This document shows, piece after piece, positions 1 through 64,000 of a stretch of 64,000 nt of DNA (positions within the stretch are counted from its first letter, which is position 1; the number at the start of each line of letters is the position of its first letter). Source of the stretch: Bacillus sp. FJAT-22090 (GTDB lineage: Bacteria; Bacillota; Bacilli; Bacillales_A; Planococcaceae); the NCBI RefSeq assembly GCF_001278755.1, contig NZ_CP012601.1, forward strand, positions 1,860,001-1,924,000, in the 5' to 3' direction. Made by a program: the position numbers and the translations under genes. Below the pieces are notes generated by a model. It searched no databases. It worked only from the letters and a program-made list of their open reading frames with translations, and was not told the DNA's origin.

Positions 1-647
1 GTAACTTGTGTAATATTAGGTAATGTAGATAATTCCGCAAGTATATTGGCATCCACATTCTGATCCACTTCAATTACCATTAACGCCATATTTCCTTTTT
101 CTTTACGAGAAACTTCCATATGACCGATGTTAATATCATATTTAGCAAGACAATTTGCCACGCTCGCAATACAACCAGAACGATCTTCATGCACTACTAA
201 AATTGCCGCTAAATTACCTGATAGACGAAGCGGGAAACCATTCAACTCCGTTATTTCTGTCTTTCCGCCACCGATGGAAATACCGACCATCGACATTTCT
301 TGTGTTCCATCTCCAATCACAATACGAGCAGTATTCGGATGCTCTGTGTGAGCGGTTTCAGGAATAAACTCATATGTCAGTCCAACCTTTTTTGCATCTT
401 CAAAGGCTGTTTTTATACGCTCATCAAACGTATCGTAATCTAGCAATCCACCAATAATCGCTACGTCTGTTCCATGTCCTTTATAGGTCTCTGCAAATGA
501 ACCATATAAATGTATTCTTGCCCATGTAGGTTGCTTTCCAAATAAATCTCTTGCTACTCTTCCTATACGTGCTGCTCCTGCAGTATGGGAAGAAGATGGT
601 CCAATCATAACAGGTCCAATTATGTCAAAAACTGATTTGAACTTCAT
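1..647 (-). CDS. sdaAB: L-serine dehydratase beta subunit (partial, 3' end outside window)
   Basis: Beta subunit of the two-subunit iron-sulfur L-serine dehydratase, which deaminates serine to pyruvate and ammonia in the cytoplasm. The protein starts MKFKSVFDIIGPVMIGPSSS, the typical SdaAB opening with the GPSSSHT motif near residue 17. A C-terminal ACT-like regulatory stretch follows, with SGNLAAILVVHEDR and CIASVANCLAKYDINIGHME. About 215 residues are present of a usual 220 or so, so only the last few are cut off by the window edge. The ATG at 647 is preceded by a GGAGGT ribosome site at 655-660. In Bacillus the gene lies next to fakA and is followed by sdaAA, which would be just outside. 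A terminator behind fakA suggests it has its own promoter. Identification is secure. Confidence 0.93.
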   Translation of the reverse strand, partial: MKFKSVFDIIGPVMIGPSSSHTAGAARIGRVARDLFGKQPTWARIHLYGSFAETYKGHGTDVAIIGGLLDYDTFDERIKTAFEDAKKVGLTYEFIPETAHTEHPNTARIVIGDGTQEMSMVGISIGGGKTEITELNGFPLRLSGNLAAILVVHEDRSGCIASVANCLAKYDINIGHMEVSRKEKGNMALMVIEVDQNVDANILAELSTLPNITQV

Positions 648-679
648 TGCATAGACCTCCAATAGTATATTTACTACTT

Positions 680-708
680 ATTTTACACTGAATGTACATA
701 TTAAACAA
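680..708 (-). promoter_or_regulatory. Probable sigma-A promoter for sdaAB
   Basis: On the minus strand a TTGTTT -35 box (703-708) and a TAAAAT -10 box (680-685) are separated by 17 nt, about 30 nt upstream of the sdaAB ribosome site. It lies below the fakA terminator, which fits separate transcription. Match quality is moderate. Confidence 0.5.
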
Positions 709-815
709 AGGTTAGAAGATTAAGAGAATAAAATGGAGAGATAGTGTTTAAACCACTTGGTTATTTATCTTTAACCTAATTACGCTCGACCTAAATTTTT
801 CAAGTAAATCTATCC

Positions 816-854
816 AAAAAAAACCACGGGGAAAGTAAACTTCATTCCTCGTGG
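816..854 (-). terminator. Rho-independent terminator of the yloU-fakA unit
   Basis: An imperfect hairpin with arms 845-854 and 824-833 is followed in the minus direction by eight T residues (816-823). It sits 11 nt after the fakA stop codon. Confidence 0.8.
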
Positions 855-864
855 CATCTTATTT

Positions 865-2520
865 CTATTCAACCGATAAAATATATGGATATAAAGGTTG
901 TTTACCGTTATATAATTCAATTTCAACATCTTCGAATTGCTCTTCAATGAAAGCCGCAAATTTAGTTGCTTCTTCTTCATTAACATCTTCACCGTAAATG
1001 ATCGTAACGATTTCTGCATTTTCATCGATCAAAGTTGTTGCAAGCTTAGTTGCTGCCTCTTCTCTAGAAGGATTAGAAAGAATAATCTTCCCTTCTGCCA
1101 GAGCCATGAAATCATCTTTTTTAATTTCCACGCCATCAATCGAAGTATCCCGAACTGCGAAAGTAACTTGACCTGTTTTAACATGAGAAAACGCTTCGGT
1201 CATATGCTTTTTATTTTCTTCTACAGTAGCTTGTGGATTGAATGCTAAAATAGCTGCCATTCCTTGTGGAAGTGTTTTCGTTGGTACGACAGCTGCTTCA
1301 ATACCCATCACCTCTGCTGCTTGTTCAGCAGCCATAATAATGTTTTTATTGTTCGGTAAGATGAGGACGCGTTCTGCTCCCACTGCCTCGATTGCTTTTA
1401 CAATATCCTCGGTTGAAGGATTCATTGTTTGTCCGCCTTCAATTACTGCGGAAGCTCCTAAGCTTTTTAGAAGATCCGAAATACCTTCGCCCATCGCAAC
1501 TGTTACTACTGCATAAGGATGTATCTCTGCTTTTTTTGCAGGAATTTCTTTCGAGTATCCTTCTCCTACGATATCTGTATGTTGTTGGCGCATGTTTTCG
1601 ATTTTAATCTTAATCAAATCTCCATATTGTTGGCCATATGTTAATACTTCCCCTGGTGTTTCAGAGTGGATATGGATTTTAGCAATTTCGTCGTCTGAGA
1701 TGACTAATAATGAATCACCAAAAGCACTTAAATCGTTTCGGAATGAGGTTTCATCAAATGCTTTTTTACCATCCTCAAAACGAACCATGAATTCAGTACA
1801 GAATCCAAATTCAATTTCGGACGTATCCATAAATCCTTGAACATTTTTATGGTGTTCAGCACTCACTAAATCATCCATTGACGAATTAACTGTTTTCTCA
1901 GGTAATGCTTCACCTTTTAAGCTAGCTAAAAAGCCTTCATATACAAATAACAGCCCTTGTCCGCCACTATCTACTACCCCAACTTCTTTAAGTACTGGAA
2001 GTAAATCAGGTGTTCTATTTAACGAAGCTTTTGCCTCTTCTACAACTGCTTCCATTAATAGGCGAATATCGTCTTCTGTTTCGCTCACTTCTACCGCTTT
2101 TTTAGCAGAGTCCTTTGCAACAGTCAAAATAGTACCTTCTACCGGCTTCATCACTGCTTTATATGCTGTTTCTACACCATAATTTAAAGCTTCAGCAAAT
2201 TGTTTAGCATCTAGTGTAGAAGATTGCTCAACTGATTTTCCAAACCCACGGAATAATTGGGAAAGAATAACCCCAGAGTTACCTCTAGCTCCCATTAGTA
2301 AACCTTTGGATAATGCTTGAGCTGTTTTACCGATATGCTCTACAGAATGAGCTGCTGTTTCCTTAGCACCAGAAGTCATCGATAAATTCATATTTGTGCC
2401 AGTATCTCCATCAGGAACTGGAAAAACATTTAAAGCATCTACGTAGTCTGCGTTTTGAAAAAGGTGGTGAGCACCCATTTTAACCATATCTGCAAACTGT
2501 ATACCATTAATTGATTTCAT
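865..2520 (-). CDS. fakA: Fatty acid kinase FakA (YloV; DhaL + DegV-like domains)
   Basis: Fatty acid kinase catalytic protein. With a FakB carrier it phosphorylates exogenous fatty acids to acyl-phosphates for membrane lipid synthesis. The 551-residue protein has an N-terminal DhaL/Dak2 nucleotide-binding domain with PDGDTGTNM at about 36-44 and SGGQG further in. A middle domain and a C-terminal DAK1-2/DegV-like domain follow. An ATG at 2541 is also in frame, but the ATG at 2520 has the better ribosome site (GGGAGAG, about 6 nt away) and yields the canonical start MKSINGIQFADMVKMG. The gene follows yloU closely, the conserved Bacillales pair, and ends at a strong terminator. Length is normal for the family. 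Confidence 0.93.
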   Translation of the reverse strand: MKSINGIQFADMVKMGAHHLFQNADYVDALNVFPVPDGDTGTNMNLSMTSGAKETAAHSVEHIGKTAQALSKGLLMGARGNSGVILSQLFRGFGKSVEQSSTLDAKQFAEALNYGVETAYKAVMKPVEGTILTVAKDSAKKAVEVSETEDDIRLLMEAVVEEAKASLNRTPDLLPVLKEVGVVDSGGQGLLFVYEGFLASLKGEALPEKTVNSSMDDLVSAEHHKNVQGFMDTSEIEFGFCTEFMVRFEDGKKAFDETSFRNDLSAFGDSLLVISDDEIAKIHIHSETPGEVLTYGQQYGDLIKIKIENMRQQHTDIVGEGYSKEIPAKKAEIHPYAVVTVAMGEGISDLLKSLGASAVIEGGQTMNPSTEDIVKAIEAVGAERVLILPNNKNIIMAAEQAAEVMGIEAAVVPTKTLPQGMAAILAFNPQATVEENKKHMTEAFSHVKTGQVTFAVRDTSIDGVEIKKDDFMALAEGKIILSNPSREEAATKLATTLIDENAEIVTIIYGEDVNEEEATKFAAFIEEQFEDVEIELYNGKQPLYPYILSVE

Positions 2521-2537
2521 TGTTTTCTCTCCCTCAT

Positions 2538-2900
2538 TCACACGCTTGCCACGCGAACTCCTTGTACATATACATTTACGGATTTCACTGACATACCAAG
2601 AGATTTATTTAGTGTATATTTCACTTTTGATTGCACTTGATAAGCTATTTCAGAAATTTTTGTTCCGTAACTAACAATAATATACATATCAATATGTAGG
2701 TCTTCTTTTTCTTGTCTTACAATAACGCCTTTTGTAAAATTTTCTTTTCTTAATATGTCTGTTAATCCATCTCTAATTTGATGCTTAGATGCCATACCAA
2801 CTATTCCGTAACACTCTATAGCGGCTCCGCCTGCAATTTGTGCAACTGCATCTTGCGATATATCAATTTGTCCGAATTCATTTTTCAATTCAATTGACAT
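2538..2900 (-). CDS. yloU: Asp23/Gls24 family envelope stress protein YloU
   Basis: Small (120 residue) Asp23/Gls24-family protein. The family is linked to cell-envelope stress and to lipid homeostasis alongside FakA; the exact biochemical role is not settled. Visible family features are the opening ELKNEFGQIDISQDAVAQIA, GIVGMASK, and the C-terminal KSVNVYVQGV. A more distal ATG exists at 2915, but it lies upstream of the GGGAGG ribosome site, so the ATG at 2900 is chosen. The stop falls just before the fakA start, giving a two-gene operon. The gene is divergent from rpmB, the usual Bacillus order. Confidence 0.88.
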   Translation of the reverse strand: MSIELKNEFGQIDISQDAVAQIAGGAAIECYGIVGMASKHQIRDGLTDILRKENFTKGVIVRQEKEDLHIDMYIIVSYGTKISEIAYQVQSKVKYTLNKSLGMSVKSVNVYVQGVRVASV

Positions 2901-3049
2901 GATGAAACCTCCCAAGTCTTTTTGACTACCCTTTATTGTACTACACCGTTCAGAATTATAAAAGAGAGCGTTTACTTTTTATACTATTTCCTTCTATATT
3001 ATAGGGTATGATGGATAGATAGGCAAAAAACGTGTAACATTTGATGCAT

Positions 3050-3490
3050 TTTTCATTTTACTCTTTTTATCCAGCACATTGCTCCTGCCCACAACTCGTC
3101 GCAGTGGGTATTACCATTCGCGGGAAAAATAGGCGCTTGCGCATTTCTTTTTGTCCAGCTCCAGCGCCTTGCCCCTCGGGGTCAAATGTGAAAAAGCTGC
3201 TCCTGCGCAAGCTCGTCGCAAACTTCAAACAATTAAACCGTTTGTGGTGGCTGAAGAGCTGCCTCCTCGCTTTTCCCCATTTGCCTGTCGGGAGGCCCAC
3301 AGGAAGTGGGTCATGCAGTCGTTGCGACACGATGTCGCGAACTTAGACTGTATTCCTATACTAGTCGCTTGCGCATTTCAAGATATCCAGTTGCAGCGCT
3401 TTGCCCTTCGAGGTCAAATGTGATTCTTCTACGTCCAACAGGGTTGGACATAGAATTTTCTCATTTGCTTGTCAGGGCAGAACAAGCGCT
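3050..3490. repeat. Dispersed GC-rich intergenic repeat, copy R1 (compound)
   Basis: A GC-rich, non-coding stretch in the yloU-rpmB gap. Near 3155-3190 it carries the motif GTCCAGCTCCAGCGCCTTG followed by GGTCAAATGTG. Near 3245-3300 it has TGGTGGCTGAAGAGCTGCC and the CATTTGCCTGTCGGGAGG-type end. The opening motif recurs in altered form near 3388-3420, so it looks like at least two fused or nested copies. A near-palindrome (GTCCAAC/GTTGGAC) lies at about 3432-3450. Related copies are at 9076-9290 and, inverted, at 16864-16982. The short open frames inside are not credible genes. Confidence 0.75.
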
Positions 3491-3531
3491 TCCACATTAA
3501 ATATGGTGTAAAGGTTTTTTTCTTGATATGC

Positions 3532-3560
3532 TTGCACTTCATATTAGTCTGTGGTAAATT
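3532..3560 (+). promoter_or_regulatory. Sigma-A promoter of rpmB
   Basis: TTGCAC (3532-3537) and TAAATT (3555-3560) with 17-nt spacing, about 50 nt ahead of the rpmB ribosome site. Confidence 0.65.
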
Positions 3561-3624
3561 ATTAAAGTATGTGAAATATCGAACTGAAAAATCTTTCAGC
3601 TTCTTTTTTAAAGGAGGAAATATA

Positions 3625-3813
3625 ATGCCAAAAGTATGTGCAATCACTGGGCGTAAAGCTCGTTCTGGTAATGCTCGTTCTCACGCAATGAACGCCAACA
3701 AGCGTACATGGGGGGCAAACCTTCAAAAGGTCCGCATTCTTGTAGACGGTAAACCTAAACGTGTTTGGGTTTCTGCTAGAGCTTTGAAATCAGGAAAAGT
3801 TGAGCGCGTTTAA
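3625..3813 (+). CDS. rpmB: 50S ribosomal protein L28
   Basis: Ribosomal protein L28 of the large subunit, 62 residues, the normal length. It begins [20 protein letters not shown] and ends [11 protein letters not shown], both typical of the family; the N-terminal zinc-ribbon cysteines of some L28 forms are reduced to one. A strong AAGGAGG ribosome site lies 8 nt before the ATG. In-frame codons upstream do not add a plausible start. The gene is monocistronic, with its own promoter and a terminator at 3829-3863, and faces spoVM/thiN, as in B. subtilis. Confidence 0.97.
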
Positions 3814-3828
3814 TCGTACTCATAATTA

Positions 3829-3863
3829 ATGCCAGGCCGACAACAGTCGACCTGGCATTTTTT
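3829..3863. terminator. Terminator between rpmB and spoVM (possibly bidirectional)
   Basis: Hairpin with ATGCCAGG/CCTGGCAT outer arms and CGAC/GTCG inner pairing, followed by a T run at 3857-3863. It ends rpmB and could also serve spoVM from the other strand. Confidence 0.8.
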
Positions 3864-3899
3864 CTTTTGTTTCCCCAGAAGACTTGCGTCCATCATCTG

Positions 3900-3992
3900 T
3901 TACTTCTTGACTTCTTCTTTCTTAAACATGCGAATACAAACTCTTACAAAACTACTTACTGATTTAGGCAATCTAAATGTGTATACCTTCAC
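3900..3992 (-). CDS. spoVM: Stage V sporulation protein SpoVM (30 aa, GTG start)
   Basis: A very short gene directly behind thiN. It encodes MKVYTFRLPKSVSSFVRVCI followed by RMFKKEEVKK. B. subtilis SpoVM is a 26-residue amphipathic helix that recognises the convex forespore membrane and anchors the SpoIVA coat basement layer. Shared features are the MK-x-YT start, LPK at positions 8-10 (with the conserved Pro9), and an amphipathic basic remainder. The GTG at 3992 is preceded by GGGAGG (4001-4006) with 8-nt spacing. Gene order thiN-spoVM facing rpmB matches Bacillus exactly, which strengthens the call. It is four residues longer than the Bacillus protein, with a Lys/Glu-rich tail. Confidence 0.88.
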   Translation of the reverse strand: MKVYTFRLPKSVSSFVRVCIRMFKKEEVKK

Positions 3993-4008
3993 ACACAATT
4001 CCTCCCTT

Positions 4009-4665
4009 TTAGTCGCTGCTTCTTATCATTAAACATATGCCAGCAGTAAAAGAGATAGTACCAATTCGTCCACTTACTTCATTACTAGTAAATTTGGAAT
4101 TGCCAAATGAAATATTTTCTTTGGTAACTTCATACAGAAAGCCTCTAAGAGATATATTTTCAACTGTTTCACCGTACGAAAAAAAAGAAATATATTTAAA
4201 ATGTGAATCAGGTTTAATTTCATGTATTCCAGGTAATAAAAAACGAATAATATTTTGCTTATTACGTATGTAGAAAACAATTTCCGGATAGTTCATTTGA
4301 AAGCGTATCATATCATGTAAAACTGCTTCATAATGATCGAGTCTCCCACCAGTTACCGCTGTTAAAATAATGTTATCCGGTTTATATTCTATAGCTCGCA
4401 GTATTGCTATGTGTGTATCTGTTTCATCCTTCTCGGCTTGTAAAACTGTCACTTTTTCAACCGTTGATTCTAATAAATGAAATTCTTCTTCTTTTAATGA
4501 ATCGAAATCACCAATAATTTCATGTGGCGTTATTCCATTTGTTAATAAATGAAGAGCTCCACGATCAGCACCGATAAAAAAAGTATCTTCTTTGGAAAAA
4601 GGAAGTTGTTTAAAATCAACAACTTCCTCTACTGGACCTCCTGAGCAAACGATGACCGTTTTCAT
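4009..4665 (-). CDS. thiN: Thiamine pyrophosphokinase
   Basis: Cytoplasmic enzyme transferring pyrophosphate from ATP to thiamine to make thiamine diphosphate. The 218-residue protein shows GADRG at 32-36, GDFDS at 52-56 and the DETDT acidic motif at 80-84. TGGRLDH follows, all typical of the catalytic domain, with a C-terminal beta-rich thiamine-binding part. The ATG overlaps the rpe stop by 4 nt, indicating translational coupling. It is downstream in the prpC-prkC-rsgA-rpe-thiN series and is followed 16 nt later by spoVM. Length is normal. Confidence 0.93.
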   Translation of the reverse strand: MKTVIVCSGGPVEEVVDFKQLPFSKEDTFFIGADRGALHLLTNGITPHEIIGDFDSLKEEEFHLLESTVEKVTVLQAEKDETDTHIAILRAIEYKPDNIILTAVTGGRLDHYEAVLHDMIRFQMNYPEIVFYIRNKQNIIRFLLPGIHEIKPDSHFKYISFFSYGETVENISLRGFLYEVTKENISFGNSKFTSNEVSGRIGTISFTAGICLMIRSSD

Positions 4666-5330
4666 TTTACCGCTACACTTAAACCGGCTTCTTTTATTGC
4701 TTGTAAAGCCTTCCCTTTATCCTCTGCATTATAGATGGCAGAACCAGCTACAAATATCGTAGCTCCTGCCTCTACACAAGGAATAATCGTTTCTTCATTT
4801 ATTCCGCCATCAATCTCGATTTCGATCGCTAAATTTCTTTCTTTCACGATATCTGCCAATTGTTTTACCTTTGGCACAACTGAATGAATAAATTTTTGAC
4901 CTCCAAAGCCTGGGTTTACTGTCATAAATAAGACCATGTCTATATCCTCTAAAACATGTTGAATCGATTCAATTGGAGTATGTGGATTTAACACGACTCC
5001 CGGTTTTACGCCAAAAGAACGAATCAATTGAATCGTACGATGTAAGTGTGGACTTGCTTCTACATGAACCGTAATATAATCCGCACCTGCTTTTGCAAAT
5101 GACTCAATATATTGATCGGCATTTTCAATCATTAAATGTACATCTAAAGGGAGCTTCGTTAAAGGTCGTAATGCTTCCACTACAATTGGTCCCATCGTAA
5201 TATTCGGAACAAAATGACCATCCATTACATCTATATGAATAAGCTCAGCACCTGCTTTTTCTACTTCTAACACTTCTTCTCCCAGCTTTGCAAAATTAGC
5301 TGCTAGTATTGATGGGGCAATTTTAAACAT
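4662..5330 (-). CDS. rpe: Ribulose-phosphate 3-epimerase
   Basis: TIM-barrel enzyme interconverting ribulose-5-phosphate and xylulose-5-phosphate in the pentose phosphate pathway. The 222-residue protein starts MFKIAPSILAANF. It shows HIDVMDGHFVPN (metal-binding His32, Asp34 and general-acid region), DVHLMIE with His65, MTVNPGFGGQ, and EIDGGIN with the catalytic Asp near 174. These are the full set expected. GAGGT lies 8 nt before the ATG. It is 3 nt from the rsgA stop and overlaps thiN by 4 nt, so it belongs to a tight operon. Confidence 0.96.
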   Translation of the reverse strand: MFKIAPSILAANFAKLGEEVLEVEKAGAELIHIDVMDGHFVPNITMGPIVVEALRPLTKLPLDVHLMIENADQYIESFAKAGADYITVHVEASPHLHRTIQLIRSFGVKPGVVLNPHTPIESIQHVLEDIDMVLFMTVNPGFGGQKFIHSVVPKVKQLADIVKERNLAIEIEIDGGINEETIIPCVEAGATIFVAGSAIYNAEDKGKALQAIKEAGLSVAVK

Positions 5331-5333
5331 AAT

Positions 5334-6215
5334 TTAGTACCTCGGCTTTCTTTCCACTATTTCATTAAAAAATTGTAGATAATGTTTATATCGATAATCT
5401 TTTATGCTTCCTGATTCTACTGCATTTTTTACTGCACATTTTGGTTCATTTACATGCATACATGCTCTAAACTTACACTCATCCTGAATTTCTACGAACT
5501 CTGGAAAACATCTTGATAGTTCTTCTTTTTCCATTAATTCAAACTCAAAAGAGCTAAATCCAGGAGTATCAGCGAGTAAGCCACCACATACCTCTATAAG
5601 TTCCACATGTCGTGTCGTATGCTTTCCGCGTCCTAAAGCATCCGAAATTACTCCAGTCTTTAAGTTAAGTGTAGGTAATATCGTATTTAAAAGCGTAGAT
5701 TTACCTACACCAGATTGGCCGGCAAGCACCGTAGTCTTTCCTTCTAATAAAGGAGTAATTTTGTCGTCAAATTGCGGGTCATCTTTAAACGTGATTAAAA
5801 CGTTATAGCCAATTTGTTCATATTCTTTTATATATTGTTCGATTGTTTTCTCCATCTTTTCATCTAGTAAATCACTTTTTGTTAAACAAATAATTGGTTC
5901 GATGTGAAATGACTCCAATACTACTAAAAAGCGATCTAATAAGATTGTATTAAAGTCTGGCTCCTTCACAGAAAAAACTAAAATTGCCTGATCAATATTG
6001 GCGATAGGAGGACGAACGAGACTGTTTTTTCGTTCGTGAATGACCGTAATTGTTCCGTCATTATCCCCTTCCACCTTATAGTCAACAATATCTCCTACTA
6101 ACGGAGATTCTCCTCTATTGCGAAATACGCCTCTTCCTCGACAAGTTATCATTTCTCCATTGTCATAAACATAGTAAAATCCACTTAATGCTTTTCTTAT
6201 TTGACCTGTCGGCAT
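5334..6215 (-). CDS. rsgA: Ribosome small-subunit biogenesis GTPase RsgA
   Basis: Circularly permuted GTPase that checks late 30S maturation. In the 293-residue protein an N-terminal OB fold (about 1-65) comes first. The G4 motif TKSD (112-115) then precedes the P loop GQSGVGKST (166-174) and DTPG (216-219), the hallmark permuted order. The zinc knuckle Cys247, Cys252, His254, Cys260 is intact. It follows prkC by 11 nt in the conserved Bacillales order, where the PrkC kinase is known to phosphorylate this GTPase in B. subtilis. Family length is normal. Confidence 0.96.
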   Translation of the reverse strand: MPTGQIRKALSGFYYVYDNGEMITCRGRGVFRNRGESPLVGDIVDYKVEGDNDGTITVIHERKNSLVRPPIANIDQAILVFSVKEPDFNTILLDRFLVVLESFHIEPIICLTKSDLLDEKMEKTIEQYIKEYEQIGYNVLITFKDDPQFDDKITPLLEGKTTVLAGQSGVGKSTLLNTILPTLNLKTGVISDALGRGKHTTRHVELIEVCGGLLADTPGFSSFEFELMEKEELSRCFPEFVEIQDECKFRACMHVNEPKCAVKNAVESGSIKDYRYKHYLQFFNEIVERKPRY

Positions 6216-6226
6216 CCGTAACCTCC

Positions 6227-8224
6227 CTATTTTATATCCTTATAATCAATCGTTTCTTGTGCAAATATTGTGTTACCTACTTCTATCCGATATGCAGCTT
6301 TTTGTCCTTCACTTATTTCTAACTTAATATGTTTTTCTACTGTTTGAGTTAATACGAACTCTTCAATAGGTACGGCCATTGTACGTGTTTTATCTTGCAC
6401 ATAGATTCTTACAACTTGTTCTTCTTGGGTAGGTTGCTCTTCATCTTCTTCTCCCTCAACTCCACCCTCCTCTTCTTCCGTGTTTGGAGGCTCGTAAGGG
6501 ATCGTCACCGTTTTTACTACCAATTTTGTAGAAGCAGGTTTTGGTCCATCTGAGACCACAACCTCTATCGTACTTCCAGGCGCAACTTTTTTGTTTGCTT
6601 GAGGTTCTTGACTAATCACATTACCTTTTTGGATGGTATCGGAATACTTCGAACCTGCTATTTTTATTTTAAAACCAGAAGATTTCTCATAATCCTTTAA
6701 TGCTTTTTCATTCCAATCAGTTAAGTCACTTACTGTACGTAAATCCAGTCCCTTACTAACAGTAAACACTAAATCTGTTTCAGATGGGATAATTTCAGTA
6801 CCTGGTGGCGGATCTTGTCCGATAATTTCACCTATTGGCTTTTCTGAAAATTGTTCTTCGGGTTCAATGGAACGTAATTCTGAATTTGAAAGTAATTCTT
6901 TTACCTCATCAATATTTCTCCCTCTATAATCGGCAATTTCAGAAGATTCTTTTCCTGATGATACGAACAAATCTATTTTTGTTTCTTTTTCGCGAAGTTT
7001 TCCTGCCTCCGGTGAGGTTCGAATAACATTTCCTTCTTCCACCTCATCTGAAAACTCTAGTATTTCTTCACCTACAACGAAACCTTCCGCTTCTATTTGT
7101 TCAATTGCAGCTTGTAAATTTAGATTTGCCACATCAGGCACTTCTACTTTATCTGGTTTAAATAACCCAGGGAAGAGGATGAAAAATAATATTGCTAGTA
7201 GTAGAACACCTGCAATAACCCCAGTTACAATTTTCCACTTTTTTATCTTTTTCTTTGGAACGTCCTTGTCCAACTTAGTTGGTGCAACAGGTATTTTTTT
7301 TGTTTCTGAAACCTCTTCAAAAGGAACCGGCTCTTTAATAACAGGTAAAACCTTCGTAGCGTCGTTGTCGACAGCTATTACAAATTTTGTTTCATCTGCT
7401 CGTTCTGGTGACAAGGCAGTTGCTAAATCTTCTTCCATTTCCTCCGCAGAATGGTATCGATTATTTGGGTCTTTAGCAGTTGCTTTTAGGACCACATTCT
7501 CCAGACTTTGTGGGATGGAAGGAATAATCGAACGAATGGAAGGAGTTTCAGTTTGCAAATGCTTTAATGCAATGGAAACTGCTGATTCACCTGAAAAAGG
7601 AAGTTGTCCAGTTAGCAGCTCAAACAAGACAATCCCCAAAGCATAAATATCTGAACGATTCGTAGCTGTTCCACCACGAGCTTGTTCAGGAGACAAATAA
7701 TGGACTGTCCCAAGCACTGAATTTGTTTGGGTATAGGATGTTGCACTCAAAGCCATTGCTATACCAAAGTCCGTTATTTTAACTTTACCTTCTTCATCCA
7801 ATAAGATATTTTGCGGTTTAATATCCCGATGAATAATATGGTTGTTATGCGCATTAGCAATGGCAGATGTTAGCTGTCTCATAATCGTTACTGTTCTTAC
7901 CGGAGAAACTGGTGCATTACGTTGTATGTATTGTTTTAATGTTTCACCTCTAACATACTCCATCACGATATAGTGAATATCTTCATCTTCACCGACATCG
8001 TATATATTCACAATATTTGGGTGTGTGAGGCTGGTTGCAGATAATGCTTCACGTTGAAAACGACGACGTAATTCCTCTTCGTTAGAAAAATCGTAACGAA
8101 GTACTTTTATGGCAACGTCACGATCCAATATCATGTCATGCGCTAAGTAAACGTGGGACATACCTCCGCCGCCTATCATTTCTAGCAACTTATATCTGCC
8201 ACTAATTCTTTTTCCTATTAACAT
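6227..8224 (-). CDS. prkC: Membrane PASTA-domain Ser/Thr kinase PrkC
   Basis: Hanks-type Ser/Thr kinase that senses peptidoglycan fragments and controls germination, stationary phase and wall synthesis. In the 665-residue protein the kinase domain has a Gly-rich loop (18-22), Lys40, HRDIKPQN with Asp134, and DFG with Asp152. A basic KKKIKKW stretch and one transmembrane helix (about 331-352) follow. Three extracellular PASTA repeats span about 359-427, 428-494 and 495-565, and an acidic linker and C-terminal domain end the protein. A GTG at 8230 is in frame, but the GGAGGT ribosome site (8231-8236) fits the ATG at 8224 with 6-nt spacing. It overlaps the prpC stop region, so translation is coupled. 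Confidence 0.96.
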   Translation of the reverse strand: MLIGKRISGRYKLLEMIGGGGMSHVYLAHDMILDRDVAIKVLRYDFSNEEELRRRFQREALSATSLTHPNIVNIYDVGEDEDIHYIVMEYVRGETLKQYIQRNAPVSPVRTVTIMRQLTSAIANAHNNHIIHRDIKPQNILLDEEGKVKITDFGIAMALSATSYTQTNSVLGTVHYLSPEQARGGTATNRSDIYALGIVLFELLTGQLPFSGESAVSIALKHLQTETPSIRSIIPSIPQSLENVVLKATAKDPNNRYHSAEEMEEDLATALSPERADETKFVIAVDNDATKVLPVIKEPVPFEEVSETKKIPVAPTKLDKDVPKKKIKKWKIVTGVIAGVLLLAILFFILFPGLFKPDKVEVPDVANLNLQAAIEQIEAEGFVVGEEILEFSDEVEEGNVIRTSPEAGKLREKETKIDLFVSSGKESSEIADYRGRNIDEVKELLSNSELRSIEPEEQFSEKPIGEIIGQDPPPGTEIIPSETDLVFTVSKGLDLRTVSDLTDWNEKALKDYEKSSGFKIKIAGSKYSDTIQKGNVISQEPQANKKVAPGSTIEVVVSDGPKPASTKLVVKTVTIPYEPPNTEEEEGGVEGEEDEEQPTQEEQVVRIYVQDKTRTMAVPIEEFVLTQTVEKHIKLEISEGQKAAYRIEVGNTIFAQETIDYKDIK

Positions 8225-8226
8225 CC

Positions 8227-8964
8227 TCACACCTCCTCACTATTATTAGATAGTATTATTAAAGAAATATTATCTTCTCCACCTGCGCGATTTGCTTCTT
8301 CTACAAGCTCTGCACCTTTTTCGGCTAAAGACGTATTTGAGTATAGAATGGAATGAATGAACGGTTCACTCAATTTATTGCTTAGTCCATCTGTACAAAA
8401 GAGAAAATAGGAATTCGGTTGAAACTCTACTTCATGAAAATCTGGTTGAATTGTTTGTTCTGTTCCAACTGCTTTCATAAGAACATTTTTCTTCGGGTGA
8501 GTTTTAGCTTGTTCCTCACTTATTTCACCTGAGTCGATCAATACATTTACATAAGAATGATCTCTCGTAATTCTCCCAATACCGTTCGGTAAAAGTTCAT
8601 ATACGCGGCTATCTCCTACATGAGCAATAATTCCTTTATTCTGTTCAAATAATCCAGCAATGAGCGTAGTACCCATTCCCTCACAACCTTTATTGACGGT
8701 TGAATGTTTAACGATTGCCTGATTTATCGACTGAAACGTATATGTCAACCAGTCTTTAGCCTTTACAATGGAAGGGTTATATGCCGCAAAGTATCTTTTG
8801 AACTCGGAAATAGCTATTTCACTTGCGATATCACCAGCATTGTGACCACCCATACCGTCCGCTACTACGGCTAAAATGCGCCCATCGGAGCGAACAAAAA
8901 CGTCCGCCCGATCTTCATTTACTGTTCTTCTCATTCCAACATCCGTTTTAACAACAAACTCCAT
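8227..8964 (-). CDS. prpC: PP2C-type protein phosphatase PrpC
   Basis: Metal-dependent Ser/Thr phosphatase that reverses PrkC phosphorylation. The 245-residue protein has NEDR (Asp18), DGMGGHNAGD (36-45), HVGDSRVY, DGLSNKL and GGEDNIS, all the metal-binding motifs of the PP2C family. It is the first gene of the prpC-prkC-rsgA-rpe-thiN-spoVM run. In most Bacillales rlmN sits immediately upstream; here the gene is preceded instead by about 110 nt of AT-rich DNA and a dispersed repeat. Confidence 0.95.
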   Translation of the reverse strand: MEFVVKTDVGMRRTVNEDRADVFVRSDGRILAVVADGMGGHNAGDIASEIAISEFKRYFAAYNPSIVKAKDWLTYTFQSINQAIVKHSTVNKGCEGMGTTLIAGLFEQNKGIIAHVGDSRVYELLPNGIGRITRDHSYVNVLIDSGEISEEQAKTHPKKNVLMKAVGTEQTIQPDFHEVEFQPNSYFLFCTDGLSNKLSEPFIHSILYSNTSLAEKGAELVEEANRAGGEDNISLIILSNNSEEV

Positions 8965-9075
8965 TTACTCCTTCACCTCTTTAAATGAAATGAAAATTAT
9001 CTTTGCCATTTATCGGCATAGTGGGCGTCTTAAGCTTACTTTACAAATAAGAAAGTATGAACACTTCTAAATTGT

Positions 9076-9290
9076 AACTTTCCAGACTCCAGTACCTTTC
9101 CTCTCCATGTCAAATGTGAAATTACTGGTCCTGGGATAAAACCGTTTGCGGTGGCAGAGGACCTGCCTCCTATGCCCGCTCGAGGCGGGTCATAACTGCT
9201 TTGCCACAGGAAGTGGCGTACATTCAAGGCCCCCCAATTCCCTCATTTCCTTGTTGGGTCAGAAAGAGGTGCTTCCGCTTTTCTTAAATA
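9076..9290. repeat. Dispersed GC-rich repeat, copy R2, overlapping the rsmB 3' end
   Basis: GC-rich block sharing with R1 the pieces CCAGACTCCAGTACC (variant of the opening motif), GTCAAATGTG, AAACCGTTTG, GGTGGCAGAGGACCTGCCTCC and the closing GGTCAGAAAGAGGTGCTTCC. It fills the spot between prpC and rsmB where rlmN is normally found. The rsmB stop codon at 9259-9261 lies inside it. Confidence 0.75.
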
Positions 9291-10623
9291 CGGATACAAA
9301 AAAGCCGTCGCTTCTTAAATCTTGTGGGAATAATTGAAGCATTCCATCTTGCTGGTTGTCTTTGATGTTTTTAATAACGTCTGGAAAAGCTTGTAGTTGC
9401 ATATCTGGGTGTGCCTCTAAAAACAATTTGGCGGTTCCTTCATTTTCTTCTCGATCTACTGTACAAGTACTATAAACTAACAAACCATCTTTCTTCAAAA
9501 GTTTATAAGCTTCTTCTAACAAGTTCAGTTGAATCGGTTTTAACGATGCAAAATCTTTTTCATTTTTAGTGTACTTTATATCTGGTTTACGTTTCATCAC
9601 ACCTAAACCACTGCATGGTGCATCTACTAAGATTCTGTCAAAAGACTGTTCAGGGTATTCCTCTGATGCTTTTCGCCCATCCTTTTCTACCGTTTCGATA
9701 AAGCTAAAGCCCAATCTGTCAGCATTTTCTTTTACTAGCTTTAGTTTATGCTGATGGATATCCATTGCTATGAGCTTTCCGGTATTTTTCATCTTTTCAG
9801 CAATATGCGTTGTTTTCCCGCCTGGTGCGGAACACATATCTAAAACGGTCATACCTGGTTCAACTTGAAGTGCATACGCTGGAATCATGGAACTCTCGTC
9901 TTGAATTGTTACAAATCCCTTTTGAAAAGCAGTAGTTTTTGCAGCTTGAGCATTATACAAATAAATACACTCTGGGATAACTTCGCTTTGTGCAACAACA
10001 TATCCTTCTTGTGTCATTAAGTGAAGAACTTGATCCACTGTACGCTTAAACAAATTTACTCGAAGCGTTGTCACAGGAGGCTCATTATTTTCCCTCAACA
10101 TGTTAGCAGTTGTTTCAAAACCATATTCAGATATAAAACGCTTTACCATCCAAAGAGGGTGACTTGTTTCAACAGATAGTCGTTCTACTTCATCTTTTAT
10201 TTCTTCAGTAGATCGAACGCCTTCTCTTAAAATAGAACGAAGAATACCATTTACTACACCTGCTATACCTTTATGACCTCTTTTTTTCGCAATATTCACT
10301 GCCTCATTTACAGCCGCATGGTCTGGAATACGAGAAAGATATTGAATTTGATATAGAGAGAGGCGAAGTAACTGTAAGACCCAGTCTTCCAACTTTCCTT
10401 TGATGAACGGTTGTAAATAATAATCTAACGTCATTTTGTATTGAATTGTTCCATACGTTAGCTCTGTCAATAACGCACGGTCCTTATCTTCAATATTATA
10501 TTTTTCGATTGTTTGATGTAATAATAAATTACTGTATGCCTGTTGCTTCTCAACTGCCATTAATATTGTGAGTGCCGCGTCTCGAACATTACCAACCCAA
10601 ATTTTTTCTTGTTTTTTTGTCAT
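9259..10623 (-). CDS. rsmB: 16S rRNA m5C967 methyltransferase RsmB
   Basis: SAM-dependent methyltransferase acting on 16S rRNA cytosine 967. The 454-residue protein has an N-terminal NusB-like RNA-binding region (about 1-135). A Rossmann methyltransferase domain follows, with DMCSAPGGKT (262-271), DAPCSGLGVMK (Cys337) and STCT (Cys387), the two catalytic-cycle cysteines. The start overlaps the fmt stop by 4 nt. The last seven or so residues (KSGSTSF) and the stop codon come from the dispersed repeat R2 rather than from a normal rsmB end, so the C terminus is probably a replaced tail. The catalytic core is intact and the enzyme should be active. Confidence 0.94.
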   Translation of the reverse strand: MTKKQEKIWVGNVRDAALTILMAVEKQQAYSNLLLHQTIEKYNIEDKDRALLTELTYGTIQYKMTLDYYLQPFIKGKLEDWVLQLLRLSLYQIQYLSRIPDHAAVNEAVNIAKKRGHKGIAGVVNGILRSILREGVRSTEEIKDEVERLSVETSHPLWMVKRFISEYGFETTANMLRENNEPPVTTLRVNLFKRTVDQVLHLMTQEGYVVAQSEVIPECIYLYNAQAAKTTAFQKGFVTIQDESSMIPAYALQVEPGMTVLDMCSAPGGKTTHIAEKMKNTGKLIAMDIHQHKLKLVKENADRLGFSFIETVEKDGRKASEEYPEQSFDRILVDAPCSGLGVMKRKPDIKYTKNEKDFASLKPIQLNLLEEAYKLLKKDGLLVYSTCTVDREENEGTAKLFLEAHPDMQLQAFPDVIKNIKDNQQDGMLQLFPQDLRSDGFFVSVFKKSGSTSF

Positions 10624-11561
10624 TCAAATTTATCCCCTATTCGCAATTTCGAACCTACGCCACGCAAATAATCTACTACGGACATTTTCTTTTTTCCAGC
10701 TGGCTGTAATTCATCTATTCGAATTGCTTCTTCATAGCCTGTTTGAACAACAAAATAATCCGATTCCACTTTCACAACAGTTCCTGGTAGTTCTTTCGTT
10801 TTCACTTGTATAATGTCTGCTTTCCAAATTTTTACCGATTGTCCTTCAAGCGTTGTGTACGCAACTGGCCAAGGGTGCAGACCACGAATTTGATTGTGTA
10901 TTTCTAGTGCTGATTTGTTCCAGTCAATTCGTTCTTGCTCACGCGAAATATTTTTTGCATATGTCACAAGAGACTCATCTTGTTTCACTCGATTATTTGT
11001 TTTCGAAATGATAGATGGTAGCGTTTCTTTTAATAAGTCAGTACCTACTACACTTAATTTATCAAACAGAAGTCCAGTATCATCTGTATGGCTTATTGAG
11101 ACTTCACTTTGTGCAATAATATCTCCAGCATCTAGCTTTTCTTCCATATACATAATTGTTACACCTGTTTTGTCCTGCCCATCTATAATCGCTTGATGAA
11201 TAGGCGCTCCACCACGATATGCAGGTAACAAGGAAGCATGAACATTAATACAGCCAAGTTCAGGAGCATCTAGCAACTCCTTTGGGAGTAATTGACCAAA
11301 TGCAGCAGTGATAATAATATCTGCATGCAATGCTATAATTTCCTGTAATTCTTCCGACCCTTTCAGTTTCGTAGGCTGGATGACAGGAAGTCCTAGCTTA
11401 ACCGCTTCTTCTTTTACGGGGGGAGCAGTTAACACTTTTTTTCTTCCGACTGGACGATCTGGCTGGGTGACAACAGCTAAAACATCATAGCCTTCCTCTA
11501 CAAGCATGCGTAAAATAGGAGCAGAGAATGTAGGTGTCCCCATGAAAATGATAGATGTCAT
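10620..11561 (-). CDS. fmt: Methionyl-tRNA formyltransferase
   Basis: Formylates initiator Met-tRNA using 10-formyl-tetrahydrofolate. In the 313-residue protein the N-terminal formyltransferase fold has Asn106 and His108 in CINVHASLLPAYRGGAP and Asp144 in EKLDAGDI. The C-terminal OB-like domain binds tRNA. It overlaps def upstream and rsmB downstream by 4 nt each, the classical def-fmt-rsmB coupled operon. Length and motifs are normal. Confidence 0.96.
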   Translation of the reverse strand: MTSIIFMGTPTFSAPILRMLVEEGYDVLAVVTQPDRPVGRKKVLTAPPVKEEAVKLGLPVIQPTKLKGSEELQEIIALHADIIITAAFGQLLPKELLDAPELGCINVHASLLPAYRGGAPIHQAIIDGQDKTGVTIMYMEEKLDAGDIIAQSEVSISHTDDTGLLFDKLSVVGTDLLKETLPSIISKTNNRVKQDESLVTYAKNISREQERIDWNKSALEIHNQIRGLHPWPVAYTTLEGQSVKIWKADIIQVKTKELPGTVVKVESDYFVVQTGYEEAIRIDELQPAGKKKMSVVDYLRGVGSKLRIGDKFE

Positions 11562-12052
11562 AGTTGTTCCTCCTCTATCTCTTTCTCTACTTCTTCCAAA
11601 TCCACATAACGAATGATTTTGGATGTAAATAAAACACCATGTAGATGATCAATTTCATGCAAGATGGCTCTTGCTTCATAATCCTCTGCTTCTAATTCAT
11701 ATAATGCACCGTCTCGGTCTTGCGCTTCTACCTTTACATAAAATGGACGTTCCACTTCCCCATAAATATCTGGAAAACTTAAGCAACCTTCCACTTCAAT
11801 CTCGGAACCGCCAATTTCGACTACTTCTGGATTTATCATTTCAATGACTTCTTGCCCTTCGCCAAGGTCCACAATTGCAACTTGAATTGTTTCCCCTACT
11901 TGAGGAGCAGCTATTCCGATACCATCTGAAGCGATCATCGTGTCGTACATATCATCTAAAAGTGTTGCTAGCTTCTGATCAAATACAGTAACCTCTTTAC
12001 ATTTTGCTGTAAGAATTTCATTTGGGTGTGTAACAATTTCTCTTATTGCCAT
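11558..12052 (-). CDS. def: Peptide deformylase
   Basis: Metalloenzyme removing the N-formyl group from nascent proteins. The 164-residue protein has all three motifs: GIGIAAPQ (44-51), EGCLS (88-92) with metal ligand Cys90, and HEIDH (132-136). It is the short, type-1-like form; a second longer deformylase, common in Bacillales, is not in this window. It lies 25 nt after priA and overlaps fmt by 4 nt. Confidence 0.96.
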   Translation of the reverse strand: MAIREIVTHPNEILTAKCKEVTVFDQKLATLLDDMYDTMIASDGIGIAAPQVGETIQVAIVDLGEGQEVIEMINPEVVEIGGSEIEVEGCLSFPDIYGEVERPFYVKVEAQDRDGALYELEAEDYEARAILHEIDHLHGVLFTSKIIRYVDLEEVEKEIEEEQL

Positions 12053-12077
12053 TTCTTTTTTCCTCTTTTCAAACCGC

Positions 12078-14489
12078 CTATAAAATTGTGGAAGGATCTA
12101 GATCAATCGATAAGATAATACCTTTTTTCATCCACTCTGTACGATATATTTTTATTAATTGCTGTAGTTTTTCAATTAAAATTGGTTCTTTTTTGTATTT
12201 TATCAAACATTGGTAACGATATCTATTTTGTATCTTACTGATAGCACATGCTGTTGGCCCAACAACCATTGATTGATCAGATAAATTGGCTCTTAACCAA
12301 TCCGTTGCAAGCTTCGCATATTCGGATGCAAGCATAACATTCTCATGCGTTATTTGAACTAACGTCAAATAATAAAATGGTGGATATTCATACTGTTTCC
12401 GAACGAGCATTTCTTTATGATAAAAAGGTTCATACAATTGAGCTTTCGAAAGTTCTATTGCGTAGTGCTCCGGAGTGTATGTTTGAATATAAACTTTCCC
12501 TTCTTTATCGTGTCTGCCCGCTCTTCCGCTAACTTGCGTCATCAATTGAAACGTCTTTTCAGCAGCTCGAAAATCAGCTAAATGCAAAGTAGTATCAGCA
12601 TTTAGAACGCCTACCAATGTAATGTTTGGAAAGTCTAAACCTTTTGCAATCATTTGCGTTCCAAGCAAGATGTCTGCCTCACCATCACCAAATTGCTTTA
12701 AAATACGTTCATGGGAACCTTTTGTTCTAGTAGTGTCTACATCCATTCGTAGAACTCTTGCAAAAGGAACCAATCTCGCAATTTCTTCTTCTACTTTTTG
12801 TGTACCAGTACCAAAAAAGCGAATATGTTCACTTGCACATTCGGGACAAATTGTTGGAACTGGTTCCTCATGTCCACAATAATGGCATTTAAGCTGCTCT
12901 CCCGCACGGTGATAGGTCAAGGAAATATCACAATTCTTACACTCCACGACTGTTCCGCAGTCACGACATAATACAAAGGAAGAAAAACCTCGTTTATTTA
13001 AAAACAATACGATTTGTTCTTTTTTATCGAGTTTTTCCCTAATCGCATCTGCAAGCTCAACACTGAACATAGAGCGATTACCATTTTTCAACTCCAATCG
13101 CATATCCACAACATTCACGGTAGGTAAGGCTTGTTCTTTTGCGCGTGCTTTCAACGTTAACAACGAATATACACCCTTTGAAGCGCGAGCATATGACTCA
13201 AGCGATGGAGTAGCGCTCCCTAGTATGACAGGGCAATGATGAAACTCGCTACGCCAAATTGCCACGTCTCTCGCATGATATCTTGGGTTGTCTTCTTGTT
13301 TATATGTAGATTCATGCTCTTCGTCTAAAATTATGACACCGAGATCTTTAAAGGGAGCAAAAATGGCAGATCTTGCACCAACGACAACCTTCACTTCTCC
13401 CCGCCAGATTTTACGCCATTCATCATACTTTTCACCGATCGATAAGCCACTATGCATAACAGCTACCTCATCACCAAAACGAAGTTTAAATCGCCGAGTC
13501 ATTTGAGGAGTCAATGAAATTTCTGGCACAAGCATAATCGCTTGTTTTCCTTTTAAAATGGAGTTTTCGATTGCATTTAAGTAGATTTCAGTCTTCCCGC
13601 TTCCAGTAATCCCATGCAACAGGAACGTCGTGTTTTCCTTATGATTTTGTGCATGGTTAATCTTTTCAAGTGCAACAGCTTGTTCCTCTGTAAGCTGGAA
13701 ACGTTGGTCCGTGTCATGATGTTCTAATGTGGTAATCTCACGATAAACCTCTTCTTTTTCTAATTCTAAAATATTTTTTTCAATGAGAGCTTTCACTACA
13801 TTATTATTTGCGTTAACAGTTTCTTTTAGTTCTTCCATTGTAAAAGAATCTTGTACTTGGATTAATAACCATTCCATTAATTCTTTTTGTTTGACGGCAT
13901 TTTTTGCTAGGGTATTTATTTGATTTTGAATGTATTCTTTAGTAGCTATGACCTTATATTTTGTAATCGTCTTTGCTTTCGCGTGCTGTTTTATGACTGT
14001 TTCCAGTTGAACGCTACCTTGTGTTAAATACTTTTTCATTTGATGTAAATAACCAGCTTTTTCAATTACCTCGTAAGAAATAATGTCCTTTTTTCCAAAC
14101 AGGGCTAAAAAGGGTTCTTCCACTGCATTCGAATTTATCAGCTTAATATTTTTCTTATATGTAGCTCGTAAAGCCGCAGGAAGCATAACTTGGAGTGCAT
14201 CTATTTCATAGCAAAGTGTTTTATTGGTCATCCATTTAGATAACTGTAACAGTTCTTCCGTGACAACTGGCTCTACATCAATAATAGATTGAACCTCTTT
14301 TAGCTTGGAAGTATCGATATCTGTTTGTTCTTTAATGTTGGTAATAAAACCTTGTACTTTTCGATTTCCAAAAGGAACATGAACCCGGCTCCCTCTTTCA
14401 ACGAGATCCTTCAATTCCTCAGGAACAATATAATCAAAAGGTCGGTCAATTGGGTAAGCAGAAACATCAACAATAACTTCTACTATCAT
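12078..14489 (-). CDS. priA: Primosomal protein N' (replication restart helicase PriA)
   Basis: 3'-5' superfamily-2 helicase that reloads the replisome at stalled forks. The 803-residue protein has an N-terminal DNA-binding domain. Walker A is GITGSGKT (293-300) and the DEEH box is at 389-392. A zinc-binding insert has paired CxxC motifs around 505-550 (CRDCG, CKNC, CHYCG, CPEC). The helicase C-terminal motifs include GTQMIAKGLDFPN and QVSGRAGR. The start overlaps the coaBC stop by 4 nt. Length is typical of Bacillus PriA. Confidence 0.96.
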   Translation of the reverse strand: MIVEVIVDVSAYPIDRPFDYIVPEELKDLVERGSRVHVPFGNRKVQGFITNIKEQTDIDTSKLKEVQSIIDVEPVVTEELLQLSKWMTNKTLCYEIDALQVMLPAALRATYKKNIKLINSNAVEEPFLALFGKKDIISYEVIEKAGYLHQMKKYLTQGSVQLETVIKQHAKAKTITKYKVIATKEYIQNQINTLAKNAVKQKELMEWLLIQVQDSFTMEELKETVNANNNVVKALIEKNILELEKEEVYREITTLEHHDTDQRFQLTEEQAVALEKINHAQNHKENTTFLLHGITGSGKTEIYLNAIENSILKGKQAIMLVPEISLTPQMTRRFKLRFGDEVAVMHSGLSIGEKYDEWRKIWRGEVKVVVGARSAIFAPFKDLGVIILDEEHESTYKQEDNPRYHARDVAIWRSEFHHCPVILGSATPSLESYARASKGVYSLLTLKARAKEQALPTVNVVDMRLELKNGNRSMFSVELADAIREKLDKKEQIVLFLNKRGFSSFVLCRDCGTVVECKNCDISLTYHRAGEQLKCHYCGHEEPVPTICPECASEHIRFFGTGTQKVEEEIARLVPFARVLRMDVDTTRTKGSHERILKQFGDGEADILLGTQMIAKGLDFPNITLVGVLNADTTLHLADFRAAEKTFQLMTQVSGRAGRHDKEGKVYIQTYTPEHYAIELSKAQLYEPFYHKEMLVRKQYEYPPFYYLTLVQITHENVMLASEYAKLATDWLRANLSDQSMVVGPTACAISKIQNRYRYQCLIKYKKEPILIEKLQQLIKIYRTEWMKKGIILSIDLDPSTIL

Positions 14490-15694
14490 TTAGGCTCATC
14501 TTTTTCGAGTTTGATAATGGTTTGAAGCAATTGATGAGCAAGCTCCTGTTTATTTAAATGAGGGAAATGCATTTCCATATCATGTTTACCTACTAAAATG
14601 ACCGAATTCGTATCCGTCCCAAAACCTGAACCTGCCTCTGTCACATCATTCGCGATGATATAGTCTGCATTTTTCTTTACCAACTTACCTTTTGCATAAT
14701 GAAGTACATCATTCGTTTCTGCAGCAAACCCGATTAACAATTGGTTTGTCTTTCTACTGCCAAGCTCCGCAAGTATATCCGTTGTTCGTTCTAATACAAT
14801 GGTAGACTCACCAGGTTGTTTTTTCATTTTTTGATTATGTACTTCTTTCGGTTTGTAATCCGCTACAGCAGCTGTTTTGATAACGATAGAAGCTGTATCA
14901 AACTCATTTAGAACGGCATCAAGCATTTCTTTCGCACTTTCCACCGGGATAAGCGTTACATTGCTTGGGGCATCTATACTTACTGGTCCAGATATCAAAA
15001 TAGTTTCTGCTCCTAATTTAGCAGCTGCTTCTGCCATTGCGTAGCCCATCTTGCCGCTGGAAAAATTCGTTAAGAAGCGGACAGGATCAATTCTTTCTCT
15101 CGTAGGTCCGGCAGTCACTACAACCTTTTTCCCTTTTAACGGTAACTCTTTTGGAACAAAATATTCTTCTACCAGTTGAACGATTTTCTCAGGCTCCTCT
15201 AAACGCCCTTTTCCAACGTAACCACATGCTAAAAAACCTTCAGAAGGTTCGATAAATGAATATCCGTCTTTTGAAAGTTGATTGATGTTTCGTATAACCG
15301 CAGCATTTTCATACATATGCACATTCATTGCTGGTGCTATCCATACGTCAGCAGTAGTAGCAAGTAAAGTGGTAGTTACCATATCGTCTGCTATTCCGTT
15401 TGCTAGTTTCCCAATAACATTTGCGGTAGCCGGCGCGACAATAACTAAATCCGCCCAATCGGCTAAATTGATATGCGCAATAACACTAGAATCTTTTTCA
15501 TCAAATGTATCAAAATATACATCATTTCGAGACATCGCTTGAAAACTTAAGGGTTGTACAAATTCCATCGCTGATTTTGTCATAATGACCCGCACGTCCG
15601 CTCCAGCCTGTGAAAGTTTACTTACGAGCGCAACCGCTTTATAAACAGCAATACCACCTGTCACACAAACAACAATTTTTTTTGAAGTTAACAT
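14486..15694 (-). CDS. coaBC: Bifunctional phosphopantothenoylcysteine decarboxylase / phosphopantothenate-cysteine ligase
   Basis: Two-domain coenzyme A synthesis enzyme, 402 residues. The N-terminal CoaC flavoprotein part (about 1-180) carries TGGIAVYKA, APAMN near 120 and the GYVGKGRLEEP substrate-clamp motif. The C-terminal CoaB part (about 185-402) has TAGPTRERIDPVR, NFSSGKMG and AAVADYKPK, with KMKK for nucleotide binding. GGGGG lies 9 nt before the ATG. It is coupled to priA by overlap and separated from rpoZ by a 224-nt gap that holds a hairpin. Confidence 0.95.
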   Translation of the reverse strand: MLTSKKIVVCVTGGIAVYKAVALVSKLSQAGADVRVIMTKSAMEFVQPLSFQAMSRNDVYFDTFDEKDSSVIAHINLADWADLVIVAPATANVIGKLANGIADDMVTTTLLATTADVWIAPAMNVHMYENAAVIRNINQLSKDGYSFIEPSEGFLACGYVGKGRLEEPEKIVQLVEEYFVPKELPLKGKKVVVTAGPTRERIDPVRFLTNFSSGKMGYAMAEAAAKLGAETILISGPVSIDAPSNVTLIPVESAKEMLDAVLNEFDTASIVIKTAAVADYKPKEVHNQKMKKQPGESTIVLERTTDILAELGSRKTNQLLIGFAAETNDVLHYAKGKLVKKNADYIIANDVTEAGSGFGTDTNSVILVGKHDMEMHFPHLNKQELAHQLLQTIIKLEKDEPK

Positions 15695-15748
15695 ACGCTT
15701 TTTCCCCCGATCTAAAGCTTAAACCGAATACGTTCCTTTAACTAAACA

Positions 15749-15779
15749 ACCTCCCAAAGAAATTTATTCTTTGGGAGGT
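15749..15779 (-). terminator. Perfect 13-bp hairpin between rpoZ and coaBC
   Basis: ACCTCCCAAAGAA pairs perfectly with TTCTTTGGGAGGT around a 5-nt loop. In the minus direction it is followed by a T-rich stretch (TTGTTTAGTT) but not a clean T run. It lies in the gmk-rpoZ-coaBC series, so it may be a partial terminator or attenuator, or an mRNA-stabilising stem. Confidence 0.5.
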
Positions 15780-15918
15780 GTTTGCTTCTTCATCAATTTC
15801 GCATTGGCGTATTTCCGCCCAGATTTTGCATCCAGCCTGCTGAATAAATTTCTTTAAAAATCCAAGGCAACCGCTTTATCCTACAGTCGTTCAACCGACC
15901 TATAATGAAGTAGATATT

Positions 15919-16143
15919 TTATACTTCGTCCTCGTAAATTACGTTTTCACTTGATGATTCGATTGTAAGTTCACCTTTAGCTACTTCCTCTAAAGCTTTC
16001 CCAACTTGTTTATGAGAAATATATGAAGTTAAACGTTCGCCGCCTTCTTCTTGTAACTGTCGAGCTCTTTTAGAAGCTACACTCACTAACGAATATTTTG
16101 AGTCAATTTTGTTTTTTAATGAATCTACTGATGGATATAACAT
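15919..16143 (-). CDS. rpoZ: RNA polymerase omega subunit
   Basis: Small RNA polymerase subunit that helps assemble beta-prime. The 74-residue protein starts [20 protein letters not shown] and has the typical [11 protein letters not shown] helix and [15 protein letters not shown]. The start lies immediately after the gmk stop, the conserved gmk-rpoZ pair. Confidence 0.94.
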
Positions 16144-16803
<660 letters not shown>

Positions 16804-16863
16804 TCAAATTACATACTTAACTGATTATAACACAAGTTTCTCAGAAAATGATAAGATAATAAG

Positions 16864-16982
16864 AAAAGCTGCAGACGCCGCCCTGCTGCGACAAGCAAAT
16901 GACGGTTTCCGAGGAGGCAGTTCCTCAGCCACCACAGGAAACTGGCATTTGACCTCGAGCAGCTGGCGTCTGGAGCTGGACA
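16864..16982. repeat. Dispersed GC-rich repeat, copy R3 (inverted)
   Basis: Inverse-oriented copy of the R1/R2 family. Its right end reads (reverse strand) TTGTCCAGCTCCAGACGCCA, followed by GAGGTCAAATGCC, TGGTGGCTGAGGAACTGCC and CATTTGCTTGTCG. It occupies the middle of the 325-nt gmk-rqcH gap, which otherwise holds no gene. Confidence 0.75.
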
Positions 16983-17089
16983 ATACTTATTAGAAAATCA
17001 TATAATTTCTTTTCTTATAAGAAAAGCGCAGGAGCCGATTTATGGCGACAAAGCTTGATCGAAAATAACGTTTTGAAAGAGGACATATT

Positions 17090-18775
17090 ATGGCTTTTGA
17101 TGGTTTATTTACAATTTCAATGAAAACTGAATTACAACAATTAATTACTGGGCGTATTTCTAAAATACATCAACCGAATGCACAAGAAATTTTAATGCAA
17201 ATTCGCGCGCAAGGGAAAAACTATAAATTATTATTTTCAGTTCATCCTTCTTATTCGCGAGTGCAAATTACGCATGAAACCATTGATAACCCTGCACAAC
17301 CGCCACTTTTTTGCATGGTGTTACGTAAGCATTTAGAAGGCGGAATTATCACTTCCATCCGACAACATGAAACAGACCGTATTCTCATCTTCGAAATTCA
17401 AAGTAAAAACGAAATTGGAGATGATATTACACGAGAAGTCCACATGGAGATAATGGGTCGTCATAGTAACTTACTTTTAATTGACCCTACTCGAAATCTT
17501 ATTTTGGAAAGCATTAAGCATTTATCACCTTCCATGAATAGTTATCGAACAATTTTACCTGGTCAACCTTATATTGCACCTCCCGCTCAAAATAAGCTCC
17601 ATCCCTTAGAGTATTCTAAAGAACTCTTAGATGTGATTCTTTCAGTTAATGAATCAAAAGAAATTGTAGATCAAATTTCTGGTTTCTCACCATTACATGC
17701 AAAAGAATTACTGCATCGATTTAATAATGGGACAGATCGGACAGAAGTTTATAAAGCATATATGAGAGAATTTGAGCAAGGTGGATCTGCAAAACAAATA
17801 GTTGAATACAACGGAAAATCGTTTTATTCTCCAAATAATTTATCTCATTTAGATGGAGATAAATTTAATGAAGAAACTCTAGGAAATTTACTAGATAGAG
17901 TTTATTTCGCAAAAGCAGAACGCGACCGTGTGAAACAACAGGCTGGAGATTTAGAAAGATGGCTTCAAAACGAATTAAACAAATTAAAGTTGAAAATGAA
18001 AAAACTCCAAAAAGACTTTGAACAAGCCGAAAAACTAGATACTTTCCAATTGTATGGGGAGCTATTAATGGCAAATGCTTATGCAATTGAAAAAGGTTTA
18101 AAAGAAGTGGAGCTAGTCAACTACTACGATGAAGATGGTAAAACAGTCATCATCCCGTTAGATAACCGAAAAACAGCTACGCAAAATGCACAAAGCTATT
18201 ATAATCGATATACAAAAGCGAAAACGGCATTACTGAAAATAGAACAACAATTCGAAATAACAAAAGAAGATATTGCGTACTTTGAATTACTTCTTCAACA
18301 GGTAATGCAGGCGTCTCCAACCGACATCGAGGAAATCCGAGAAGAACTAATGGAGCAAGGGTTATTAAAAGCACGTGCATCGAAAAAGAAGAAAAAACCA
18401 ATGAAACCAACACCTGAAAAATTCATTGCCTCTGATGGAACAGAAATTTCTGTTGGTAAAAATAATAAACAAAATGATTTTGTCACCTTTAAGCTGGCGA
18501 AAAAAACAGACACATGGCTTCATACCAAGGATATCCCAGGATCCCATGTTGTTATACATTCAGACAATCCATCCGAAACAGCATTACTAGAAGCAGCGAA
18601 TCTCGCAGCATATTTCAGTAAGGCTCGCGAATCATCTTCAGTTCCTGTAGATTATACGGTGATTAAGCAAGTGAAGAAGCCTAGCGGTGCTAAACCAGGG
18701 TTTGTCATTTATTTTGAGCAGACTACTTTGTTTGTTACACCGGATGAAGAAAAGGTTAGACATATGAAGAAATAG
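17090..18775 (+). CDS. rqcH: Ribosome quality control protein RqcH (NFACT family, YloA)
   Basis: NFACT-family protein that binds stalled 50S-peptidyl-tRNA complexes and drives C-terminal alanine tailing of nascent chains in B. subtilis; older annotations call it fibronectin-binding protein A. In the 561-residue protein an NFACT-N domain (about 1-270) includes the conserved EIMGRHSNLLLID. A coiled-coil region (about 280-440) has long Lys/Glu-rich helices, and a C-terminal NFACT-R domain has DTWLHTKDIPGSHVVI. The ATG at 17090 begins MAFDGLFTISMKTEL, the usual start. It is monocistronic, with a terminator at 18817-18890. Confidence 0.93.
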   Translation: MAFDGLFTISMKTELQQLITGRISKIHQPNAQEILMQIRAQGKNYKLLFSVHPSYSRVQITHETIDNPAQPPLFCMVLRKHLEGGIITSIRQHETDRILIFEIQSKNEIGDDITREVHMEIMGRHSNLLLIDPTRNLILESIKHLSPSMNSYRTILPGQPYIAPPAQNKLHPLEYSKELLDVILSVNESKEIVDQISGFSPLHAKELLHRFNNGTDRTEVYKAYMREFEQGGSAKQIVEYNGKSFYSPNNLSHLDGDKFNEETLGNLLDRVYFAKAERDRVKQQAGDLERWLQNELNKLKLKMKKLQKDFEQAEKLDTFQLYGELLMANAYAIEKGLKEVELVNYYDEDGKTVIIPLDNRKTATQNAQSYYNRYTKAKTALLKIEQQFEITKEDIAYFELLLQQVMQASPTDIEEIREELMEQGLLKARASKKKKKPMKPTPEKFIASDGTEISVGKNNKQNDFVTFKLAKKTDTWLHTKDIPGSHVVIHSDNPSETALLEAANLAAYFSKARESSSVPVDYTVIKQVKKPSGAKPGFVIYFEQTTLFVTPDEEKVRHMKK

Positions 18776-18816
18776 AAATAACATAGTGTTGGGTGGTTTC
18801 TCCCATTAACAAGCGA

Positions 18817-18890
18817 AAACCGCAGGGAATATAACCACTTCATTTATTTTGGTGGTGTTTATGTTCTACTGCGGTTTTTCTTTTGAGAAA
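18817..18890 (+). terminator. Terminator of rqcH
   Basis: Long hairpin: GAAAACCGCAG pairs with CTGCGGTTTTTC, with inner pairing of ATAACCAC and GTGGT-type segments, followed by a T-rich tail. Confidence 0.7.
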
Positions 18891-19027
18891 GGAGTGGCAT
18901 GTAAACATGCATAAAAATGTGCAAGACTTTTCTTCAATGAATTTCGAAATGACTTGGTCACGATAAAAATTATGAGAAAGTGTGCATAAGTTAAGGGTTT
19001 GAAAAATCAATGATAAATAATAACAAT

Positions 19028-19063
19028 AGCCACCTTTTATAGTAGACAACTTAAAAGGTGGCT
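19028..19063 (-). terminator. Terminator behind the LXG-1 immunity gene
   Basis: Perfect 12-bp arms AGCCACCTTTTA and TAAAAGGTGGCT, 6 nt past the stop codon of the gene ending at 19069. Minus-strand flank is T-rich. Confidence 0.7.
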
Positions 19064-19068
19064 TAATT

Positions 19069-19422
19069 TTATTTTACAATATCTTTTTTTAATATCTTTC
19101 CTGTATTTTCTGAAATAAAAACACGACGTCCGTAAAAGTCAGTTGCTCGGATTTCATCTCCATGAATCACCATTTGCTCATAAGGTAATCTGAGATAATC
19201 TACTACTAAACTTTCTACCCTCCAAAGAACATCTGCTGTATCTGTAACAGCATAAATATTATCTAATGTATTGTCATTTTGAGGAATTGACAATAAAACT
19301 ATTAATTTATTCTTAACCATCTCTAATTGTCTTATTTCATGGGAAAATTCGATGCTATTTCCATTAATTATTAATATTTTTTCATTATAGCTAACATTCA
19401 TATTAGTCGCCATTCCCTTCAT
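19069..19422 (-). CDS. Probable immunity protein for the LXG-1 toxin
   Basis: A 117-residue protein not matched to a named family. It begins 5 nt after the toxin stop codon, the position expected of the cognate immunity gene. The sequence is soluble, of mixed charge, with no signal peptide or membrane helix. Readable pieces are IYAVTDTADVLWRVESLV and the tail VFISENTGKILKKD. Several in-frame ATGs (19422, 19413, 19401) compete and none has an ideal ribosome site, so reinitiation after the toxin is likely. Function is inferred from position and size only. Confidence 0.6.
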   Translation of the reverse strand: MKGMATNMNVSYNEKILIINGNSIEFSHEIRQLEMVKNKLIVLLSIPQNDNTLDNIYAVTDTADVLWRVESLVVDYLRLPYEQMVIHGDEIRATDFYGRRVFISENTGKILKKDIVK

Positions 19423-19427
19423 AGTTA

Positions 19428-21095
19428 TTATGGTAATAACCTAGGATTGGTAAATTCTCCAATCCTTTTACCCATTAAATCAAATTGAACACCACCGCCT
19501 GCACCCCATCCTTCCAAAGGATTTACAATTCCTGTTCTCAAAACAGTATCTGCAGGTACATTTACATCTGTTATATATTTAGGAACTGCTGGCAATGCAA
19601 ATTTATCTCTAATCTGTTGGGGAGTAAGTTCAGCTATATCTTCTGCTTTCATTAACCAACCTCCGAATTGACCCGATACATCCCCATCATATACTCTAAC
19701 AAATTTTGTATTTTTTGATAATTTAACTTCGGAAACAATCGTACCTAGTTTATATGGTGAGTTTTCATAGCCCATATTATCTTTCCACCATTTATTTGCT
19801 TCATCGGCGGAATATGTTTTTATTTTTGACCATTCAGCTCCACTAACTACCTTTCCACTATAACCTGTACCCTTAACTCCACTTTCAACTTCCGCCATAT
19901 TAAGCAGTTGATCCTTATACCCCGCGCTATTCACCACGTTATAAGGTATCTCTCCTGCCATAGCCAGCTGAGGACGTGGGGTGTATGGTAATAGATTGAC
20001 TAGTGATGAACTTGCTCTCTTCGTCGTTGCAACTATTGTTGGGGCAGCTGCTTTGACTGCAGTGGTTCCTGTCTTTACGATGGCCGTTGTACCTTTTGTT
20101 CCTATAATAGAAGTTGCTACAGTCCCGATAGCGTAGGTAACCCAATGTGCACGGGAATTGGCATCACCATTGACCATATCTCGGTCATAGGATTCGGAGA
20201 TTGCCGTTTTAATGGTGTTATAAGTCTCTACAGGATTTGTGACTGCATTCACAAGACCATCGAGAGTTGCCTTAGGGTTTGTGATTGTATCCCATAGGCC
20301 AACCACGAAATCTTTTCCCGAATCATAGAGACCCGTCCCTATTCCTTTAACTACCTCTATACCAGTATCCACTATAGTATCATTCTCACTCTCCACTTCC
20401 GCGGAGTCAATATCGGAGTTAGCGGATGTGGTCAAATCGGTTAAGAGCGGGTTACACGAAGCCAAGGCTGCCCATTGATTTGTTTGAAAATGTACATCGG
20501 TAAGTCCGTCTTTAAATAACCCCTCTAAATCCTCAAGCCAAGTTTCCATTGTCTGCATATCTTGTTCAATTGCCGTCAGTGCGTTCGTCTGAGATGAATC
20601 GAATTCGTGAAGTTGAGTGACCGTGTCATCACGTTTCCTCTTAGAATTAATGACTCCCTCCTGTACTCCGCTATCATCTAAGTGGGGTAGCCCGACAATG
20701 TCACTTACCTGATCCATGATACTGTTAGTTTCATCAGTCAAACTAGCTGTCAACTGGCCGATCAGCGTAAGTCCTTGTTCCAGCTCGCCTTCAAGGAATT
20801 GTTCTAGTATGTAGCCTGCCGAATCAGGTTCGAGTGAGTGAAGAGCTGCCTCCATCTGGTGAAGAACTTGTTTGAAATTATCGGTGAACAATTGGAAATA
20901 TTGAAGAAATGGCAAATGGCACTCTCCATAAAAGGAGCGAATGGCATTCCCTCCCTCGCCTTTCAATTGATCCTCCATCTGTACGAGCCCATCGACTGCT
21001 CGATGGACTGCTTCTATTTCACTTCTTATCCTGTCTAGCATAGTAATGTTGCGTTGAAGCCCATCTTGAAATAAATCTACATCCAATATTTTCAT
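19428..21095 (-). CDS. LXG-domain polymorphic toxin 1 (type VIIb secretion effector)
   Basis: A 555-residue LXG-family toxin. The N-terminal helical LXG domain (about 1-230) starts MKILDVDLFQDGLQRNITML and serves as the targeting part for the type VIIb (ESX-like) secretion system in this family. A middle linker (about 240-370) contains TNPKATLDGLVNAV and an Ala/Thr-rich segment. The C-terminal toxin tip (about 375-555) has RVYDGDVSGQFGGWLM, LPAVPKYITDVNVPADTVLR and a Gly-rich WGAGGGVQFDL near the end. The GGGxQ segment loosely recalls NAD-glycohydrolase (TNT-like) toxins, but I cannot assign it. The N-terminal half is nearly identical to the toxin at 49817-51499, so the tips have been swapped. 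No secretion genes lie in the window. Confidence 0.87.
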   Translation of the reverse strand: MKILDVDLFQDGLQRNITMLDRIRSEIEAVHRAVDGLVQMEDQLKGEGGNAIRSFYGECHLPFLQYFQLFTDNFKQVLHQMEAALHSLEPDSAGYILEQFLEGELEQGLTLIGQLTASLTDETNSIMDQVSDIVGLPHLDDSGVQEGVINSKRKRDDTVTQLHEFDSSQTNALTAIEQDMQTMETWLEDLEGLFKDGLTDVHFQTNQWAALASCNPLLTDLTTSANSDIDSAEVESENDTIVDTGIEVVKGIGTGLYDSGKDFVVGLWDTITNPKATLDGLVNAVTNPVETYNTIKTAISESYDRDMVNGDANSRAHWVTYAIGTVATSIIGTKGTTAIVKTGTTAVKAAAPTIVATTKRASSSLVNLLPYTPRPQLAMAGEIPYNVVNSAGYKDQLLNMAEVESGVKGTGYSGKVVSGAEWSKIKTYSADEANKWWKDNMGYENSPYKLGTIVSEVKLSKNTKFVRVYDGDVSGQFGGWLMKAEDIAELTPQQIRDKFALPAVPKYITDVNVPADTVLRTGIVNPLEGWGAGGGVQFDLMGKRIGEFTNPRLLP

Positions 21096-21175
21096 AGGCC
21101 TTGCCTCATCGAGCGTTTAGAAATAACCACTTCACAATATTCTTTATTATACAATAATACCCCACAGGTGAACAT
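21092..21175 (-). CDS. Candidate 27-residue leader peptide upstream of LXG-1
   Basis: ATG at 21175 with a GAGGGGGAG ribosome site 3-8 nt upstream. It encodes MFTCGVLLYNKEYC and 13 more residues, and its TGA overlaps the toxin ATG (ATGA). The second LXG locus has a matching 30-residue version at 51496-51588; the two differ by exactly three codons in length. The same DNA holds a sigma-A-like promoter whose -10 lies inside the frame, so this could be untranslated promoter DNA instead. Confidence 0.35.
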   Translation of the reverse strand: MFTCGVLLYNKEYCEVVISKRSMRQGL

Positions 21176-21360
21176 TCTTCTCCCCCTCTAGTAATTCATC
21201 AATAGTTATAATATTCCATTTTTGAACAAGGAGGTAAAGATAGAAGTAATAATTTTCACAAAAACAAACCTTACGAATTAATGGGTTAAAAAAATACTAT
21301 GACTCTTAAACTACATTCCAAAGAAAATAGTGGTTATATTGATAGAGTTGAAGAGGAGGT
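21120..21360. repeat. Duplicated LXG 5' region, copy 1
   Basis: About 240 nt upstream of LXG-1 that recur upstream of LXG-2 (51530-51780) with patchy but clear identity. Shared pieces include AATACCCCACAGGTGAACAT, AATAGTTATAATATTCCATT and AAGGAGGTAAAGA. Together with the toxin N-terminal half this marks a locus duplication. The rest of the 21096-21716 gap holds a hairpin at 21393-21433 and nothing else I can name. Confidence 0.8.
21146..21174 (-). promoter_or_regulatory. Candidate promoter of the LXG-1 toxin gene
   Basis: Perfect TATAAT -10 (21146-21151) with a weak TGTTCA -35 (21169-21174) and 17-nt spacing on the minus strand. It is conserved at the same distance in the second LXG locus. 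Confidence 0.5.
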
Positions 21361-21392
21361 TCATTAAGTACTATCTTCTTTTAGAAAATGCG

Positions 21393-21433
21393 AAAAAGCA
21401 CTTGTTGCCTTAAAGACAATCAAATGCTTTTTG
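21393..21433. terminator. Hairpin shared by both LXG islands, downstream of the rocB-like gene
   Basis: AAAAGCACTTGTTGCC pairs imperfectly with GACAATCAAATGCTTTTT, with T runs on both strands. A close relative lies at 48376-48412 in the second LXG island. It may end minus-strand transcription from the rocB-like gene. Confidence 0.55.
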
Positions 21434-21716
21434 ACTTTATAAGTATTCATGCAAATCTTATTCTTAACCTGATTCTGTAGGTTTATGGCTTGTTCACAAC
21501 ACTTTAATGCTAAATGTATCTTTTAGTTATCGTTCTCATTTCCATAACTAATCCCTATCTATTGTTCGGTCAACAACTGTTACTATATACCAACGTTACC
21601 TCTCTGTATATCCAATACATAGTGAGATAAATTCTAGAAGGCTAGGTTCACTCGTTCGAGACCTATCGAGCCCTTTTTCTAATAGAAGGCTCGAATCCTT
21701 CTGGATGAGATATGAG

Positions 21717-23369
21717 TTAGTTACTTAGTAATTTTTCTATCACTAAATTTGTTAAATTAGGCATTATTTCCATCGTATATTTTAATTCAGTTCTCTCATA
21801 TCTATTGTGTGCATCATAACCATATGGACCTATATTAATCGCTGGAATATTCAATTCTCTAATTGCATCATAATCTACAAAATGTTTCGTTCCCCAACTT
21901 GGGTTATTACTTATAACTGACTTTATACTGTCTTCATCGTCATTTATAGCTACACAGCTCATGTCACAGATGTACGGGAAATAATTTCTTTGTACAATAG
22001 GTTTATTATAATGAGGTTGAACTTTTTCAATGGCATGATCTAAAGCTGCTAATAGATTTTTTTCTTTCTCATTTTTTCCGGTCACCTCTACGCGTGGAGA
22101 ATAGAGTGAAGAATAAAAAATAACTATAGCAGGAGTCTTATCTTTTTCCCATTTCCAGGCTTCTTCAACAACTTTTGCTGAAAACATACGTACATCCAAT
22201 TCTTTGTTTTCTAATAAGTTTTCTTTAAAGTTTTTCATATGTTCTTTATAACTTTCACCATGTTGTGAAATAATCGATTGTTCTAGTTCCTCAAAAAACA
22301 ACACTCTAGTTTTCCATGGCAATTTTGTATATTCTTGTTCGCTGATTTCACAATATCTCTTATAGTGATTGGTCAAGTTTGTTATTACATTATTAAATGC
22401 AATTTCAGCTTGCTCCTTTAGTTTTTCAAGAACTTCTTTAGGAGACCACGATTGAACAAAGAAATTATAATATACATATGAGGCAAGAGCTGTTTGAACT
22501 GTATACGTATCTTTAAAATCAGTTTGCTTCAGAGTTACAGGTGGCATAGGGGTTTCACCTAATGATTTATCACATAGCTCAGGATTATACGCAATTTGTC
22601 TAGTTAGCTCTGCCGCAATATAATTAGGATCAAGCCCTTCAAAGCTAGAACCAACATGTGTTTCAGCACCCGTTATATAGAAAGATGGAAGCAACTTTCC
22701 GACACTACCTTTATAGATATATCTATTTTCATCACCTTCATACCTAGGTGCAACAAAATCGGAATTAATTAATGCTTCATATTCAAAGCCGTATTCTGTT
22801 TTCATTTTTTTCAAATCATTTAGACCAGATAATACTCCATGTGAGCTGTCTTCCTCATCACACTCAGCAAAGAACACAATATTGCCGTTCAACTCTTCAG
22901 GGTGTTCTGAGTAATATTTTAATAGATAATAATTACTTGCAACGCCGCTTTTCATGTCTAGTGTTCCTCTGCCAAATAACCATTCATTTGATTCCAAATG
23001 TTCTTTAACTAATGGCGGTATCTTTTCATGTTTTAATGCTTCTTGTAGATCATTAGGAAAACAGGCTTTTTCTTTCAAGCTATTATAATCATCAATTCCT
23101 ACTGTATCAGTATGCCCCATTAATACGACTGTTTTATTACTGCTACCTTTTGTACCTTTAACAAAAGCAAATACGTTATATCTTTCAATCTCATCATCTA
23201 CCGTTTGTGAAGTAAACACGTAGTCTGGATTTTTTTGAAAGTATGGTATGTTAGAAATTATTTTGACAAGTGATTTTGATATATCAATTTCACCTTCAGT
23301 ATTAACAATACTTTCAATATTTACAAGATTATTAGTAATTTTTAAGACTTCATCATACGTATTTATCAT
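21717..23369 (-). CDS. RocB-like M20 family peptidase/deacylase
   Basis: A 550-residue zinc-dependent M20-type protein resembling B. subtilis RocB of the arginine-degradation regulon, whose biochemical role is unproven. Metal-site motifs visible are VVLMGHTDTVG near 80-90, FGRGTLDMKSG near 130, FFAECDEEDSSHG near 165 and ETHVGSSFEG near 235. A late INIGPYGYDAHNRYER near 520 carries the last His. It lies last in the sigma-54 driven operon, 36 nt after the ABC transporter ATPase. Context suggests it trims or deacylates an amino-acid derivative taken up by the transporter. Substrate unknown. Confidence 0.85.
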   Translation of the reverse strand: MINTYDEVLKITNNLVNIESIVNTEGEIDISKSLVKIISNIPYFQKNPDYVFTSQTVDDEIERYNVFAFVKGTKGSSNKTVVLMGHTDTVGIDDYNSLKEKACFPNDLQEALKHEKIPPLVKEHLESNEWLFGRGTLDMKSGVASNYYLLKYYSEHPEELNGNIVFFAECDEEDSSHGVLSGLNDLKKMKTEYGFEYEALINSDFVAPRYEGDENRYIYKGSVGKLLPSFYITGAETHVGSSFEGLDPNYIAAELTRQIAYNPELCDKSLGETPMPPVTLKQTDFKDTYTVQTALASYVYYNFFVQSWSPKEVLEKLKEQAEIAFNNVITNLTNHYKRYCEISEQEYTKLPWKTRVLFFEELEQSIISQHGESYKEHMKNFKENLLENKELDVRMFSAKVVEEAWKWEKDKTPAIVIFYSSLYSPRVEVTGKNEKEKNLLAALDHAIEKVQPHYNKPIVQRNYFPYICDMSCVAINDDEDSIKSVISNNPSWGTKHFVDYDAIRELNIPAINIGPYGYDAHNRYERTELKYTMEIMPNLTNLVIEKLLSN

Positions 23370-23405
23370 CTAAGTCCACCCCTAATTAAATAATCAAGTT
23401 AATAT

Positions 23406-24128
23406 TTATATAACTTGCTGTAAAAATCTTATTGTTCTAGCTTCTTTTGGAGCTTTAAAGAATTCTTTTGGATGACCCTCTTCAATAATCTTACCGTCAG
23501 CTAACATAATCACCCTATCCGCAACTTCTTTTGCAAATCCCATTTCATGAGTCACAATTACCATTGTCATACCATCTCTCGCTAAGTTTTTCATTGTTTC
23601 TAATACTTCCCCAACCAACTCTGGATCTAATGCTGATGTAGGTTCATCAAACAGCATGATATCTGGATTCATCGCAAGTGCCCTTGCAATAGCAACACGT
23701 TGCTTTTGCCCCCCAGATAACTGGTCTGGATAATAATTAGCTTTATCAGCAAGGCCAACTCGATTTAATAATTCCATTGCTTTAATATTCGCATTTTCCC
23801 TACTTTGCTTCTTAACATTAATTGGTGCTTCAGTTATATTCCGCAAAACACTTAAATGGGGGAATAAATTGAAATGTTGAAATACCATACCCATGTTTTC
23901 TCTAACGTGGTTTAAATTTGTTTTTTCAGTATCAATAAGCTCATCGTTGATACTAATTGTACCTTCATCTAATATTTCCAAAAAGTTCATACATCGTAAC
24001 AATGTACTTTTTCCTGATCCACTGGCTCCAATTAATACAACTACTTCTGATTTCTTGATTTCTAAATTTATATCTTTTAATACTTTTAAATTACCAAATG
24101 ATTTAGAAAGCGACTTCAACTTTATCAT
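23406..24128 (-). CDS. Polar amino-acid ABC transporter ATP-binding protein
   Basis: A 240-residue ATPase of the GlnQ/HisP class energising amino-acid import. Walker A is GASGSGKST near 34, the Q loop is [14 protein letters not shown], the signature is LSGGQKQR near 134, and Walker B is [14 protein letters not shown] with the H loop VTHEMGFA. An ATG further upstream at 24164 is in frame, but AAAGGGG precedes the ATG at 24128. The start overlaps the end of the permease gene by 26 nt, so translation is coupled. Confidence 0.93.
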
Positions 24129-24807
24129 GTTTTTTCCCCTTTCCAACATCCATTTTCTTTTCAAGCTTATTGAAAAGCAGTGTGAATATTAAAACTAAAA
24201 TCAAATAATAAATACCCACTACAAAATATGTTTCTAGAGGCATATAATTGGATGCTTGAGCAGATAAAGCATGGTTAAATAACTCTGATACTGCAATATA
24301 GGCTACTAATGAGGAGTCTTTTAATCCAATAATGAATTGATTGGCCAACGCAGGAATAGCCCTCTTAAAGCTTTGTGGTAAAACAATCCTTCTCATCGTT
24401 GTGAAATATGTCATTCCTAAAGATCGTCCCGCCTCCATTTGTCCCTTATCAATAGATTGAATGGATCCTCGGAAAATTTCAGCAATATATGCTCCAGAAT
24501 GGATTCCTAGTGCAATAGCTCCAGCTGTAAAATCGGATAGAATAAATACACTAGAAATACCATAGTACAGGAACATTAGTTGTACTATAAGTGGCATACC
24601 ACGAACAATGAAGATATAAGCATTAGCAATGCTTTCTAATATTTTTATATTTGAAACCTTAAAAAAGGCAAAAAACAACCCAATAATACATGCGATAATT
24701 AGCGAAGTGATTGTTAATTTAACGGTCAATACCGTTGCTTTTAAAAATTCTATTCCATGTGTATTGAATATCGATATTATACTTTCAAAAAACTCCAAAT
24801 AGATCAC
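24103..24807 (-). CDS. Polar amino-acid ABC transporter permease
   Basis: A 234-residue membrane permease of the HisM/GlnP family. The hydrophobic segments are consistent with about five helices: residues 22-48, 58-78, 85-110, around 155-175 and 195-217. The EAA loop motif is [24 protein letters not shown]. The GTG at 24807 lies close to AGAGGT; a TTG at 24798 with AGGTGA about 5 nt upstream is an alternative start that would remove three residues. Partner of the binding protein at 25087 and the ATPase at 23406. A single permease gene suggests a homodimer. Confidence 0.9.
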
Positions 24808-25038
24808 CTAACCTCTTTAAGTAGTATGGATTGTCTAAACGCCAAAATCTGTTCTTAATTAAAAGATATATAAAAAACATCTATATAAGCTATAGGTGAT
24901 AGTGCGACAAAAAACAAAACAGCTAGATATACGGATGCGCCATCATTCTTAAAGGCATTTTAAAAATATGGTTCTACAAGAATGAATCAATACGACTCTT
25001 AGTCAAGAAAAAAAGTACTTGAAAAGTCTTAATTTTTA

Positions 25039-25063
25039 CCTAGTATGTTAGAAACATACTAGG
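25039..25063 (-). other. Perfect 11-bp stem-loop between binding-protein and permease genes
   Basis: CCTAGTATGTT and AACATACTAGG around a 3-nt loop, lying 24 nt after the binding-protein stop in a 279-nt gap. No T run follows in the minus direction, so it is more likely an mRNA-stabilising or partial-attenuation stem, as often seen behind abundant binding-protein genes. The rest of the gap shows no gene. Confidence 0.6.
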
Positions 25064-25086
25064 CACCTTTTCCATTTTAAAAATTT

Positions 25087-25911
25087 TTATTTTAATAGAT
25101 CTTCGCCAAACCATTTTGTACTTATTTCTGTGTAGGTTCCATCCTCAACCATTTCTTCAATTGCTTTGTTAATCGCTTCTAGTAATGCTGGGTTATCTTT
25201 ATTAATGGCCACTGCAATTTCCTCGGTTTTAATAATATCTCCCAATGTTTGAATTTCTAAGTCAGACTCTTGAATCGCTGAAATGCCTACAATTCTATCT
25301 GTGATTACTGCATCTAAACGTCCTGAAGGAAGATCTTGTAATGCATAAATCTCACTAGGAAATTCTTTAATTTTATCTGTATATTTTTTTGCATCCTCCA
25401 CGTAAGTACTAGCTTGCGTAACACCTATCGTTTTCCCCTTCAAATCATCTAAAGTTTTAATATCTTTATTTTCACTTGAGATAAACACTGTAGCTCCGGA
25501 AACATAGTACGGATCTGAAAAATCAACTTGTTTAGCCCTCTCCTCAGTAGCTGTCATACTCCCAATAATTGCATCATATTTTTTTCCTCTTAACCCCTGT
25601 ATGATTGTTTCCCATGGGTTTGTTACAGGGTTTGGCTCAAGACCAATTCTCTTTGCAATTTCATTTCCAATTTCCACATCGAATCCAACTAACTTTTCAT
25701 CTTCTTTATAATTTAAAGGTTTTAGTAAACCACTCATTGCAAATGTTAATTTCCCATCATTTACTAAATTCATATCTGAAGTTGCATTACTTCCTTCAGC
25801 TTCTACTTCACTTGCGGCTGTTTCAGGTGTTTCACTTGCATTTTCTTCTGCACATGCAACCATTAAAGTAACTACCAATACCATTAAGAAACAGAATAAT
25901 ATTCTTTTCAT
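25087..25911 (-). CDS. Amino-acid ABC transporter substrate-binding lipoprotein
   Basis: A 274-residue family-3 periplasmic-type binding lipoprotein. The signal peptide MKRILFCFLMVLVVTLMVAC ends in a VAC lipobox, followed by an acidic Ala/Glu/Ser linker (about 21-45). The SBP_bac_3 domain has LVGFDVEIGNEIAKRIG, YDAIIGSMTATEERAKQVDFSDPYY and a C-terminal DGTYTEISTKWFGED. The ATG at 25911 is preceded by GGGGG; the earlier in-frame ATG at 25917 lies too close to that site. It sits between the second SDR gene and the permease in the sigma-54 operon. The ligand cannot be read from sequence, although polar amino acids are the family norm. Confidence 0.92.
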   Translation of the reverse strand: MKRILFCFLMVLVVTLMVACAEENASETPETAASEVEAEGSNATSDMNLVNDGKLTFAMSGLLKPLNYKEDEKLVGFDVEIGNEIAKRIGLEPNPVTNPWETIIQGLRGKKYDAIIGSMTATEERAKQVDFSDPYYVSGATVFISSENKDIKTLDDLKGKTIGVTQASTYVEDAKKYTDKIKEFPSEIYALQDLPSGRLDAVITDRIVGISAIQESDLEIQTLGDIIKTEEIAVAINKDNPALLEAINKAIEEMVEDGTYTEISTKWFGEDLLK

Positions 25912-25942
25912 AAACATCCCCCTTTGTTTTGTAATCCAAGTT

Positions 25943-26689
25943 TCAAGATAATTCCCCACCATCAATTGCGATTGTTTGGCCTGTAATATACGCCGATTCT
26001 TCAGAAGCAAGAAAGGCATATAAAGCAGCTACTTCTTTTGGATCTGCATGTCGTTTCAAAGGAATACCTGCATTTACAACTTCCAACATCTCAGGTGTGT
26101 ACTCAGCCATTTGCATTGGTGTTAATACATATCCTGGACATATAGTGTTAACCCGAATTATAGGAGCCAATTCTAATGCCATCGTCCTAGCTAAAAGATT
26201 AACACCAGCTTTCGAAGCATTATAGTCTGCATAGAAAGGATGGCCCGTAACTCCATTCGTAGACGCTGTCATGAGGATAACCCCCCTCCCCTGTTCAACC
26301 ATTATTTTCGCTGCTGCTTGGGAAGTATAAAACACACCGTTTAAATTAATATTTAAAACCTTATTCCATTGTTCTGGCGTAATATCGAGGAATTTTGATC
26401 GAACGCTAATACCAGCATTCGCTATAAAAACGTCCACTCCACCTAAATCGTTTTTAATATTTATAAAGACATCATTAACACTTTTAGGATTACTAACATC
26501 CACTACATATCCTTTAGCAATGCCAAGGTTTTCTTCCAACTTCTTTTCAATACTTTCTGAATTAATATCTAGAATAGCTACTATTGCTCCCTCTTCTACA
26601 AAACGTTGTGCAGTGGCTAAACCTATACCACTAGCCCCTCCTGTGATAACAACTATTTTCTTTTCTAAACTACTATGTTTAGTTCCCAT
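25943..26689 (-). CDS. SDR family NAD(P)-dependent oxidoreductase (second of the operon)
   Basis: A 248-residue classical short-chain dehydrogenase. The cofactor motif TGGASGIG is near 17-24, NAG is near 90, the catalytic Ser lies in MTASTNG, and YNASK follows. The C-terminal ITGQTIAIDGGE motif is typical. An acidic residue after beta-2 (Asp in ILDINSE) favours NAD over NADP. GGAGG precedes the ATG. It lies downstream of the gcvP-like pair and is related to, but clearly different from, the SDR at 29722-30495. The catalytic Ser is in a slightly unusual setting (TAST rather than SS). Substrate unknown. Confidence 0.9.
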   Translation of the reverse strand: MGTKHSSLEKKIVVITGGASGIGLATAQRFVEEGAIVAILDINSESIEKKLEENLGIAKGYVVDVSNPKSVNDVFINIKNDLGGVDVFIANAGISVRSKFLDITPEQWNKVLNINLNGVFYTSQAAAKIMVEQGRGVILMTASTNGVTGHPFYADYNASKAGVNLLARTMALELAPIIRVNTICPGYVLTPMQMAEYTPEMLEVVNAGIPLKRHADPKEVAALYAFLASEESAYITGQTIAIDGGELS

Positions 26690-26702
26690 TTTAAGAAACC
26701 TC

Positions 26703-28289
26703 CTAATAGTTATAGCTTGTTATTTTTTCCTGATTTTTAATTTTTTCTTGATATACTCTCCATGAAATACACCACTTAGTTGGATCATCCAAATAATCAG
26801 CTTCAATTAACTGATGAATCGTACTATTTTGTGGCGCATTTTTCACCACTTCTGGATTTTCATAAGCTTCCTTCGAAATCTGTTCAAGCGCTTGGATATA
26901 TTCATCTAAGTCTGCCTTAGAATAGGATTCTGTCGGCTCTAGTGTAAATGGTTGCGGCACAATATATGGATGGTGACTGGTCCAATAATGCAAACCAAAG
27001 TCTGTCATGCGACGTTGTACATCCTCTGTTGTTACGCCAGTTTCTTTCTCTAGCTGTTCCCAACTATAACGAACTTGTTCCAGGCGTTGTCCCAGTACAT
27101 ACGGTGCACTTGCGCCACGAATTTTTGTTACTTTACTATATAAATAGTTATTATTTAACACAGCAGTCTCTGCCACTGCTTTAAGGCCTTCCGGTCCTAA
27201 TGCACGAATCCAAGCATACGAGCGTAAGATGGTTTGTGCTACGCCGTGGAAAGAACGTACCTTTCCAATTGAGTGCTCTAATTTCTCATTTAATACATAT
27301 TGATTGCCATTTTTTTCAACAATCGGCCCTGGTAAATAAGCTTTTAATTCCTCTGTTACACCTAGTGCTCCCGTTGCTGGTCCACCGCACATGTGAGGAG
27401 CTGCAAACGTCTTGTGTAAATTGAAGAAACACATATCGAATCCTGCTTCTTTTGCACGTGTAATTCCTAATAACCCATTGGCATTCGCTTGATCGTAGTA
27501 ACAGAGACCACCTACATCGTGTACAATTTTTGTAAACTCTTTAATTTTTGAATTGTAAATCCCTGTATCCTCCGGGTTAGCAACTACAAAACCAGCAGTT
27601 CTTTCGGATACAACTTCTTTTAACTTTTCAATATCCGGAAATCCATTTTCATCTGGATGAACGGTAATAATTTTATATCCCTTAACAACTGCAGTTGCTG
27701 CTTGAGATGGATGAGAAAAAATCGTTGTAATAATTTCATTACGATGATCTGCCTCACCCTTCACTTCAAAATACTTACGCACAATCGATGCCATCGCAAA
27801 TAATGCCTGGGTACCCCCACTAGGTTGGAAAGAGAAAGCATCCATACCTGAAATCTCACGCATAGCTAGGTCCAAATTGTGAATTATTTCTAACATCCCT
27901 TGAACTGTACTTACATCTTGTAGAGGGTGTAACTCCATCATTTTTGAATTGCGTATTAATAACTCATTAATTTTTGGAATGTACTTCATCGTACATGTCC
28001 CTTGACCAATTTCAACATTGAAATCAGAACCTAATGTTTCCTGAGAAAGACGCACATAATGTCGTAATACACGTGCTTGGCCGATTTCTGGTAAATTTGG
28101 CTTACTTCTTCGACTCATATTTTGCGGTATACTAGTAACAGCATCTCCCACTGCATCTACAATTTCTTGCGGAGCTTGCGGTACTTCAACCCCAACTTCT
28201 CCAGGCTGATGCAGTTCAAAAATAATAGGCTCATTCCACTTGGCTTGATGAAAATTTACATTTACAGTCTGTCTTTGAATTTTTTTCAC
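26703..28289 (-). CDS. Divergent glycine-dehydrogenase subunit 2-like PLP decarboxylase
   Basis: A 528-residue relative of GcvPB, the PLP-binding half of the split P protein of the glycine cleavage system. The PLP lysine is in FNLHKTFAAPHMCGGPATGA. In true GcvPB the segment after the lysine is glycine-rich (GGGGPG-like), so MCGG is a departure. Other family pieces are FSFQPSGGTQALFAM, GLCYYDQANANGLLG and the C-terminal YDDPxKW. The GTG at 28289 has AAAGGAG 7 nt upstream and is preferred over a leader-encoding upstream codon. No GcvT or GcvH genes are nearby, and the pair is embedded in a sigma-54 operon, so I infer a different amino-acid substrate. Confidence 0.82.
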   Translation of the reverse strand: MKKIQRQTVNVNFHQAKWNEPIIFELHQPGEVGVEVPQAPQEIVDAVGDAVTSIPQNMSRRSKPNLPEIGQARVLRHYVRLSQETLGSDFNVEIGQGTCTMKYIPKINELLIRNSKMMELHPLQDVSTVQGMLEIIHNLDLAMREISGMDAFSFQPSGGTQALFAMASIVRKYFEVKGEADHRNEIITTIFSHPSQAATAVVKGYKIITVHPDENGFPDIEKLKEVVSERTAGFVVANPEDTGIYNSKIKEFTKIVHDVGGLCYYDQANANGLLGITRAKEAGFDMCFFNLHKTFAAPHMCGGPATGALGVTEELKAYLPGPIVEKNGNQYVLNEKLEHSIGKVRSFHGVAQTILRSYAWIRALGPEGLKAVAETAVLNNNYLYSKVTKIRGASAPYVLGQRLEQVRYSWEQLEKETGVTTEDVQRRMTDFGLHYWTSHHPYIVPQPFTLEPTESYSKADLDEYIQALEQISKEAYENPEVVKNAPQNSTIHQLIEADYLDDPTKWCISWRVYQEKIKNQEKITSYNY

Positions 28290-28311
28290 GGTAAAGCTCC
28301 TTTCTAAAACA

Positions 28312-29700
28312 TTACTTAGTAACAATTTTTGATAAAACACTTACTAGGCGATCGATATCTTCTTTGGTATGCACTTCAGTTACACAATAAAGTGCTGATT
28401 GACCATATTCAGGGAATTCTAACGATAAATCCTTTCCTCCAAAGACCTTTTGTTCTAATAATTGTGCATTGATCTCTGCAACTGTTAAACCTGTGTCATT
28501 AAAATCAATGACAAATTCCTTAAAGAATGGTGATGTAATTCTCGAACCTCTAATATTTTTAATTTTATTTAGTTGCATCACTGCATACTGACTGTTTTGC
28601 ATAATTGCCTGACCTAAATCGTACATACCATTCGGTCCAATCAACGATAAATAAACACCAGCTGTAATGCCCCATAACGCTGTTTGTGTACCTACAGATT
28701 CTTTACCGTTTTCTCGATCTGCAAAAGACGTACGATCATACGCAATATCTCCAAAACCATATTCGCCATCATTTAATGTGGGAATTATTCCAAATAATCG
28801 ACTTGGATACTCATTAACAAATACAGGGTCATTATGTGTCGCAATAAAGCCAGCTTGCCCACCACTGTAATTCATGTGCATGCCCAGTGGTTGAAGGTCT
28901 CCACACACAATATCAGCTCCATATTGACTTGGAGGTGCAAGTACACCAAGAGAAATTGGATCTACTCCCACTATCATCAATGCTCCATATTTTTTCGCAA
29001 GGTTAGAAATTTTCTGACCTTGTGATTCAATAAAACCTAAATATGATGGATTTTCAAAATAAATAACTGCAACATCCTGCGATAATTTTTCTTCTAAGTC
29101 AGCTAAATCCATTAACCCAGTATTAAGATCAAATTTCACACCTTCAAATGTTAATTGAGGCGTACCATAGTTTTTAATAATCTTCCTTCGTTCAGGTGAA
29201 ACTGTATTGGCAAGCAAGACTCTTGAACGTTTTGTGATTCGACTTGCCATACGAATCGACGTAGAAGCTGCTTGCCCCCAATCGAAAGTTGGGACATTCA
29301 CTACATCCATATCTACAAGCTCAGCCATTAGACTTTGATATTCGAATAAGGCTTGGAAACGACCATGGTCTTCGTAAGGTTCCCCTGCATAAGCCGTTAG
29401 AAATTCTGATCGTTGATTCACTTCATCACATACTGCCGGTATGAAATGTTGCCAACAACCAGCCCCTAAAAAGTTAATGTACTCATTTGCACTTTTATTC
29501 TTATTTAATAGCCCTTCAATATGTCGGCGTAACTCTAATTCATTTAATGCTTTTGGGATATTCAATTTGCTTTTTAACTGTAATTCTTCAGGAATACAAG
29601 AATAGAGTTCCTCAATTGAATTCACACCAATTTCATCTAACATTTCTCGTTTTACTTCTGAAACCATATTCGGAATATACGGATGAACTTTTTTGCTCAT
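28312..29700 (-). CDS. Divergent glycine-dehydrogenase subunit 1-like protein
   Basis: A 462-residue relative of GcvPA, the partner subunit of the split P protein. The opening HPYIPNMVSEVKREMLDEIG and NFLGAGCWQHFIPAV are family hallmarks, as are TAYAGEPYEDHGRFQALFEY and the later GKESVGTQTALWGITAG. The loop usually reading GEGQxLG-type is GDLQPLGMHMNYSGGQAGF here, another sign of divergence. It is 22 nt upstream of the GcvPB-like gene, the usual A-B order, and should form a heterotetramer with it. A normal gcv operon would have gcvT first; here an SDR gene takes that place. Confidence 0.83.
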   Translation of the reverse strand: MSKKVHPYIPNMVSEVKREMLDEIGVNSIEELYSCIPEELQLKSKLNIPKALNELELRRHIEGLLNKNKSANEYINFLGAGCWQHFIPAVCDEVNQRSEFLTAYAGEPYEDHGRFQALFEYQSLMAELVDMDVVNVPTFDWGQAASTSIRMASRITKRSRVLLANTVSPERRKIIKNYGTPQLTFEGVKFDLNTGLMDLADLEEKLSQDVAVIYFENPSYLGFIESQGQKISNLAKKYGALMIVGVDPISLGVLAPPSQYGADIVCGDLQPLGMHMNYSGGQAGFIATHNDPVFVNEYPSRLFGIIPTLNDGEYGFGDIAYDRTSFADRENGKESVGTQTALWGITAGVYLSLIGPNGMYDLGQAIMQNSQYAVMQLNKIKNIRGSRITSPFFKEFVIDFNDTGLTVAEINAQLLEQKVFGGKDLSLEFPEYGQSALYCVTEVHTKEDIDRLVSVLSKIVTK

Positions 29701-29721
29701 TTAAATACCTCCTAATAAATT

Positions 29722-30495
29722 TTATGCTAAGCCTCCACCATCAACGGTCAATGTAGTTCCGGTAACCCAAGAAGATAAATCACTTGCAAGGAATAATACT
29801 CCTTTAGCAATATCTTCAGGTGTCCCTAACCTTGCCAAAGGTCGATCAACTGCTGAACTTCGTAAGAAACTATTCTCTTCTATATCTAGTTGGATTGCCT
29901 CGTTTCGTAATAAAGGCGTATCCGTGTCCCCTGGGCAAATACAATTCACCCGAATGTTCTCTGGTCCATGATCAATGGCCATGGCTCTTGTTAGATTTAC
30001 GACTCCTGCTTTAGCAGCACAGTAGGAAGCTGCTTTGTCTCCACCTTTTAACCCCCAGCCCGACCCTGTATTGATAATACTTCCTCCACCATGTTCACGC
30101 ATAAGTGGAATTAAATATTTAGATAATAAATAAACACCTTTTAAAGAGACATCGATTACCGCATCCCACTCAGATTCTTCTAATTCAATCACTGTTTTTC
30201 TACGAATAATACCTGCATTGTTAAAGAGTATATCGACTTTTCCGTATTTTTCTTCCAACAACTGTGCCACGCGTTGGCAATCTTGAGCATTTGTCACATC
30301 ACACTTCATAAATTCAATGGCTAAACCAGATTCTTGAAGTCTTTTTTCCACTTCCTTTCCTTTTTGCTCATCAATATCGAGAATGACGGTTTTTGTCCCC
30401 ACCTCACTCAATAATTTAGCGGTTGCAAGACCAATTCCCGAAGCACCTCCTGTAACTACAGCAATTTTTCCAGCTAATTGAAAATAATCTACCAA
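29722..30495 (-). CDS. SDR family NAD-dependent oxidoreductase (first gene of the sigma-54 operon)
   Basis: A 257-residue classical SDR. The cofactor loop TGGASGIG is near 15-22, Asp in VILDIDEQKG suggests NAD, NNAGI is near 90, the catalytic Ser is in INTGSGWG, and YCAAK carries Tyr and Lys. WVTGTTLTVDGG is near the C terminus. It is the first gene behind the sigma-54 promoter at 30534-30549, with a ribosome site AGGAGGAAG just upstream of the ATG. Together with the second SDR it could oxidise successive hydroxyl groups of a degradation intermediate. Substrate unknown. Confidence 0.9.
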   Translation of the reverse strand: MVDYFQLAGKIAVVTGGASGIGLATAKLLSEVGTKTVILDIDEQKGKEVEKRLQESGLAIEFMKCDVTNAQDCQRVAQLLEEKYGKVDILFNNAGIIRRKTVIELEESEWDAVIDVSLKGVYLLSKYLIPLMREHGGGSIINTGSGWGLKGGDKAASYCAAKAGVVNLTRAMAIDHGPENIRVNCICPGDTDTPLLRNEAIQLDIEENSFLRSSAVDRPLARLGTPEDIAKGVLFLASDLSSWVTGTTLTVDGGGLA

Positions 30496-30533
30496 CTAAA
30501 TCTTCCTCCTTTTTTTTCATCACTATTTATATA

Positions 30534-30549
30534 AGCAAGAATCATGCCA
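30534..30549 (-). promoter_or_regulatory. Sigma-54 (-24/-12) promoter of the catabolic operon
   Basis: Minus strand reads TTGGCATGATTCTTGCTT, matching the consensus TGGCAC-N5-TTGCW with one mismatch (TGGCAT) and exact 5-nt spacing. It ends 39 nt before the first SDR start codon. The adjacent activator gene belongs to the sigma-54 enhancer-binding class, which supports the call. Confidence 0.88.
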
Positions 30550-30596
30550 AAAGTATAATGCTGATTTAAGAATGTTTTTAATTGTTTGATAGATAA

Positions 30597-30636
30597 TTTT
30601 TTGTCATTTTTGTCATTTCGAATTCACTTTTTGTCA
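30597..30636 (-). promoter_or_regulatory. Candidate enhancer (UAS) repeats for the sigma-54 activator
   Basis: Three direct copies of TGACAAAAA (minus strand; TGTCA on plus at 30602, 30611 and 30632) lie 50-90 nt upstream of the -24 element, a usual distance for enhancer-binding proteins. Spacings of 9 and 21 nt are close to one and two helical turns. Confidence 0.5.
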
Positions 30637-30738
30637 AAATACACTGGATAATTTGAAGTGTTTTTCCAAAAAACTAATGTTGCGTTGAAAAGTAGTTTAA
30701 CTAACCACCATTGACCATAAAAACTAGCGCAAATATAA

Positions 30739-30777
30739 AGAGCATGTTTTGATTAATCAAGTCTCAAAACATGCTCT
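30739..30777 (-). terminator. Terminator behind the sigma-54 activator gene
   Basis: Perfect 14-bp arms AGAGCATGTTTTGA / TCAAAACATGCTCT followed in the minus direction by TTTATATTT. It separates the activator from the operon it probably controls. Confidence 0.75.
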
Positions 30778-30852
30778 AATTTAATAAAACTATTTAATTT
30801 TCTTTAGGGATAAATTTTTCTAAGGCTAGTACCAACTAGAACTACAAGGTAA

Positions 30853-32250
30853 CTAAATTTCATTTTCAATAACAACTTTTTTTAATTTTCTGTACAGCGT
30901 TCTTTTACTTATGCCTAATTCTTCTGCAACACGTTCCTTTCCTGCTGTATCATTTCCGTATTCAGCTATTTTTTGGCTGATTAATTCCAGTTCCATATCC
31001 TTTAAAACATTAGGAATTTGCATATTTTTCTTTCTGATAATGTGATTTGGTAGGCTTGCTTTAGTTAATTTTAATGAATTTTCCATTACCATACTATACT
31101 CTAAAACATTTTCTAACTCTCTAATGTTACCAGGCCAATTATAGGATTTTAATTCTTCAAAGAATTCCTCTGAAAAATCGTTAATAAATTTCCCTGTTTT
31201 TTGTTGAATTTTTTCTAACAATGTGAAAATTAAATGCTCTAATTCATCCTTTCTATGTCTTAGTGGTGGCAAAGCTATCGGAATTACATTTAATCGATAA
31301 TACAAATCAGCACGAAACTCCCCTATTTTCACCATTTCTTCTAAAGGTCTATTTGTTGCAGCAACAATTCTGACATTTACTTTCTTAGGTTCAATTGAGC
31401 CTACTCGATAAACAAATCCATCTTGTAAAACTGTAAGTAACTTAGCTTGTAGGTGCAAAGGTAATTCAGTAATTTCATCAAGAAATAGGGTGCCTTTATC
31501 AGCAATCTCAAAATATCCTGGTTTCCCCTTTCTTTTAGCACCAGTAAATGCCCCTTCCTCATAACCAAATAGTTCACTTTCAAATAAATTTTCTGGAATA
31601 CTAGCACAGTTAATTTCTACAAATTTTCCTTTATGAGAAATGCTATTTGAGTGAATATATTTAGCTAACAAACTTTTTCCAGTTCCAGTTTCTCCAGTTA
31701 TGACAATGGATGAAGAGCTATTTGCAATATTATTTAACTTGGATTTAACAAATTGTAAATGTGGGGAATCACCTAATACATATTTTGTGTCAATTTCAAT
31801 TCCAGTATTAGTTTCAAGTGATATATAGAATCCCAAATTATTTTGAACATCAATAATAATTTCACCTAGTCGAGCTAACCAATATTGATATTTCTTCTGT
31901 TCAGAAAATAAATTTTTTTCACCTTCATCCGTAAAACTCACAAAAGTTAAATATCCAAAATGACGATCATCTTTGACTAAGTTCATAAGTATTTCTACTT
32001 TGGATGGACAATTGTTTTGAAACCTACAGCCTATACACATATTCATTTTCCCAGGTTTCTGTACATACTGAAATGACTCAGAGTAAAATTTTTGGAAGAA
32101 AGGCAAATGTACTTGCTTCCCTTTTTGTTTACGATATTCATCTGTAGCTGAGAGAATTTCCCCTTTCGGAGTGAAAAACGCTATTTCTATTTGTAACAAA
32201 TCCCCAAATAAATTGATGATGGATTGAACTAGCTTGTAATTACTTGTCAT
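30853..32250 (-). CDS. Sigma-54-dependent Fis-family transcriptional activator
   Basis: A 465-residue enhancer-binding protein. The N-terminal sensor region (about 1-150) contains a cysteine cluster MNMCIGCRFQNNCPSKVEI near 81-99, of the kind found in PocR-like or metal/redox-sensing domains. The central AAA+ domain has Walker A GETGTGKS, the sigma-54 contact loop GAFTGAKRKG, and Walker B GTLFLDEI. The C-terminal Fis-type helix-turn-helix reads RVAEELGISKRTLYRKLKK. The ATG at 32250 has AGGGGG 9 nt upstream and is preferred to an earlier in-frame start at 32292. It lies directly upstream of the sigma-54 promoter and most likely controls it. The signal is unknown. Confidence 0.92.
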   Translation of the reverse strand: MTSNYKLVQSIINLFGDLLQIEIAFFTPKGEILSATDEYRKQKGKQVHLPFFQKFYSESFQYVQKPGKMNMCIGCRFQNNCPSKVEILMNLVKDDRHFGYLTFVSFTDEGEKNLFSEQKKYQYWLARLGEIIIDVQNNLGFYISLETNTGIEIDTKYVLGDSPHLQFVKSKLNNIANSSSSIVITGETGTGKSLLAKYIHSNSISHKGKFVEINCASIPENLFESELFGYEEGAFTGAKRKGKPGYFEIADKGTLFLDEITELPLHLQAKLLTVLQDGFVYRVGSIEPKKVNVRIVAATNRPLEEMVKIGEFRADLYYRLNVIPIALPPLRHRKDELEHLIFTLLEKIQQKTGKFINDFSEEFFEELKSYNWPGNIRELENVLEYSMVMENSLKLTKASLPNHIIRKKNMQIPNVLKDMELELISQKIAEYGNDTAGKERVAEELGISKRTLYRKLKKVVIENEI

Positions 32251-32870
32251 TATATAGCCCCCTAAGAATATAACATGTGCATTATTTATCAAAAGTTATA
32301 AAATAATAAATAGATTTACTAGTTTGAAGTTTCTTCTAGTGATTTATTATAATCACATAAGTACTTCTTATAGCTGAATACCATTTATTAAGCATTACTT
32401 TTTCAATATTCTATCAATAAATTCTTCTTTGAGGTATGAAATAATTTAAACAATTCTCCAAAACTATAAAAGGTATGGTTTTAGAAAAAATTATTAAATT
32501 TTAATGTATAACGTTTTACTCAATTACGCATAAGATTATTTCTGATATTAAATTTATCATATTAGCACTACAGGTCCTAAAAATACTTGCTAAGATACTT
32601 ATCTATTACCATCCTTAATAAAATAGCCTTCTCTCCATTTAATATTTTAAATTTGTTCCACCATATATTTACTTAATATCACTAATTTTTAATTCAAGAT
32701 TCGGATAACAAATTCGAAAAATTTACAAGCAAAAACCTTGAAAAGGTTATACCAATTCAAGGTTAAAATTTAAATAATTATAAGCTTCTGGATTAATCGT
32801 AGTTTTCGTTGCTAAATACTTAACTCTTATCGGGCTTGCCCTCAAAATGAAATAATCATAACACATTTTA
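32251..32870. other. 620-nt intergenic region without a recognisable gene
   Basis: Very AT-rich DNA between the GntR gene and the sigma-54 activator. I see no credible coding frame on either strand. The only clear element is the GntR terminator at 32731-32765. The activator's promoter must lie within the last 200 nt or so, but no strong match stands out. Confidence 0.6.
32731..32765 (-). terminator. Terminator of the ABC/GntR operon
   Basis: AACCTTGAA pairs with TTCAAGGTT around a 13-nt loop and is followed in the minus direction by a T run (32731-32736). Confidence 0.7.
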
Positions 32871-33260
32871 TCAGATGGAATATTTTTGTAAAATGCGATT
32901 AAATATCTGTTGTAGTTGTTCCTTACTTAACCCCATAACATATGCTTCCATTAAAATTTGTTCAAGATTAAATGAAATTTGATACAATTTATTGTCTTTA
33001 ATAGAGGTTGAATGTCCAGTTAAAATAAATGCTTTGGTTTTTGGTTTGAGTGCTATCAAACCTTTTCGCTGAAGCTCTCTGTAGCTTTTGTGAACTGTAT
33101 GTAGATTGACTTTTGTTTGCATAGCCATATTACGAATGGAAGGTAATTGATCGCCATTCTGCAAATTCCCTTTGGCCATTTCTAATATAAGTTGCTGAGT
33201 TAGTTGTTGATAGAGAGGAATTTTGCTACTTGTGTCCAATGTAAAATTCATTTTTCCCAT
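32871..33260 (-). CDS. GntR family transcriptional regulator (YtrA-like)
   Basis: A 129-residue short GntR regulator. The winged-helix DNA-binding domain (about 10-75) has the typical IPLYQQLTQQLILEMAKG, GDQLPSIRNMAMQTKVNLHTVHKSY and LQRKGLIALKPKT. A short C-terminal helical part of about 40 residues replaces the large effector domain of other subfamilies. YtrA-type regulators usually sit with ABC transporter genes and respond to cell-envelope antibiotics. It is the last gene behind two ABC systems, 14 nt after the permease. Confidence 0.9.
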   Translation of the reverse strand: MGKMNFTLDTSSKIPLYQQLTQQLILEMAKGNLQNGDQLPSIRNMAMQTKVNLHTVHKSYRELQRKGLIALKPKTKAFILTGHSTSIKDNKLYQISFNLEQILMEAYVMGLSKEQLQQIFNRILQKYSI

Positions 33261-33274
33261 CCTTCCTCTCCTAT

Positions 33275-34870
33275 TTAGAACTTAAATCGATATTTACCTA
33301 ATACTTTAAAAAATAAAGTTATGGTACTTCCGATAGTTAAAACTGCAATAATGATCGTAACTACCCATTGAGAAACATTCAACGCAAGTAAACAGAAATG
33401 AATGAATGTAATAACAATCAATATCGGAAATCCATATACTAGACTAATTAAAACGTTAGGATTAGATTTAACAGCCTCTGAAGGACTTTTCCATTCTAAT
33501 AAGGGATGTTGCATATCATAAATAGGTGACAATAGATTATAACTTATGATTAATAATACTGTAATAAGTAATAGCAAAAGCCCAAGAGTATTGATACTTC
33601 CAAATAACATATAAATAGCGTAGCTGATTAAAACTGATAGGATACTTATTAACGAGGCAGTTGTAACTTTTGCTAGAAATACTTTTCGTCGATCTAATGG
33701 GATTGCAATACTAGGTGCATAATTCTTTCCCTCTCTTGAATATGGTGTACCACTAATATTGTTTACACAGCTAAAAAATAATATCATGTATGCAAATAGA
33801 TGACTTTCATTGTCAGCAATCCACTGCGATTTCAACAAGTCCATCTGAACCACAATTGTGAATATAATTGTAAATAATGGTGATAGGATCAGAGTCAATA
33901 TGATTTGCATTTTAAAATATGGCTCTGATTGAATAATCCAGAATTCTCTTTGTAAATAATAACCCCAAATATTTTTTGTTCTGTACATCGAAATTTTGGG
34001 CATTTTTTCAACTCTATTTTCAAGCAGTCCGTTTTTGTAATAGTTAACCGCTGTATTTTTAACAGTAGCGATTAATAATAGTATACAGATTAGTATTAGA
34101 TTACTAACAATAATGAGAAAATCTATTAAACTATCTTTTGTTAATAGTGATGTTGTTATCGTCTTGATAAAAGTCTCTTGCATCGAAAGTCTATAACCCA
34201 TATTAAGCAAATTTGCTAAAGTAGGGAAGAAATCTGTTAAGTCTGTTACATTAAAGCTCACTATAATTGCTTTTATTTTTTCAAATTGTTGAGTTATGAG
34301 ATATATGATAGGGATAATACCTATTAAAAAAGCTAAAATCGTATTCGTAAATAAGTACAATAAGGAGCTAGGGAATAGTTTTCTAAAACGGTTCAGAATG
34401 GACAAAATAGATAAGAGAAACATTGCTGTAATTACATTTGTAAGAGTTAGGATAACCACCGTTTGTACTATTTCCACCAGATCATATTTTAAAAATAATA
34501 ATAAATAAATTGGTATCTGCAAAATTCCAACTATAATTATGGGTAAAGCAAGCCCACTTATTACTTTTGCTATAACGATTTGTTTTGCTGAAATAGGTAG
34601 ACTAGATAATATATAAAAATCACGTTGATTATATACAACTGAGACGGCAAAATAAGCTGTCAATATATACGTTAATCCCATTGAAAGAAATAAATTATAA
34701 AACAAATATTCCTCAGAGGTTCCTAAAAAGTAAATCATTATATTAACCCCTAGGTACTGTAAAGCTAAATAAAACATAGCAATGAGTAACATAATATAAA
34801 GGGCTAACTGCTGGGGCTTTGAATAGAATGATGCAATAAAAAATTTCACTAGTTGAAAATTAAACTTCAT
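33275..34870 (-). CDS. Large ABC transporter membrane protein
   Basis: A 531-residue integral membrane protein of the putative ABC exporter type, with about twelve hydrophobic segments in two halves (residues about 20-260 and 310-525) joined by a soluble stretch. Sequence gives no substrate. It overlaps the upstream ATPase gene (34860-35561) by 11 nt and is followed by the GntR gene, so the three probably form a YtrA-like exporter unit. Codon use and GC match the neighbours. Confidence 0.8.
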   Translation of the reverse strand: MKFNFQLVKFFIASFYSKPQQLALYIMLLIAMFYLALQYLGVNIMIYFLGTSEEYLFYNLFLSMGLTYILTAYFAVSVVYNQRDFYILSSLPISAKQIVIAKVISGLALPIIIVGILQIPIYLLLFLKYDLVEIVQTVVILTLTNVITAMFLLSILSILNRFRKLFPSSLLYLFTNTILAFLIGIIPIIYLITQQFEKIKAIIVSFNVTDLTDFFPTLANLLNMGYRLSMQETFIKTITTSLLTKDSLIDFLIIVSNLILICILLLIATVKNTAVNYYKNGLLENRVEKMPKISMYRTKNIWGYYLQREFWIIQSEPYFKMQIILTLILSPLFTIIFTIVVQMDLLKSQWIADNESHLFAYMILFFSCVNNISGTPYSREGKNYAPSIAIPLDRRKVFLAKVTTASLISILSVLISYAIYMLFGSINTLGLLLLLITVLLIISYNLLSPIYDMQHPLLEWKSPSEAVKSNPNVLISLVYGFPILIVITFIHFCLLALNVSQWVVTIIIAVLTIGSTITLFFKVLGKYRFKF

Positions 34871-35561
34871 TTGCTTGTATCTCCATAAAAGTAGTTTCTA
34901 AATTTCCTTCTTGCAGCAAACTATCTACAGACTTATGCAAAACGATCTTCCCGTCTTTTAAAATTGCAATTGATTCGCACATTTTCTCTGCAATATCTAA
35001 TAAATGGGTGGAAAAAAACACGGTTCCTCCATTATCAACATAATCCTTCATACAATTTTTAAAGACAAGAACAGCAAAGGGATCTAAACCATTTAACGGC
35101 TCATCCATAATGATGATAGGTGGACTAATCGTAAAAGCTGTAATCAACGCCATTTTATGGAGCATCCCATAAGAATACGTCCCCATTGGTTTATTAATAC
35201 TCTTCTCCATCTCAAAAGCCTTGATAAAGTAATCGAGTTTTTCCTCATCTACTTTTTCATAGAGTTTTAAGACAAAGTGTATCCAATCGTATGCAGATAT
35301 ATTTTTAAATACATGAATAGTATCAGGGATAAAATAAAACTGCTTTTTATAAGTAATTTCATGTGATTTAGGTACATTATTAATCACTACTTCTCCATCA
35401 TCTTGGTCTTCCAATCCAGTGATACAATGTAATGTAGTTGTTTTACCTGCTCCATTCGCACCAACAAATCCTAAAACTTCTCCTTTTCCCACCTGTAATT
35501 CTACGCCTTTTAAAACTTCTTGTTGACCATACTTTTTCTTTAGATTACGTATAGTTAACAT
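34860..35561 (-). CDS. ABC transporter ATP-binding protein
   Basis: A 233-residue ATPase. Walker A is GANGAGKTT near 37, Walker B is IIMDEPLNGLDPF, and the H loop is FFSTHLLD. The signature region reads YSYGM, a relaxed form of LSGGQ, as is common in this export-type subfamily. An earlier in-frame ATG at 35594 is less likely because AAGGTGG lies about 7 nt before the ATG at 35561. It partners the membrane protein at 33275 through an 11-nt overlap. Confidence 0.9.
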   Translation of the reverse strand: MLTIRNLKKKYGQQEVLKGVELQVGKGEVLGFVGANGAGKTTTLHCITGLEDQDDGEVVINNVPKSHEITYKKQFYFIPDTIHVFKNISAYDWIHFVLKLYEKVDEEKLDYFIKAFEMEKSINKPMGTYSYGMLHKMALITAFTISPPIIIMDEPLNGLDPFAVLVFKNCMKDYVDNGGTVFFSTHLLDIAEKMCESIAILKDGKIVLHKSVDSLLQEGNLETTFMEIQANEV

Positions 35562-35613
35562 ACTTGTCCACCTTCTTTCCGCTTTGTATTCCACAAACTA
35601 TCACTTGTTACTA

Positions 35614-36393
35614 CTAAAATTTCTTTTTTCCAATCCAAAAATGCATCATTACTGTCATTACAAAAATAATTAGCAGTGTTGCTACAATATTAATCTCCCA
35701 CCCAGTTCCCAAGTCCCCTGTAGTTAGAATGCTTGTTGCACGAAGACTCATACTTGCTGGATTCAAGGTATCTATTAGTGGGTGTAAGCCTGCACAAAAA
35801 CGACATATCAAAAGAAAAACAATGCTTAGTAGTGCGATAAATGCGGGGCTATTAAAAAATGTACTCAACATAGTTACAAATGTAATTAGGAATAACACCC
35901 AAATACAATATAGGACAAACGCTAAAAGTATTTGCGAAATCGGGATTGTTGTAAATAAGTACGCAGTATATCCATATGACACTGAGTAACCGATTGCAAT
36001 ACAAATAACAGCCAGCAAATAATGGGTTAAAATCTTGCTGCCTATGTAAGAAGAAATAGACACTGGTCTCGTTAAAATAAATGCCAACATACCATTTGCT
36101 TTTTCAGATTGAATAACACTCATTGCAGCAACGACAAGAACAATCATTCCTAACTGATCAAACTGTGAGTTAAGTGTCGAAGCAAGTACCTCCCCCCCCA
36201 GAGGTTTTGCCATTTCCGGATCAATAATAATGCCCTCCACACCTCCAAGAGTTTCTAAAATAACCGGCAAATAATACATCATGATCGGTTGAGTAAGTCC
36301 TAATAGCACAAAAACTATTGGCAACCATATAATCTTAAATTCACCAATCATTTGATTGATTTCTTTTTTGCTTAATGCTAGAAAAGTATTCAT
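35614..36393 (-). CDS. ABC-2 type transporter permease (YxlG-like)
   Basis: A 259-residue membrane protein with six predicted helices, at about residues 23-45, 75-92, 113-140, 150-175, 180-205 and 235-253. A NosY-like stretch ESEKANGMLAFILTRPVS-type is visible as IQSEKANGMLAFILTRPVSI. The start overlaps the upstream ATPase gene by 4 nt. Gene order PLDc_N-like protein, ATPase, permease matches B. subtilis yxlE-yxlF-yxlG of the sigY operon. No sigma-Y homologue is present here. Confidence 0.83.
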   Translation of the reverse strand: MNTFLALSKKEINQMIGEFKIIWLPIVFVLLGLTQPIMMYYLPVILETLGGVEGIIIDPEMAKPLGGEVLASTLNSQFDQLGMIVLVVAAMSVIQSEKANGMLAFILTRPVSISSYIGSKILTHYLLAVICIAIGYSVSYGYTAYLFTTIPISQILLAFVLYCIWVLFLITFVTMLSTFFNSPAFIALLSIVFLLICRFCAGLHPLIDTLNPASMSLRATSILTTGDLGTGWEINIVATLLIIFVMTVMMHFWIGKKKF

Positions 36394-37298
36394 ACGTCCA
36401 CCACCAATGATAAAAATATTTCTTCAAGACTCTCTTTAACACCCATTTCAAACTTTGTAAAACAAACTTTTTCATCCAATCCATTCTGTAATAATTGAGA
36501 ACCATTTACTTCTACTTCATTTACAAATATTTTAAAACCATCTTCATAACTTACTATTTTCTTTACATACGGCAAATGTTCAATTTTTTGTAACCACTTT
36601 AAATCTTCTTTACGAATAGCTAAGTATATAGCACTCTCTTTATTACGATTGAGTAGATCAGATTTTGTGGCATCTTCTATTTTCTGACCATTTTTAATGA
36701 CAACAAAGCGTTCACAAATTTCTTCTGCATCTCCCAATATATGTGTAGATAATAATATTGTCGTTTCTTTTTTTATCTCTTTCATTAAATTTAACACTTC
36801 TCTTCTTCCGATTGGGTCCAGTGCTGATACAGGTTCGTCCATGATAATCAATGTTGGCTTATGTAGCAGGGCTTGCGCAATTCCTAAACGTTGCTTCATT
36901 CCACCTGAAAAGTTTCCTACTTTGGTTTGCGCTTCATTTGCTAATCCTACCTTGGCTAATAAAGGAGGAATATCTTTATGTAATATATTTTTTGAAATAC
37001 CCGATAGCGTCCCCATAAATAGTAAGGTGTCATATGCAGTCATCCATGAGAAAAAATTAGGGTACTGTGGTAAATAGCCAATTTGATTTTTCTTCGTTGA
37101 AATTTTTTGTCCATCAAGTAAAATACTACCTTCATCCGCATTTAAAATATCTGCAATAATTTGTATTAAGGTAGATTTCCCTGCTCCATTAGGACCGATT
37201 AATCCAACACATTCATTTGCATCCATTACCATTGAAAAATGCTGCACTGCCGTTTTATGTTTAAACTTCTTCGTAATATTATTGATTTCTAATCGCAT
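36390..37298 (-). CDS. ABC transporter ATP-binding protein (YxlF-like)
   Basis: A 302-residue ATPase: Walker A GPNGAGKST near 35, signature FSGGMKQRLG near 127, Walker B IIMDEPVSALDPIGRREV, and H loop STHILGDAEE. An extra C-terminal domain of about 85 residues follows, typical of the CcmA/NatA export class. It overlaps its neighbours on both sides (20 nt upstream, 4 nt downstream), so the three genes are translationally coupled. The weak ribosome site before the ATG fits coupling. Confidence 0.92.
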   Translation of the reverse strand: MRLEINNITKKFKHKTAVQHFSMVMDANECVGLIGPNGAGKSTLIQIIADILNADEGSILLDGQKISTKKNQIGYLPQYPNFFSWMTAYDTLLFMGTLSGISKNILHKDIPPLLAKVGLANEAQTKVGNFSGGMKQRLGIAQALLHKPTLIIMDEPVSALDPIGRREVLNLMKEIKKETTILLSTHILGDAEEICERFVVIKNGQKIEDATKSDLLNRNKESAIYLAIRKEDLKWLQKIEHLPYVKKIVSYEDGFKIFVNEVEVNGSQLLQNGLDEKVCFTKFEMGVKESLEEIFLSLVVDV

Positions 37299-37533
37299 GT
37301 TCGTTTACGTCCTTTCTGCCAATTGCAAAGTATAAAATAGGTCCAATTGTATTAAAAAATAAAATAAAAAAAGTCCACATTAATACATGTTCTCTTGTTG
37401 CTCTATGACGATATAAATCAATTAAAGCAATCATAATTAATAAAAGCGTTACTAGAAAAAAAGGTACAATGATTGGCAAAATACTTCCCCAATCAATTTT
37501 TGATATTTCATTTAAATCGAAGTGTAATTGCAT
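37279..37533 (-). CDS. PLDc_N domain small membrane protein (YxlE-like)
   Basis: An 84-residue protein with two transmembrane helices (about 18-41 and 52-72). The second ends in GPILYFAIGRKD, the hallmark of the phospholipase-D-like N-terminal membrane domain. AAAGGAG precedes the ATG at 37533. It is the first gene of the operon. B. subtilis YxlE is a negative regulator of sigma-Y activity; here, with no sigY visible, a role as an accessory subunit of the exporter is more likely. Confidence 0.83.
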   Translation of the reverse strand: MQLHFDLNEISKIDWGSILPIIVPFFLVTLLLIMIALIDLYRHRATREHVLMWTFFILFFNTIGPILYFAIGRKDVNEHAIRNQ

Positions 37534-37552
37534 GCAAAATTAACTCCTTTCT

Positions 37553-37576
37553 GTTATCATTATCAATAACGATAAC
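37553..37576. promoter_or_regulatory. Candidate operator 1 in the divergent ABC/HTH gap
   Basis: Inverted arms GTTATC (37553-37558) and GATAAC (37571-37576) enclosing a further ATTATC/AATAAC-type half pair. It lies just upstream of the yxlE-like gene and shares GATAAC half sites with operator 2. Confidence 0.5.
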
Positions 37577-37644
37577 AGAAATAGAAAGTAACTTCAATAA
37601 CTTTTTTTCCCTGTACATTTACTTTCATTTATATTATATTTTTT

Positions 37645-37656
37645 GATAACGTTATC
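37645..37656. promoter_or_regulatory. Candidate operator 2: perfect palindrome GATAACGTTATC
   Basis: A 12-bp perfect palindrome centred 72 nt before the HTH gene start. Same half sites as operator 1, so one regulator, probably the adjacent HTH protein, may bind both and control both directions. Confidence 0.55.
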
Positions 37657-37722
37657 TTTAGTTGGAATGAATGTCTTTTATTATTGTTTATATCACTTTA
37701 AAACATGTTGGAGGAACAATTT

Positions 37723-38262
37723 ATGCGCAACAAAGTAGAGGTAATAATGCACCCAGTGAGAATGAAAATTTTACAAGCTCTTATGCAAAATAAAGAAGAT
37801 GGCGTAAGTACATTAGAAATGATAGCTATCATCAAAGATGTTCCACAAGCAACGTTATATCGCCATATTCAGATTTTAGTGGATGAAAGTATTATTAAAA
37901 TCGTAAAGGAAAGAAAAGTACGATCCGTAACTGAAAAATTTTATGCATTAAATGAAGAAGCAGCTCGACTGAGTGAGGAGGATTGGAAGCATCTATCCAA
38001 GGAACAAAAACTAAATTATATTTCCTACTATCAATTAGTTTTATTATCGCAATACCAAAATTATTTAACTTTACTTGAGGTTGAGGAAAACATCGAAGAC
38101 ACAGCAACTTTTTCATTACTAGAGCTGACTTTATCCAGTGAGCAATTTACGCTTTTCCAAAATGAGCTAAACAATCTAATGATAAAGTATTATAAAATGA
38201 GTAACGTAAATGAGGAAACTAATACTAAAACAATTGCTGTTAACATTATTCCAAAACTTTAA
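37723..38262 (+). CDS. ArsR/winged-helix transcriptional regulator
   Basis: A 179-residue regulator. An N-terminal winged helix (about 3-85) has VIMHPVRMKILQALMQ, DVPQATLYRHIQILVDE and a wing KIVKERKVRSVTEKFYAL. A helical C-terminal half may bind a ligand or dimerise. The ATG at 37723 has GGAGGAAC 10 nt upstream; an upstream ATG at 37705 would place that ribosome site inside the coding region. It is divergent from the yxlEFG-like operon and probably represses it through the GATAAC palindromes. No metal-binding cysteine box is visible. Confidence 0.87.
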   Translation: MRNKVEVIMHPVRMKILQALMQNKEDGVSTLEMIAIIKDVPQATLYRHIQILVDESIIKIVKERKVRSVTEKFYALNEEAARLSEEDWKHLSKEQKLNYISYYQLVLLSQYQNYLTLLEVEENIEDTATFSLLELTLSSEQFTLFQNELNNLMIKYYKMSNVNEETNTKTIAVNIIPKL

Positions 38263-38613
38263 AACCATAAGAATTAGCATTAAATCGGTTTTAGAGAACG
38301 CTTGAAATAGATAGCGAAAATGGTTTATTACAACTTCTGCTAATGCTTGTTAAAAATCTCCTATTTTAATTACTAAATTCAATTTTATGGTCAATATTTA
38401 AAGAGAAAATTAGTAATTTATTGATACGATTGAACGTGGAGATTAGTTATGTACTATTTAAGTTTAATCTCTTGTATATTTATTTCTTATGAGAAAAAAA
38501 TATAAGAACTTTAATGTAATTATTTCATACCATTTAATGAAGAGTGTATGAAGGAACATTAGGGTTTAAATAGACAGATTAAGTTTGGAACATATTATAA
38601 AAAAGTTGAACTC
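38263..38613. other. Intergenic region, nothing recognised
   Basis: About 350 nt of AT-rich DNA after the HTH regulator. I see no coding frame with a ribosome site and no clear terminator. Confidence 0.5.
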
Positions 38614-38650
38614 ATGAAAGAGGTGAGCATTTAATACACTCACCTTTCAT
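38614..38650 (-). terminator. Terminator of the small gene at 38659
   Basis: TGAAAGAGGTGAG pairs with CTCACCTTTCA (one bulge); T run on the minus side (TTTTTT near 38600-38605). Confidence 0.65.
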
Positions 38651-38658
38651 GTACAGGT

Positions 38659-38829
38659 TTAATCCTTTTTCTTAGGTTTACTTTTATTAATTTCTTTCGT
38701 TACCTTGTTTTTAGAAATAGCAATAAATTCTTCAGCGAATTCTTCGTCAGGATTATTCGTAGGATTTTTATACAGTTCGAAACTATTGTGCGTTCTAACA
38801 TTGCTTGTCTTATTGTTATTTTTACTCAT
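38659..38829 (-). CDS. Small basic hypothetical protein (56 aa)
   Basis: Starts at an ATG with a perfect GGAGGTGA ribosome site 6 nt upstream and is followed by a terminator, so it is very likely a real gene. The product begins MSKNNNKTSNVRTHNSFELY, has an acidic middle (NPDEEFAEEFIAISKN) and ends in a Lys-rich tail. It is hydrophilic, with no signal peptide or membrane helix. The size, Asn/Lys richness and monocistronic layout resemble minor small spore proteins of Bacillales, but I do not recognise the family. Confidence 0.7.
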   Translation of the reverse strand: MSKNNNKTSNVRTHNSFELYKNPTNNPDEEFAEEFIAISKNKVTKEINKSKPKKKD

Positions 38830-39032
38830 GGATATTCACCTCCTAGATTCTAATTTGCACTTTCTAGAGAGTTTTATTCTCACAGAGTCAGTGTATAGTT
38901 CAATGGAACTCGTTACCACTTCAGATGATTTAGCCCTGATATATTTATATTTCCTTCTCTTCAATTAATTAATGTTATAGCCAGGATTCATGTTGAGCCA
39001 TACGCAAGACTTAAAATCTCAGAAGACATAGA

Positions 39033-39089
39033 AAAACACCTCTACGTAGAATAAAGGTATAATACCAATTTTCTAGGTAAAGGTGTTTT
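39033..39089 (-). terminator. Terminator of the PBP4-type carboxypeptidase gene
   Basis: AAAACACCT and AGGTGTTTT arms enclose a 39-nt internal segment that can form a smaller stem; T-rich in the minus direction. Between 38830 and 39187 nothing else is recognised. Confidence 0.55.
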
Positions 39090-39187
39090 GTTTTATTTAA
39101 TTTACTAGTTAAGTTGAAAAAATTACGTAAACAAACTTACTATTATAGTTTTTTGCATATCAGCAAGAAAAGTGTTTCCTCAATTTT

Positions 39188-40645
39188 TTACAATTCTTTT
39201 GCTATTTCCTTAACAATTTCATCAATCGTTGAGGATGTCCCTGATTTATTTTGAACTAATACACTAAAGATGTATGATTGCCCGCTACTTGCTTCTAAAT
39301 ATCCACTCAGTGTACTAACACCCGTTAATGAACCTGTTTTTGCATAGACTTTTCCTGCAGTCAGTTGATCTTTTAATCGATTTCTTAAAGTGCCTCCTAC
39401 CATTCGATCGGTATTAGCAGCTACTGGTAAGCTAGTAAAATAGGTATTAAACCAATCTTCTCCTTGCACTTTATATAATAATTCACTCACTGCCAAACTT
39501 GAAACCCTATTTTCATGAGACATTCCAGATCCATCTTCAAATTGCCAATCAACCATATTTAAATTAATTGATTTTCCATATTCTCTAATAACTTCTAAGC
39601 CAGCTGTTGTACTACCTTCATTTTTTTTCACTTTTCCCATTGTTTTTACTAAAATATCCGCAATTCCATTATTACTTAGTTTCATATACGGGATTAATAG
39701 TTGCTCCAGTGTCATCGATTGCTTCATAGCAACTAGTTGTGCACTTTTTGGTGTTGCTGCTCTAAATAATTTCTCTTTTGAATACTCAATTCCTGCTTCA
39801 GCTAAAACTGCCTGGAACATTGTTAATGTATGTGTCGTAGGATGTTTGACAGTCACCCATTCTTTTTTAGTTTTATCAACTGGAAGGTTCCCACTAATGA
39901 CAATCTGATTTGTTTCATACATTCTTTCTATCGTTACTGTATTTGTTTTTCCTGCTTCCACTGTCTGTGCTTCATTTACTATTTGTAAATCACCAATGTG
40001 CGGAGTTACATTAATGGACGGTAACTCTCCAACAGCAGTTCCAGTTGCTTCTACGATAATCGTTCCCGAATCGTAGTCTGTGTTTGGAGAAGTTGTTAAA
40101 GCTGAAATAGGTGCAGCGTAATAATAAGACTCGTCCCCAACCCAAATTCCCGGAGTTAATAAATCATCATCAAACCATTTGTCATCACCGACAATCCGTC
40201 CGTCAATTTTATTAATACCCTGTGCTTTTAACTCTTCTGCGAACTGTTGTAAATCTTCAAAGGATAGAGTAGGATCACCTTGTCCTTTTAAATAAACATC
40301 TCCTTTTAAGACTCCATTTGACATCTTACCTGAAGTATAAAGAGTTGTATTAAAACGGTAATCTTTTCCTAATACATCTAAAGCTGCTGCAGTAGTTAAC
40401 AGTTTCATATTAGAGGCTGGTTTTATAGTTGTTTGACCATTGTAATTATATACCATTTCTCCAGACACTCGATCTCTAACCGTAACACTAACATCTGCAC
40501 CAGCTAATTTTTCTTCTATTATCTTAGTAATAGAATCACTTAATGTTTTTTCCATTGTTTCTTCTGCTTGAGCAACATTGTTAAAACCAAACAGACTCAC
40601 AACCAACATCCACGTCATCACCATGGCAGTCCACTTTTTCTTCAT
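39188..40645 (-). CDS. D-alanyl-D-alanine carboxypeptidase/endopeptidase (PBP4 type, peptidase S13)
   Basis: A 485-residue exported penicillin-binding protein of the DacC/PBP4a class, which trims peptidoglycan side chains and cross-links. The signal peptide is MKKKWTAMVMTWMLVVSLFG ending near NNVAQA. The active-site motif SxxK is in KPASNMKLL (about residue 82), the SxN motif is KLSNNG (about 333), and the KTG motif is YAKTGSLTG (about 435). A large insert between SxxK and SxN is characteristic of S13. It stands alone, with a terminator behind it and no obvious partner. B. subtilis dacC is a stationary-phase gene, but the promoter type here is not evident. Confidence 0.93.
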   Translation of the reverse strand: MKKKWTAMVMTWMLVVSLFGFNNVAQAEETMEKTLSDSITKIIEEKLAGADVSVTVRDRVSGEMVYNYNGQTTIKPASNMKLLTTAAALDVLGKDYRFNTTLYTSGKMSNGVLKGDVYLKGQGDPTLSFEDLQQFAEELKAQGINKIDGRIVGDDKWFDDDLLTPGIWVGDESYYYAAPISALTTSPNTDYDSGTIIVEATGTAVGELPSINVTPHIGDLQIVNEAQTVEAGKTNTVTIERMYETNQIVISGNLPVDKTKKEWVTVKHPTTHTLTMFQAVLAEAGIEYSKEKLFRAATPKSAQLVAMKQSMTLEQLLIPYMKLSNNGIADILVKTMGKVKKNEGSTTAGLEVIREYGKSINLNMVDWQFEDGSGMSHENRVSSLAVSELLYKVQGEDWFNTYFTSLPVAANTDRMVGGTLRNRLKDQLTAGKVYAKTGSLTGVSTLSGYLEASSGQSYIFSVLVQNKSGTSSTIDEIVKEIAKEL

Positions 40646-40887
40646 AGTTTCCCCCTATATTAACTGAATTTTTAATCTTTTCCAAAGATATATATTCTTC
40701 ATGAAGAAAAATTCTCCTTTAATTCTATTTAAAACAGGTATATAGATAGAGTTTTCTTAATTAAACGAACATCTATAAACCCATATTTTAATTTAAAATC
40801 ATGTCAAACGTCTTATAATACACCTATAACCAATGAGTAAAGAAAATTTTTTTCAACCTTTAATTTGAATATAATTTCCTAAACAAC

Positions 40888-40921
40888 AAAAAAAAGCCGC
40901 CACCGATTACTCGGTGACTAC
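40888..40921 (-). terminator. Terminator of 5S-fragment unit A
   Basis: CGGTGGCGGC-type stem (GCCGCCACCGA / TCGGTGACTAC on plus) with an A run at 40888-40895, that is, a T run in the minus direction. Slightly degenerate against the three other copies. Confidence 0.75.
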
Positions 40922-40930
40922 TTTTCAATT

Positions 40931-41005
40931 GCCCAGCGACGTCCTACTCTCACAGGGGGAGACCCCCAACTACCATCGGCGCGCGAGCTTCACTTCCTTG
41001 TTCGG
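40931..41005 (-). pseudogene. 5S rRNA 3'-part fragment, unit A
   Basis: 75 nt matching the 3' two-thirds of the intact 5S at 41786-41901, with a 3-nt shortening in the middle (CGGCGCGCGAGC for CGGCGCTGAAGAGC) and a further two or three substitutions. The 5' part of 5S is missing and replaced by an unrelated spacer. Most diverged of the three fragments. Confidence 0.85.
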
Positions 41006-41031
41006 GCTACGAAAGCAGATGAACGGCAGAT

Positions 41032-41118
41032 TTCTTCGTCAGCCGCGGTCGTTCGATTCTCGCGTATATCATACGCTGCGAGCCTCTCTTCCTTGCTTCC
41101 TCGAACTCTTTGTTCCTC
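41032..41118. repeat. rRNA spacer element, copy 1
   Basis: TTCTTCGTCAGC...CGTTCG, a central hairpin CTCGCGTATATCATACGCTGCGAG-type, then GCTTCCTCGAACTCTTTGT. Shares its ends with copies at 41929-42026 and 45044-45141; the central stem sequence differs between copies. Confidence 0.7.
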
Positions 41119-41172
41119 TACTTTCTCGCAAATAAAACTACTATTCTTTGCCTTCGGCTTTTTTAGTACAAC

Positions 41173-41205
41173 AAAAAAAGCCACCACCGATTGCTCGGTG
41201 ACGAC
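41173..41205 (-). terminator. Terminator of 5S-fragment unit B
   Basis: Stem of about 11 bp from the CACCACCGA / TCGGTGACG arms with a 7-nt T run in the minus direction. Same family as the true 5S terminator. Confidence 0.8.
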
Positions 41206-41214
41206 TTTTCTAGT

Positions 41215-41289
41215 GCCCAGCGACGTCCTACTCTCACAGGGGGAGACCCCCAACTACCATCGGCGCGCGAGCTTAACTTCCGTGTTCGG
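41215..41289 (-). pseudogene. 5S rRNA 3'-part fragment, unit B
   Basis: Same 75-nt 3' fragment as unit A with the same 3-nt internal shortening. 284 nt from unit A, 287 nt from unit C. Confidence 0.87.
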
Positions 41290-41315
41290 GCTTCGAAAGC
41301 AGATGAACGGCAGAT

Positions 41316-41402
41316 TTCTTCGTCAGCCGCGGTCGTTCGATTCTCGCGTATATCATACGCTGCGAGCCTCTCTTCCTTGCTTCCTCGAACTCTTTGTTCC
41401 TC
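41316..41402. repeat. rRNA spacer element, copy 2
   Basis: Identical in layout to copy 1: TTCTTCGTCAGC end, central hairpin, CTTCCTCGAACT end. Confidence 0.7.
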
Positions 41403-41459
41403 TACTTTCTCGCAAATAAAACTACTATTCTTTGCCTTCGGCTTTTTTTTTAGTACAAC

Positions 41460-41492
41460 AAAAAAAGCCGCCACCGATTACTCGGTGACGAC
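41460..41492 (-). terminator. Terminator of 5S-fragment unit C
   Basis: GCCGCCACCGA / TCGGTGACGAC stem with a T run in the minus direction. Confidence 0.8.
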
Positions 41493-41501
41493 TTTTCAAT
41501 T

Positions 41502-41576
41502 GCCCAGCGACGTCCTACTCTCACAGGGGGAGACCCCCAACTACCATCAGCGCGCGAGCTTAACTTCCGTGTTCGG
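41502..41576 (-). pseudogene. 5S rRNA 3'-part fragment, unit C
   Basis: 75-nt 3' fragment, closest to the intact 5S, carrying the same 3-nt internal shortening. 284 nt from the intact gene. Confidence 0.87.
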
Positions 41577-41602
41577 GCTACGAAAGCAGATGAACGGCAG
41601 AT

Positions 41603-41689
41603 TTCTTCGTCAGCCGCGGTCGTTCGATTCTCGCGTATATCATACGCTGCGAGCCTCTCTTCCTTGCTTCCTCGAACTCTTTGTTCCTC
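41603..41689. repeat. rRNA spacer element, copy 3
   Basis: Third copy within the 5S-fragment array, near-identical to copies 1 and 2. Confidence 0.7.
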
Positions 41690-41743
41690 TACTTTCTCGC
41701 AAATAAAACTACTATTCTTTGCCTTCGGCTTTTTTAGTACAAC

Positions 41744-41776
41744 AAAAAAAGCCGCCACCGATTACTCGGTGACGAC
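41744..41776 (-). terminator. Terminator of the rRNA operon (intact 5S)
   Basis: GTCGTCACCGA / TCGGTGGCGGC stem with a 4-nt loop and a 7-nt T run on the minus strand, 9 nt past the 5S 3' end. Confidence 0.88.
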
Positions 41777-41785
41777 TTTTCTAGT

Positions 41786-41901
41786 GCCCAGCGACGTCCT
41801 ACTCTCACAGGGGGAGACCCCCAACTACCATCGGCGCTGAAGAGCTTAACTTCCGTGTTCGGTATGGGAACGGGTGTGACCTCTTCGCCATCATCACTAG
41901 A
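41786..41901 (-). rRNA. rrf: 5S ribosomal RNA (intact)
   Basis: About 116 nt. On the minus strand it reads TAGTGATGATGGCGAAGAGG at the 5' end, then ACACCCGTTCCCATACCGAA, GTTAAGCTCTTCAGCGCC and GTAGTTGGGGGT, and ends in GACGTCGCTGGGCA. It has the complete helix set of a Bacillales 5S. End positions are good to a few nucleotides. Confidence 0.95.
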
Positions 41902-41928
41902 CTCTTCGGCTTTCCATACACATCGTAC

Positions 41929-42026
41929 TTCTTCGTCAACTTCATTCGTTCGGTCAGTCACGTACTTGAGTACGCTCCTTTCCTCTCTCAATCGTTTCCT
42001 TGAATTACTCGTGTCTAGAAACCCTC
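41929..42026. repeat. rRNA spacer element, copy 4 (23S-5S spacer)
   Basis: TTCTTCGTCAACTTC end, central hairpin CGTACTTGAGTACG, then GTTTCCTTGAATTACTCGTG and GTCTAGAAACCCTC. It fills most of the 186-nt 23S-5S spacer, which has no tRNA. Confidence 0.65.
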
Positions 42027-42087
42027 TTATTAGAGTGCTTGTTCACTCAAAACTGGATAAAAGACATTGGTGCTCGCAAATTCATAT

Positions 42088-45016
<2,929 letters not shown>

Positions 45017-45043
45017 TAATTCGGCTTTCAATACACGGCGCAT

Positions 45044-45141
45044 TTCTTCGTCAGCTTCGCTCGTTCACATCCTCACGTACGTTAGTACGTTCCGGTGTTC
45101 ACTCACTCGCTTCCTCGAACTGCTTGTGTCTTGAAACCCTC
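45044..45141. repeat. rRNA spacer element, copy 5 (16S-23S spacer)
   Basis: TTCTTCGTCAGCTTCGCTCG end, central hairpin CGTACGTTAGTACG, then GCTTCCTCGAACTGCTTGTG and GAAACCCTC. The whole 16S-23S spacer (45017-45340) contains no tRNA gene. Confidence 0.7.
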
Positions 45142-45236
45142 AAATATAGTAGTTAAAAGTACTACACAAAAAATAATCACGAATGTGATTACAAATTGAA
45201 TTTCTTGAATTTGTTGCTTTCAATGTCGTTTTATCC

Positions 45237-45252
45237 AGTTTTCAAAGAACAA
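45237..45252 (-). promoter_or_regulatory. boxA-like antitermination element in the 16S-23S spacer
   Basis: Minus strand TTGTTCTTTGAAAACT, the conserved boxA-type motif of Bacillales rRNA spacers bound by NusB/NusE. Confidence 0.6.
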
Positions 45253-45336
45253 GTTTGAAATGCTCAAATGAATGAACATTCAAAACTGAACTGCAAAACG
45301 TTAAGCTACAGATAAAGATCTGTATTCCGTGTTTAT

Positions 45337-46897
<1,561 letters not shown>

Positions 46898-47073
46898 GAG
46901 AACTTAAAAAGCTCATTTTGTTTTGCTGGCATCATCATTAAATGATGTCAAAATTGTTTGCTATCCGACTAACCGAAGCTAGTCTATCAAGCTATATGTC
47001 TTAACGTTTTGCATGTTCAGTTTTCAATGTTCACGTCTAAAATTTGTTGCGTTGTCGTTTTAGCGACTTTAAT

Positions 47074-47102
47074 ATCATACCAAATCTCGTTATCTATGTC
47101 AA
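47074..47102 (-). promoter_or_regulatory. rRNA operon promoter
   Basis: Consensus TTGACA (47097-47102) and TATGAT (47074-47079) with 17-nt spacing on the minus strand, about 180 nt ahead of the 16S 5' end. The 47103-47548 stretch upstream shows no gene. Confidence 0.88.
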
Positions 47103-47548
47103 TAACTTTTTTATTTTATTTTCGATGTGAATCAGTAATGAAATTGACAACTTGATTACTATACCACCCTTTTAAACTTATGGCAAGTCTTTTTCTCGAA
47201 CTTTCTAAATGAAAATGCTTGCATCATCAATCACTAATACTTAAGTAAAATAAAAAGTGTCAGAATATAGCTAAACGTTAAGGAATTGATGTGCTTTTCA
47301 AAATGGCTAAAGGTTACGTTTACTAAAATCTATATTATAGAAGAAACTCTAATGATGATGATAATATTTCTTATCAACAATTAAAGAACAAGTAAGAAAG
47401 AAAGTTATTGATTAAAGTACTTGTTTATTTAGCAAATAGATGTCACCCTTTATACGAGATTTGTTATGCCAACTAAAACAATAGTGAAAATACAAGCGCA
47501 AAACAATATGCTTTATTGGCTGATTTAATCCTAAGATAGTTAAAAGCA

Positions 47549-47583
47549 TAAAAAACCCTTGATAGGCATATAGCCAATCAAGG
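47549..47583 (-). terminator. Terminator behind the YezG-like immunity remnant
   Basis: CCTTGATAGGC / GCCAATCAAGG stem with a short loop and a T run in the minus direction (47550-47555). Confidence 0.7.
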
Positions 47584-47590
47584 TCTGATT

Positions 47591-48050
47591 TTACAAATTA
47601 GTTTTTTTCACTTCTTCGAACCATAAATCAAAAATATCATGAGGTAATAGTTCGTCATCATTCGTATAAACTAAATCATATATATATTTTCCTTTTAAAC
47701 TATTTTGTTTTACATTGTAATATAATTTCATTTCTGTAGGCATTTCTTTATTGAACTCTTCATTTTTTTTATGGATAAGCTTTAAATTTTGATTGCCAAT
47801 TCTTAGTGCAGCCTTCTGTCTTTCTCTCGAAACATCGTAAATTTGATCGTGTTGACTATCTACTTCTTTTGTAGCCTCATTTAGTTGATGTTTATGGACA
47901 ATCTTTCCGTTTATTCTATAGAAAAAATCAAAAACATACATTTCGGGTTCATATGAACAATAAATCATCTGCTTTATTTTCGACATACTCTAAACAAATA
48001 GCCACCATCTCTGTTTGTATTGCTGAAAAATAATCCTCAAATTCCTTCAC
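47591..48050 (-). pseudogene. YezG/DUF600-like immunity gene broken by a short deletion
   Basis: The downstream frame (47591-47986) reads ...YCSYEPEMYVFDFFYRINGK, then MPTEMKLYYNVKQNSLKGKY and DIFDLWFEEVKK, the pattern of DUF600/YezG-type immunity proteins. The expected N terminus (MKEFEDYFSAIQTEMVAICL, then EYVENKADDL) is in another frame, starting at a GTG at 48050 with a GGGGTGA ribosome site. The two join at about 47951, where roughly 8 nt seem lost, probably by slippage between TTTA repeats. The intact ancestor would be about 155 residues. It lies directly downstream of a decayed nuclease-toxin fragment, a toxin/immunity order like yeeF-yezG. An internal restart could still give a truncated product. 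Confidence 0.7.
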
Positions 48051-48084
48051 ATAATCACCCCTAGTTCTCTATACTTATGAACCT

Positions 48085-48345
48085 CATTCGGCGATCTATT
48101 TCATATTTATATCAAAACCCGCTCGGTCTTAAACTATTTCCTTCGTAATTAACTTTAACATTAACCGAAACATCTTTTCCTTCTTCTATTCTTTTAGCCC
48201 ATTGATTCTCTAACTTTAATATTTACTCAAATTAACGTTACTTGATTGAGACACAAGATTGAGAACCTCTAAATCTATCTGCAGCTAAGTGCATGGTCTC
48301 CGGGTACTTTTCCTGGTGTATTGGCATAACTACCCTCGCCTGTAA
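48085..48345 (-). pseudogene. Decayed DNA/RNA non-specific endonuclease toxin tip
   Basis: No single frame is open, but translations in switching frames line up as GEGSYANTPGKVPGDHA, then LAADRFRGSQS, then SQSSNVNLSKY, then KLENQWAKRIEEGKDVSVNV, then NYEGNSLRPSGF. This is the order found in NucA/NS_2-type nuclease tips of LXG toxins such as B. subtilis YeeF. The DxxH-type active-site region is recognisable. At least three frameshifts or stops are present and there is no N-terminal LXG half, so it is an orphan remnant. Its neighbour downstream is the matching immunity-gene remnant. Confidence 0.7.
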
Positions 48346-48375
48346 AATGTCATCTCGGCTGGTTATCATTCTTCT

Positions 48376-48412
48376 CACAAAAAACACTTGTTGCCTAAAA
48401 GGCAATCAAGTG
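48376..48412 (-). terminator. Terminator-like hairpin in the LXG-2 graveyard
   Basis: CACTTGTTGCC / GGCAATCAAGTG stem with a T run in the minus direction; same sequence family as the hairpin at 21393-21433. Confidence 0.65.
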
Positions 48413-48467
48413 CTTATAGTTAATTCTGTAACATAATCTTTAACATTACTTAACTGGTCCCATAAAT

Positions 48468-48671
48468 TCAGTAATAATAAGAATATGTTCCTTCAATATG
48501 ACTTTTTTTAAATTCTCTACTTTTTTCTGTTCCACCTAAACCTAATAGAGGAGTGTATCCAAAACACTCGTCATAGTTAGGGGCACTGTATTTACTAATC
48601 GCTTCAGGACAAGGCTGCCACATTAATTCATCATTCATAAAGTCATTATCTTTTAAGTCATCAAAAGGAAA
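48468..48671 (-). pseudogene. Truncated DUF1851/Tdi1-like immunity fragment
   Basis: A startless 67-codon frame reading FPFDDLKDNDFMNDELMWQP and later NYDECFGYTPLLGLGGTEKS. The GYxPLLxLGG core resembles the C-terminal part of DUF1851 (Tdi1-type) immunity proteins. The N-terminal two-thirds are missing; the fragment begins right at the stop of the LHH fragment upstream, suggesting a deletion that fused the two. Confidence 0.55.
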
Positions 48672-48818
48672 TCAAATCCGGACTTGTGTAACCTCTGCTA
48701 TTGAATTCTCATTTATCTGTGTCGTGTGATGAAGATTTATATGCTTGCCATCTGGTCCAAGCGGAGCCAATCCCTTTTTCATTCTCTCGAGGTTAGTTCT
48801 TCCACGTGCGTCTTTCAT
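48672..48818 (-). pseudogene. Orphan LHH-type nuclease toxin tip fragment
   Basis: 48 codons reading MKDARGRTNLERMKKGLAPL, then GPDGKHINLHHTTQ and IAEVTQ, ending at 48672. This is the core of the LHH family of HNH/EndoVII-like nuclease toxin tips, with the name-giving LHH and a following Gln intact. The family's last residues (normally a His after the TQ) are replaced. There is no LXG or other N-terminal trafficking domain attached and no ribosome site, so this is a remnant of a displaced toxin tip. Confidence 0.72.
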
Positions 48819-48876
48819 CCTATAGGTATATCAAGGATTACTCTTAGTCTTTATTTAAAAAGCATATTATTCGACA

Positions 48877-49059
48877 CTAGGTAGCCCACAAAAATAAGCC
48901 TTGAAAGGCATGTTGCCTATCAAGGCTTTTAAAAGTTTCCTTATATTTTAGGAATATAACCAAATCGCCTGGTGATTTACTAATAAGTATTTCTGGTATG
49001 TTCGGGTTATTTTTTCTTAACTTGTATATCTGAATTTTTGTTAATTCATGATTAAACAA
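48877..49059 (-). pseudogene. Possible immunity-gene tail remnant
   Basis: A 60-codon TTG-started frame; its first part (LTKIQIYKLRKNNPNIPEIL and ISKSPGDLVIFLKY) looks like the tail of a protein, while the last 15 codons are just the terminator hairpin. No ribosome site. Probably a remnant of another immunity gene, but no family is recognised. Confidence 0.3.
48897..48927 (-). terminator. Terminator of the LXG-2 transcription unit
   Basis: AGCCTTGAAAGGCA / TGCCTATCAAGGCT hairpin followed by TTATTTTT in the minus direction. Confidence 0.75.
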
Positions 49060-49068
49060 AGTATTCTG

Positions 49069-49397
49069 TTAATTAAACTCTAAATTTATAAGTTTATTAT
49101 ATAGTTTAAATAAAAAATCCTTCCAATCTTCTAATGCAGAATTTGAAACTTCCTCTGGATTTTCTAACACACGAAATCCATCTGCATAATGAAACATTAA
49201 TAATTCCGTCCCTAAATCACAATGCTCATTTTTAAGAATTGCTTTTGGAACATCAAACCCATTATTCCCGTTAATTTGCCGCCAAAAAAATATAGGAATA
49301 AAGGGTTATCAATTTTACTTACATGTCTTATTGTATTAACTTTATCTGTACCATAAAGCAACTCTTCTAGAAAAGCAATCTCTGCGCTATCCATCAA
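49069..49397 (-). pseudogene. DUF4274-like immunity gene with a frameshift in a T7 run
   Basis: Two frames join at the seven-A run at about 49285-49291 (T7 on the coding strand). The first gives MDSAEIAFLEELLYGTDKVN, then HVSKIDNPLFLYFF. The second gives WRQINGNNGFDVPKAILKNE, then HCDLGTELLMFHYADGFRVL, and a C-terminal DWKDFLFKLYNKLINLEFN. Together they make an ordinary DUF4274-type protein of about 108 residues, a family common beside polymorphic toxins. A one-base change restores the frame, so this is either a true mutation, a phase-variable tract or a sequencing error. It follows the Imm22-like gene by 33 nt. Confidence 0.7.
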
Positions 49398-49429
49398 CTA
49401 AAGCTATTACATACTTATTAAGCGTATTC

Positions 49430-49804
49430 TTACTCATAGTTTGTAGCAGTAATAAATTCAAAAGCACCAGCTGAAATAATTTCATAGTTATACTCAAAGT
49501 TATATATTAGAATTACTGCATTATAAGATTTTTTTAAATCTATATTTTTCTTAATTTTTGGGATGATAATTTCTTCATACGAACACCCATCTAATAATGT
49601 GGAAATATCACTACTACTATTCTTATAGACTGCTTTTTCTATAGTATCCTCATCTGTTTCATCCATATCAATATTAAAATCGATAAAAAATTTAGAAGGA
49701 ACTGACTCGCCATCCTCATCATACATTAAATCTACATATTCTCCTATGGAATCCACTTCTTCAATATTACCTAACCAGATAGAAACCCATCCTTGTTTTT
49801 CCAT
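49430..49804 (-). CDS. Imm22-like immunity protein for the LXG-2 toxin
   Basis: A 124-residue acidic protein starting MEKQGWVSIWLGNIEEVDSI and continuing with YVDLMYDEDGESVPSKFFID. These are features of the Imm22 family of polymorphic-toxin immunity proteins (N-terminal VSxWLG, then a conserved SxFxxDF-type block). There is no signal peptide or membrane helix, so it would act in the cytoplasm. It starts 12 nt after the LXG-2 toxin stop, and GGAGGA lies just upstream. It is the most likely cognate immunity protein, and it is intact, unlike the genes that follow. Confidence 0.75.
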   Translation of the reverse strand: MEKQGWVSIWLGNIEEVDSIGEYVDLMYDEDGESVPSKFFIDFNIDMDETDEDTIEKAVYKNSSSDISTLLDGCSYEEIIIPKIKKNIDLKKSYNAVILIYNFEYNYEIISAGAFEFITATNYE

Positions 49805-49816
49805 AATAGTATCCTC

Positions 49817-51499
49817 CTACTTTAATATAAGACCTTCTGGTAAAGACGAAACCCCACCCTCAAGTCTATAAATTGCCCAATTATTAAGTCGTCTAACAAA
49901 TGTATTATAGTCATTAGAAGTATCTATTATTGCTAACAACTCATTATGTGCTTTTGTTGAGCCTAACCCTCCATGAACACCGTTTGGATTGACGAAATTA
50001 ACATCAGATATAGCTGTTCTTAAATCTTTAATCTCTTCAGCACTAATATTCCAATATTTAAATTGCGGAGCCCTTGAAACTAAGTGCCACTCATGTAAAC
50101 CTCCAGGTTCTCTAAGCTGACGTTCAATTTTCTTTCTAATCTTTTTATCTTCCCAAAGTTCATCTAATTCACTACTTGTAAGGGAATTAAAAAATCCATT
50201 AAAATTCCCACTCTTTGCAGTTGGTATATCATCAACAGTTAATTTTGTTAAATCTTTTATTTCATTAGCATTATCTATACCCTTACCAGCATCCTTAGCA
50301 TTTTCTCCAGCTTTCAATAAATCATGGCCAGTATCAGCGACTTTTAAAGGTTTGAGGAAAGTAAAGGCAGCTGCTTCTATCCGCTCGTTTACGGTCGCTT
50401 CAGGTCCCACGATGGTCGCAATGTCTCCTAAAAAGAAGTCATAGGAGGCAATTGTAAATGGCGCTAAACCATCGGGTGTTCCTGATCCATTTCCGCCCAT
50501 AACTTTTCTTTTACCTTCGAAAGTGACCATATAATCGCCTGTAATCGGATCAATCGGATTATCAGAATGGTAATTACTTAGCTGAGGTTGCTTAGACAAC
50601 TCTGCATAGATCATCTCCAGTTCCGACATACTTTCCTTATTACTTAGTTTAATTGGTGCTGTTATACTTGAAAACGCTAATATGTTATGACCCAACAGAG
50701 TGCTTGGTTTAATTAGTCCTCCATAACCAAACCGGATAGGACTTGCTCCAGCTAAAAATAATTGAAGCATCGTCTTCAAATGATTTTTTCTATCTGTCAT
50801 GGTGGATAGGTCAGCTAGTGGGGTTGTACGTTGCGACAAGTCTGTCTTTAAAAAGTTGTTAGATGACAAGGATGCCCACAGATTTGTTTGAAAATGTATA
50901 TCTGTTAGTCCGTCCTTATACAAGCCCTCTAAATCCGAAAGCCAAGTTTCCATTGTCTGAATGCCCTGTTCAATTGGACTTAGTGCGGTCGTTTGGGTTG
51001 CATCAAATTCGTGAAGCCGCGCGACCGTGTCATCACGCTTCCTCTTTGAATTAATAACTCCCTCCTGCACTCCACTATCATCTAGGTGAGGCAGTCCAAC
51101 AATGTCTCTCACCTGATCCATGATGCTGTTTGTCTCGTCCGTCAAATTAGCTGTCAGCTGGCCGATCAGTGTAAGTCCCTGTTCCAGTTCACCTTCTAGG
51201 AATTGTTCTACTATGTAGCCTGCCGAATCAGGTTCAAGTGAGTAAAGAGCTGCCTCCATCTGGTGAAGCACTTGTTTGAAATGCTCGGAAAACAATTGGA
51301 AATATTGAAGAAATGGCAAATGACATTCCTCATAAAAGGAGCGAATGGCATCTCCACCTTCTCCTTTTAATTGATCCTCCAACTGAACTAATCCTTCCAC
51401 TGCACGGTGAATCACTTCTATTTCACTGCGTAACCTGTCTAACATAGAAATGTTGCGTTGTAGCCCTTCTTGAAATAAATCTACGTCCAATACTTTCAT
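49817..51499 (-). CDS. LXG-domain polymorphic toxin 2 (HNH/EndoVII-like nuclease tip)
   Basis: A 560-residue LXG toxin. The N-terminal LXG domain (about 1-230) is almost the same as in the toxin at 19428-21095. A middle pre-toxin region (about 300-430) has a PT-TG-like segment around YDFFLGDIATIVGPEATVNE. The C-terminal tip has GGLHEWHLVSRAPQFKYWNI near 475, FVNPNGVHGGLGSTKAHNEL, and FVRRLNNWA. The paired His-rich segments (HEWH and the HGGxGSTxAHNE motif) suggest an HNH/EndoVII-like nuclease. The ATG at 51499 matches the other copy; an upstream TTG at 51505 is less likely. The immunity gene follows at once. Confidence 0.87.
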   Translation of the reverse strand: MKVLDVDLFQEGLQRNISMLDRLRSEIEVIHRAVEGLVQLEDQLKGEGGDAIRSFYEECHLPFLQYFQLFSEHFKQVLHQMEAALYSLEPDSAGYIVEQFLEGELEQGLTLIGQLTANLTDETNSIMDQVRDIVGLPHLDDSGVQEGVINSKRKRDDTVARLHEFDATQTTALSPIEQGIQTMETWLSDLEGLYKDGLTDIHFQTNLWASLSSNNFLKTDLSQRTTPLADLSTMTDRKNHLKTMLQLFLAGASPIRFGYGGLIKPSTLLGHNILAFSSITAPIKLSNKESMSELEMIYAELSKQPQLSNYHSDNPIDPITGDYMVTFEGKRKVMGGNGSGTPDGLAPFTIASYDFFLGDIATIVGPEATVNERIEAAAFTFLKPLKVADTGHDLLKAGENAKDAGKGIDNANEIKDLTKLTVDDIPTAKSGNFNGFFNSLTSSELDELWEDKKIRKKIERQLREPGGLHEWHLVSRAPQFKYWNISAEEIKDLRTAISDVNFVNPNGVHGGLGSTKAHNELLAIIDTSNDYNTFVRRLNNWAIYRLEGGVSSLPEGLILK

Positions 51500-51588
51500 A
51501 GGCAATTCCTCACAGAGAGTTTAGAAATAGCCACTTTCGAATAATACCAATACTCTTTATTATACAATAATACCCCACAGGTGAACAT
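51496..51588 (-). CDS. Candidate 30-residue leader peptide upstream of LXG-2
   Basis: ATG at 51588 with GGAGGAG ribosome site, encoding MFTCGVLLYNKEYWYYSKVA and 10 more residues; its TGA overlaps the toxin ATG. The counterpart at 21092-21175 shares the first 13 residues and is three codons shorter. The frame contains a TATAAT promoter element, so coding status is uncertain. Confidence 0.35.
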   Translation of the reverse strand: MFTCGVLLYNKEYWYYSKVAISKLSVRNCL

Positions 51589-51780
51589 TCTTCTCCTCCT
51601 CTATTAACCTATCAATAGTTATAATATTCCATTTTTAAAGAAGGAGGTAAAGAGAGAAGTTAAAATTTCCACAAAAATAATTCCTAAGAATTACAATGTA
51701 TAAAACAGTCTATGACTCTTACACTACCAACAAAGGAAAATAGTGGATATATAGATAGTATTGAACATAGTTTTAAATTA
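51520..51780. repeat. Duplicated LXG 5' region, copy 2
   Basis: Partner of 21120-21360: shared blocks run from the toxin start to about 240 nt upstream, ending near GGAAAATAGTGG and a GATAGT-type block. Divergence rises with distance from the toxin gene. Confidence 0.8.
51559..51587 (-). promoter_or_regulatory. Candidate promoter of the LXG-2 toxin gene
   Basis: TATAAT (51559-51564) and TGTTCA (51582-51587), 17-nt spacing, identical in layout to the LXG-1 locus. Confidence 0.5.
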
Positions 51781-51869
51781 AGTCCTATCTTCTACTTATT
51801 GTTCTATTTTTTCATTAGAATCATAAAATAAATAGATTCTAACTTTTAAAGTGCAAAGGGGACAAGTAG

Positions 51870-52094
51870 ATGTTTGCTGTATTTTTTTATGAAAATAATT
51901 CTATTGTATTAAATCAAGCTTTAAGAAATATACCTTCTATTGATGAAGATATAAGAATTAAGGGACGTAAAGGAAAAGTCACTGGTGTTCAGGAGATGGA
52001 AGAAAACATTATTCATGTACAAGTAGAGTTTGAAAAAGTAGTGGATAAAAATAAAAATGCCCTGAAAGATCTTGGGAAAAATAAAAAGAGATAA
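51870..52094 (+). CDS. Small conserved hypothetical protein (74 aa)
   Basis: Begins MFAVFFYENNSIVLNQALRN and ends in a Lys-rich tail. It is mostly soluble, with a predicted beta-rich first half (DEDIRIKGRKGKVTGVQEME, then IIHVQVEFEKV) that could be a small OB- or SH3-like barrel. AAAGGGGAC lies about 10 nt before the ATG, and a hairpin follows at 52135. Length and layout suggest a real gene of unknown function; no family recognised. It is oriented away from the LXG-2 locus. Confidence 0.6.
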   Translation: MFAVFFYENNSIVLNQALRNIPSIDEDIRIKGRKGKVTGVQEMEENIIHVQVEFEKVVDKNKNALKDLGKNKKR

Positions 52095-52134
52095 CTCACA
52101 TTGAAAAACTTATCTATTCATTTAGAATTGGAAA

Positions 52135-52163
52135 AGCCCTCACGTGCTTAATCACTGAGGGCT
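52135..52163. terminator. Terminator between the small gene and yitT-type gene
   Basis: Perfect 8-bp arms AGCCCTCA/TGAGGGCT around a 13-nt loop, between convergent genes; the T run is weak on plus and moderate (CCAATTC) on minus, so strength is uncertain. Confidence 0.55.
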
Positions 52164-52226
52164 ACAAACATTATTAAGTTTCGAAATTACCATGATAAAT
52201 TATTTAAGATTAAGTAATCTTGAATA

Positions 52227-53063
52227 TTAGCTAGTGCTAAAACTACTACCTAATACGTCACGAACTTCATGGACGACAACAAATGCCTGATCGTCAACAT
52301 TGCTGACGGTCTGTTTCAATTGGACTAATTCCTGTTGGTTGATGACAATATAGAGAACATCTTTTTGGTTCTGGCTATAACCCCCACGACCTTCCAAAAT
52401 CGTCACTCCGCGTGTCATGTTATCTAAGATAAATTGACGAATCGCTTCTGAGTGCTCTGAAATGATCGTTACTGCTGTCCGGTTATTCAGCCCTTCAATT
52501 ACATAATCGATTACTTTAGATCCTAAGAACACCGCAACAAGGGTATACATCGCTTTTTCCTGACCGATAATGAATACCGAACCCGCAATAACAATAATAT
52601 CAATTACGAGGACACCCTTCCCCAGACTCCAGCCTAAATATTGATTGGCTAAACGTGCTAGAATAGCTGATCCTCCTGAGGTTCCACCTGCCCTAAACAT
52701 CATGCCGAGACCCAGACCTACAAACACTCCTGAGAATAAAGCGGCAAGCAATGTGTCTCCATTCAATTGATGGCCAACGTCTTCCGTTATGAACAGAAAA
52801 AATGATGAAAAAATAATCCCAAGTACTGTATAAATCATTGTTTTTTTATCAAAAAACTTATAACCTACCGCTAAAAGAATTGCATTGATCAGAAGGTTCA
52901 CGATACCAGGTGACCAATCAAATAAATAATGAGTAATCACCGTGACCCCGATGATGCCTCCTTCGGATAATCGGTATGGGATTGCGAAATAGTTAATACC
53001 GATTGCGAATAATAGAGACCCTATAACAATTAATAATATTTCCTTGATACTTTTCTGTGTCAT
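52227..53063 (-). CDS. YitT family membrane protein (DUF2179)
   Basis: A 278-residue protein with five or six N-terminal transmembrane helices (about 10-195). Typical pieces are GINYFAIPYRLSEGGIIGVT, GLGMMFRAGGTSGGSAILAR and KVIDYVIEGLNNRTAVTIIS. A cytosolic C-terminal DUF2179 domain (about 200-278) has the DNMTRGVTILEGRGGYS motif. Function of the family is unsettled; transport has been proposed. It ends in a serine-rich tail and stands alone upstream of the convergent small gene. Confidence 0.9.
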   Translation of the reverse strand: MTQKSIKEILLIVIGSLLFAIGINYFAIPYRLSEGGIIGVTVITHYLFDWSPGIVNLLINAILLAVGYKFFDKKTMIYTVLGIIFSSFFLFITEDVGHQLNGDTLLAALFSGVFVGLGLGMMFRAGGTSGGSAILARLANQYLGWSLGKGVLVIDIIVIAGSVFIIGQEKAMYTLVAVFLGSKVIDYVIEGLNNRTAVTIISEHSEAIRQFILDNMTRGVTILEGRGGYSQNQKDVLYIVINQQELVQLKQTVSNVDDQAFVVVHEVRDVLGSSFSTS

Positions 53064-53089
53064 TTAATTCCTCCTACAAATTGAACCCA

Positions 53090-53129
53090 GCAAAAAATAG
53101 GGCGTTTAGCCGCGATTCGGCCAAACGCC
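53090..53129 (-). terminator. Terminator of the LysR gene
   Basis: GGCGTTT-A-GCCG / CGGC-C-AAACGCC hairpin followed in the minus direction by CTATTTTTTGC. Confidence 0.8.
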
Positions 53130-53144
53130 ACGTTATGTAGTTGT

Positions 53145-54047
53145 TTACTGTTGGTCTTCCAGCTCCCATTTCTTTGCGTGTTTCTGAATTATTTCCATTA
53201 ATATTTTCATAGCTGGCGTCACCCACTTATCCTTATGAAACGCAAGTTGAGTAGTCACGAATTCCTCATTGTGCACCCAAGGCAACGCAACCAGACTACC
53301 TCGTTCCAACTCATCTTTTACAGTCATCAAGGGTAAATAGGATAGACCTAATCCGCATTTGACTGATTGCTTAATGGCCTCGATATTCCAAAAAGTGATA
53401 CGTGAACAGCTTACTCCCTCTTCTTTGATCCATCTTTCAAGCAAATCTCGATAACTGCCCGACTCCGTAAGAAGTAACACTTCTCCCTCCAATTCGGTTG
53501 GAGTAATTACTGCTTTGTCACATAAACGGTGACCTGGTGGAGCAATCATCACCAATGTCTCTTTAACTAAATCGCTTGTGACAATATCTGGACCTAATTT
53601 TTCAGGATTTGTAAATAATGCTAAATCAAACTTTCCGGATTTCAATTCATTGTTAAGTTCCTGGCTTTCGGATGGTTGCAAAATAAGATGGACATTTGGG
53701 TAAGTTCTCTTAAACTCGTACAGTATTGTTGGCAACCTGTATACCATTAACGATTCATTTGCACCAATCAAGACGGTACCAGAAGGCTCCATATTTAAGC
53801 GTGAAGAATCGATTGCTTCCTGATAAAGCTGTAGTATTTCCTTTGCATACGATGCTAGATGTGTCCCAGCATCCGTCAAAACAACAGTTTTTCCTAGCCG
53901 ATCAAAGAGACGATTCCCAACAGCTTCCTCCAGTGCCCTAATATGATTAGTAACCGTGGATTGTGTATAACCCAATTGTTCACCAGCGCGCGTAAATCCA
54001 CCACACTCCGCGACAACTAAAAAGGTTTTTAGGTTACGAAGCTCCAT
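53145..54047 (-). CDS. LysR family transcriptional regulator
   Basis: A 300-residue LysR regulator. The N-terminal winged helix (about 1-60) reads MELRNLKTFLVVAECGGFTR and AGEQLGYTQSTVTNHIRALE. The C-terminal effector domain (about 90-295) follows. The ATG at 54047 has GGGGG 8 nt upstream and yields the usual MELR start; an earlier in-frame ATG at 54080 is less likely. A palindrome CGAATA-N6-TATTCG lies at 54126-54143 and could be its site. Divergent to the broken YciI-like gene. Effector unknown. Confidence 0.9.
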   Translation of the reverse strand: MELRNLKTFLVVAECGGFTRAGEQLGYTQSTVTNHIRALEEAVGNRLFDRLGKTVVLTDAGTHLASYAKEILQLYQEAIDSSRLNMEPSGTVLIGANESLMVYRLPTILYEFKRTYPNVHLILQPSESQELNNELKSGKFDLALFTNPEKLGPDIVTSDLVKETLVMIAPPGHRLCDKAVITPTELEGEVLLLTESGSYRDLLERWIKEEGVSCSRITFWNIEAIKQSVKCGLGLSYLPLMTVKDELERGSLVALPWVHNEEFVTTQLAFHKDKWVTPAMKILMEIIQKHAKKWELEDQQ

Positions 54048-54303
54048 AGTTATTCCCCCTATACGAATAATATTCTTCATATTGTATAGGAATCAGATCG
54101 GAAAGACGATATTTTTTACTCCCAACGAATAGTATAATATTCGAATCTAAATTAATGAAATGAATTAATTTAATTAAAATCATTCAAAATTTTAGGGTTA
54201 ATGTAAAAATATTTAATACGAATTATAAATCTTTTGAAATTAAATTATTAAAGATAAGTTTTTCCTACAATAGTCTTTAAATACTTTATTAAGGAGAACT
54301 ACA

Positions 54304-54606
54304 ATGGAAAAATTACAGTTTTTGTATCAACTTTAACTTATTCCTTCCTTATTAGATCAAGCAAATTGGACTGAAAAAGAAAATTCAATCGTCCAACACC
54401 ATTTTGAGGTGCTACAAAATCTACAAGAGGAAGGAAGGCTCCTGTTAGCTGGTAGAACTTTGAACTTAGACCCAATCGGAATTGTTATTTTAGAAGTTGA
54501 CACAGAGGAAGAAGCATTTGAACTTATGCATAACGACCCCGCTGTAAAAGAAGGGATAATAGAAGCACAACTATTTCCTTACCGAGTTGCTTTATATAAA
54601 AAATAA
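54304..54606 (+). pseudogene. YciI-like protein gene with an in-frame stop at codon 11
   Basis: The reading frame begins MEKLQFLYQL, then TAA (54334-54336), and continues LIPSLLDQANWTEKENSIVQ to a normal YciI-type end (LFPYRVALYKK). The Bacillales homologues I know read ..LKLIPxLLD.. here, so an AAA-to-TAA change is the simplest explanation. GGAGAAC precedes the ATG. A restart at the ATG of 54409 would lose the first half. Ancestor length about 100 residues. Confidence 0.75.
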
Positions 54607-54683
54607 AAACAATGAATAAATCTGGAGAAAGAGCCCTCCTTTTTATTACCGGAGAGCTCTTTGTTTCATAATTAATTCCAACG

Positions 54684-55619
54684 TCATTTCAACAATTCAT
54701 CAATCCATTTTTGTACTTTCAAACCTTCCTCAAACGATACAACTAGGGACTCCCTACCATTTAACAAGCCATGACATGCGTCCAGAAGACTCTGTGGCTG
54801 ATTGTCAGGTACAACTTGAACAGCTTCTTGGTCCTTTTCACTTACCCAGAGTTCTGACCAATTTCGGATTGTCATTACTTTTTTTGTTCCCAGAACCTTA
54901 AATTCTAGAAGTTCTTCCTGTCCAATTCCTGACAGGCTATTTAAAATAATCGGTATCCCACTTTCTGTCTTAGCAATTGCCGACACACCTGTTTCACATA
55001 GATCCCCATTTTCTGGGTAGGTTGTATAGTGGGAGGAAATCGTAAAATTACCGAACAGATGATACATAAGTTGTAAATAATGCGGAAATATCTCTCTTAT
55101 GAAGCCTCCTTGTTCTCTTGAAGCAATCCAAGGATTTTGTTGCCATTTCCTTGGCCAATGTGGAAAATATGTATGCAGCTCTATCTTGACAATATCACCA
55201 AGCGAAGCTGACGTAATCTCTTTTTTAAGACTCTGTATAGCAGGACTATACATTAACGGAAAATGCATCGCTGTCTTAATATTTGCTTCCTCTGATGCTT
55301 TTACCATTCTCCATCCATCTTCCGTATCATGAGCAAGAGGTTTTTCAGAGAGAATATTTAAACCATGCTCAGCTATTAGCTCGGCTAGTGGAGCATGACT
55401 TACCGGTGGTGTCCCGATATATACCCAATTTGGTTTTGTTTGTAAAAGCTCGTTTAACGATTCAGCCATCGGAAGTTGGTATTTTGTTGATATTTCCTTT
55501 AGTCTTATTTTATTCTCATCGAATATGGAAACAATTTCGCAATTAGGATGAGCCAAAATCTGATTAATAATACGCTCCCCAACGATTCCTGTCCCAATTA
55601 ACGCAAATGTAGTTTTCAT
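54684..55619 (-). CDS. Gfo/Idh/MocA family oxidoreductase
   Basis: A 311-residue NAD(P)-dependent sugar/cyclitol dehydrogenase-like protein. The Rossmann opening TTFALIGTGIVGERIINQIL leads to NWVYIGTPPVSHAPLAELIA and NILSEKPLAHD, where the EKP motif holds the catalytic Lys. A C-terminal alpha/beta domain follows. GGGAG lies upstream of the ATG at 55619. It sits 25 nt after the broken hydrolase gene in the same direction and may be in one unit with it. Substrate unknown. Confidence 0.88.
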   Translation of the reverse strand: MKTTFALIGTGIVGERIINQILAHPNCEIVSIFDENKIRLKEISTKYQLPMAESLNELLQTKPNWVYIGTPPVSHAPLAELIAEHGLNILSEKPLAHDTEDGWRMVKASEEANIKTAMHFPLMYSPAIQSLKKEITSASLGDIVKIELHTYFPHWPRKWQQNPWIASREQGGFIREIFPHYLQLMYHLFGNFTISSHYTTYPENGDLCETGVSAIAKTESGIPIILNSLSGIGQEELLEFKVLGTKKVMTIRNWSELWVSEKDQEAVQVVPDNQPQSLLDACHGLLNGRESLVVSFEEGLKVQKWIDELLK

Positions 55620-55644
55620 AAATTTACTCCCTTTCTTCCTTTAC

Positions 55645-56504
55645 TTATTTATTTTCACTTTTTTCCTTTATCCATTTCTTCACTTCTTTTGTTGTTCGAC
55701 TCGGTTCATCCCACTGGAGCGTATGCCCTGCACCCTCCATTCGTATCACAGTAAGATCATTTATATGATCCTTTAACTGCGAAATTCCAATTGCTCTTGC
55801 ATCATCCAAATTTTCAGGATTAGTAGCATGAATTAACAGGAGTGGAACCTTAATAAAAGGATAAACTTCCACAAAAGGTTCTTCAAAAAATGCTTTTATA
55901 ATGGATAAGACAGTGAATTTAGAAGCGACTAGCTCAAATCGTACATCTTTCTTTTTGAATAGAGATGCGACATACCTCTCTTTGTTTTCATCCCATTTTT
56001 TCGTATAGGTATTATACTCTTCAAAGATACTCTCTAAATCAGTAAACACAGAACGATCCATATAATCATTCCATCCAGCAATCGCATAGTCAAAATCCAT
56101 TTCAAGTTGGTTTTGCGGAAAGGTGAAGCCTCCATCCAACAGAATAATCCCTAATACATCAAAAGGATTATGCTTTGTAAAATGGAGGGCTAAATCTGCT
56201 CCCCATGAATGCCCCATTATATAGAAAGGTTTTGGTAAGATTTGTTGAATTACTTGCCGATACCATCTTGCTAATGCAGAAAACAAATAATCACTTTCTT
56301 TATCGAATGAGGATTTTTTCCCATGACCTGGACTATCAAAGATGATAAGATGAAAATCTTTTTCTAAGAGAAATGCTATATCTGAAAAACTATAGAAGCC
56401 ATTGCCTACAAGCCCGTGGAAACAATAATCGTTAAATTGTTTTTATTACCAAATTCAAAGTAATTAACAGTGCACCCACTCTTTGTTATATTGTAACTTC
56501 GCAA
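55645..56504 (-). pseudogene. Alpha/beta hydrolase broken by a 1-nt deletion
   Basis: The open part (55645-56286) begins at an internal TTG and lacks the N-terminal part of the fold. Upstream, in another frame, the codons from a TTG at 56504 (with AGGGGTGA ribosome site) give LRSYNITKSGCTVNYFEFGN, then the oxyanion-loop region. The frames join near 56418-56423 (GTTTCC for expected GTTTTCC), restoring HGLVGNGFYSFSD. The rest shows IIFDSPGHG, GHSWGADLALHF (nucleophile Ser), and a late GAGHTLQWDEP carrying the catalytic His. The full product would be about 286 residues. One missing T explains the break. Confidence 0.75.
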
Positions 56505-56982
56505 ATTAGCTCACCCCTAATCTTTCTCGCCCTTCTATCCCCTATTTCATACAACAGACAAACTCTTATTGTTAAAAAGCATTAGAAATTAATCAGGAGG
56601 AAATACTGTCTAAAAGATTTGTATATTGTTTGACAATATTATTCTGATTTCATTACCTTCCCTAATAGTCTTTTTAGAATCGTAATCGCAACTTGTTAAA
56701 ACGAATAATCAGCAAACGATTGGGGATTCTAATGTTGAATTGGAATGAACATGTGGCTCAAATAAGTTATAAAAAATTAATCAATCACATGTTTACATTA
56801 GATTTTTGAACTTCTTTCATTTCTTGCATAAATGATACGGAACCAAAATCTATATATTCCCTTTCACAAGAAATTAATATGATGCATTCACTTGTTGTAG
56901 TTATCTTTAATCCAATAGTAGCATATCTACCGTATTACTAAAGCTCATTTTTGATAATTCAGATAGGAGGAATTCCAAACAA
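56505..56982. other. Intergenic region, nothing recognised
   Basis: About 480 nt of AT-rich DNA between the broken hydrolase and the low-complexity protein gene. No coding frame with a ribosome site, no convincing terminator. The last 20 nt hold the AGGAGGA ribosome site of the next gene. Confidence 0.5.
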
Positions 56983-57876
56983 ATGACCAATAAACCACAA
57001 CAAAACATCGGTTCAAAAAGTGCATTTACTCGTTTCATGATGGGATCAGTGATGACCGCATACGGTACTGCACAACTAATGCGAAATCCTAAAAGCAGAA
57101 GCGGTCAAATGCTCATCATGTTTGGTGCAATGACAGCTGCGGAAGGTGCAACTAAATATTGCCCATCAAAAGCAGTGGGTTCAACCATGTTGAATAGTAA
57201 CATGATACAAAAAATGATGAACAAAAATGCTTCTCAAAGTACATTAGCTGGGGTCGGCGCTACTAGCGGATCTCAATCATTGCAAAGTTCTACAAGTGGA
57301 ACTATTACTCAAGCAAGCGGAAACATCATGCAAATGATCGGAAATATTGCACAAAAATTAACTAGCGGAAATGCTGCTCAAAATAATAAGGCAGGAACTC
57401 AAAACATGAGTAGTGGTAATCAACAAAATGGTCAAAGTGGCAACATTGCTCAGACAATCGGAAATGCTGCCCAACAAATGACAAGTGGAACTGCTGCTCA
57501 AACTATTGGTAACATTGCTCAAACCGTAGCACCACAAGTCGGTCAAATGATGAGTAGCGCCGCTAGTATGACTGGAACACAAAATCCTGCTGGAACGAAT
57601 AATGTTAAGAAACAAGCATCTGCTACAGGTGGAGCATCAAAGACGAACGGTATTGCAACAAATGGGACATCTAATGTACAGAAAAATGCTTCTGCCAAAT
57701 CAACTAATAGTAATAACAAGCAAGCTACATCCTCGAATGGGAACAACAATCAAAATACAAATGCAACAAAACCTCTTTTAGACGGTGCAGCTAATAAAGA
57801 TGTTGCAGCTTCATCGGTCATAAATGCTTCAAATTCAACTGACAAAAATACAACTACATCGAATATTTTGCAATAA
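56983..57876 (+). CDS. Low-complexity protein with DUF2892-like N terminus
   Basis: A 297-residue protein. Residues about 15-63 (FMMGSVMTAYGTAQLMRNPK to EGATKYCPSK) form two short hydrophobic segments ending in a Cys-Pro, like the small DUF2892/YgaP-type membrane module. The rest (about 80-297) is Asn/Gln/Ser/Thr/Ala-rich with imperfect repeats of the type GNIAQxxxSGNAAQ and a very polar tail. There is no export signal. The strong AGGAGGA ribosome site and a terminator at 57881-57918 indicate an expressed gene. Possible roles as a spore or envelope scaffold are speculation. Confidence 0.75.
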   Translation: MTNKPQQNIGSKSAFTRFMMGSVMTAYGTAQLMRNPKSRSGQMLIMFGAMTAAEGATKYCPSKAVGSTMLNSNMIQKMMNKNASQSTLAGVGATSGSQSLQSSTSGTITQASGNIMQMIGNIAQKLTSGNAAQNNKAGTQNMSSGNQQNGQSGNIAQTIGNAAQQMTSGTAAQTIGNIAQTVAPQVGQMMSSAASMTGTQNPAGTNNVKKQASATGGASKTNGIATNGTSNVQKNASAKSTNSNNKQATSSNGNNNQNTNATKPLLDGAANKDVAASSVINASNSTDKNTTTSNILQ

Positions 57877-57880
57877 TGAT

Positions 57881-57918
57881 AAAACCTGTCACCACACATA
57901 TTGTGGAGACAGGTTTTT
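57881..57918 (+). terminator. Terminator of the low-complexity protein gene
   Basis: AAACCTGTC-CCACA / TTGTGG-GACAGGTTT stem followed by TTTT. Confidence 0.8.
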
Positions 57919-58045
57919 AGTATGCATAAAAAGTGTAATAAGCAAGATAATAGGAAACAAAAAAACTTAATTTTTTGACACTTCAATACTATAATGATAA
58001 ATATGTAATACTTGTAATCTTTTATTATAACTAGGAGGCGGAATA

Positions 58046-58528
58046 ATGAACTTTAAAACGACTGATTTATGTGATGATTTTTCAAATGAGATTCAAGTAA
58101 TTGGTTCGGATTTTACATCATACGGAAAAAAGAAAAGTTTTTCAGGACCTATTAGTACTGTCAAAGTATTTGAAGACAATGTCTTAGTAAAGCAATCTCT
58201 CGAAACCATACCATCAGGAAATGTTTTAGTAGTAGACGGCGGAGGATCTCGCAGATGTGCTTTATTAGGAGATCGTCTTGCTGAAATCGCTCAAGATAGA
58301 GGATTAGCCGGAGTCATTATAAATGGTTGTGCACGCGATACTTCAGAGCTATCCAAATTGGAAATTGGCATTTTTGCATTAGGAAGCAACCCATTAAAAA
58401 GTCAAAAAGCAGGAAAAGGTGAACAAGACGTAGCTGTTCAATTTTTAGGAGTCGAATGGAATCCAGGTTACTTTGTATACGCCGACGAGGACGGCGTCAT
58501 CGTTTCTAAACGAAAACTAGTAGATTAA
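58046..58528 (+). CDS. RraA-like / 4-hydroxy-4-methyl-2-oxoglutarate aldolase family protein
   Basis: A 160-residue member of the RraA/HMG-aldolase family. Recognisable motifs are TTDLCDDF at the start, GPISTVKVFEDN, VVDGGGSRRCALLGDRLAEI (ligand-binding Gly/Arg region) and INGCARDTSEL, with the Arg-Asp pair typical of the aldolase active site. Bacillales proteins of this type are usually annotated as RNase E regulators but more probably act as aldolases or oxaloacetate decarboxylases. AGGAGGC precedes the ATG. Monocistronic. Confidence 0.9.
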   Translation: MNFKTTDLCDDFSNEIQVIGSDFTSYGKKKSFSGPISTVKVFEDNVLVKQSLETIPSGNVLVVDGGGSRRCALLGDRLAEIAQDRGLAGVIINGCARDTSELSKLEIGIFALGSNPLKSQKAGKGEQDVAVQFLGVEWNPGYFVYADEDGVIVSKRKLVD

Positions 58529-58560
58529 AGAAAAAATCAACTACTAATAATAATTATCAA

Positions 58561-58594
58561 AAAAGACCTGCATGAGCATTTCATGCAGGTCTTT
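58561..58594. terminator. Bidirectional terminator between convergent rraA-like and exonuclease genes
   Basis: Perfect 14-bp arms AAAGACCTGCATGA / TCATGCAGGTCTTT with a 5-nt loop and A/T runs on both sides. Confidence 0.85.
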
Positions 58595-58600
58595 CAAGTT

Positions 58601-59323
58601 TCACATTCTTGCAAATCGATTATAAACATCATGCAATGTTTCACATCCAATTAGTTGCGCTTTTTCTAAGTAAATGCTCCATAGTTTTGCGGTCATTTTC
58701 GCATCACCTAATGCGTGATGACGACCTACTACAGGAATGTTGTTATGACTACATAAATCTTCTAACGTCGTCATATTCATTTTAGGTTCAATTATTTTAA
58801 AGAGAAAAGATGTATCTACAATTCGATGTTTGAAAGGTGTGCGAAACAATAGAGAACTTGCAGATTGCAAGAAGTTCCTTTCATGAGTAGCGTGATGAGC
58901 AACTAATGTGCAGTCTTGTTTATATTCAAGAAATTTTATAAAAACATCTGCTAATGGCTTCGCTTCTAATACTTGTTCATTGGTAATGCCAGTTAATTGC
59001 ACAATATGCTCTGGTATTTCCTTTTCATAACGGACTAAAGAATAAAAATTATCTTCTTCGAGAATGGTCGTGCCATACATTTTTGTTGCACCAATGGAAA
59101 GTATGCCATCTCCTTTTTCTGGAGAAAAGCCAGTTGTTTCTATATCAAACACGACGACATTTAACTCATGTAAGGGTATATTTAAAGCATCTTCTTGATT
59201 CATTTCTTTCTGCAAATGTCGTAAAAAGGCCATTTGTTGGGTATTTCGTATATCCCCAAGACCGATGTTCGTCCGCTTTCCTTGAAGCCCACGTAAAATT
59301 TGCATAAATGGTTCAAATGCCAT
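58601..59323 (-). CDS. DnaQ-like 3'-5' exonuclease domain protein
   Basis: A 240-residue DEDD-type exonuclease. The ExoI motif is VVFDIETTGFSPEKGD near 58-73, then HATHERNF (ExoII region) and HHALGDAKMTAKLW (ExoIII with His and Asp). A helical N-terminal extension of about 50 residues precedes the domain. The ATG at 59323 follows AAAGGGTG; an earlier in-frame start at 59353 lacks one. It lies downstream of the DUF294 gene. Together they recall proteins in which DUF294 nucleotidyltransferase and DnaQ-type exonuclease domains are neighbours. Confidence 0.87.
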   Translation of the reverse strand: MAFEPFMQILRGLQGKRTNIGLGDIRNTQQMAFLRHLQKEMNQEDALNIPLHELNVVVFDIETTGFSPEKGDGILSIGATKMYGTTILEEDNFYSLVRYEKEIPEHIVQLTGITNEQVLEAKPLADVFIKFLEYKQDCTLVAHHATHERNFLQSASSLLFRTPFKHRIVDTSFLFKIIEPKMNMTTLEDLCSHNNIPVVGRHHALGDAKMTAKLWSIYLEKAQLIGCETLHDVYNRFARM

Positions 59324-59439
59324 CTCTAACACCCTTTTTCTGTTCAAAAACACCTTAGCGTATTTGTGTACAAATTCATGCCACCATACTATTACTATTC
59401 AAAATTCGTTACTTTCTCTGTAACAGTTAACATGAATCA

Positions 59440-60399
59440 TTATTTGGATAAAGTGAAAGCTATCACTTCATCATGAAGCCTTTTACCATCCTTTATTATT
59501 CTCTTTATTCCTTTACGCTCTTCTTTAGATAATTTTTCTATATTTAAATTATGCGTATCTGTATAAGTTTCAGCTCGAAATAAAGACAAACGATAGTTTA
59601 ATAAGTCTGCAAAATTTTTTTCACAATTATGCAGAAGTTTTTCATAACCACTTTGGCGGATCAATGTGTTCATTCGGGTTAATGTAGAATTTTCATAAAT
59701 CCCCTCTTTAATAGAGAGTAATCGAACAGAGTTAACATAAGGTAAAAAGGCTGCATACTTCAAATTCACACATCCTTGATAAACACCATGTTGCTCCACT
59801 AAAATTTGCCCAAATGGTCCTATGACATTTTTCACATGCATAACATTAGCGATAAAACGATGGAAGAGATTCGGGCTTTGCAATTGATATTGATAAATGA
59901 AGTATTTTAATCGATGGATATAGCCGAGTTTACCGTGTAATACTCTTGCATCAAAAAAAATTTGTAAATACCTAATATTCTCCCAGCTTTCATTTTCCAT
60001 CCATTCCCGAAGTTGTGTATGCCAGTCTTGAAATGACTTGCACCAGATTGGATTAGAGCTCATAATATTCCCTTGACAATACGGATAACCAGTAATATTA
60101 AGTCCATATGATAGTTCTTCACCTAGCTTTTTAAAGTACTCATCATTTTCTTCATTCGATATTGCATAAACGATACCATGATCCTGATCACTTATAACGC
60201 CCTGTTCAAATCGTCCGCCACTCCCTGTTATAAACCATGTAAAGTCGCATGGAGGACTCTCACTTTTCATTTTGCATTTGGCCATTTCCATTACTTTGCG
60301 CATCACAAGATCATGAAAATCATTTAGAGAAACAGTATCATCCAGAAAGGTAGTAATATTTTCATCCTTCCATTCTCTAATAGATTCATACGTTTCCAC
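59440..60399 (-). CDS. DUF294 nucleotidyltransferase-like protein
   Basis: A 319-residue protein. The N-terminal nucleotidyltransferase-like region (about 45-160) has GSGGRFEQGVISDQDHGIVY, the G-S and D-x-D pattern of the polymerase-beta fold seen in GlnD and DUF294. A helical C-terminal DUF294_C region (about 170-310) follows. CBS and cNMP domains often attached to DUF294 are absent. A GTG start with AAGGAAG upstream. It lies 67 nt after the ammonium transporter gene in the same direction, past a terminator. Position next to amt hints at a role in nitrogen signalling, unproven. Confidence 0.82.
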   Translation of the reverse strand: METYESIREWKDENITTFLDDTVSLNDFHDLVMRKVMEMAKCKMKSESPPCDFTWFITGSGGRFEQGVISDQDHGIVYAISNEENDEYFKKLGEELSYGLNITGYPYCQGNIMSSNPIWCKSFQDWHTQLREWMENESWENIRYLQIFFDARVLHGKLGYIHRLKYFIYQYQLQSPNLFHRFIANVMHVKNVIGPFGQILVEQHGVYQGCVNLKYAAFLPYVNSVRLLSIKEGIYENSTLTRMNTLIRQSGYEKLLHNCEKNFADLLNYRLSLFRAETYTDTHNLNIEKLSKEERKGIKRIIKDGKRLHDEVIAFTLSK

Positions 60400-60420
60400 A
60401 ATAACACTTCCTTTTATGCA

Positions 60421-60450
60421 AAAAGCCCCTGATACAGAGGCTTTTTATTG
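60421..60450 (-). terminator. Terminator of the ammonium transporter gene
   Basis: AAAAGCC-CTG / CAG-GGCTTTTT hairpin with T/A runs on both sides, 17 nt past the amt stop. Confidence 0.75.
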
Positions 60451-60466
60451 TTGAGTTATAATTATT

Positions 60467-61729
60467 TTATGATTTCGATTCCTCTAAAATCATTTGTTCT
60501 GGATACCCATAATTACCGTGTTCGCTCATATCTAAGCCCATGATTTCTTCTTCTTCAGAAACACGAATGCCACCCATTACTTTTTTCATTATAAATAAGA
60601 TAGCATAGGAAACTATGAAAGCAAATAGACCACAAGCGACAACCCCCATTAATTGGACCCCTAATTGTTCCAATCCACCACCATAAAATAATCCTGGTTT
60701 ACCAACACTTGCAAGCTCTGGTGTGGCAAAGAATCCTGTTGACAAAGTACCCCACACACCCGCCGCTCCATGTACTGATAGCGCATAAATTGGATCATCA
60801 ATTTTTCTCTTTTCAAAGAATCTAGCGCTGTAGAATACAAGTACTCCAGCTATAAAACCAATAATAACAGATGCCCAAACATCTACAAATGCACAGGAAG
60901 CTGTAATGGCAACTAAGCCTGCTAATGCACCATTTAATATAGTTGTAATATCTGATTTTCCTAATACGACCCAAGAGATTAACGTTGCAGCAACTGCGCC
61001 TGCACCAGCAGCAAGTGTAGTATTTAAAGCAACAAATCCAAAGAATGCTCCATCTACTGATACTGTACTTCCTGCGTTGAATCCAAACCAACCACCCCAA
61101 AGGATTAATACTCCTAATGTCGTATAAACTTGGTTATGACCTGCAAGATTATTAGCTGACCCGTCTTTGTTGAATTTGCCGATTCTCGGTTTAAGCAACA
61201 TTGTTGCAGCTAACGCTGCCATTGCCCCAGTTAAATGAACTACAGTAGAACCCGCAAAATCTTGCTTGCCGTGCTCCGCTAACCAGCCACCACCCCATAC
61301 CCAGTGAGCAATAATAGGATATACGATAATTCCGAAAAGAATGGTAAAGATCACATAAGCTGAAAATTTTGCACGCTCAGCAAATCCTCCAAGAGCAATT
61401 GTCACAGCAATGCCTGCAAAAGCTAGTTGGAATACAAAAAATACAGTAGTAGCAAGACCAGCATCTTCGATAAGACTCCCATCGTAGAAAAAGTCTGACA
61501 TTCCAACCAAGAAATTTGCATTACCCCCAAAAATAAAACCGTAACCTAGTGCCCAAAACACTAATGAAGCTAAACCAAATGTGAAAATGGTTTTCCCTGC
61601 AACGTGACCCGCATTTTTCATCCGTGTAGATCCAGCTTCCAGAAGGATAAATCCTCCAACCATAAAAATAACTAAAATTGCAGCAACCATCGTCCATAAA
61701 CTGTTCATCAAAAACATGACTTCTTCCAT
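60467..61729 (-). CDS. amt: Ammonium transporter (Amt family)
   Basis: A 420-residue membrane channel for ammonium with eleven hydrophobic helices. The N-terminal LWTMVAAILVIFMVGGFILL, the conserved FVFQLAFAGIAVTIALGGFA, and VVHLTGAMAALAATMLLKPR are Amt signatures. The two pore histidines are expected around 160 (in VVHLTG) and 305 (in LSVHGAAGVWG). AAAGGGGGAG lies 8 nt before the ATG. Unlike many bacteria and B. subtilis (nrgA-nrgB), no PII gene (glnK/nrgB) follows. Two GlnR/TnrA-type boxes lie upstream. Confidence 0.95.
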   Translation of the reverse strand: MEEVMFLMNSLWTMVAAILVIFMVGGFILLEAGSTRMKNAGHVAGKTIFTFGLASLVFWALGYGFIFGGNANFLVGMSDFFYDGSLIEDAGLATTVFFVFQLAFAGIAVTIALGGFAERAKFSAYVIFTILFGIIVYPIIAHWVWGGGWLAEHGKQDFAGSTVVHLTGAMAALAATMLLKPRIGKFNKDGSANNLAGHNQVYTTLGVLILWGGWFGFNAGSTVSVDGAFFGFVALNTTLAAGAGAVAATLISWVVLGKSDITTILNGALAGLVAITASCAFVDVWASVIIGFIAGVLVFYSARFFEKRKIDDPIYALSVHGAAGVWGTLSTGFFATPELASVGKPGLFYGGGLEQLGVQLMGVVACGLFAFIVSYAILFIMKKVMGGIRVSEEEEIMGLDMSEHGNYGYPEQMILEESKS

Positions 61730-61752
61730 TAAATTACTCCCCCTTTTTATTA

Positions 61753-61769
61753 TGTTATGTTACATAACT
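61753..61769. promoter_or_regulatory. GlnR/TnrA-type box 1 (one mismatch) upstream of amt
   Basis: TGTTA-TGTTACA-TAACT, matching TGTNA-N7-TNACA except for the last base. It starts 24 nt before the amt start codon. Confidence 0.55.
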
Positions 61770-61775
61770 TAATAA

Positions 61776-61792
61776 TGTTAGGAAACATAACA
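61776..61792. promoter_or_regulatory. GlnR/TnrA-type box 2 (perfect) upstream of amt
   Basis: TGTTA-GGAAACA-TAACA, an exact match to TGTNA-N7-TNACA, 23 nt from box 1. In B. subtilis TnrA activates nrgAB through such a site; GlnR represses through the same motif. Confidence 0.75.
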
Positions 61793-62106
61793 TCATTTAT
61801 ATAATATTTATTTTACTTGTATTTTTCTTTAAGTCAATACCATTATCAGAATTTATTTTATTTTATGTCAATAAAAGTGACATACGAAAGAGTTACTAGT
61901 CCACTTAACTTTACTAAGGATTTTAATGGAGGGATAAAAAACGAAAAATATTGATCGTAAAAGCTTACTTCATATCCATCTCTTTTCTTTGTTTGCTTTA
62001 GGTTGTGGATGGGTTGGTCGATCCGTGGACTTGCAAGTGAGAACAACTACTCGGGAGATGCGATTGTCGATCCTCTATAATGTCAAAGAGTTCGTCCAGA
62101 AGGCAT

Positions 62107-62159
62107 CATATTTCTTGTGTACAGCCATTGTCGGTTTATGGCTGTACACAAGAAATATG
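62107..62159. repeat. Perfect 22-bp inverted repeat with 9-nt loop
   Basis: Arms 62107-62128 and 62138-62159 are exact reverse complements (start CATATTTCTTGTGTACAG). It lies in the 659-nt gap between amt and the Ser-rich gene, in which no other gene is recognised. No T run follows. It could be an element end, an RNA hairpin or a cruciform site. Confidence 0.85.
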
Positions 62160-62388
62160 AAAACTGATTTTATCAGTAGGAAGAATAATACCCAATTCAA
62201 TAATTTTCTATAAAAGGACTACACCCAAGTCGTAGCATTACGCCATTAGGTTAGTCATTCTTGGAAGGGAAATAATTATGTCTCTAAATAACAACGAAAT
62301 GTCTTTTCATTGATTGAGTTATTTGTCCCTTCAACAATAAATACGTTGCGTATTATAATCTAAATCTGTTATTAAGGAGGTGCCTGTT

Positions 62389-62718
62389 ATGGGAGGAAAA
62401 AAAGGAAATAGTGGTAGTTCATCTTCTGGAAGCTCGTCTACTGGTTCTACATCTTCAAGTCACTCTTCTAGTCGCTCTTCAAGTCATTCTTCAAGTAGTA
62501 GCTCACATGGCAAAAAAGGAAATAGTGGTAGTTCGTCTACTGGTAGCTCGTCTACTGGAAGTTCATCTACTCACAGCTCTTCTTCAAGTAGTTCTTCAAG
62601 TAGTAAATCACATGGCAAAAAAGGTAATAGTAGTAGTTCGTCTACTGGAAGTTCATCTACCCACAGCTCGTCTTCAAGAAGTTCTTCAAGTAGTAGCTCA
62701 CGTGGCAAAAGGAAATAG
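62389..62718 (+). CDS. Ser-rich tandem-repeat protein beside CotH (CotG-like candidate)
   Basis: A 109-residue protein built from imperfect repeats of a HGKKGNSGSSSTGSSST-like unit, with Ser over half of the residues and Lys/Gly/His/Thr the rest. A perfect AAGGAGGTG ribosome site precedes the ATG at 62389 (a GTG at 62380 is also in frame but too close). In B. subtilis the Ser/Lys-rich repeat protein CotG is next to cotH and is phosphorylated by the CotH kinase. This gene lies in the same position relative to a cotH-family gene at 63007. The repeat continues past the stop in another frame to 62767, since a run of six A is four at the last repeat, so the ancestral protein was about 125 residues. 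Confidence 0.72.
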   Translation: MGGKKGNSGSSSSGSSSTGSTSSSHSSSRSSSHSSSSSSHGKKGNSGSSSTGSSSTGSSSTHSSSSSSSSSSKSHGKKGNSSSSSTGSSSTHSSSSRSSSSSSSRGKRK

Positions 62719-62807
62719 TAGTAGTTCGTCTACTGGTAGCTCGTCTTCAAGTAGCTCTTCTTCATAAACCACATTTACTATAAACCCATTTAAAAGAAAA
62801 AGTTAGA

Positions 62808-62850
62808 AGCCTTCCTTTAATCAATTTCCATTAGGTTAAGGGAAGCTTTT
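62808..62850 (+). terminator. Terminator of the Ser-rich repeat gene
   Basis: AAGCCTTCCTTTAA / TTAAGGGAAGCTT stem with one bulge, followed by TTTT. Confidence 0.7.
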
Positions 62851-62890
62851 AATCCTAAGTAGTTGATTAATGCTAAATTCTATTCATTTA

Positions 62891-62948
62891 CTGACTACTA
62901 ACATAGCCCTCGTAAAAAGAAAAGTACTAAGGCTATGTTAGTAGTCAG
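62891..62948. repeat. Perfect 18-bp inverted repeat ahead of the cotH-family gene
   Basis: CTGACTACTAACATAGCC pairs exactly with its reverse complement 22 nt later. It lies 59 nt before the cotH-family start codon; a CATAG pentamer repeat follows at about 62957-62972. Could be a terminator-like stem or an operator for the spore gene. Confidence 0.7.
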
Positions 62949-63006
62949 CTCCAGCCATAGCATAGCATAGCATTTTACTAGCCATTAAATAGCAGGAGGT
63001 GATTAC

Positions 63007-64000
63007 ATGTCAAATCTAATTCCTTCTTATTTCTTAAAGATTAAAGAAGAAGACCTAAACCGTTTAAGAAAGAATCTAAAAAATGATGACTCTGTTTCCA
63101 GCAAGTTGAAGGTTGATAAAACCGTTTATGATATAAAGATTGCCTATCGCGGTGCTTATACACGAAAGTTTCGAAAACGATCCTATGTGATTGATTTCGA
63201 TTCCGAAATGTTTTTTGGAGCTCGTAAAATACATCTTAATGCAGAATACAGAGATCCGTCTCTTATTCGAAATAAACTATCGCTCGACTTCTTTCAAGAC
63301 CTTGGTGTTCTTTCTCCAGAAAGTCAGCATATAAACTTTTACAGAAACGGAACTTTTAAAGGGGTATATCTTCAATTGGAATCCGTAGATGATCTATTTT
63401 TGAAAAAAAGAGGGTTACCAGCTGGTCCCATTTATTATGCCATCAACAATGATGCAAATTTTTCCTTTACGAGAGACGAGAAGCCAAAGGAATCGCTTTT
63501 AGACGGCTATATACAAGCGTCAGGAGATCCATCAGACGATGACTTTCTTCATGATTTGATTACCATCGTAAATACGACGCCACAATCTAAGTTTCTCGAA
63601 GAAGTCTCCCAGTATATTAATATGGACAAATACTTGAACTGGTTGGTCGGGGCAATTTGCACAATGAACAACGACGGTTTTACTCACAACTACGCCCTTT
63701 ATCGCAATAGTGAGACACGTATGTTCGAAATACTCCCTTGGGATTATGATGCGACTTGGGGTCGAAAAGTCAGCGGTGGAATCATGGAGCATACTTACGT
63801 TCCTATTGAAGGCAAAAAAGGAAATCATCTATTATATCTTCTCATCCAATTACCGGAATTTCGAAGGCTTTATAAAGAAGTATTAGAAGAAATCTTGGAA
63901 ACTAAGTTTACGGTTAAGTACATGGAAAATAAAGTACTAGATTTACATCAATTAGTCCGTCCCAACCTCCTTCTAGATCCTTATAAAAATAATAAGGTTG
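63007..64000 (+). CDS. cotH: CotH-family spore coat protein kinase (partial, 3' end outside window)
   Basis: 331 codons present of the CotH family (usually 350-400 residues or more). It begins MSNLIPSYFLKIKEEDLNRL and shows family features: a DVKIAYRGAYTRKFRK-like substrate/ATP region (IAYRGAYTRKFRKRSYVIDF), GARKIHLNAEYRDPSLIRNK, and GVYLQLESVD. Later are YINMDKYLNWLVGAICTMNN and the metal-binding EILPWDYDATWGRK with the conserved Asp. CotH kinases phosphorylate Ser-rich spore coat proteins such as CotG. The GGAGGTGA ribosome site is perfect. The Ser-rich repeat protein just upstream is a natural candidate substrate. Symbol assigned by family and context. Confidence 0.88.
   Translation, partial: MSNLIPSYFLKIKEEDLNRLRKNLKNDDSVSSKLKVDKTVYDIKIAYRGAYTRKFRKRSYVIDFDSEMFFGARKIHLNAEYRDPSLIRNKLSLDFFQDLGVLSPESQHINFYRNGTFKGVYLQLESVDDLFLKKRGLPAGPIYYAINNDANFSFTRDEKPKESLLDGYIQASGDPSDDDFLHDLITIVNTTPQSKFLEEVSQYINMDKYLNWLVGAICTMNNDGFTHNYALYRNSETRMFEILPWDYDATWGRKVSGGIMEHTYVPIEGKKGNHLLYLLIQLPEFRRLYKEVLEEILETKFTVKYMENKVLDLHQLVRPNLLLDPYKNNKV

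Follow-up and report, generated by a model that had tools for sequence, protein, structure and literature searches.

It was found that the 5S rRNA gene of one rrn operon of Bacillus sp. FJAT-22090, a Psychrobacillus with a closed genome of 4.21 Mb, is followed by three tandem chimeric units, in each of which a conserved, covarying RNA domain (the rod) is joined to the 3' part of 5S rRNA and to a copy of the 5S terminator. The reading favoured here, with a probability of roughly 0.5, is that the unit is an old operon-end module, made of a 5'-boundary or processing rod, a 5S without its 5' third and a terminator, which were duplicated together. The operon lies on the minus strand, in the order 16S-23S-5S, of the 64,000-nucleotide stretch of DNA that was analysed (the window; Table 1). 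The rod pattern was matched three times in the window, versus no match in 100 shuffles.

Table 1. Positions of the operon and array features in the window, and loci of relatives at which rods abut a stable RNA
Feature	Position or locus	Strand	Evidence
16S rRNA gene	45343..46896	-	Rfam RF00177, 1645.7 bits
Rod of the 16S-23S spacer, last base directly before 23S	45017..45143	-	model R1 90.6 bits; fold z -5.46
23S rRNA gene	42088..45016	-	Rfam RF02541
Rod of the 23S-5S spacer, end 2 nt before 5S	41904..42028	-	model R1 66.1 bits; fold z -5.05
5S rRNA gene, intact	41786..41901	-	Rfam RF00001, 98 bits
Terminator of the intact 5S	41744..41780	-	hairpin, then 7 T
Unit 1 linker mini-hairpin, GCC-GAA-GGC	41721..41729	-	sequence
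Unit 1 rod	41576..41700	-	model R1 149.3 bits; fold z -2.98
Unit 1 truncated 5S, from 5S nt 40, net 2 nt shorter	41502..41576	-	sequence
Unit 1 terminator copy	41460..41496	-	sequence
Unit 2 rod	41289..41413	-	model R1 148.8 bits
Unit 2 truncated 5S	41215..41289	-	RF00001 40.5 bits with rod end included
Unit 2 terminator copy	41173..41209	-	sequence
Unit 3 rod	41005..41129	-	model R1 149.3 bits
Unit 3 truncated 5S, two more substitutions	40931..41005	-	sequence
Unit 3 terminator copy, last of the array	40888..40925	-	sequence
Rods abutting 16S, relatives	L275, L288		
Rods abutting 23S, relatives	L289, L294, L302, L303		
Rods abutting 5S, relatives	L280, L290, L300		
Rods abutting tRNA-Phe, relatives	most of eight loci		
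Rods abutting tRNA-Val, relatives	L282		
Rods abutting tmRNA, relatives	L293, L254		

Read 5' to 3', each unit consists of a linker with a mini-hairpin, a rod of ~125 nt, a 75-nt piece of 5S and a copy of the 5S terminator. The start-to-start distances are 284 and 287 nt and the identity is 94-98%, and this repeat comparison confirmed the original prediction of three tandem units of 284-287 nt, each with a 3' piece of 5S and a terminator. The first 39 nt of 5S are gone from the pieces, which start at nt 40; the rod end and the piece of unit 1 have one base in common, at a junction whose position is ambiguous. An internal change from CTCTTCAGCGCC in the intact gene to CTCGCGCGCC is common to all three units, which bears out the proposed descent from one altered copy. 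The internal shortening is net 2 nt, not 3 nt as first stated, because the intact 5S measured from the same start is 77 nt long and the unit piece 75. Together with the terminator of the intact 5S, the unit copies make the predicted series of four, each with a hairpin and a T run. The "spacer element" described earlier is indeed present, but it was missed that this element is a covarying RNA domain, further copies of which stand in both spacers of this operon. Among themselves, the unit rods of the window are identical or one base apart, and therefore the array was expanded or homogenised recently. The array length and the small differences point to recombination between copies, in line with the suggestion that the array may be a recombination product.

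Inspection of the whole genome with RF00001 gave nine intact 5S genes (96-98 bits) and six partial ones (32-40 bits), the partial matches of units borrowing rod sequence. Full units lie behind the 5S at four of the nine operons, with three units in the window and one each at 3094248, 3177166 and 3422204. Two of the remaining operons carry deletion remnants of units, one has the 5S and terminator only, and two continue into tRNA clusters. The rod of the 23S-5S spacer is absent from four of the nine. Because units are missing from several of these operons and from half of the other Psychrobacillus species, and the 23S-5S rod from four operons, neither is essential. It was also observed that, of three operons without a rod before 5S (sites L045 84, L046 3585 and L048), at least two have a promoter-like sequence, TTGTAA..TATAAT, in its place, so that the 5S there may have its own promoter. 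Near-identical tandem repeats are easy to miscount, and the count of three at the window locus rests on the assembly; nevertheless, four separate rrn loci of this closed genome have units, and tandem units are present in many other assemblies, closed ones included. The chance that the array is an assembly artefact is thus negligible, and as a general explanation the artefact is excluded by the arrays of relatives.

The structure of the rod is conserved and covaries beyond the level of shuffled and slid controls, and the rod thus counts as a structured RNA family (model R1). Among 19 tail rods from three genera, 96.6% of the cells were paired and nine pairs were double-changed, versus 5.2 after shuffling, while slid-partner controls gave a pairing of at most 46%. 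Over 83 rods from all positions, in an alignment that was fitted to the model and hence favours it, 92.8% were paired, 33 of 36 pairs showed double changes, and the covariation was 0.628, versus 0.210 for shuffled and at most 0.114 for slid partners. One fold is common to the tail, 23S-5S, 16S-23S, tRNA, tmRNA and 16S copies (z of -3.0 to -7.7). The compensatory changes include AGC/GCU to AAC/GUU and to ACC/GGU, G-C in ten copies and A-U in nine at columns 16/110, and G-C to C-G at columns 9/117. No family of Rfam 15 matched the rod, and only 5S, 16S and 23S reached the gathering score in the operon. The covariation among the tail rods alone argues that the tail copies are transcribed, and therefore that some polymerase passes the first terminator.

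All 28 rods that model R1 detects in this genome lie in rRNA or tRNA operons. They are found in tail units and their remnants, in the 16S-23S spacer (eight), in the 23S-5S spacer (five) and between tRNA-Asp and tRNA-Phe (seven, arranged as tandem pairs or a triple). In the relatives inspected, the gap between a rod and the mature 5' end of the stable RNA behind it is usually 0-6 nt, and the tail unit keeps this order, with the 5S piece directly behind its rod. One departure is a rod about 20 nt before 5S at L309. The clearest exception to the position rule within the family is an array of four tandem rods in the Paenisporosarcina-like genome G085 (L281 578-1039, minus strand), which occupies an ordinary intergenic region with a glmS ribozyme nearby. 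Weak dispersed matches were found in other families. Those at L311-L314 belong to large genomes of family f3, some of them lying within outer stems GTTCAAAAA..TTTTTGAAC; at L304, L305 and L308, in two other families, rod-like matches are on the opposite strand to T-box leaders or overlap them.

Because the rod precedes six kinds of stable RNA and keeps its fold, we infer that, in the primary transcript, it serves to mark the 5' boundary of a stable RNA or to insulate it. At that boundary, the rod would let the precursor fold and be cut correctly. The strongest of the alternatives, and the main rival, is that the rod is a selfish structured repeat of the MITE or bcr type, which is tolerated before stable RNAs because their flanks are cut away, the tail units being a passive by-product. 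Such a repeat would account for spacer rods that are present at some operons of one genome and absent from others, for the tandem rods before tRNA-Phe, for the four-copy intergenic array of G085 and for the weaker dispersed matches in other families. It would also account for two sites before 23S in genome G207, one filled and the other apparently empty, with a masked stretch between them. The two 16S-23S spacer ends of that genome, with and without a rod, lie at L310 434-570 and 900-931, and ACAAGCC flanks the insert on both sides. The rod ends pair as a helix; the 7-nt direct repeat was seen at this one filled/empty pair and at none of the others compared. However, neither a mobility gene nor a constant target duplication was seen, all of the 28 copies here are inside stable-RNA operons, and compensatory changes are found across genera. 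Spread over unrelated intergenic sites in the manner of MITEs or bcr repeats was not seen in this genome, and was seen in part in others.

The way in which rods are inherited also argues against a selfish repeat, since the position classes form largely separate lineages rather than being re-copied within a genome. In a tree of 69 rods, which are short sequences and leave many forks weak, tail copies grouped across genera with three label changes, versus a mean of 22.9 after shuffling, and none of 500 shuffles was as low as three. The pre-tRNA rods formed one supported clade, the pre-tmRNA rods likewise one clade, and the rods of one genome did not cluster by genome. Since the tail rods group by position class, the units were not copied recently from the spacer rods of their own operon. 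On balance, the selfish repeat was considered an unlikely explanation.

Homologous units were found in nine of the 18 other Psychrobacillus species searched, with up to three in tandem. Beyond Psychrobacillus, four more genera of its family have the cassette, including Paenisporosarcina and Filibacter, and it was also found in three other families of Bacilli (genomes G316, G384 and G392). The junction of the Psychrobacillus units (..GCAGCC|CGAACACGG..) is seen in g11 (Paenisporosarcina) and Filibacter tadaridae; the units of genera g10 and g18 are related ones. The altered ancestral copy is far older than could be seen in the original prediction, because several genera share one rod-to-5S junction and other families have a junction like it. 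In every case (genera g1, g11, g3, g10, g18 and the three other families), the units have the 5S terminator of their own host, and their 5S piece often carries 5S variants of that host, e.g. CTGCAAGAG. The module is inherited across genera and present in other families, with 5S and terminator parts that resemble those of the host. A further ~25-30 nt of the 5S piece were lost in two lineages (G002/G010/G011 and G028/G085). Between species the rod core is more alike than the adjoining linker, and the stem of the linker mini-hairpin in other genera and families is GCC/GGC, ACC/GGT, CCC/GGG or AACC/GGTT. In a plasmid search for named relatives, the listed matches covered only the 5S part of the query, with the exception of one record. 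A plasmid record labelled Stenotrophomonas rhizophila (L320, CP065518.1), possibly mislabelled or contaminated, begins with part of a tail unit.

These features can be combined in the operon-end module favoured above. The end of an operon, with rod, 5S and terminator, would have been duplicated, and the 5' part of the 5S would then have been lost, probably by recombination at the CCGAA that the rod end and the 5S have in common. Unequal crossing-over of near-identical repeats may set the number of units, and gene conversion may hold the 5S piece and terminator close to those of the host. Read-through of a leaky first terminator would transcribe the units, and every copy would cut or end this read-through afresh. 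It had also been suggested that the four serial terminators could be a fail-safe; such a fail-safe would shield the genes behind the operon from rrn read-through. Every unit does keep a strong hairpin and T run, and the gene after the array in the window (39188-40645) runs in the array direction. Nevertheless, operon H has no unit, although its 5S is followed within a few hundred nt by a frame of the same direction, and in relatives units also precede oppositely directed frames; no relation between unit number and the direction of the next gene was found, in a comparison of open frames at few operons. Plain terminator repeats would be enough for shielding, and the part whose sequence is conserved between genera is the rod, not the terminator. 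The fail-safe was therefore judged to be very unlikely.

Another possibility is that each unit is a small stable RNA gene, in which the rod and a 5S-like domain act on ribosomes, for instance as a ligand of 5S-binding proteins or, in g10 and g18, as a pairing partner of 5S. The unit follows the order of rod and then stable RNA, the sequence of helices IV/V of 5S is kept in most units, and the two ends of the remaining 5S piece of G085 are complementary (GCCUAGCG/CGCUAGGC). The tail-unit linker of g10 and g18 contains a hairpin-split stretch antisense to intact 5S (GCGCCGA..GGTAGTTGGGGGCTTC; L246 at about 150-220, and L238, L252 and L242). This antisense stretch tracks species-specific changes of 5S, with duplex z of about -2 to -6, and in most units it pairs better with intact 5S than with the piece of its own unit. 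On the other hand, a common fold of the 5S pieces was looked for across genera and none was found, the antisense arm is absent from Psychrobacillus units, and a consensus scan of the units gave no promoter-like site on the array strand. The likeness to host 5S would also be expected from gene conversion. An independent small RNA was thus considered highly improbable. A wider hypothesis joins both ideas: the rod would be one 5'-boundary device for the stable RNAs (16S, 23S, 5S, tRNA and tmRNA) of many Bacilli, with one factor that recognises it at all of them, and the tail units would be dedicated non-coding RNA genes, in which the device and a recruited 5S piece, with an antisense arm to 5S in two genera, could tune 5S folding or ribosome assembly. 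This hypothesis was regarded as rather improbable.

Searches for RNA motifs readily mask or discard rRNA and tRNA operon spacers, as was done with such clusters in PMC2267715, and a conserved domain located there could therefore stay unseen. If the rod marks 5' ends, it would offer a testable common maturation step for stable RNAs whose maturation is attributed to different nucleases. In the truncated 5S cassettes, a piece of rRNA is kept in a new context across family-level distances, and such cassettes are likely annotated as false or partial 5S genes.

We could find no counterpart of the tandem rod-5S-terminator cassette in Rfam or in the open-access literature, in which no description of the units or the rod was found; the original prediction had likewise known of none. 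Compared with 5S rRNA (RF00001), the units have 5S sequence in the last ~75 nt before each terminator, but they are without one strand of helices I, II and III and contain no complete three-way junction. The pre-rRNA processing stalks, which are substrates of RNase III, Mini-III and M5, are formed by the base-paired flanks of one rRNA. Like them, the rod is base-paired spacer RNA next to mature rRNA ends; unlike them, it closes on itself, is confined to the 5' side and is also found before tRNA and tmRNA. The bcr1-bcr18 repeats of Bacillus cereus and other stem-loop repeats of Bacilli are structured, multi-copy, partly transcribed and intergenic (PMC3446304, PMC2267715), and 11 cluster groups inside rRNA precursors, including groups of B. 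halodurans and B. subtilis, were set aside in one of these studies (PMC2267715). Repeats of the bcr type are dispersed over the genome, whereas the rods of the genome analysed here were found only in stable-RNA operons, a separation based on distribution.

Within the window, a Bacillaceae-1 RNA (RF01690, 72.7 bits) was observed at 3296-3362 on the minus strand, a few hundred bases from a putative rpmB, and two copies of a 62-nt repeat (3130-3191 and 3362-3423) flank it. The covariance model of RF01690 gave no match to 40860-42090 up to an E value of 10. The Bacillaceae-1 RNA has two small hairpins in 67 positions, whereas the rod has another fold and length. In genome G383 (L302 77-144), a Bacillaceae-1 RNA ends at the base before 5S, which is the same position rule as that of the rod. 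This RNA of Bacillaceae is, like the rod, structured and lies beside stable-RNA genes. The Bacillaceae-1 RNA is the nearest known thing to the rod, both being structured RNAs of stable-RNA operons.
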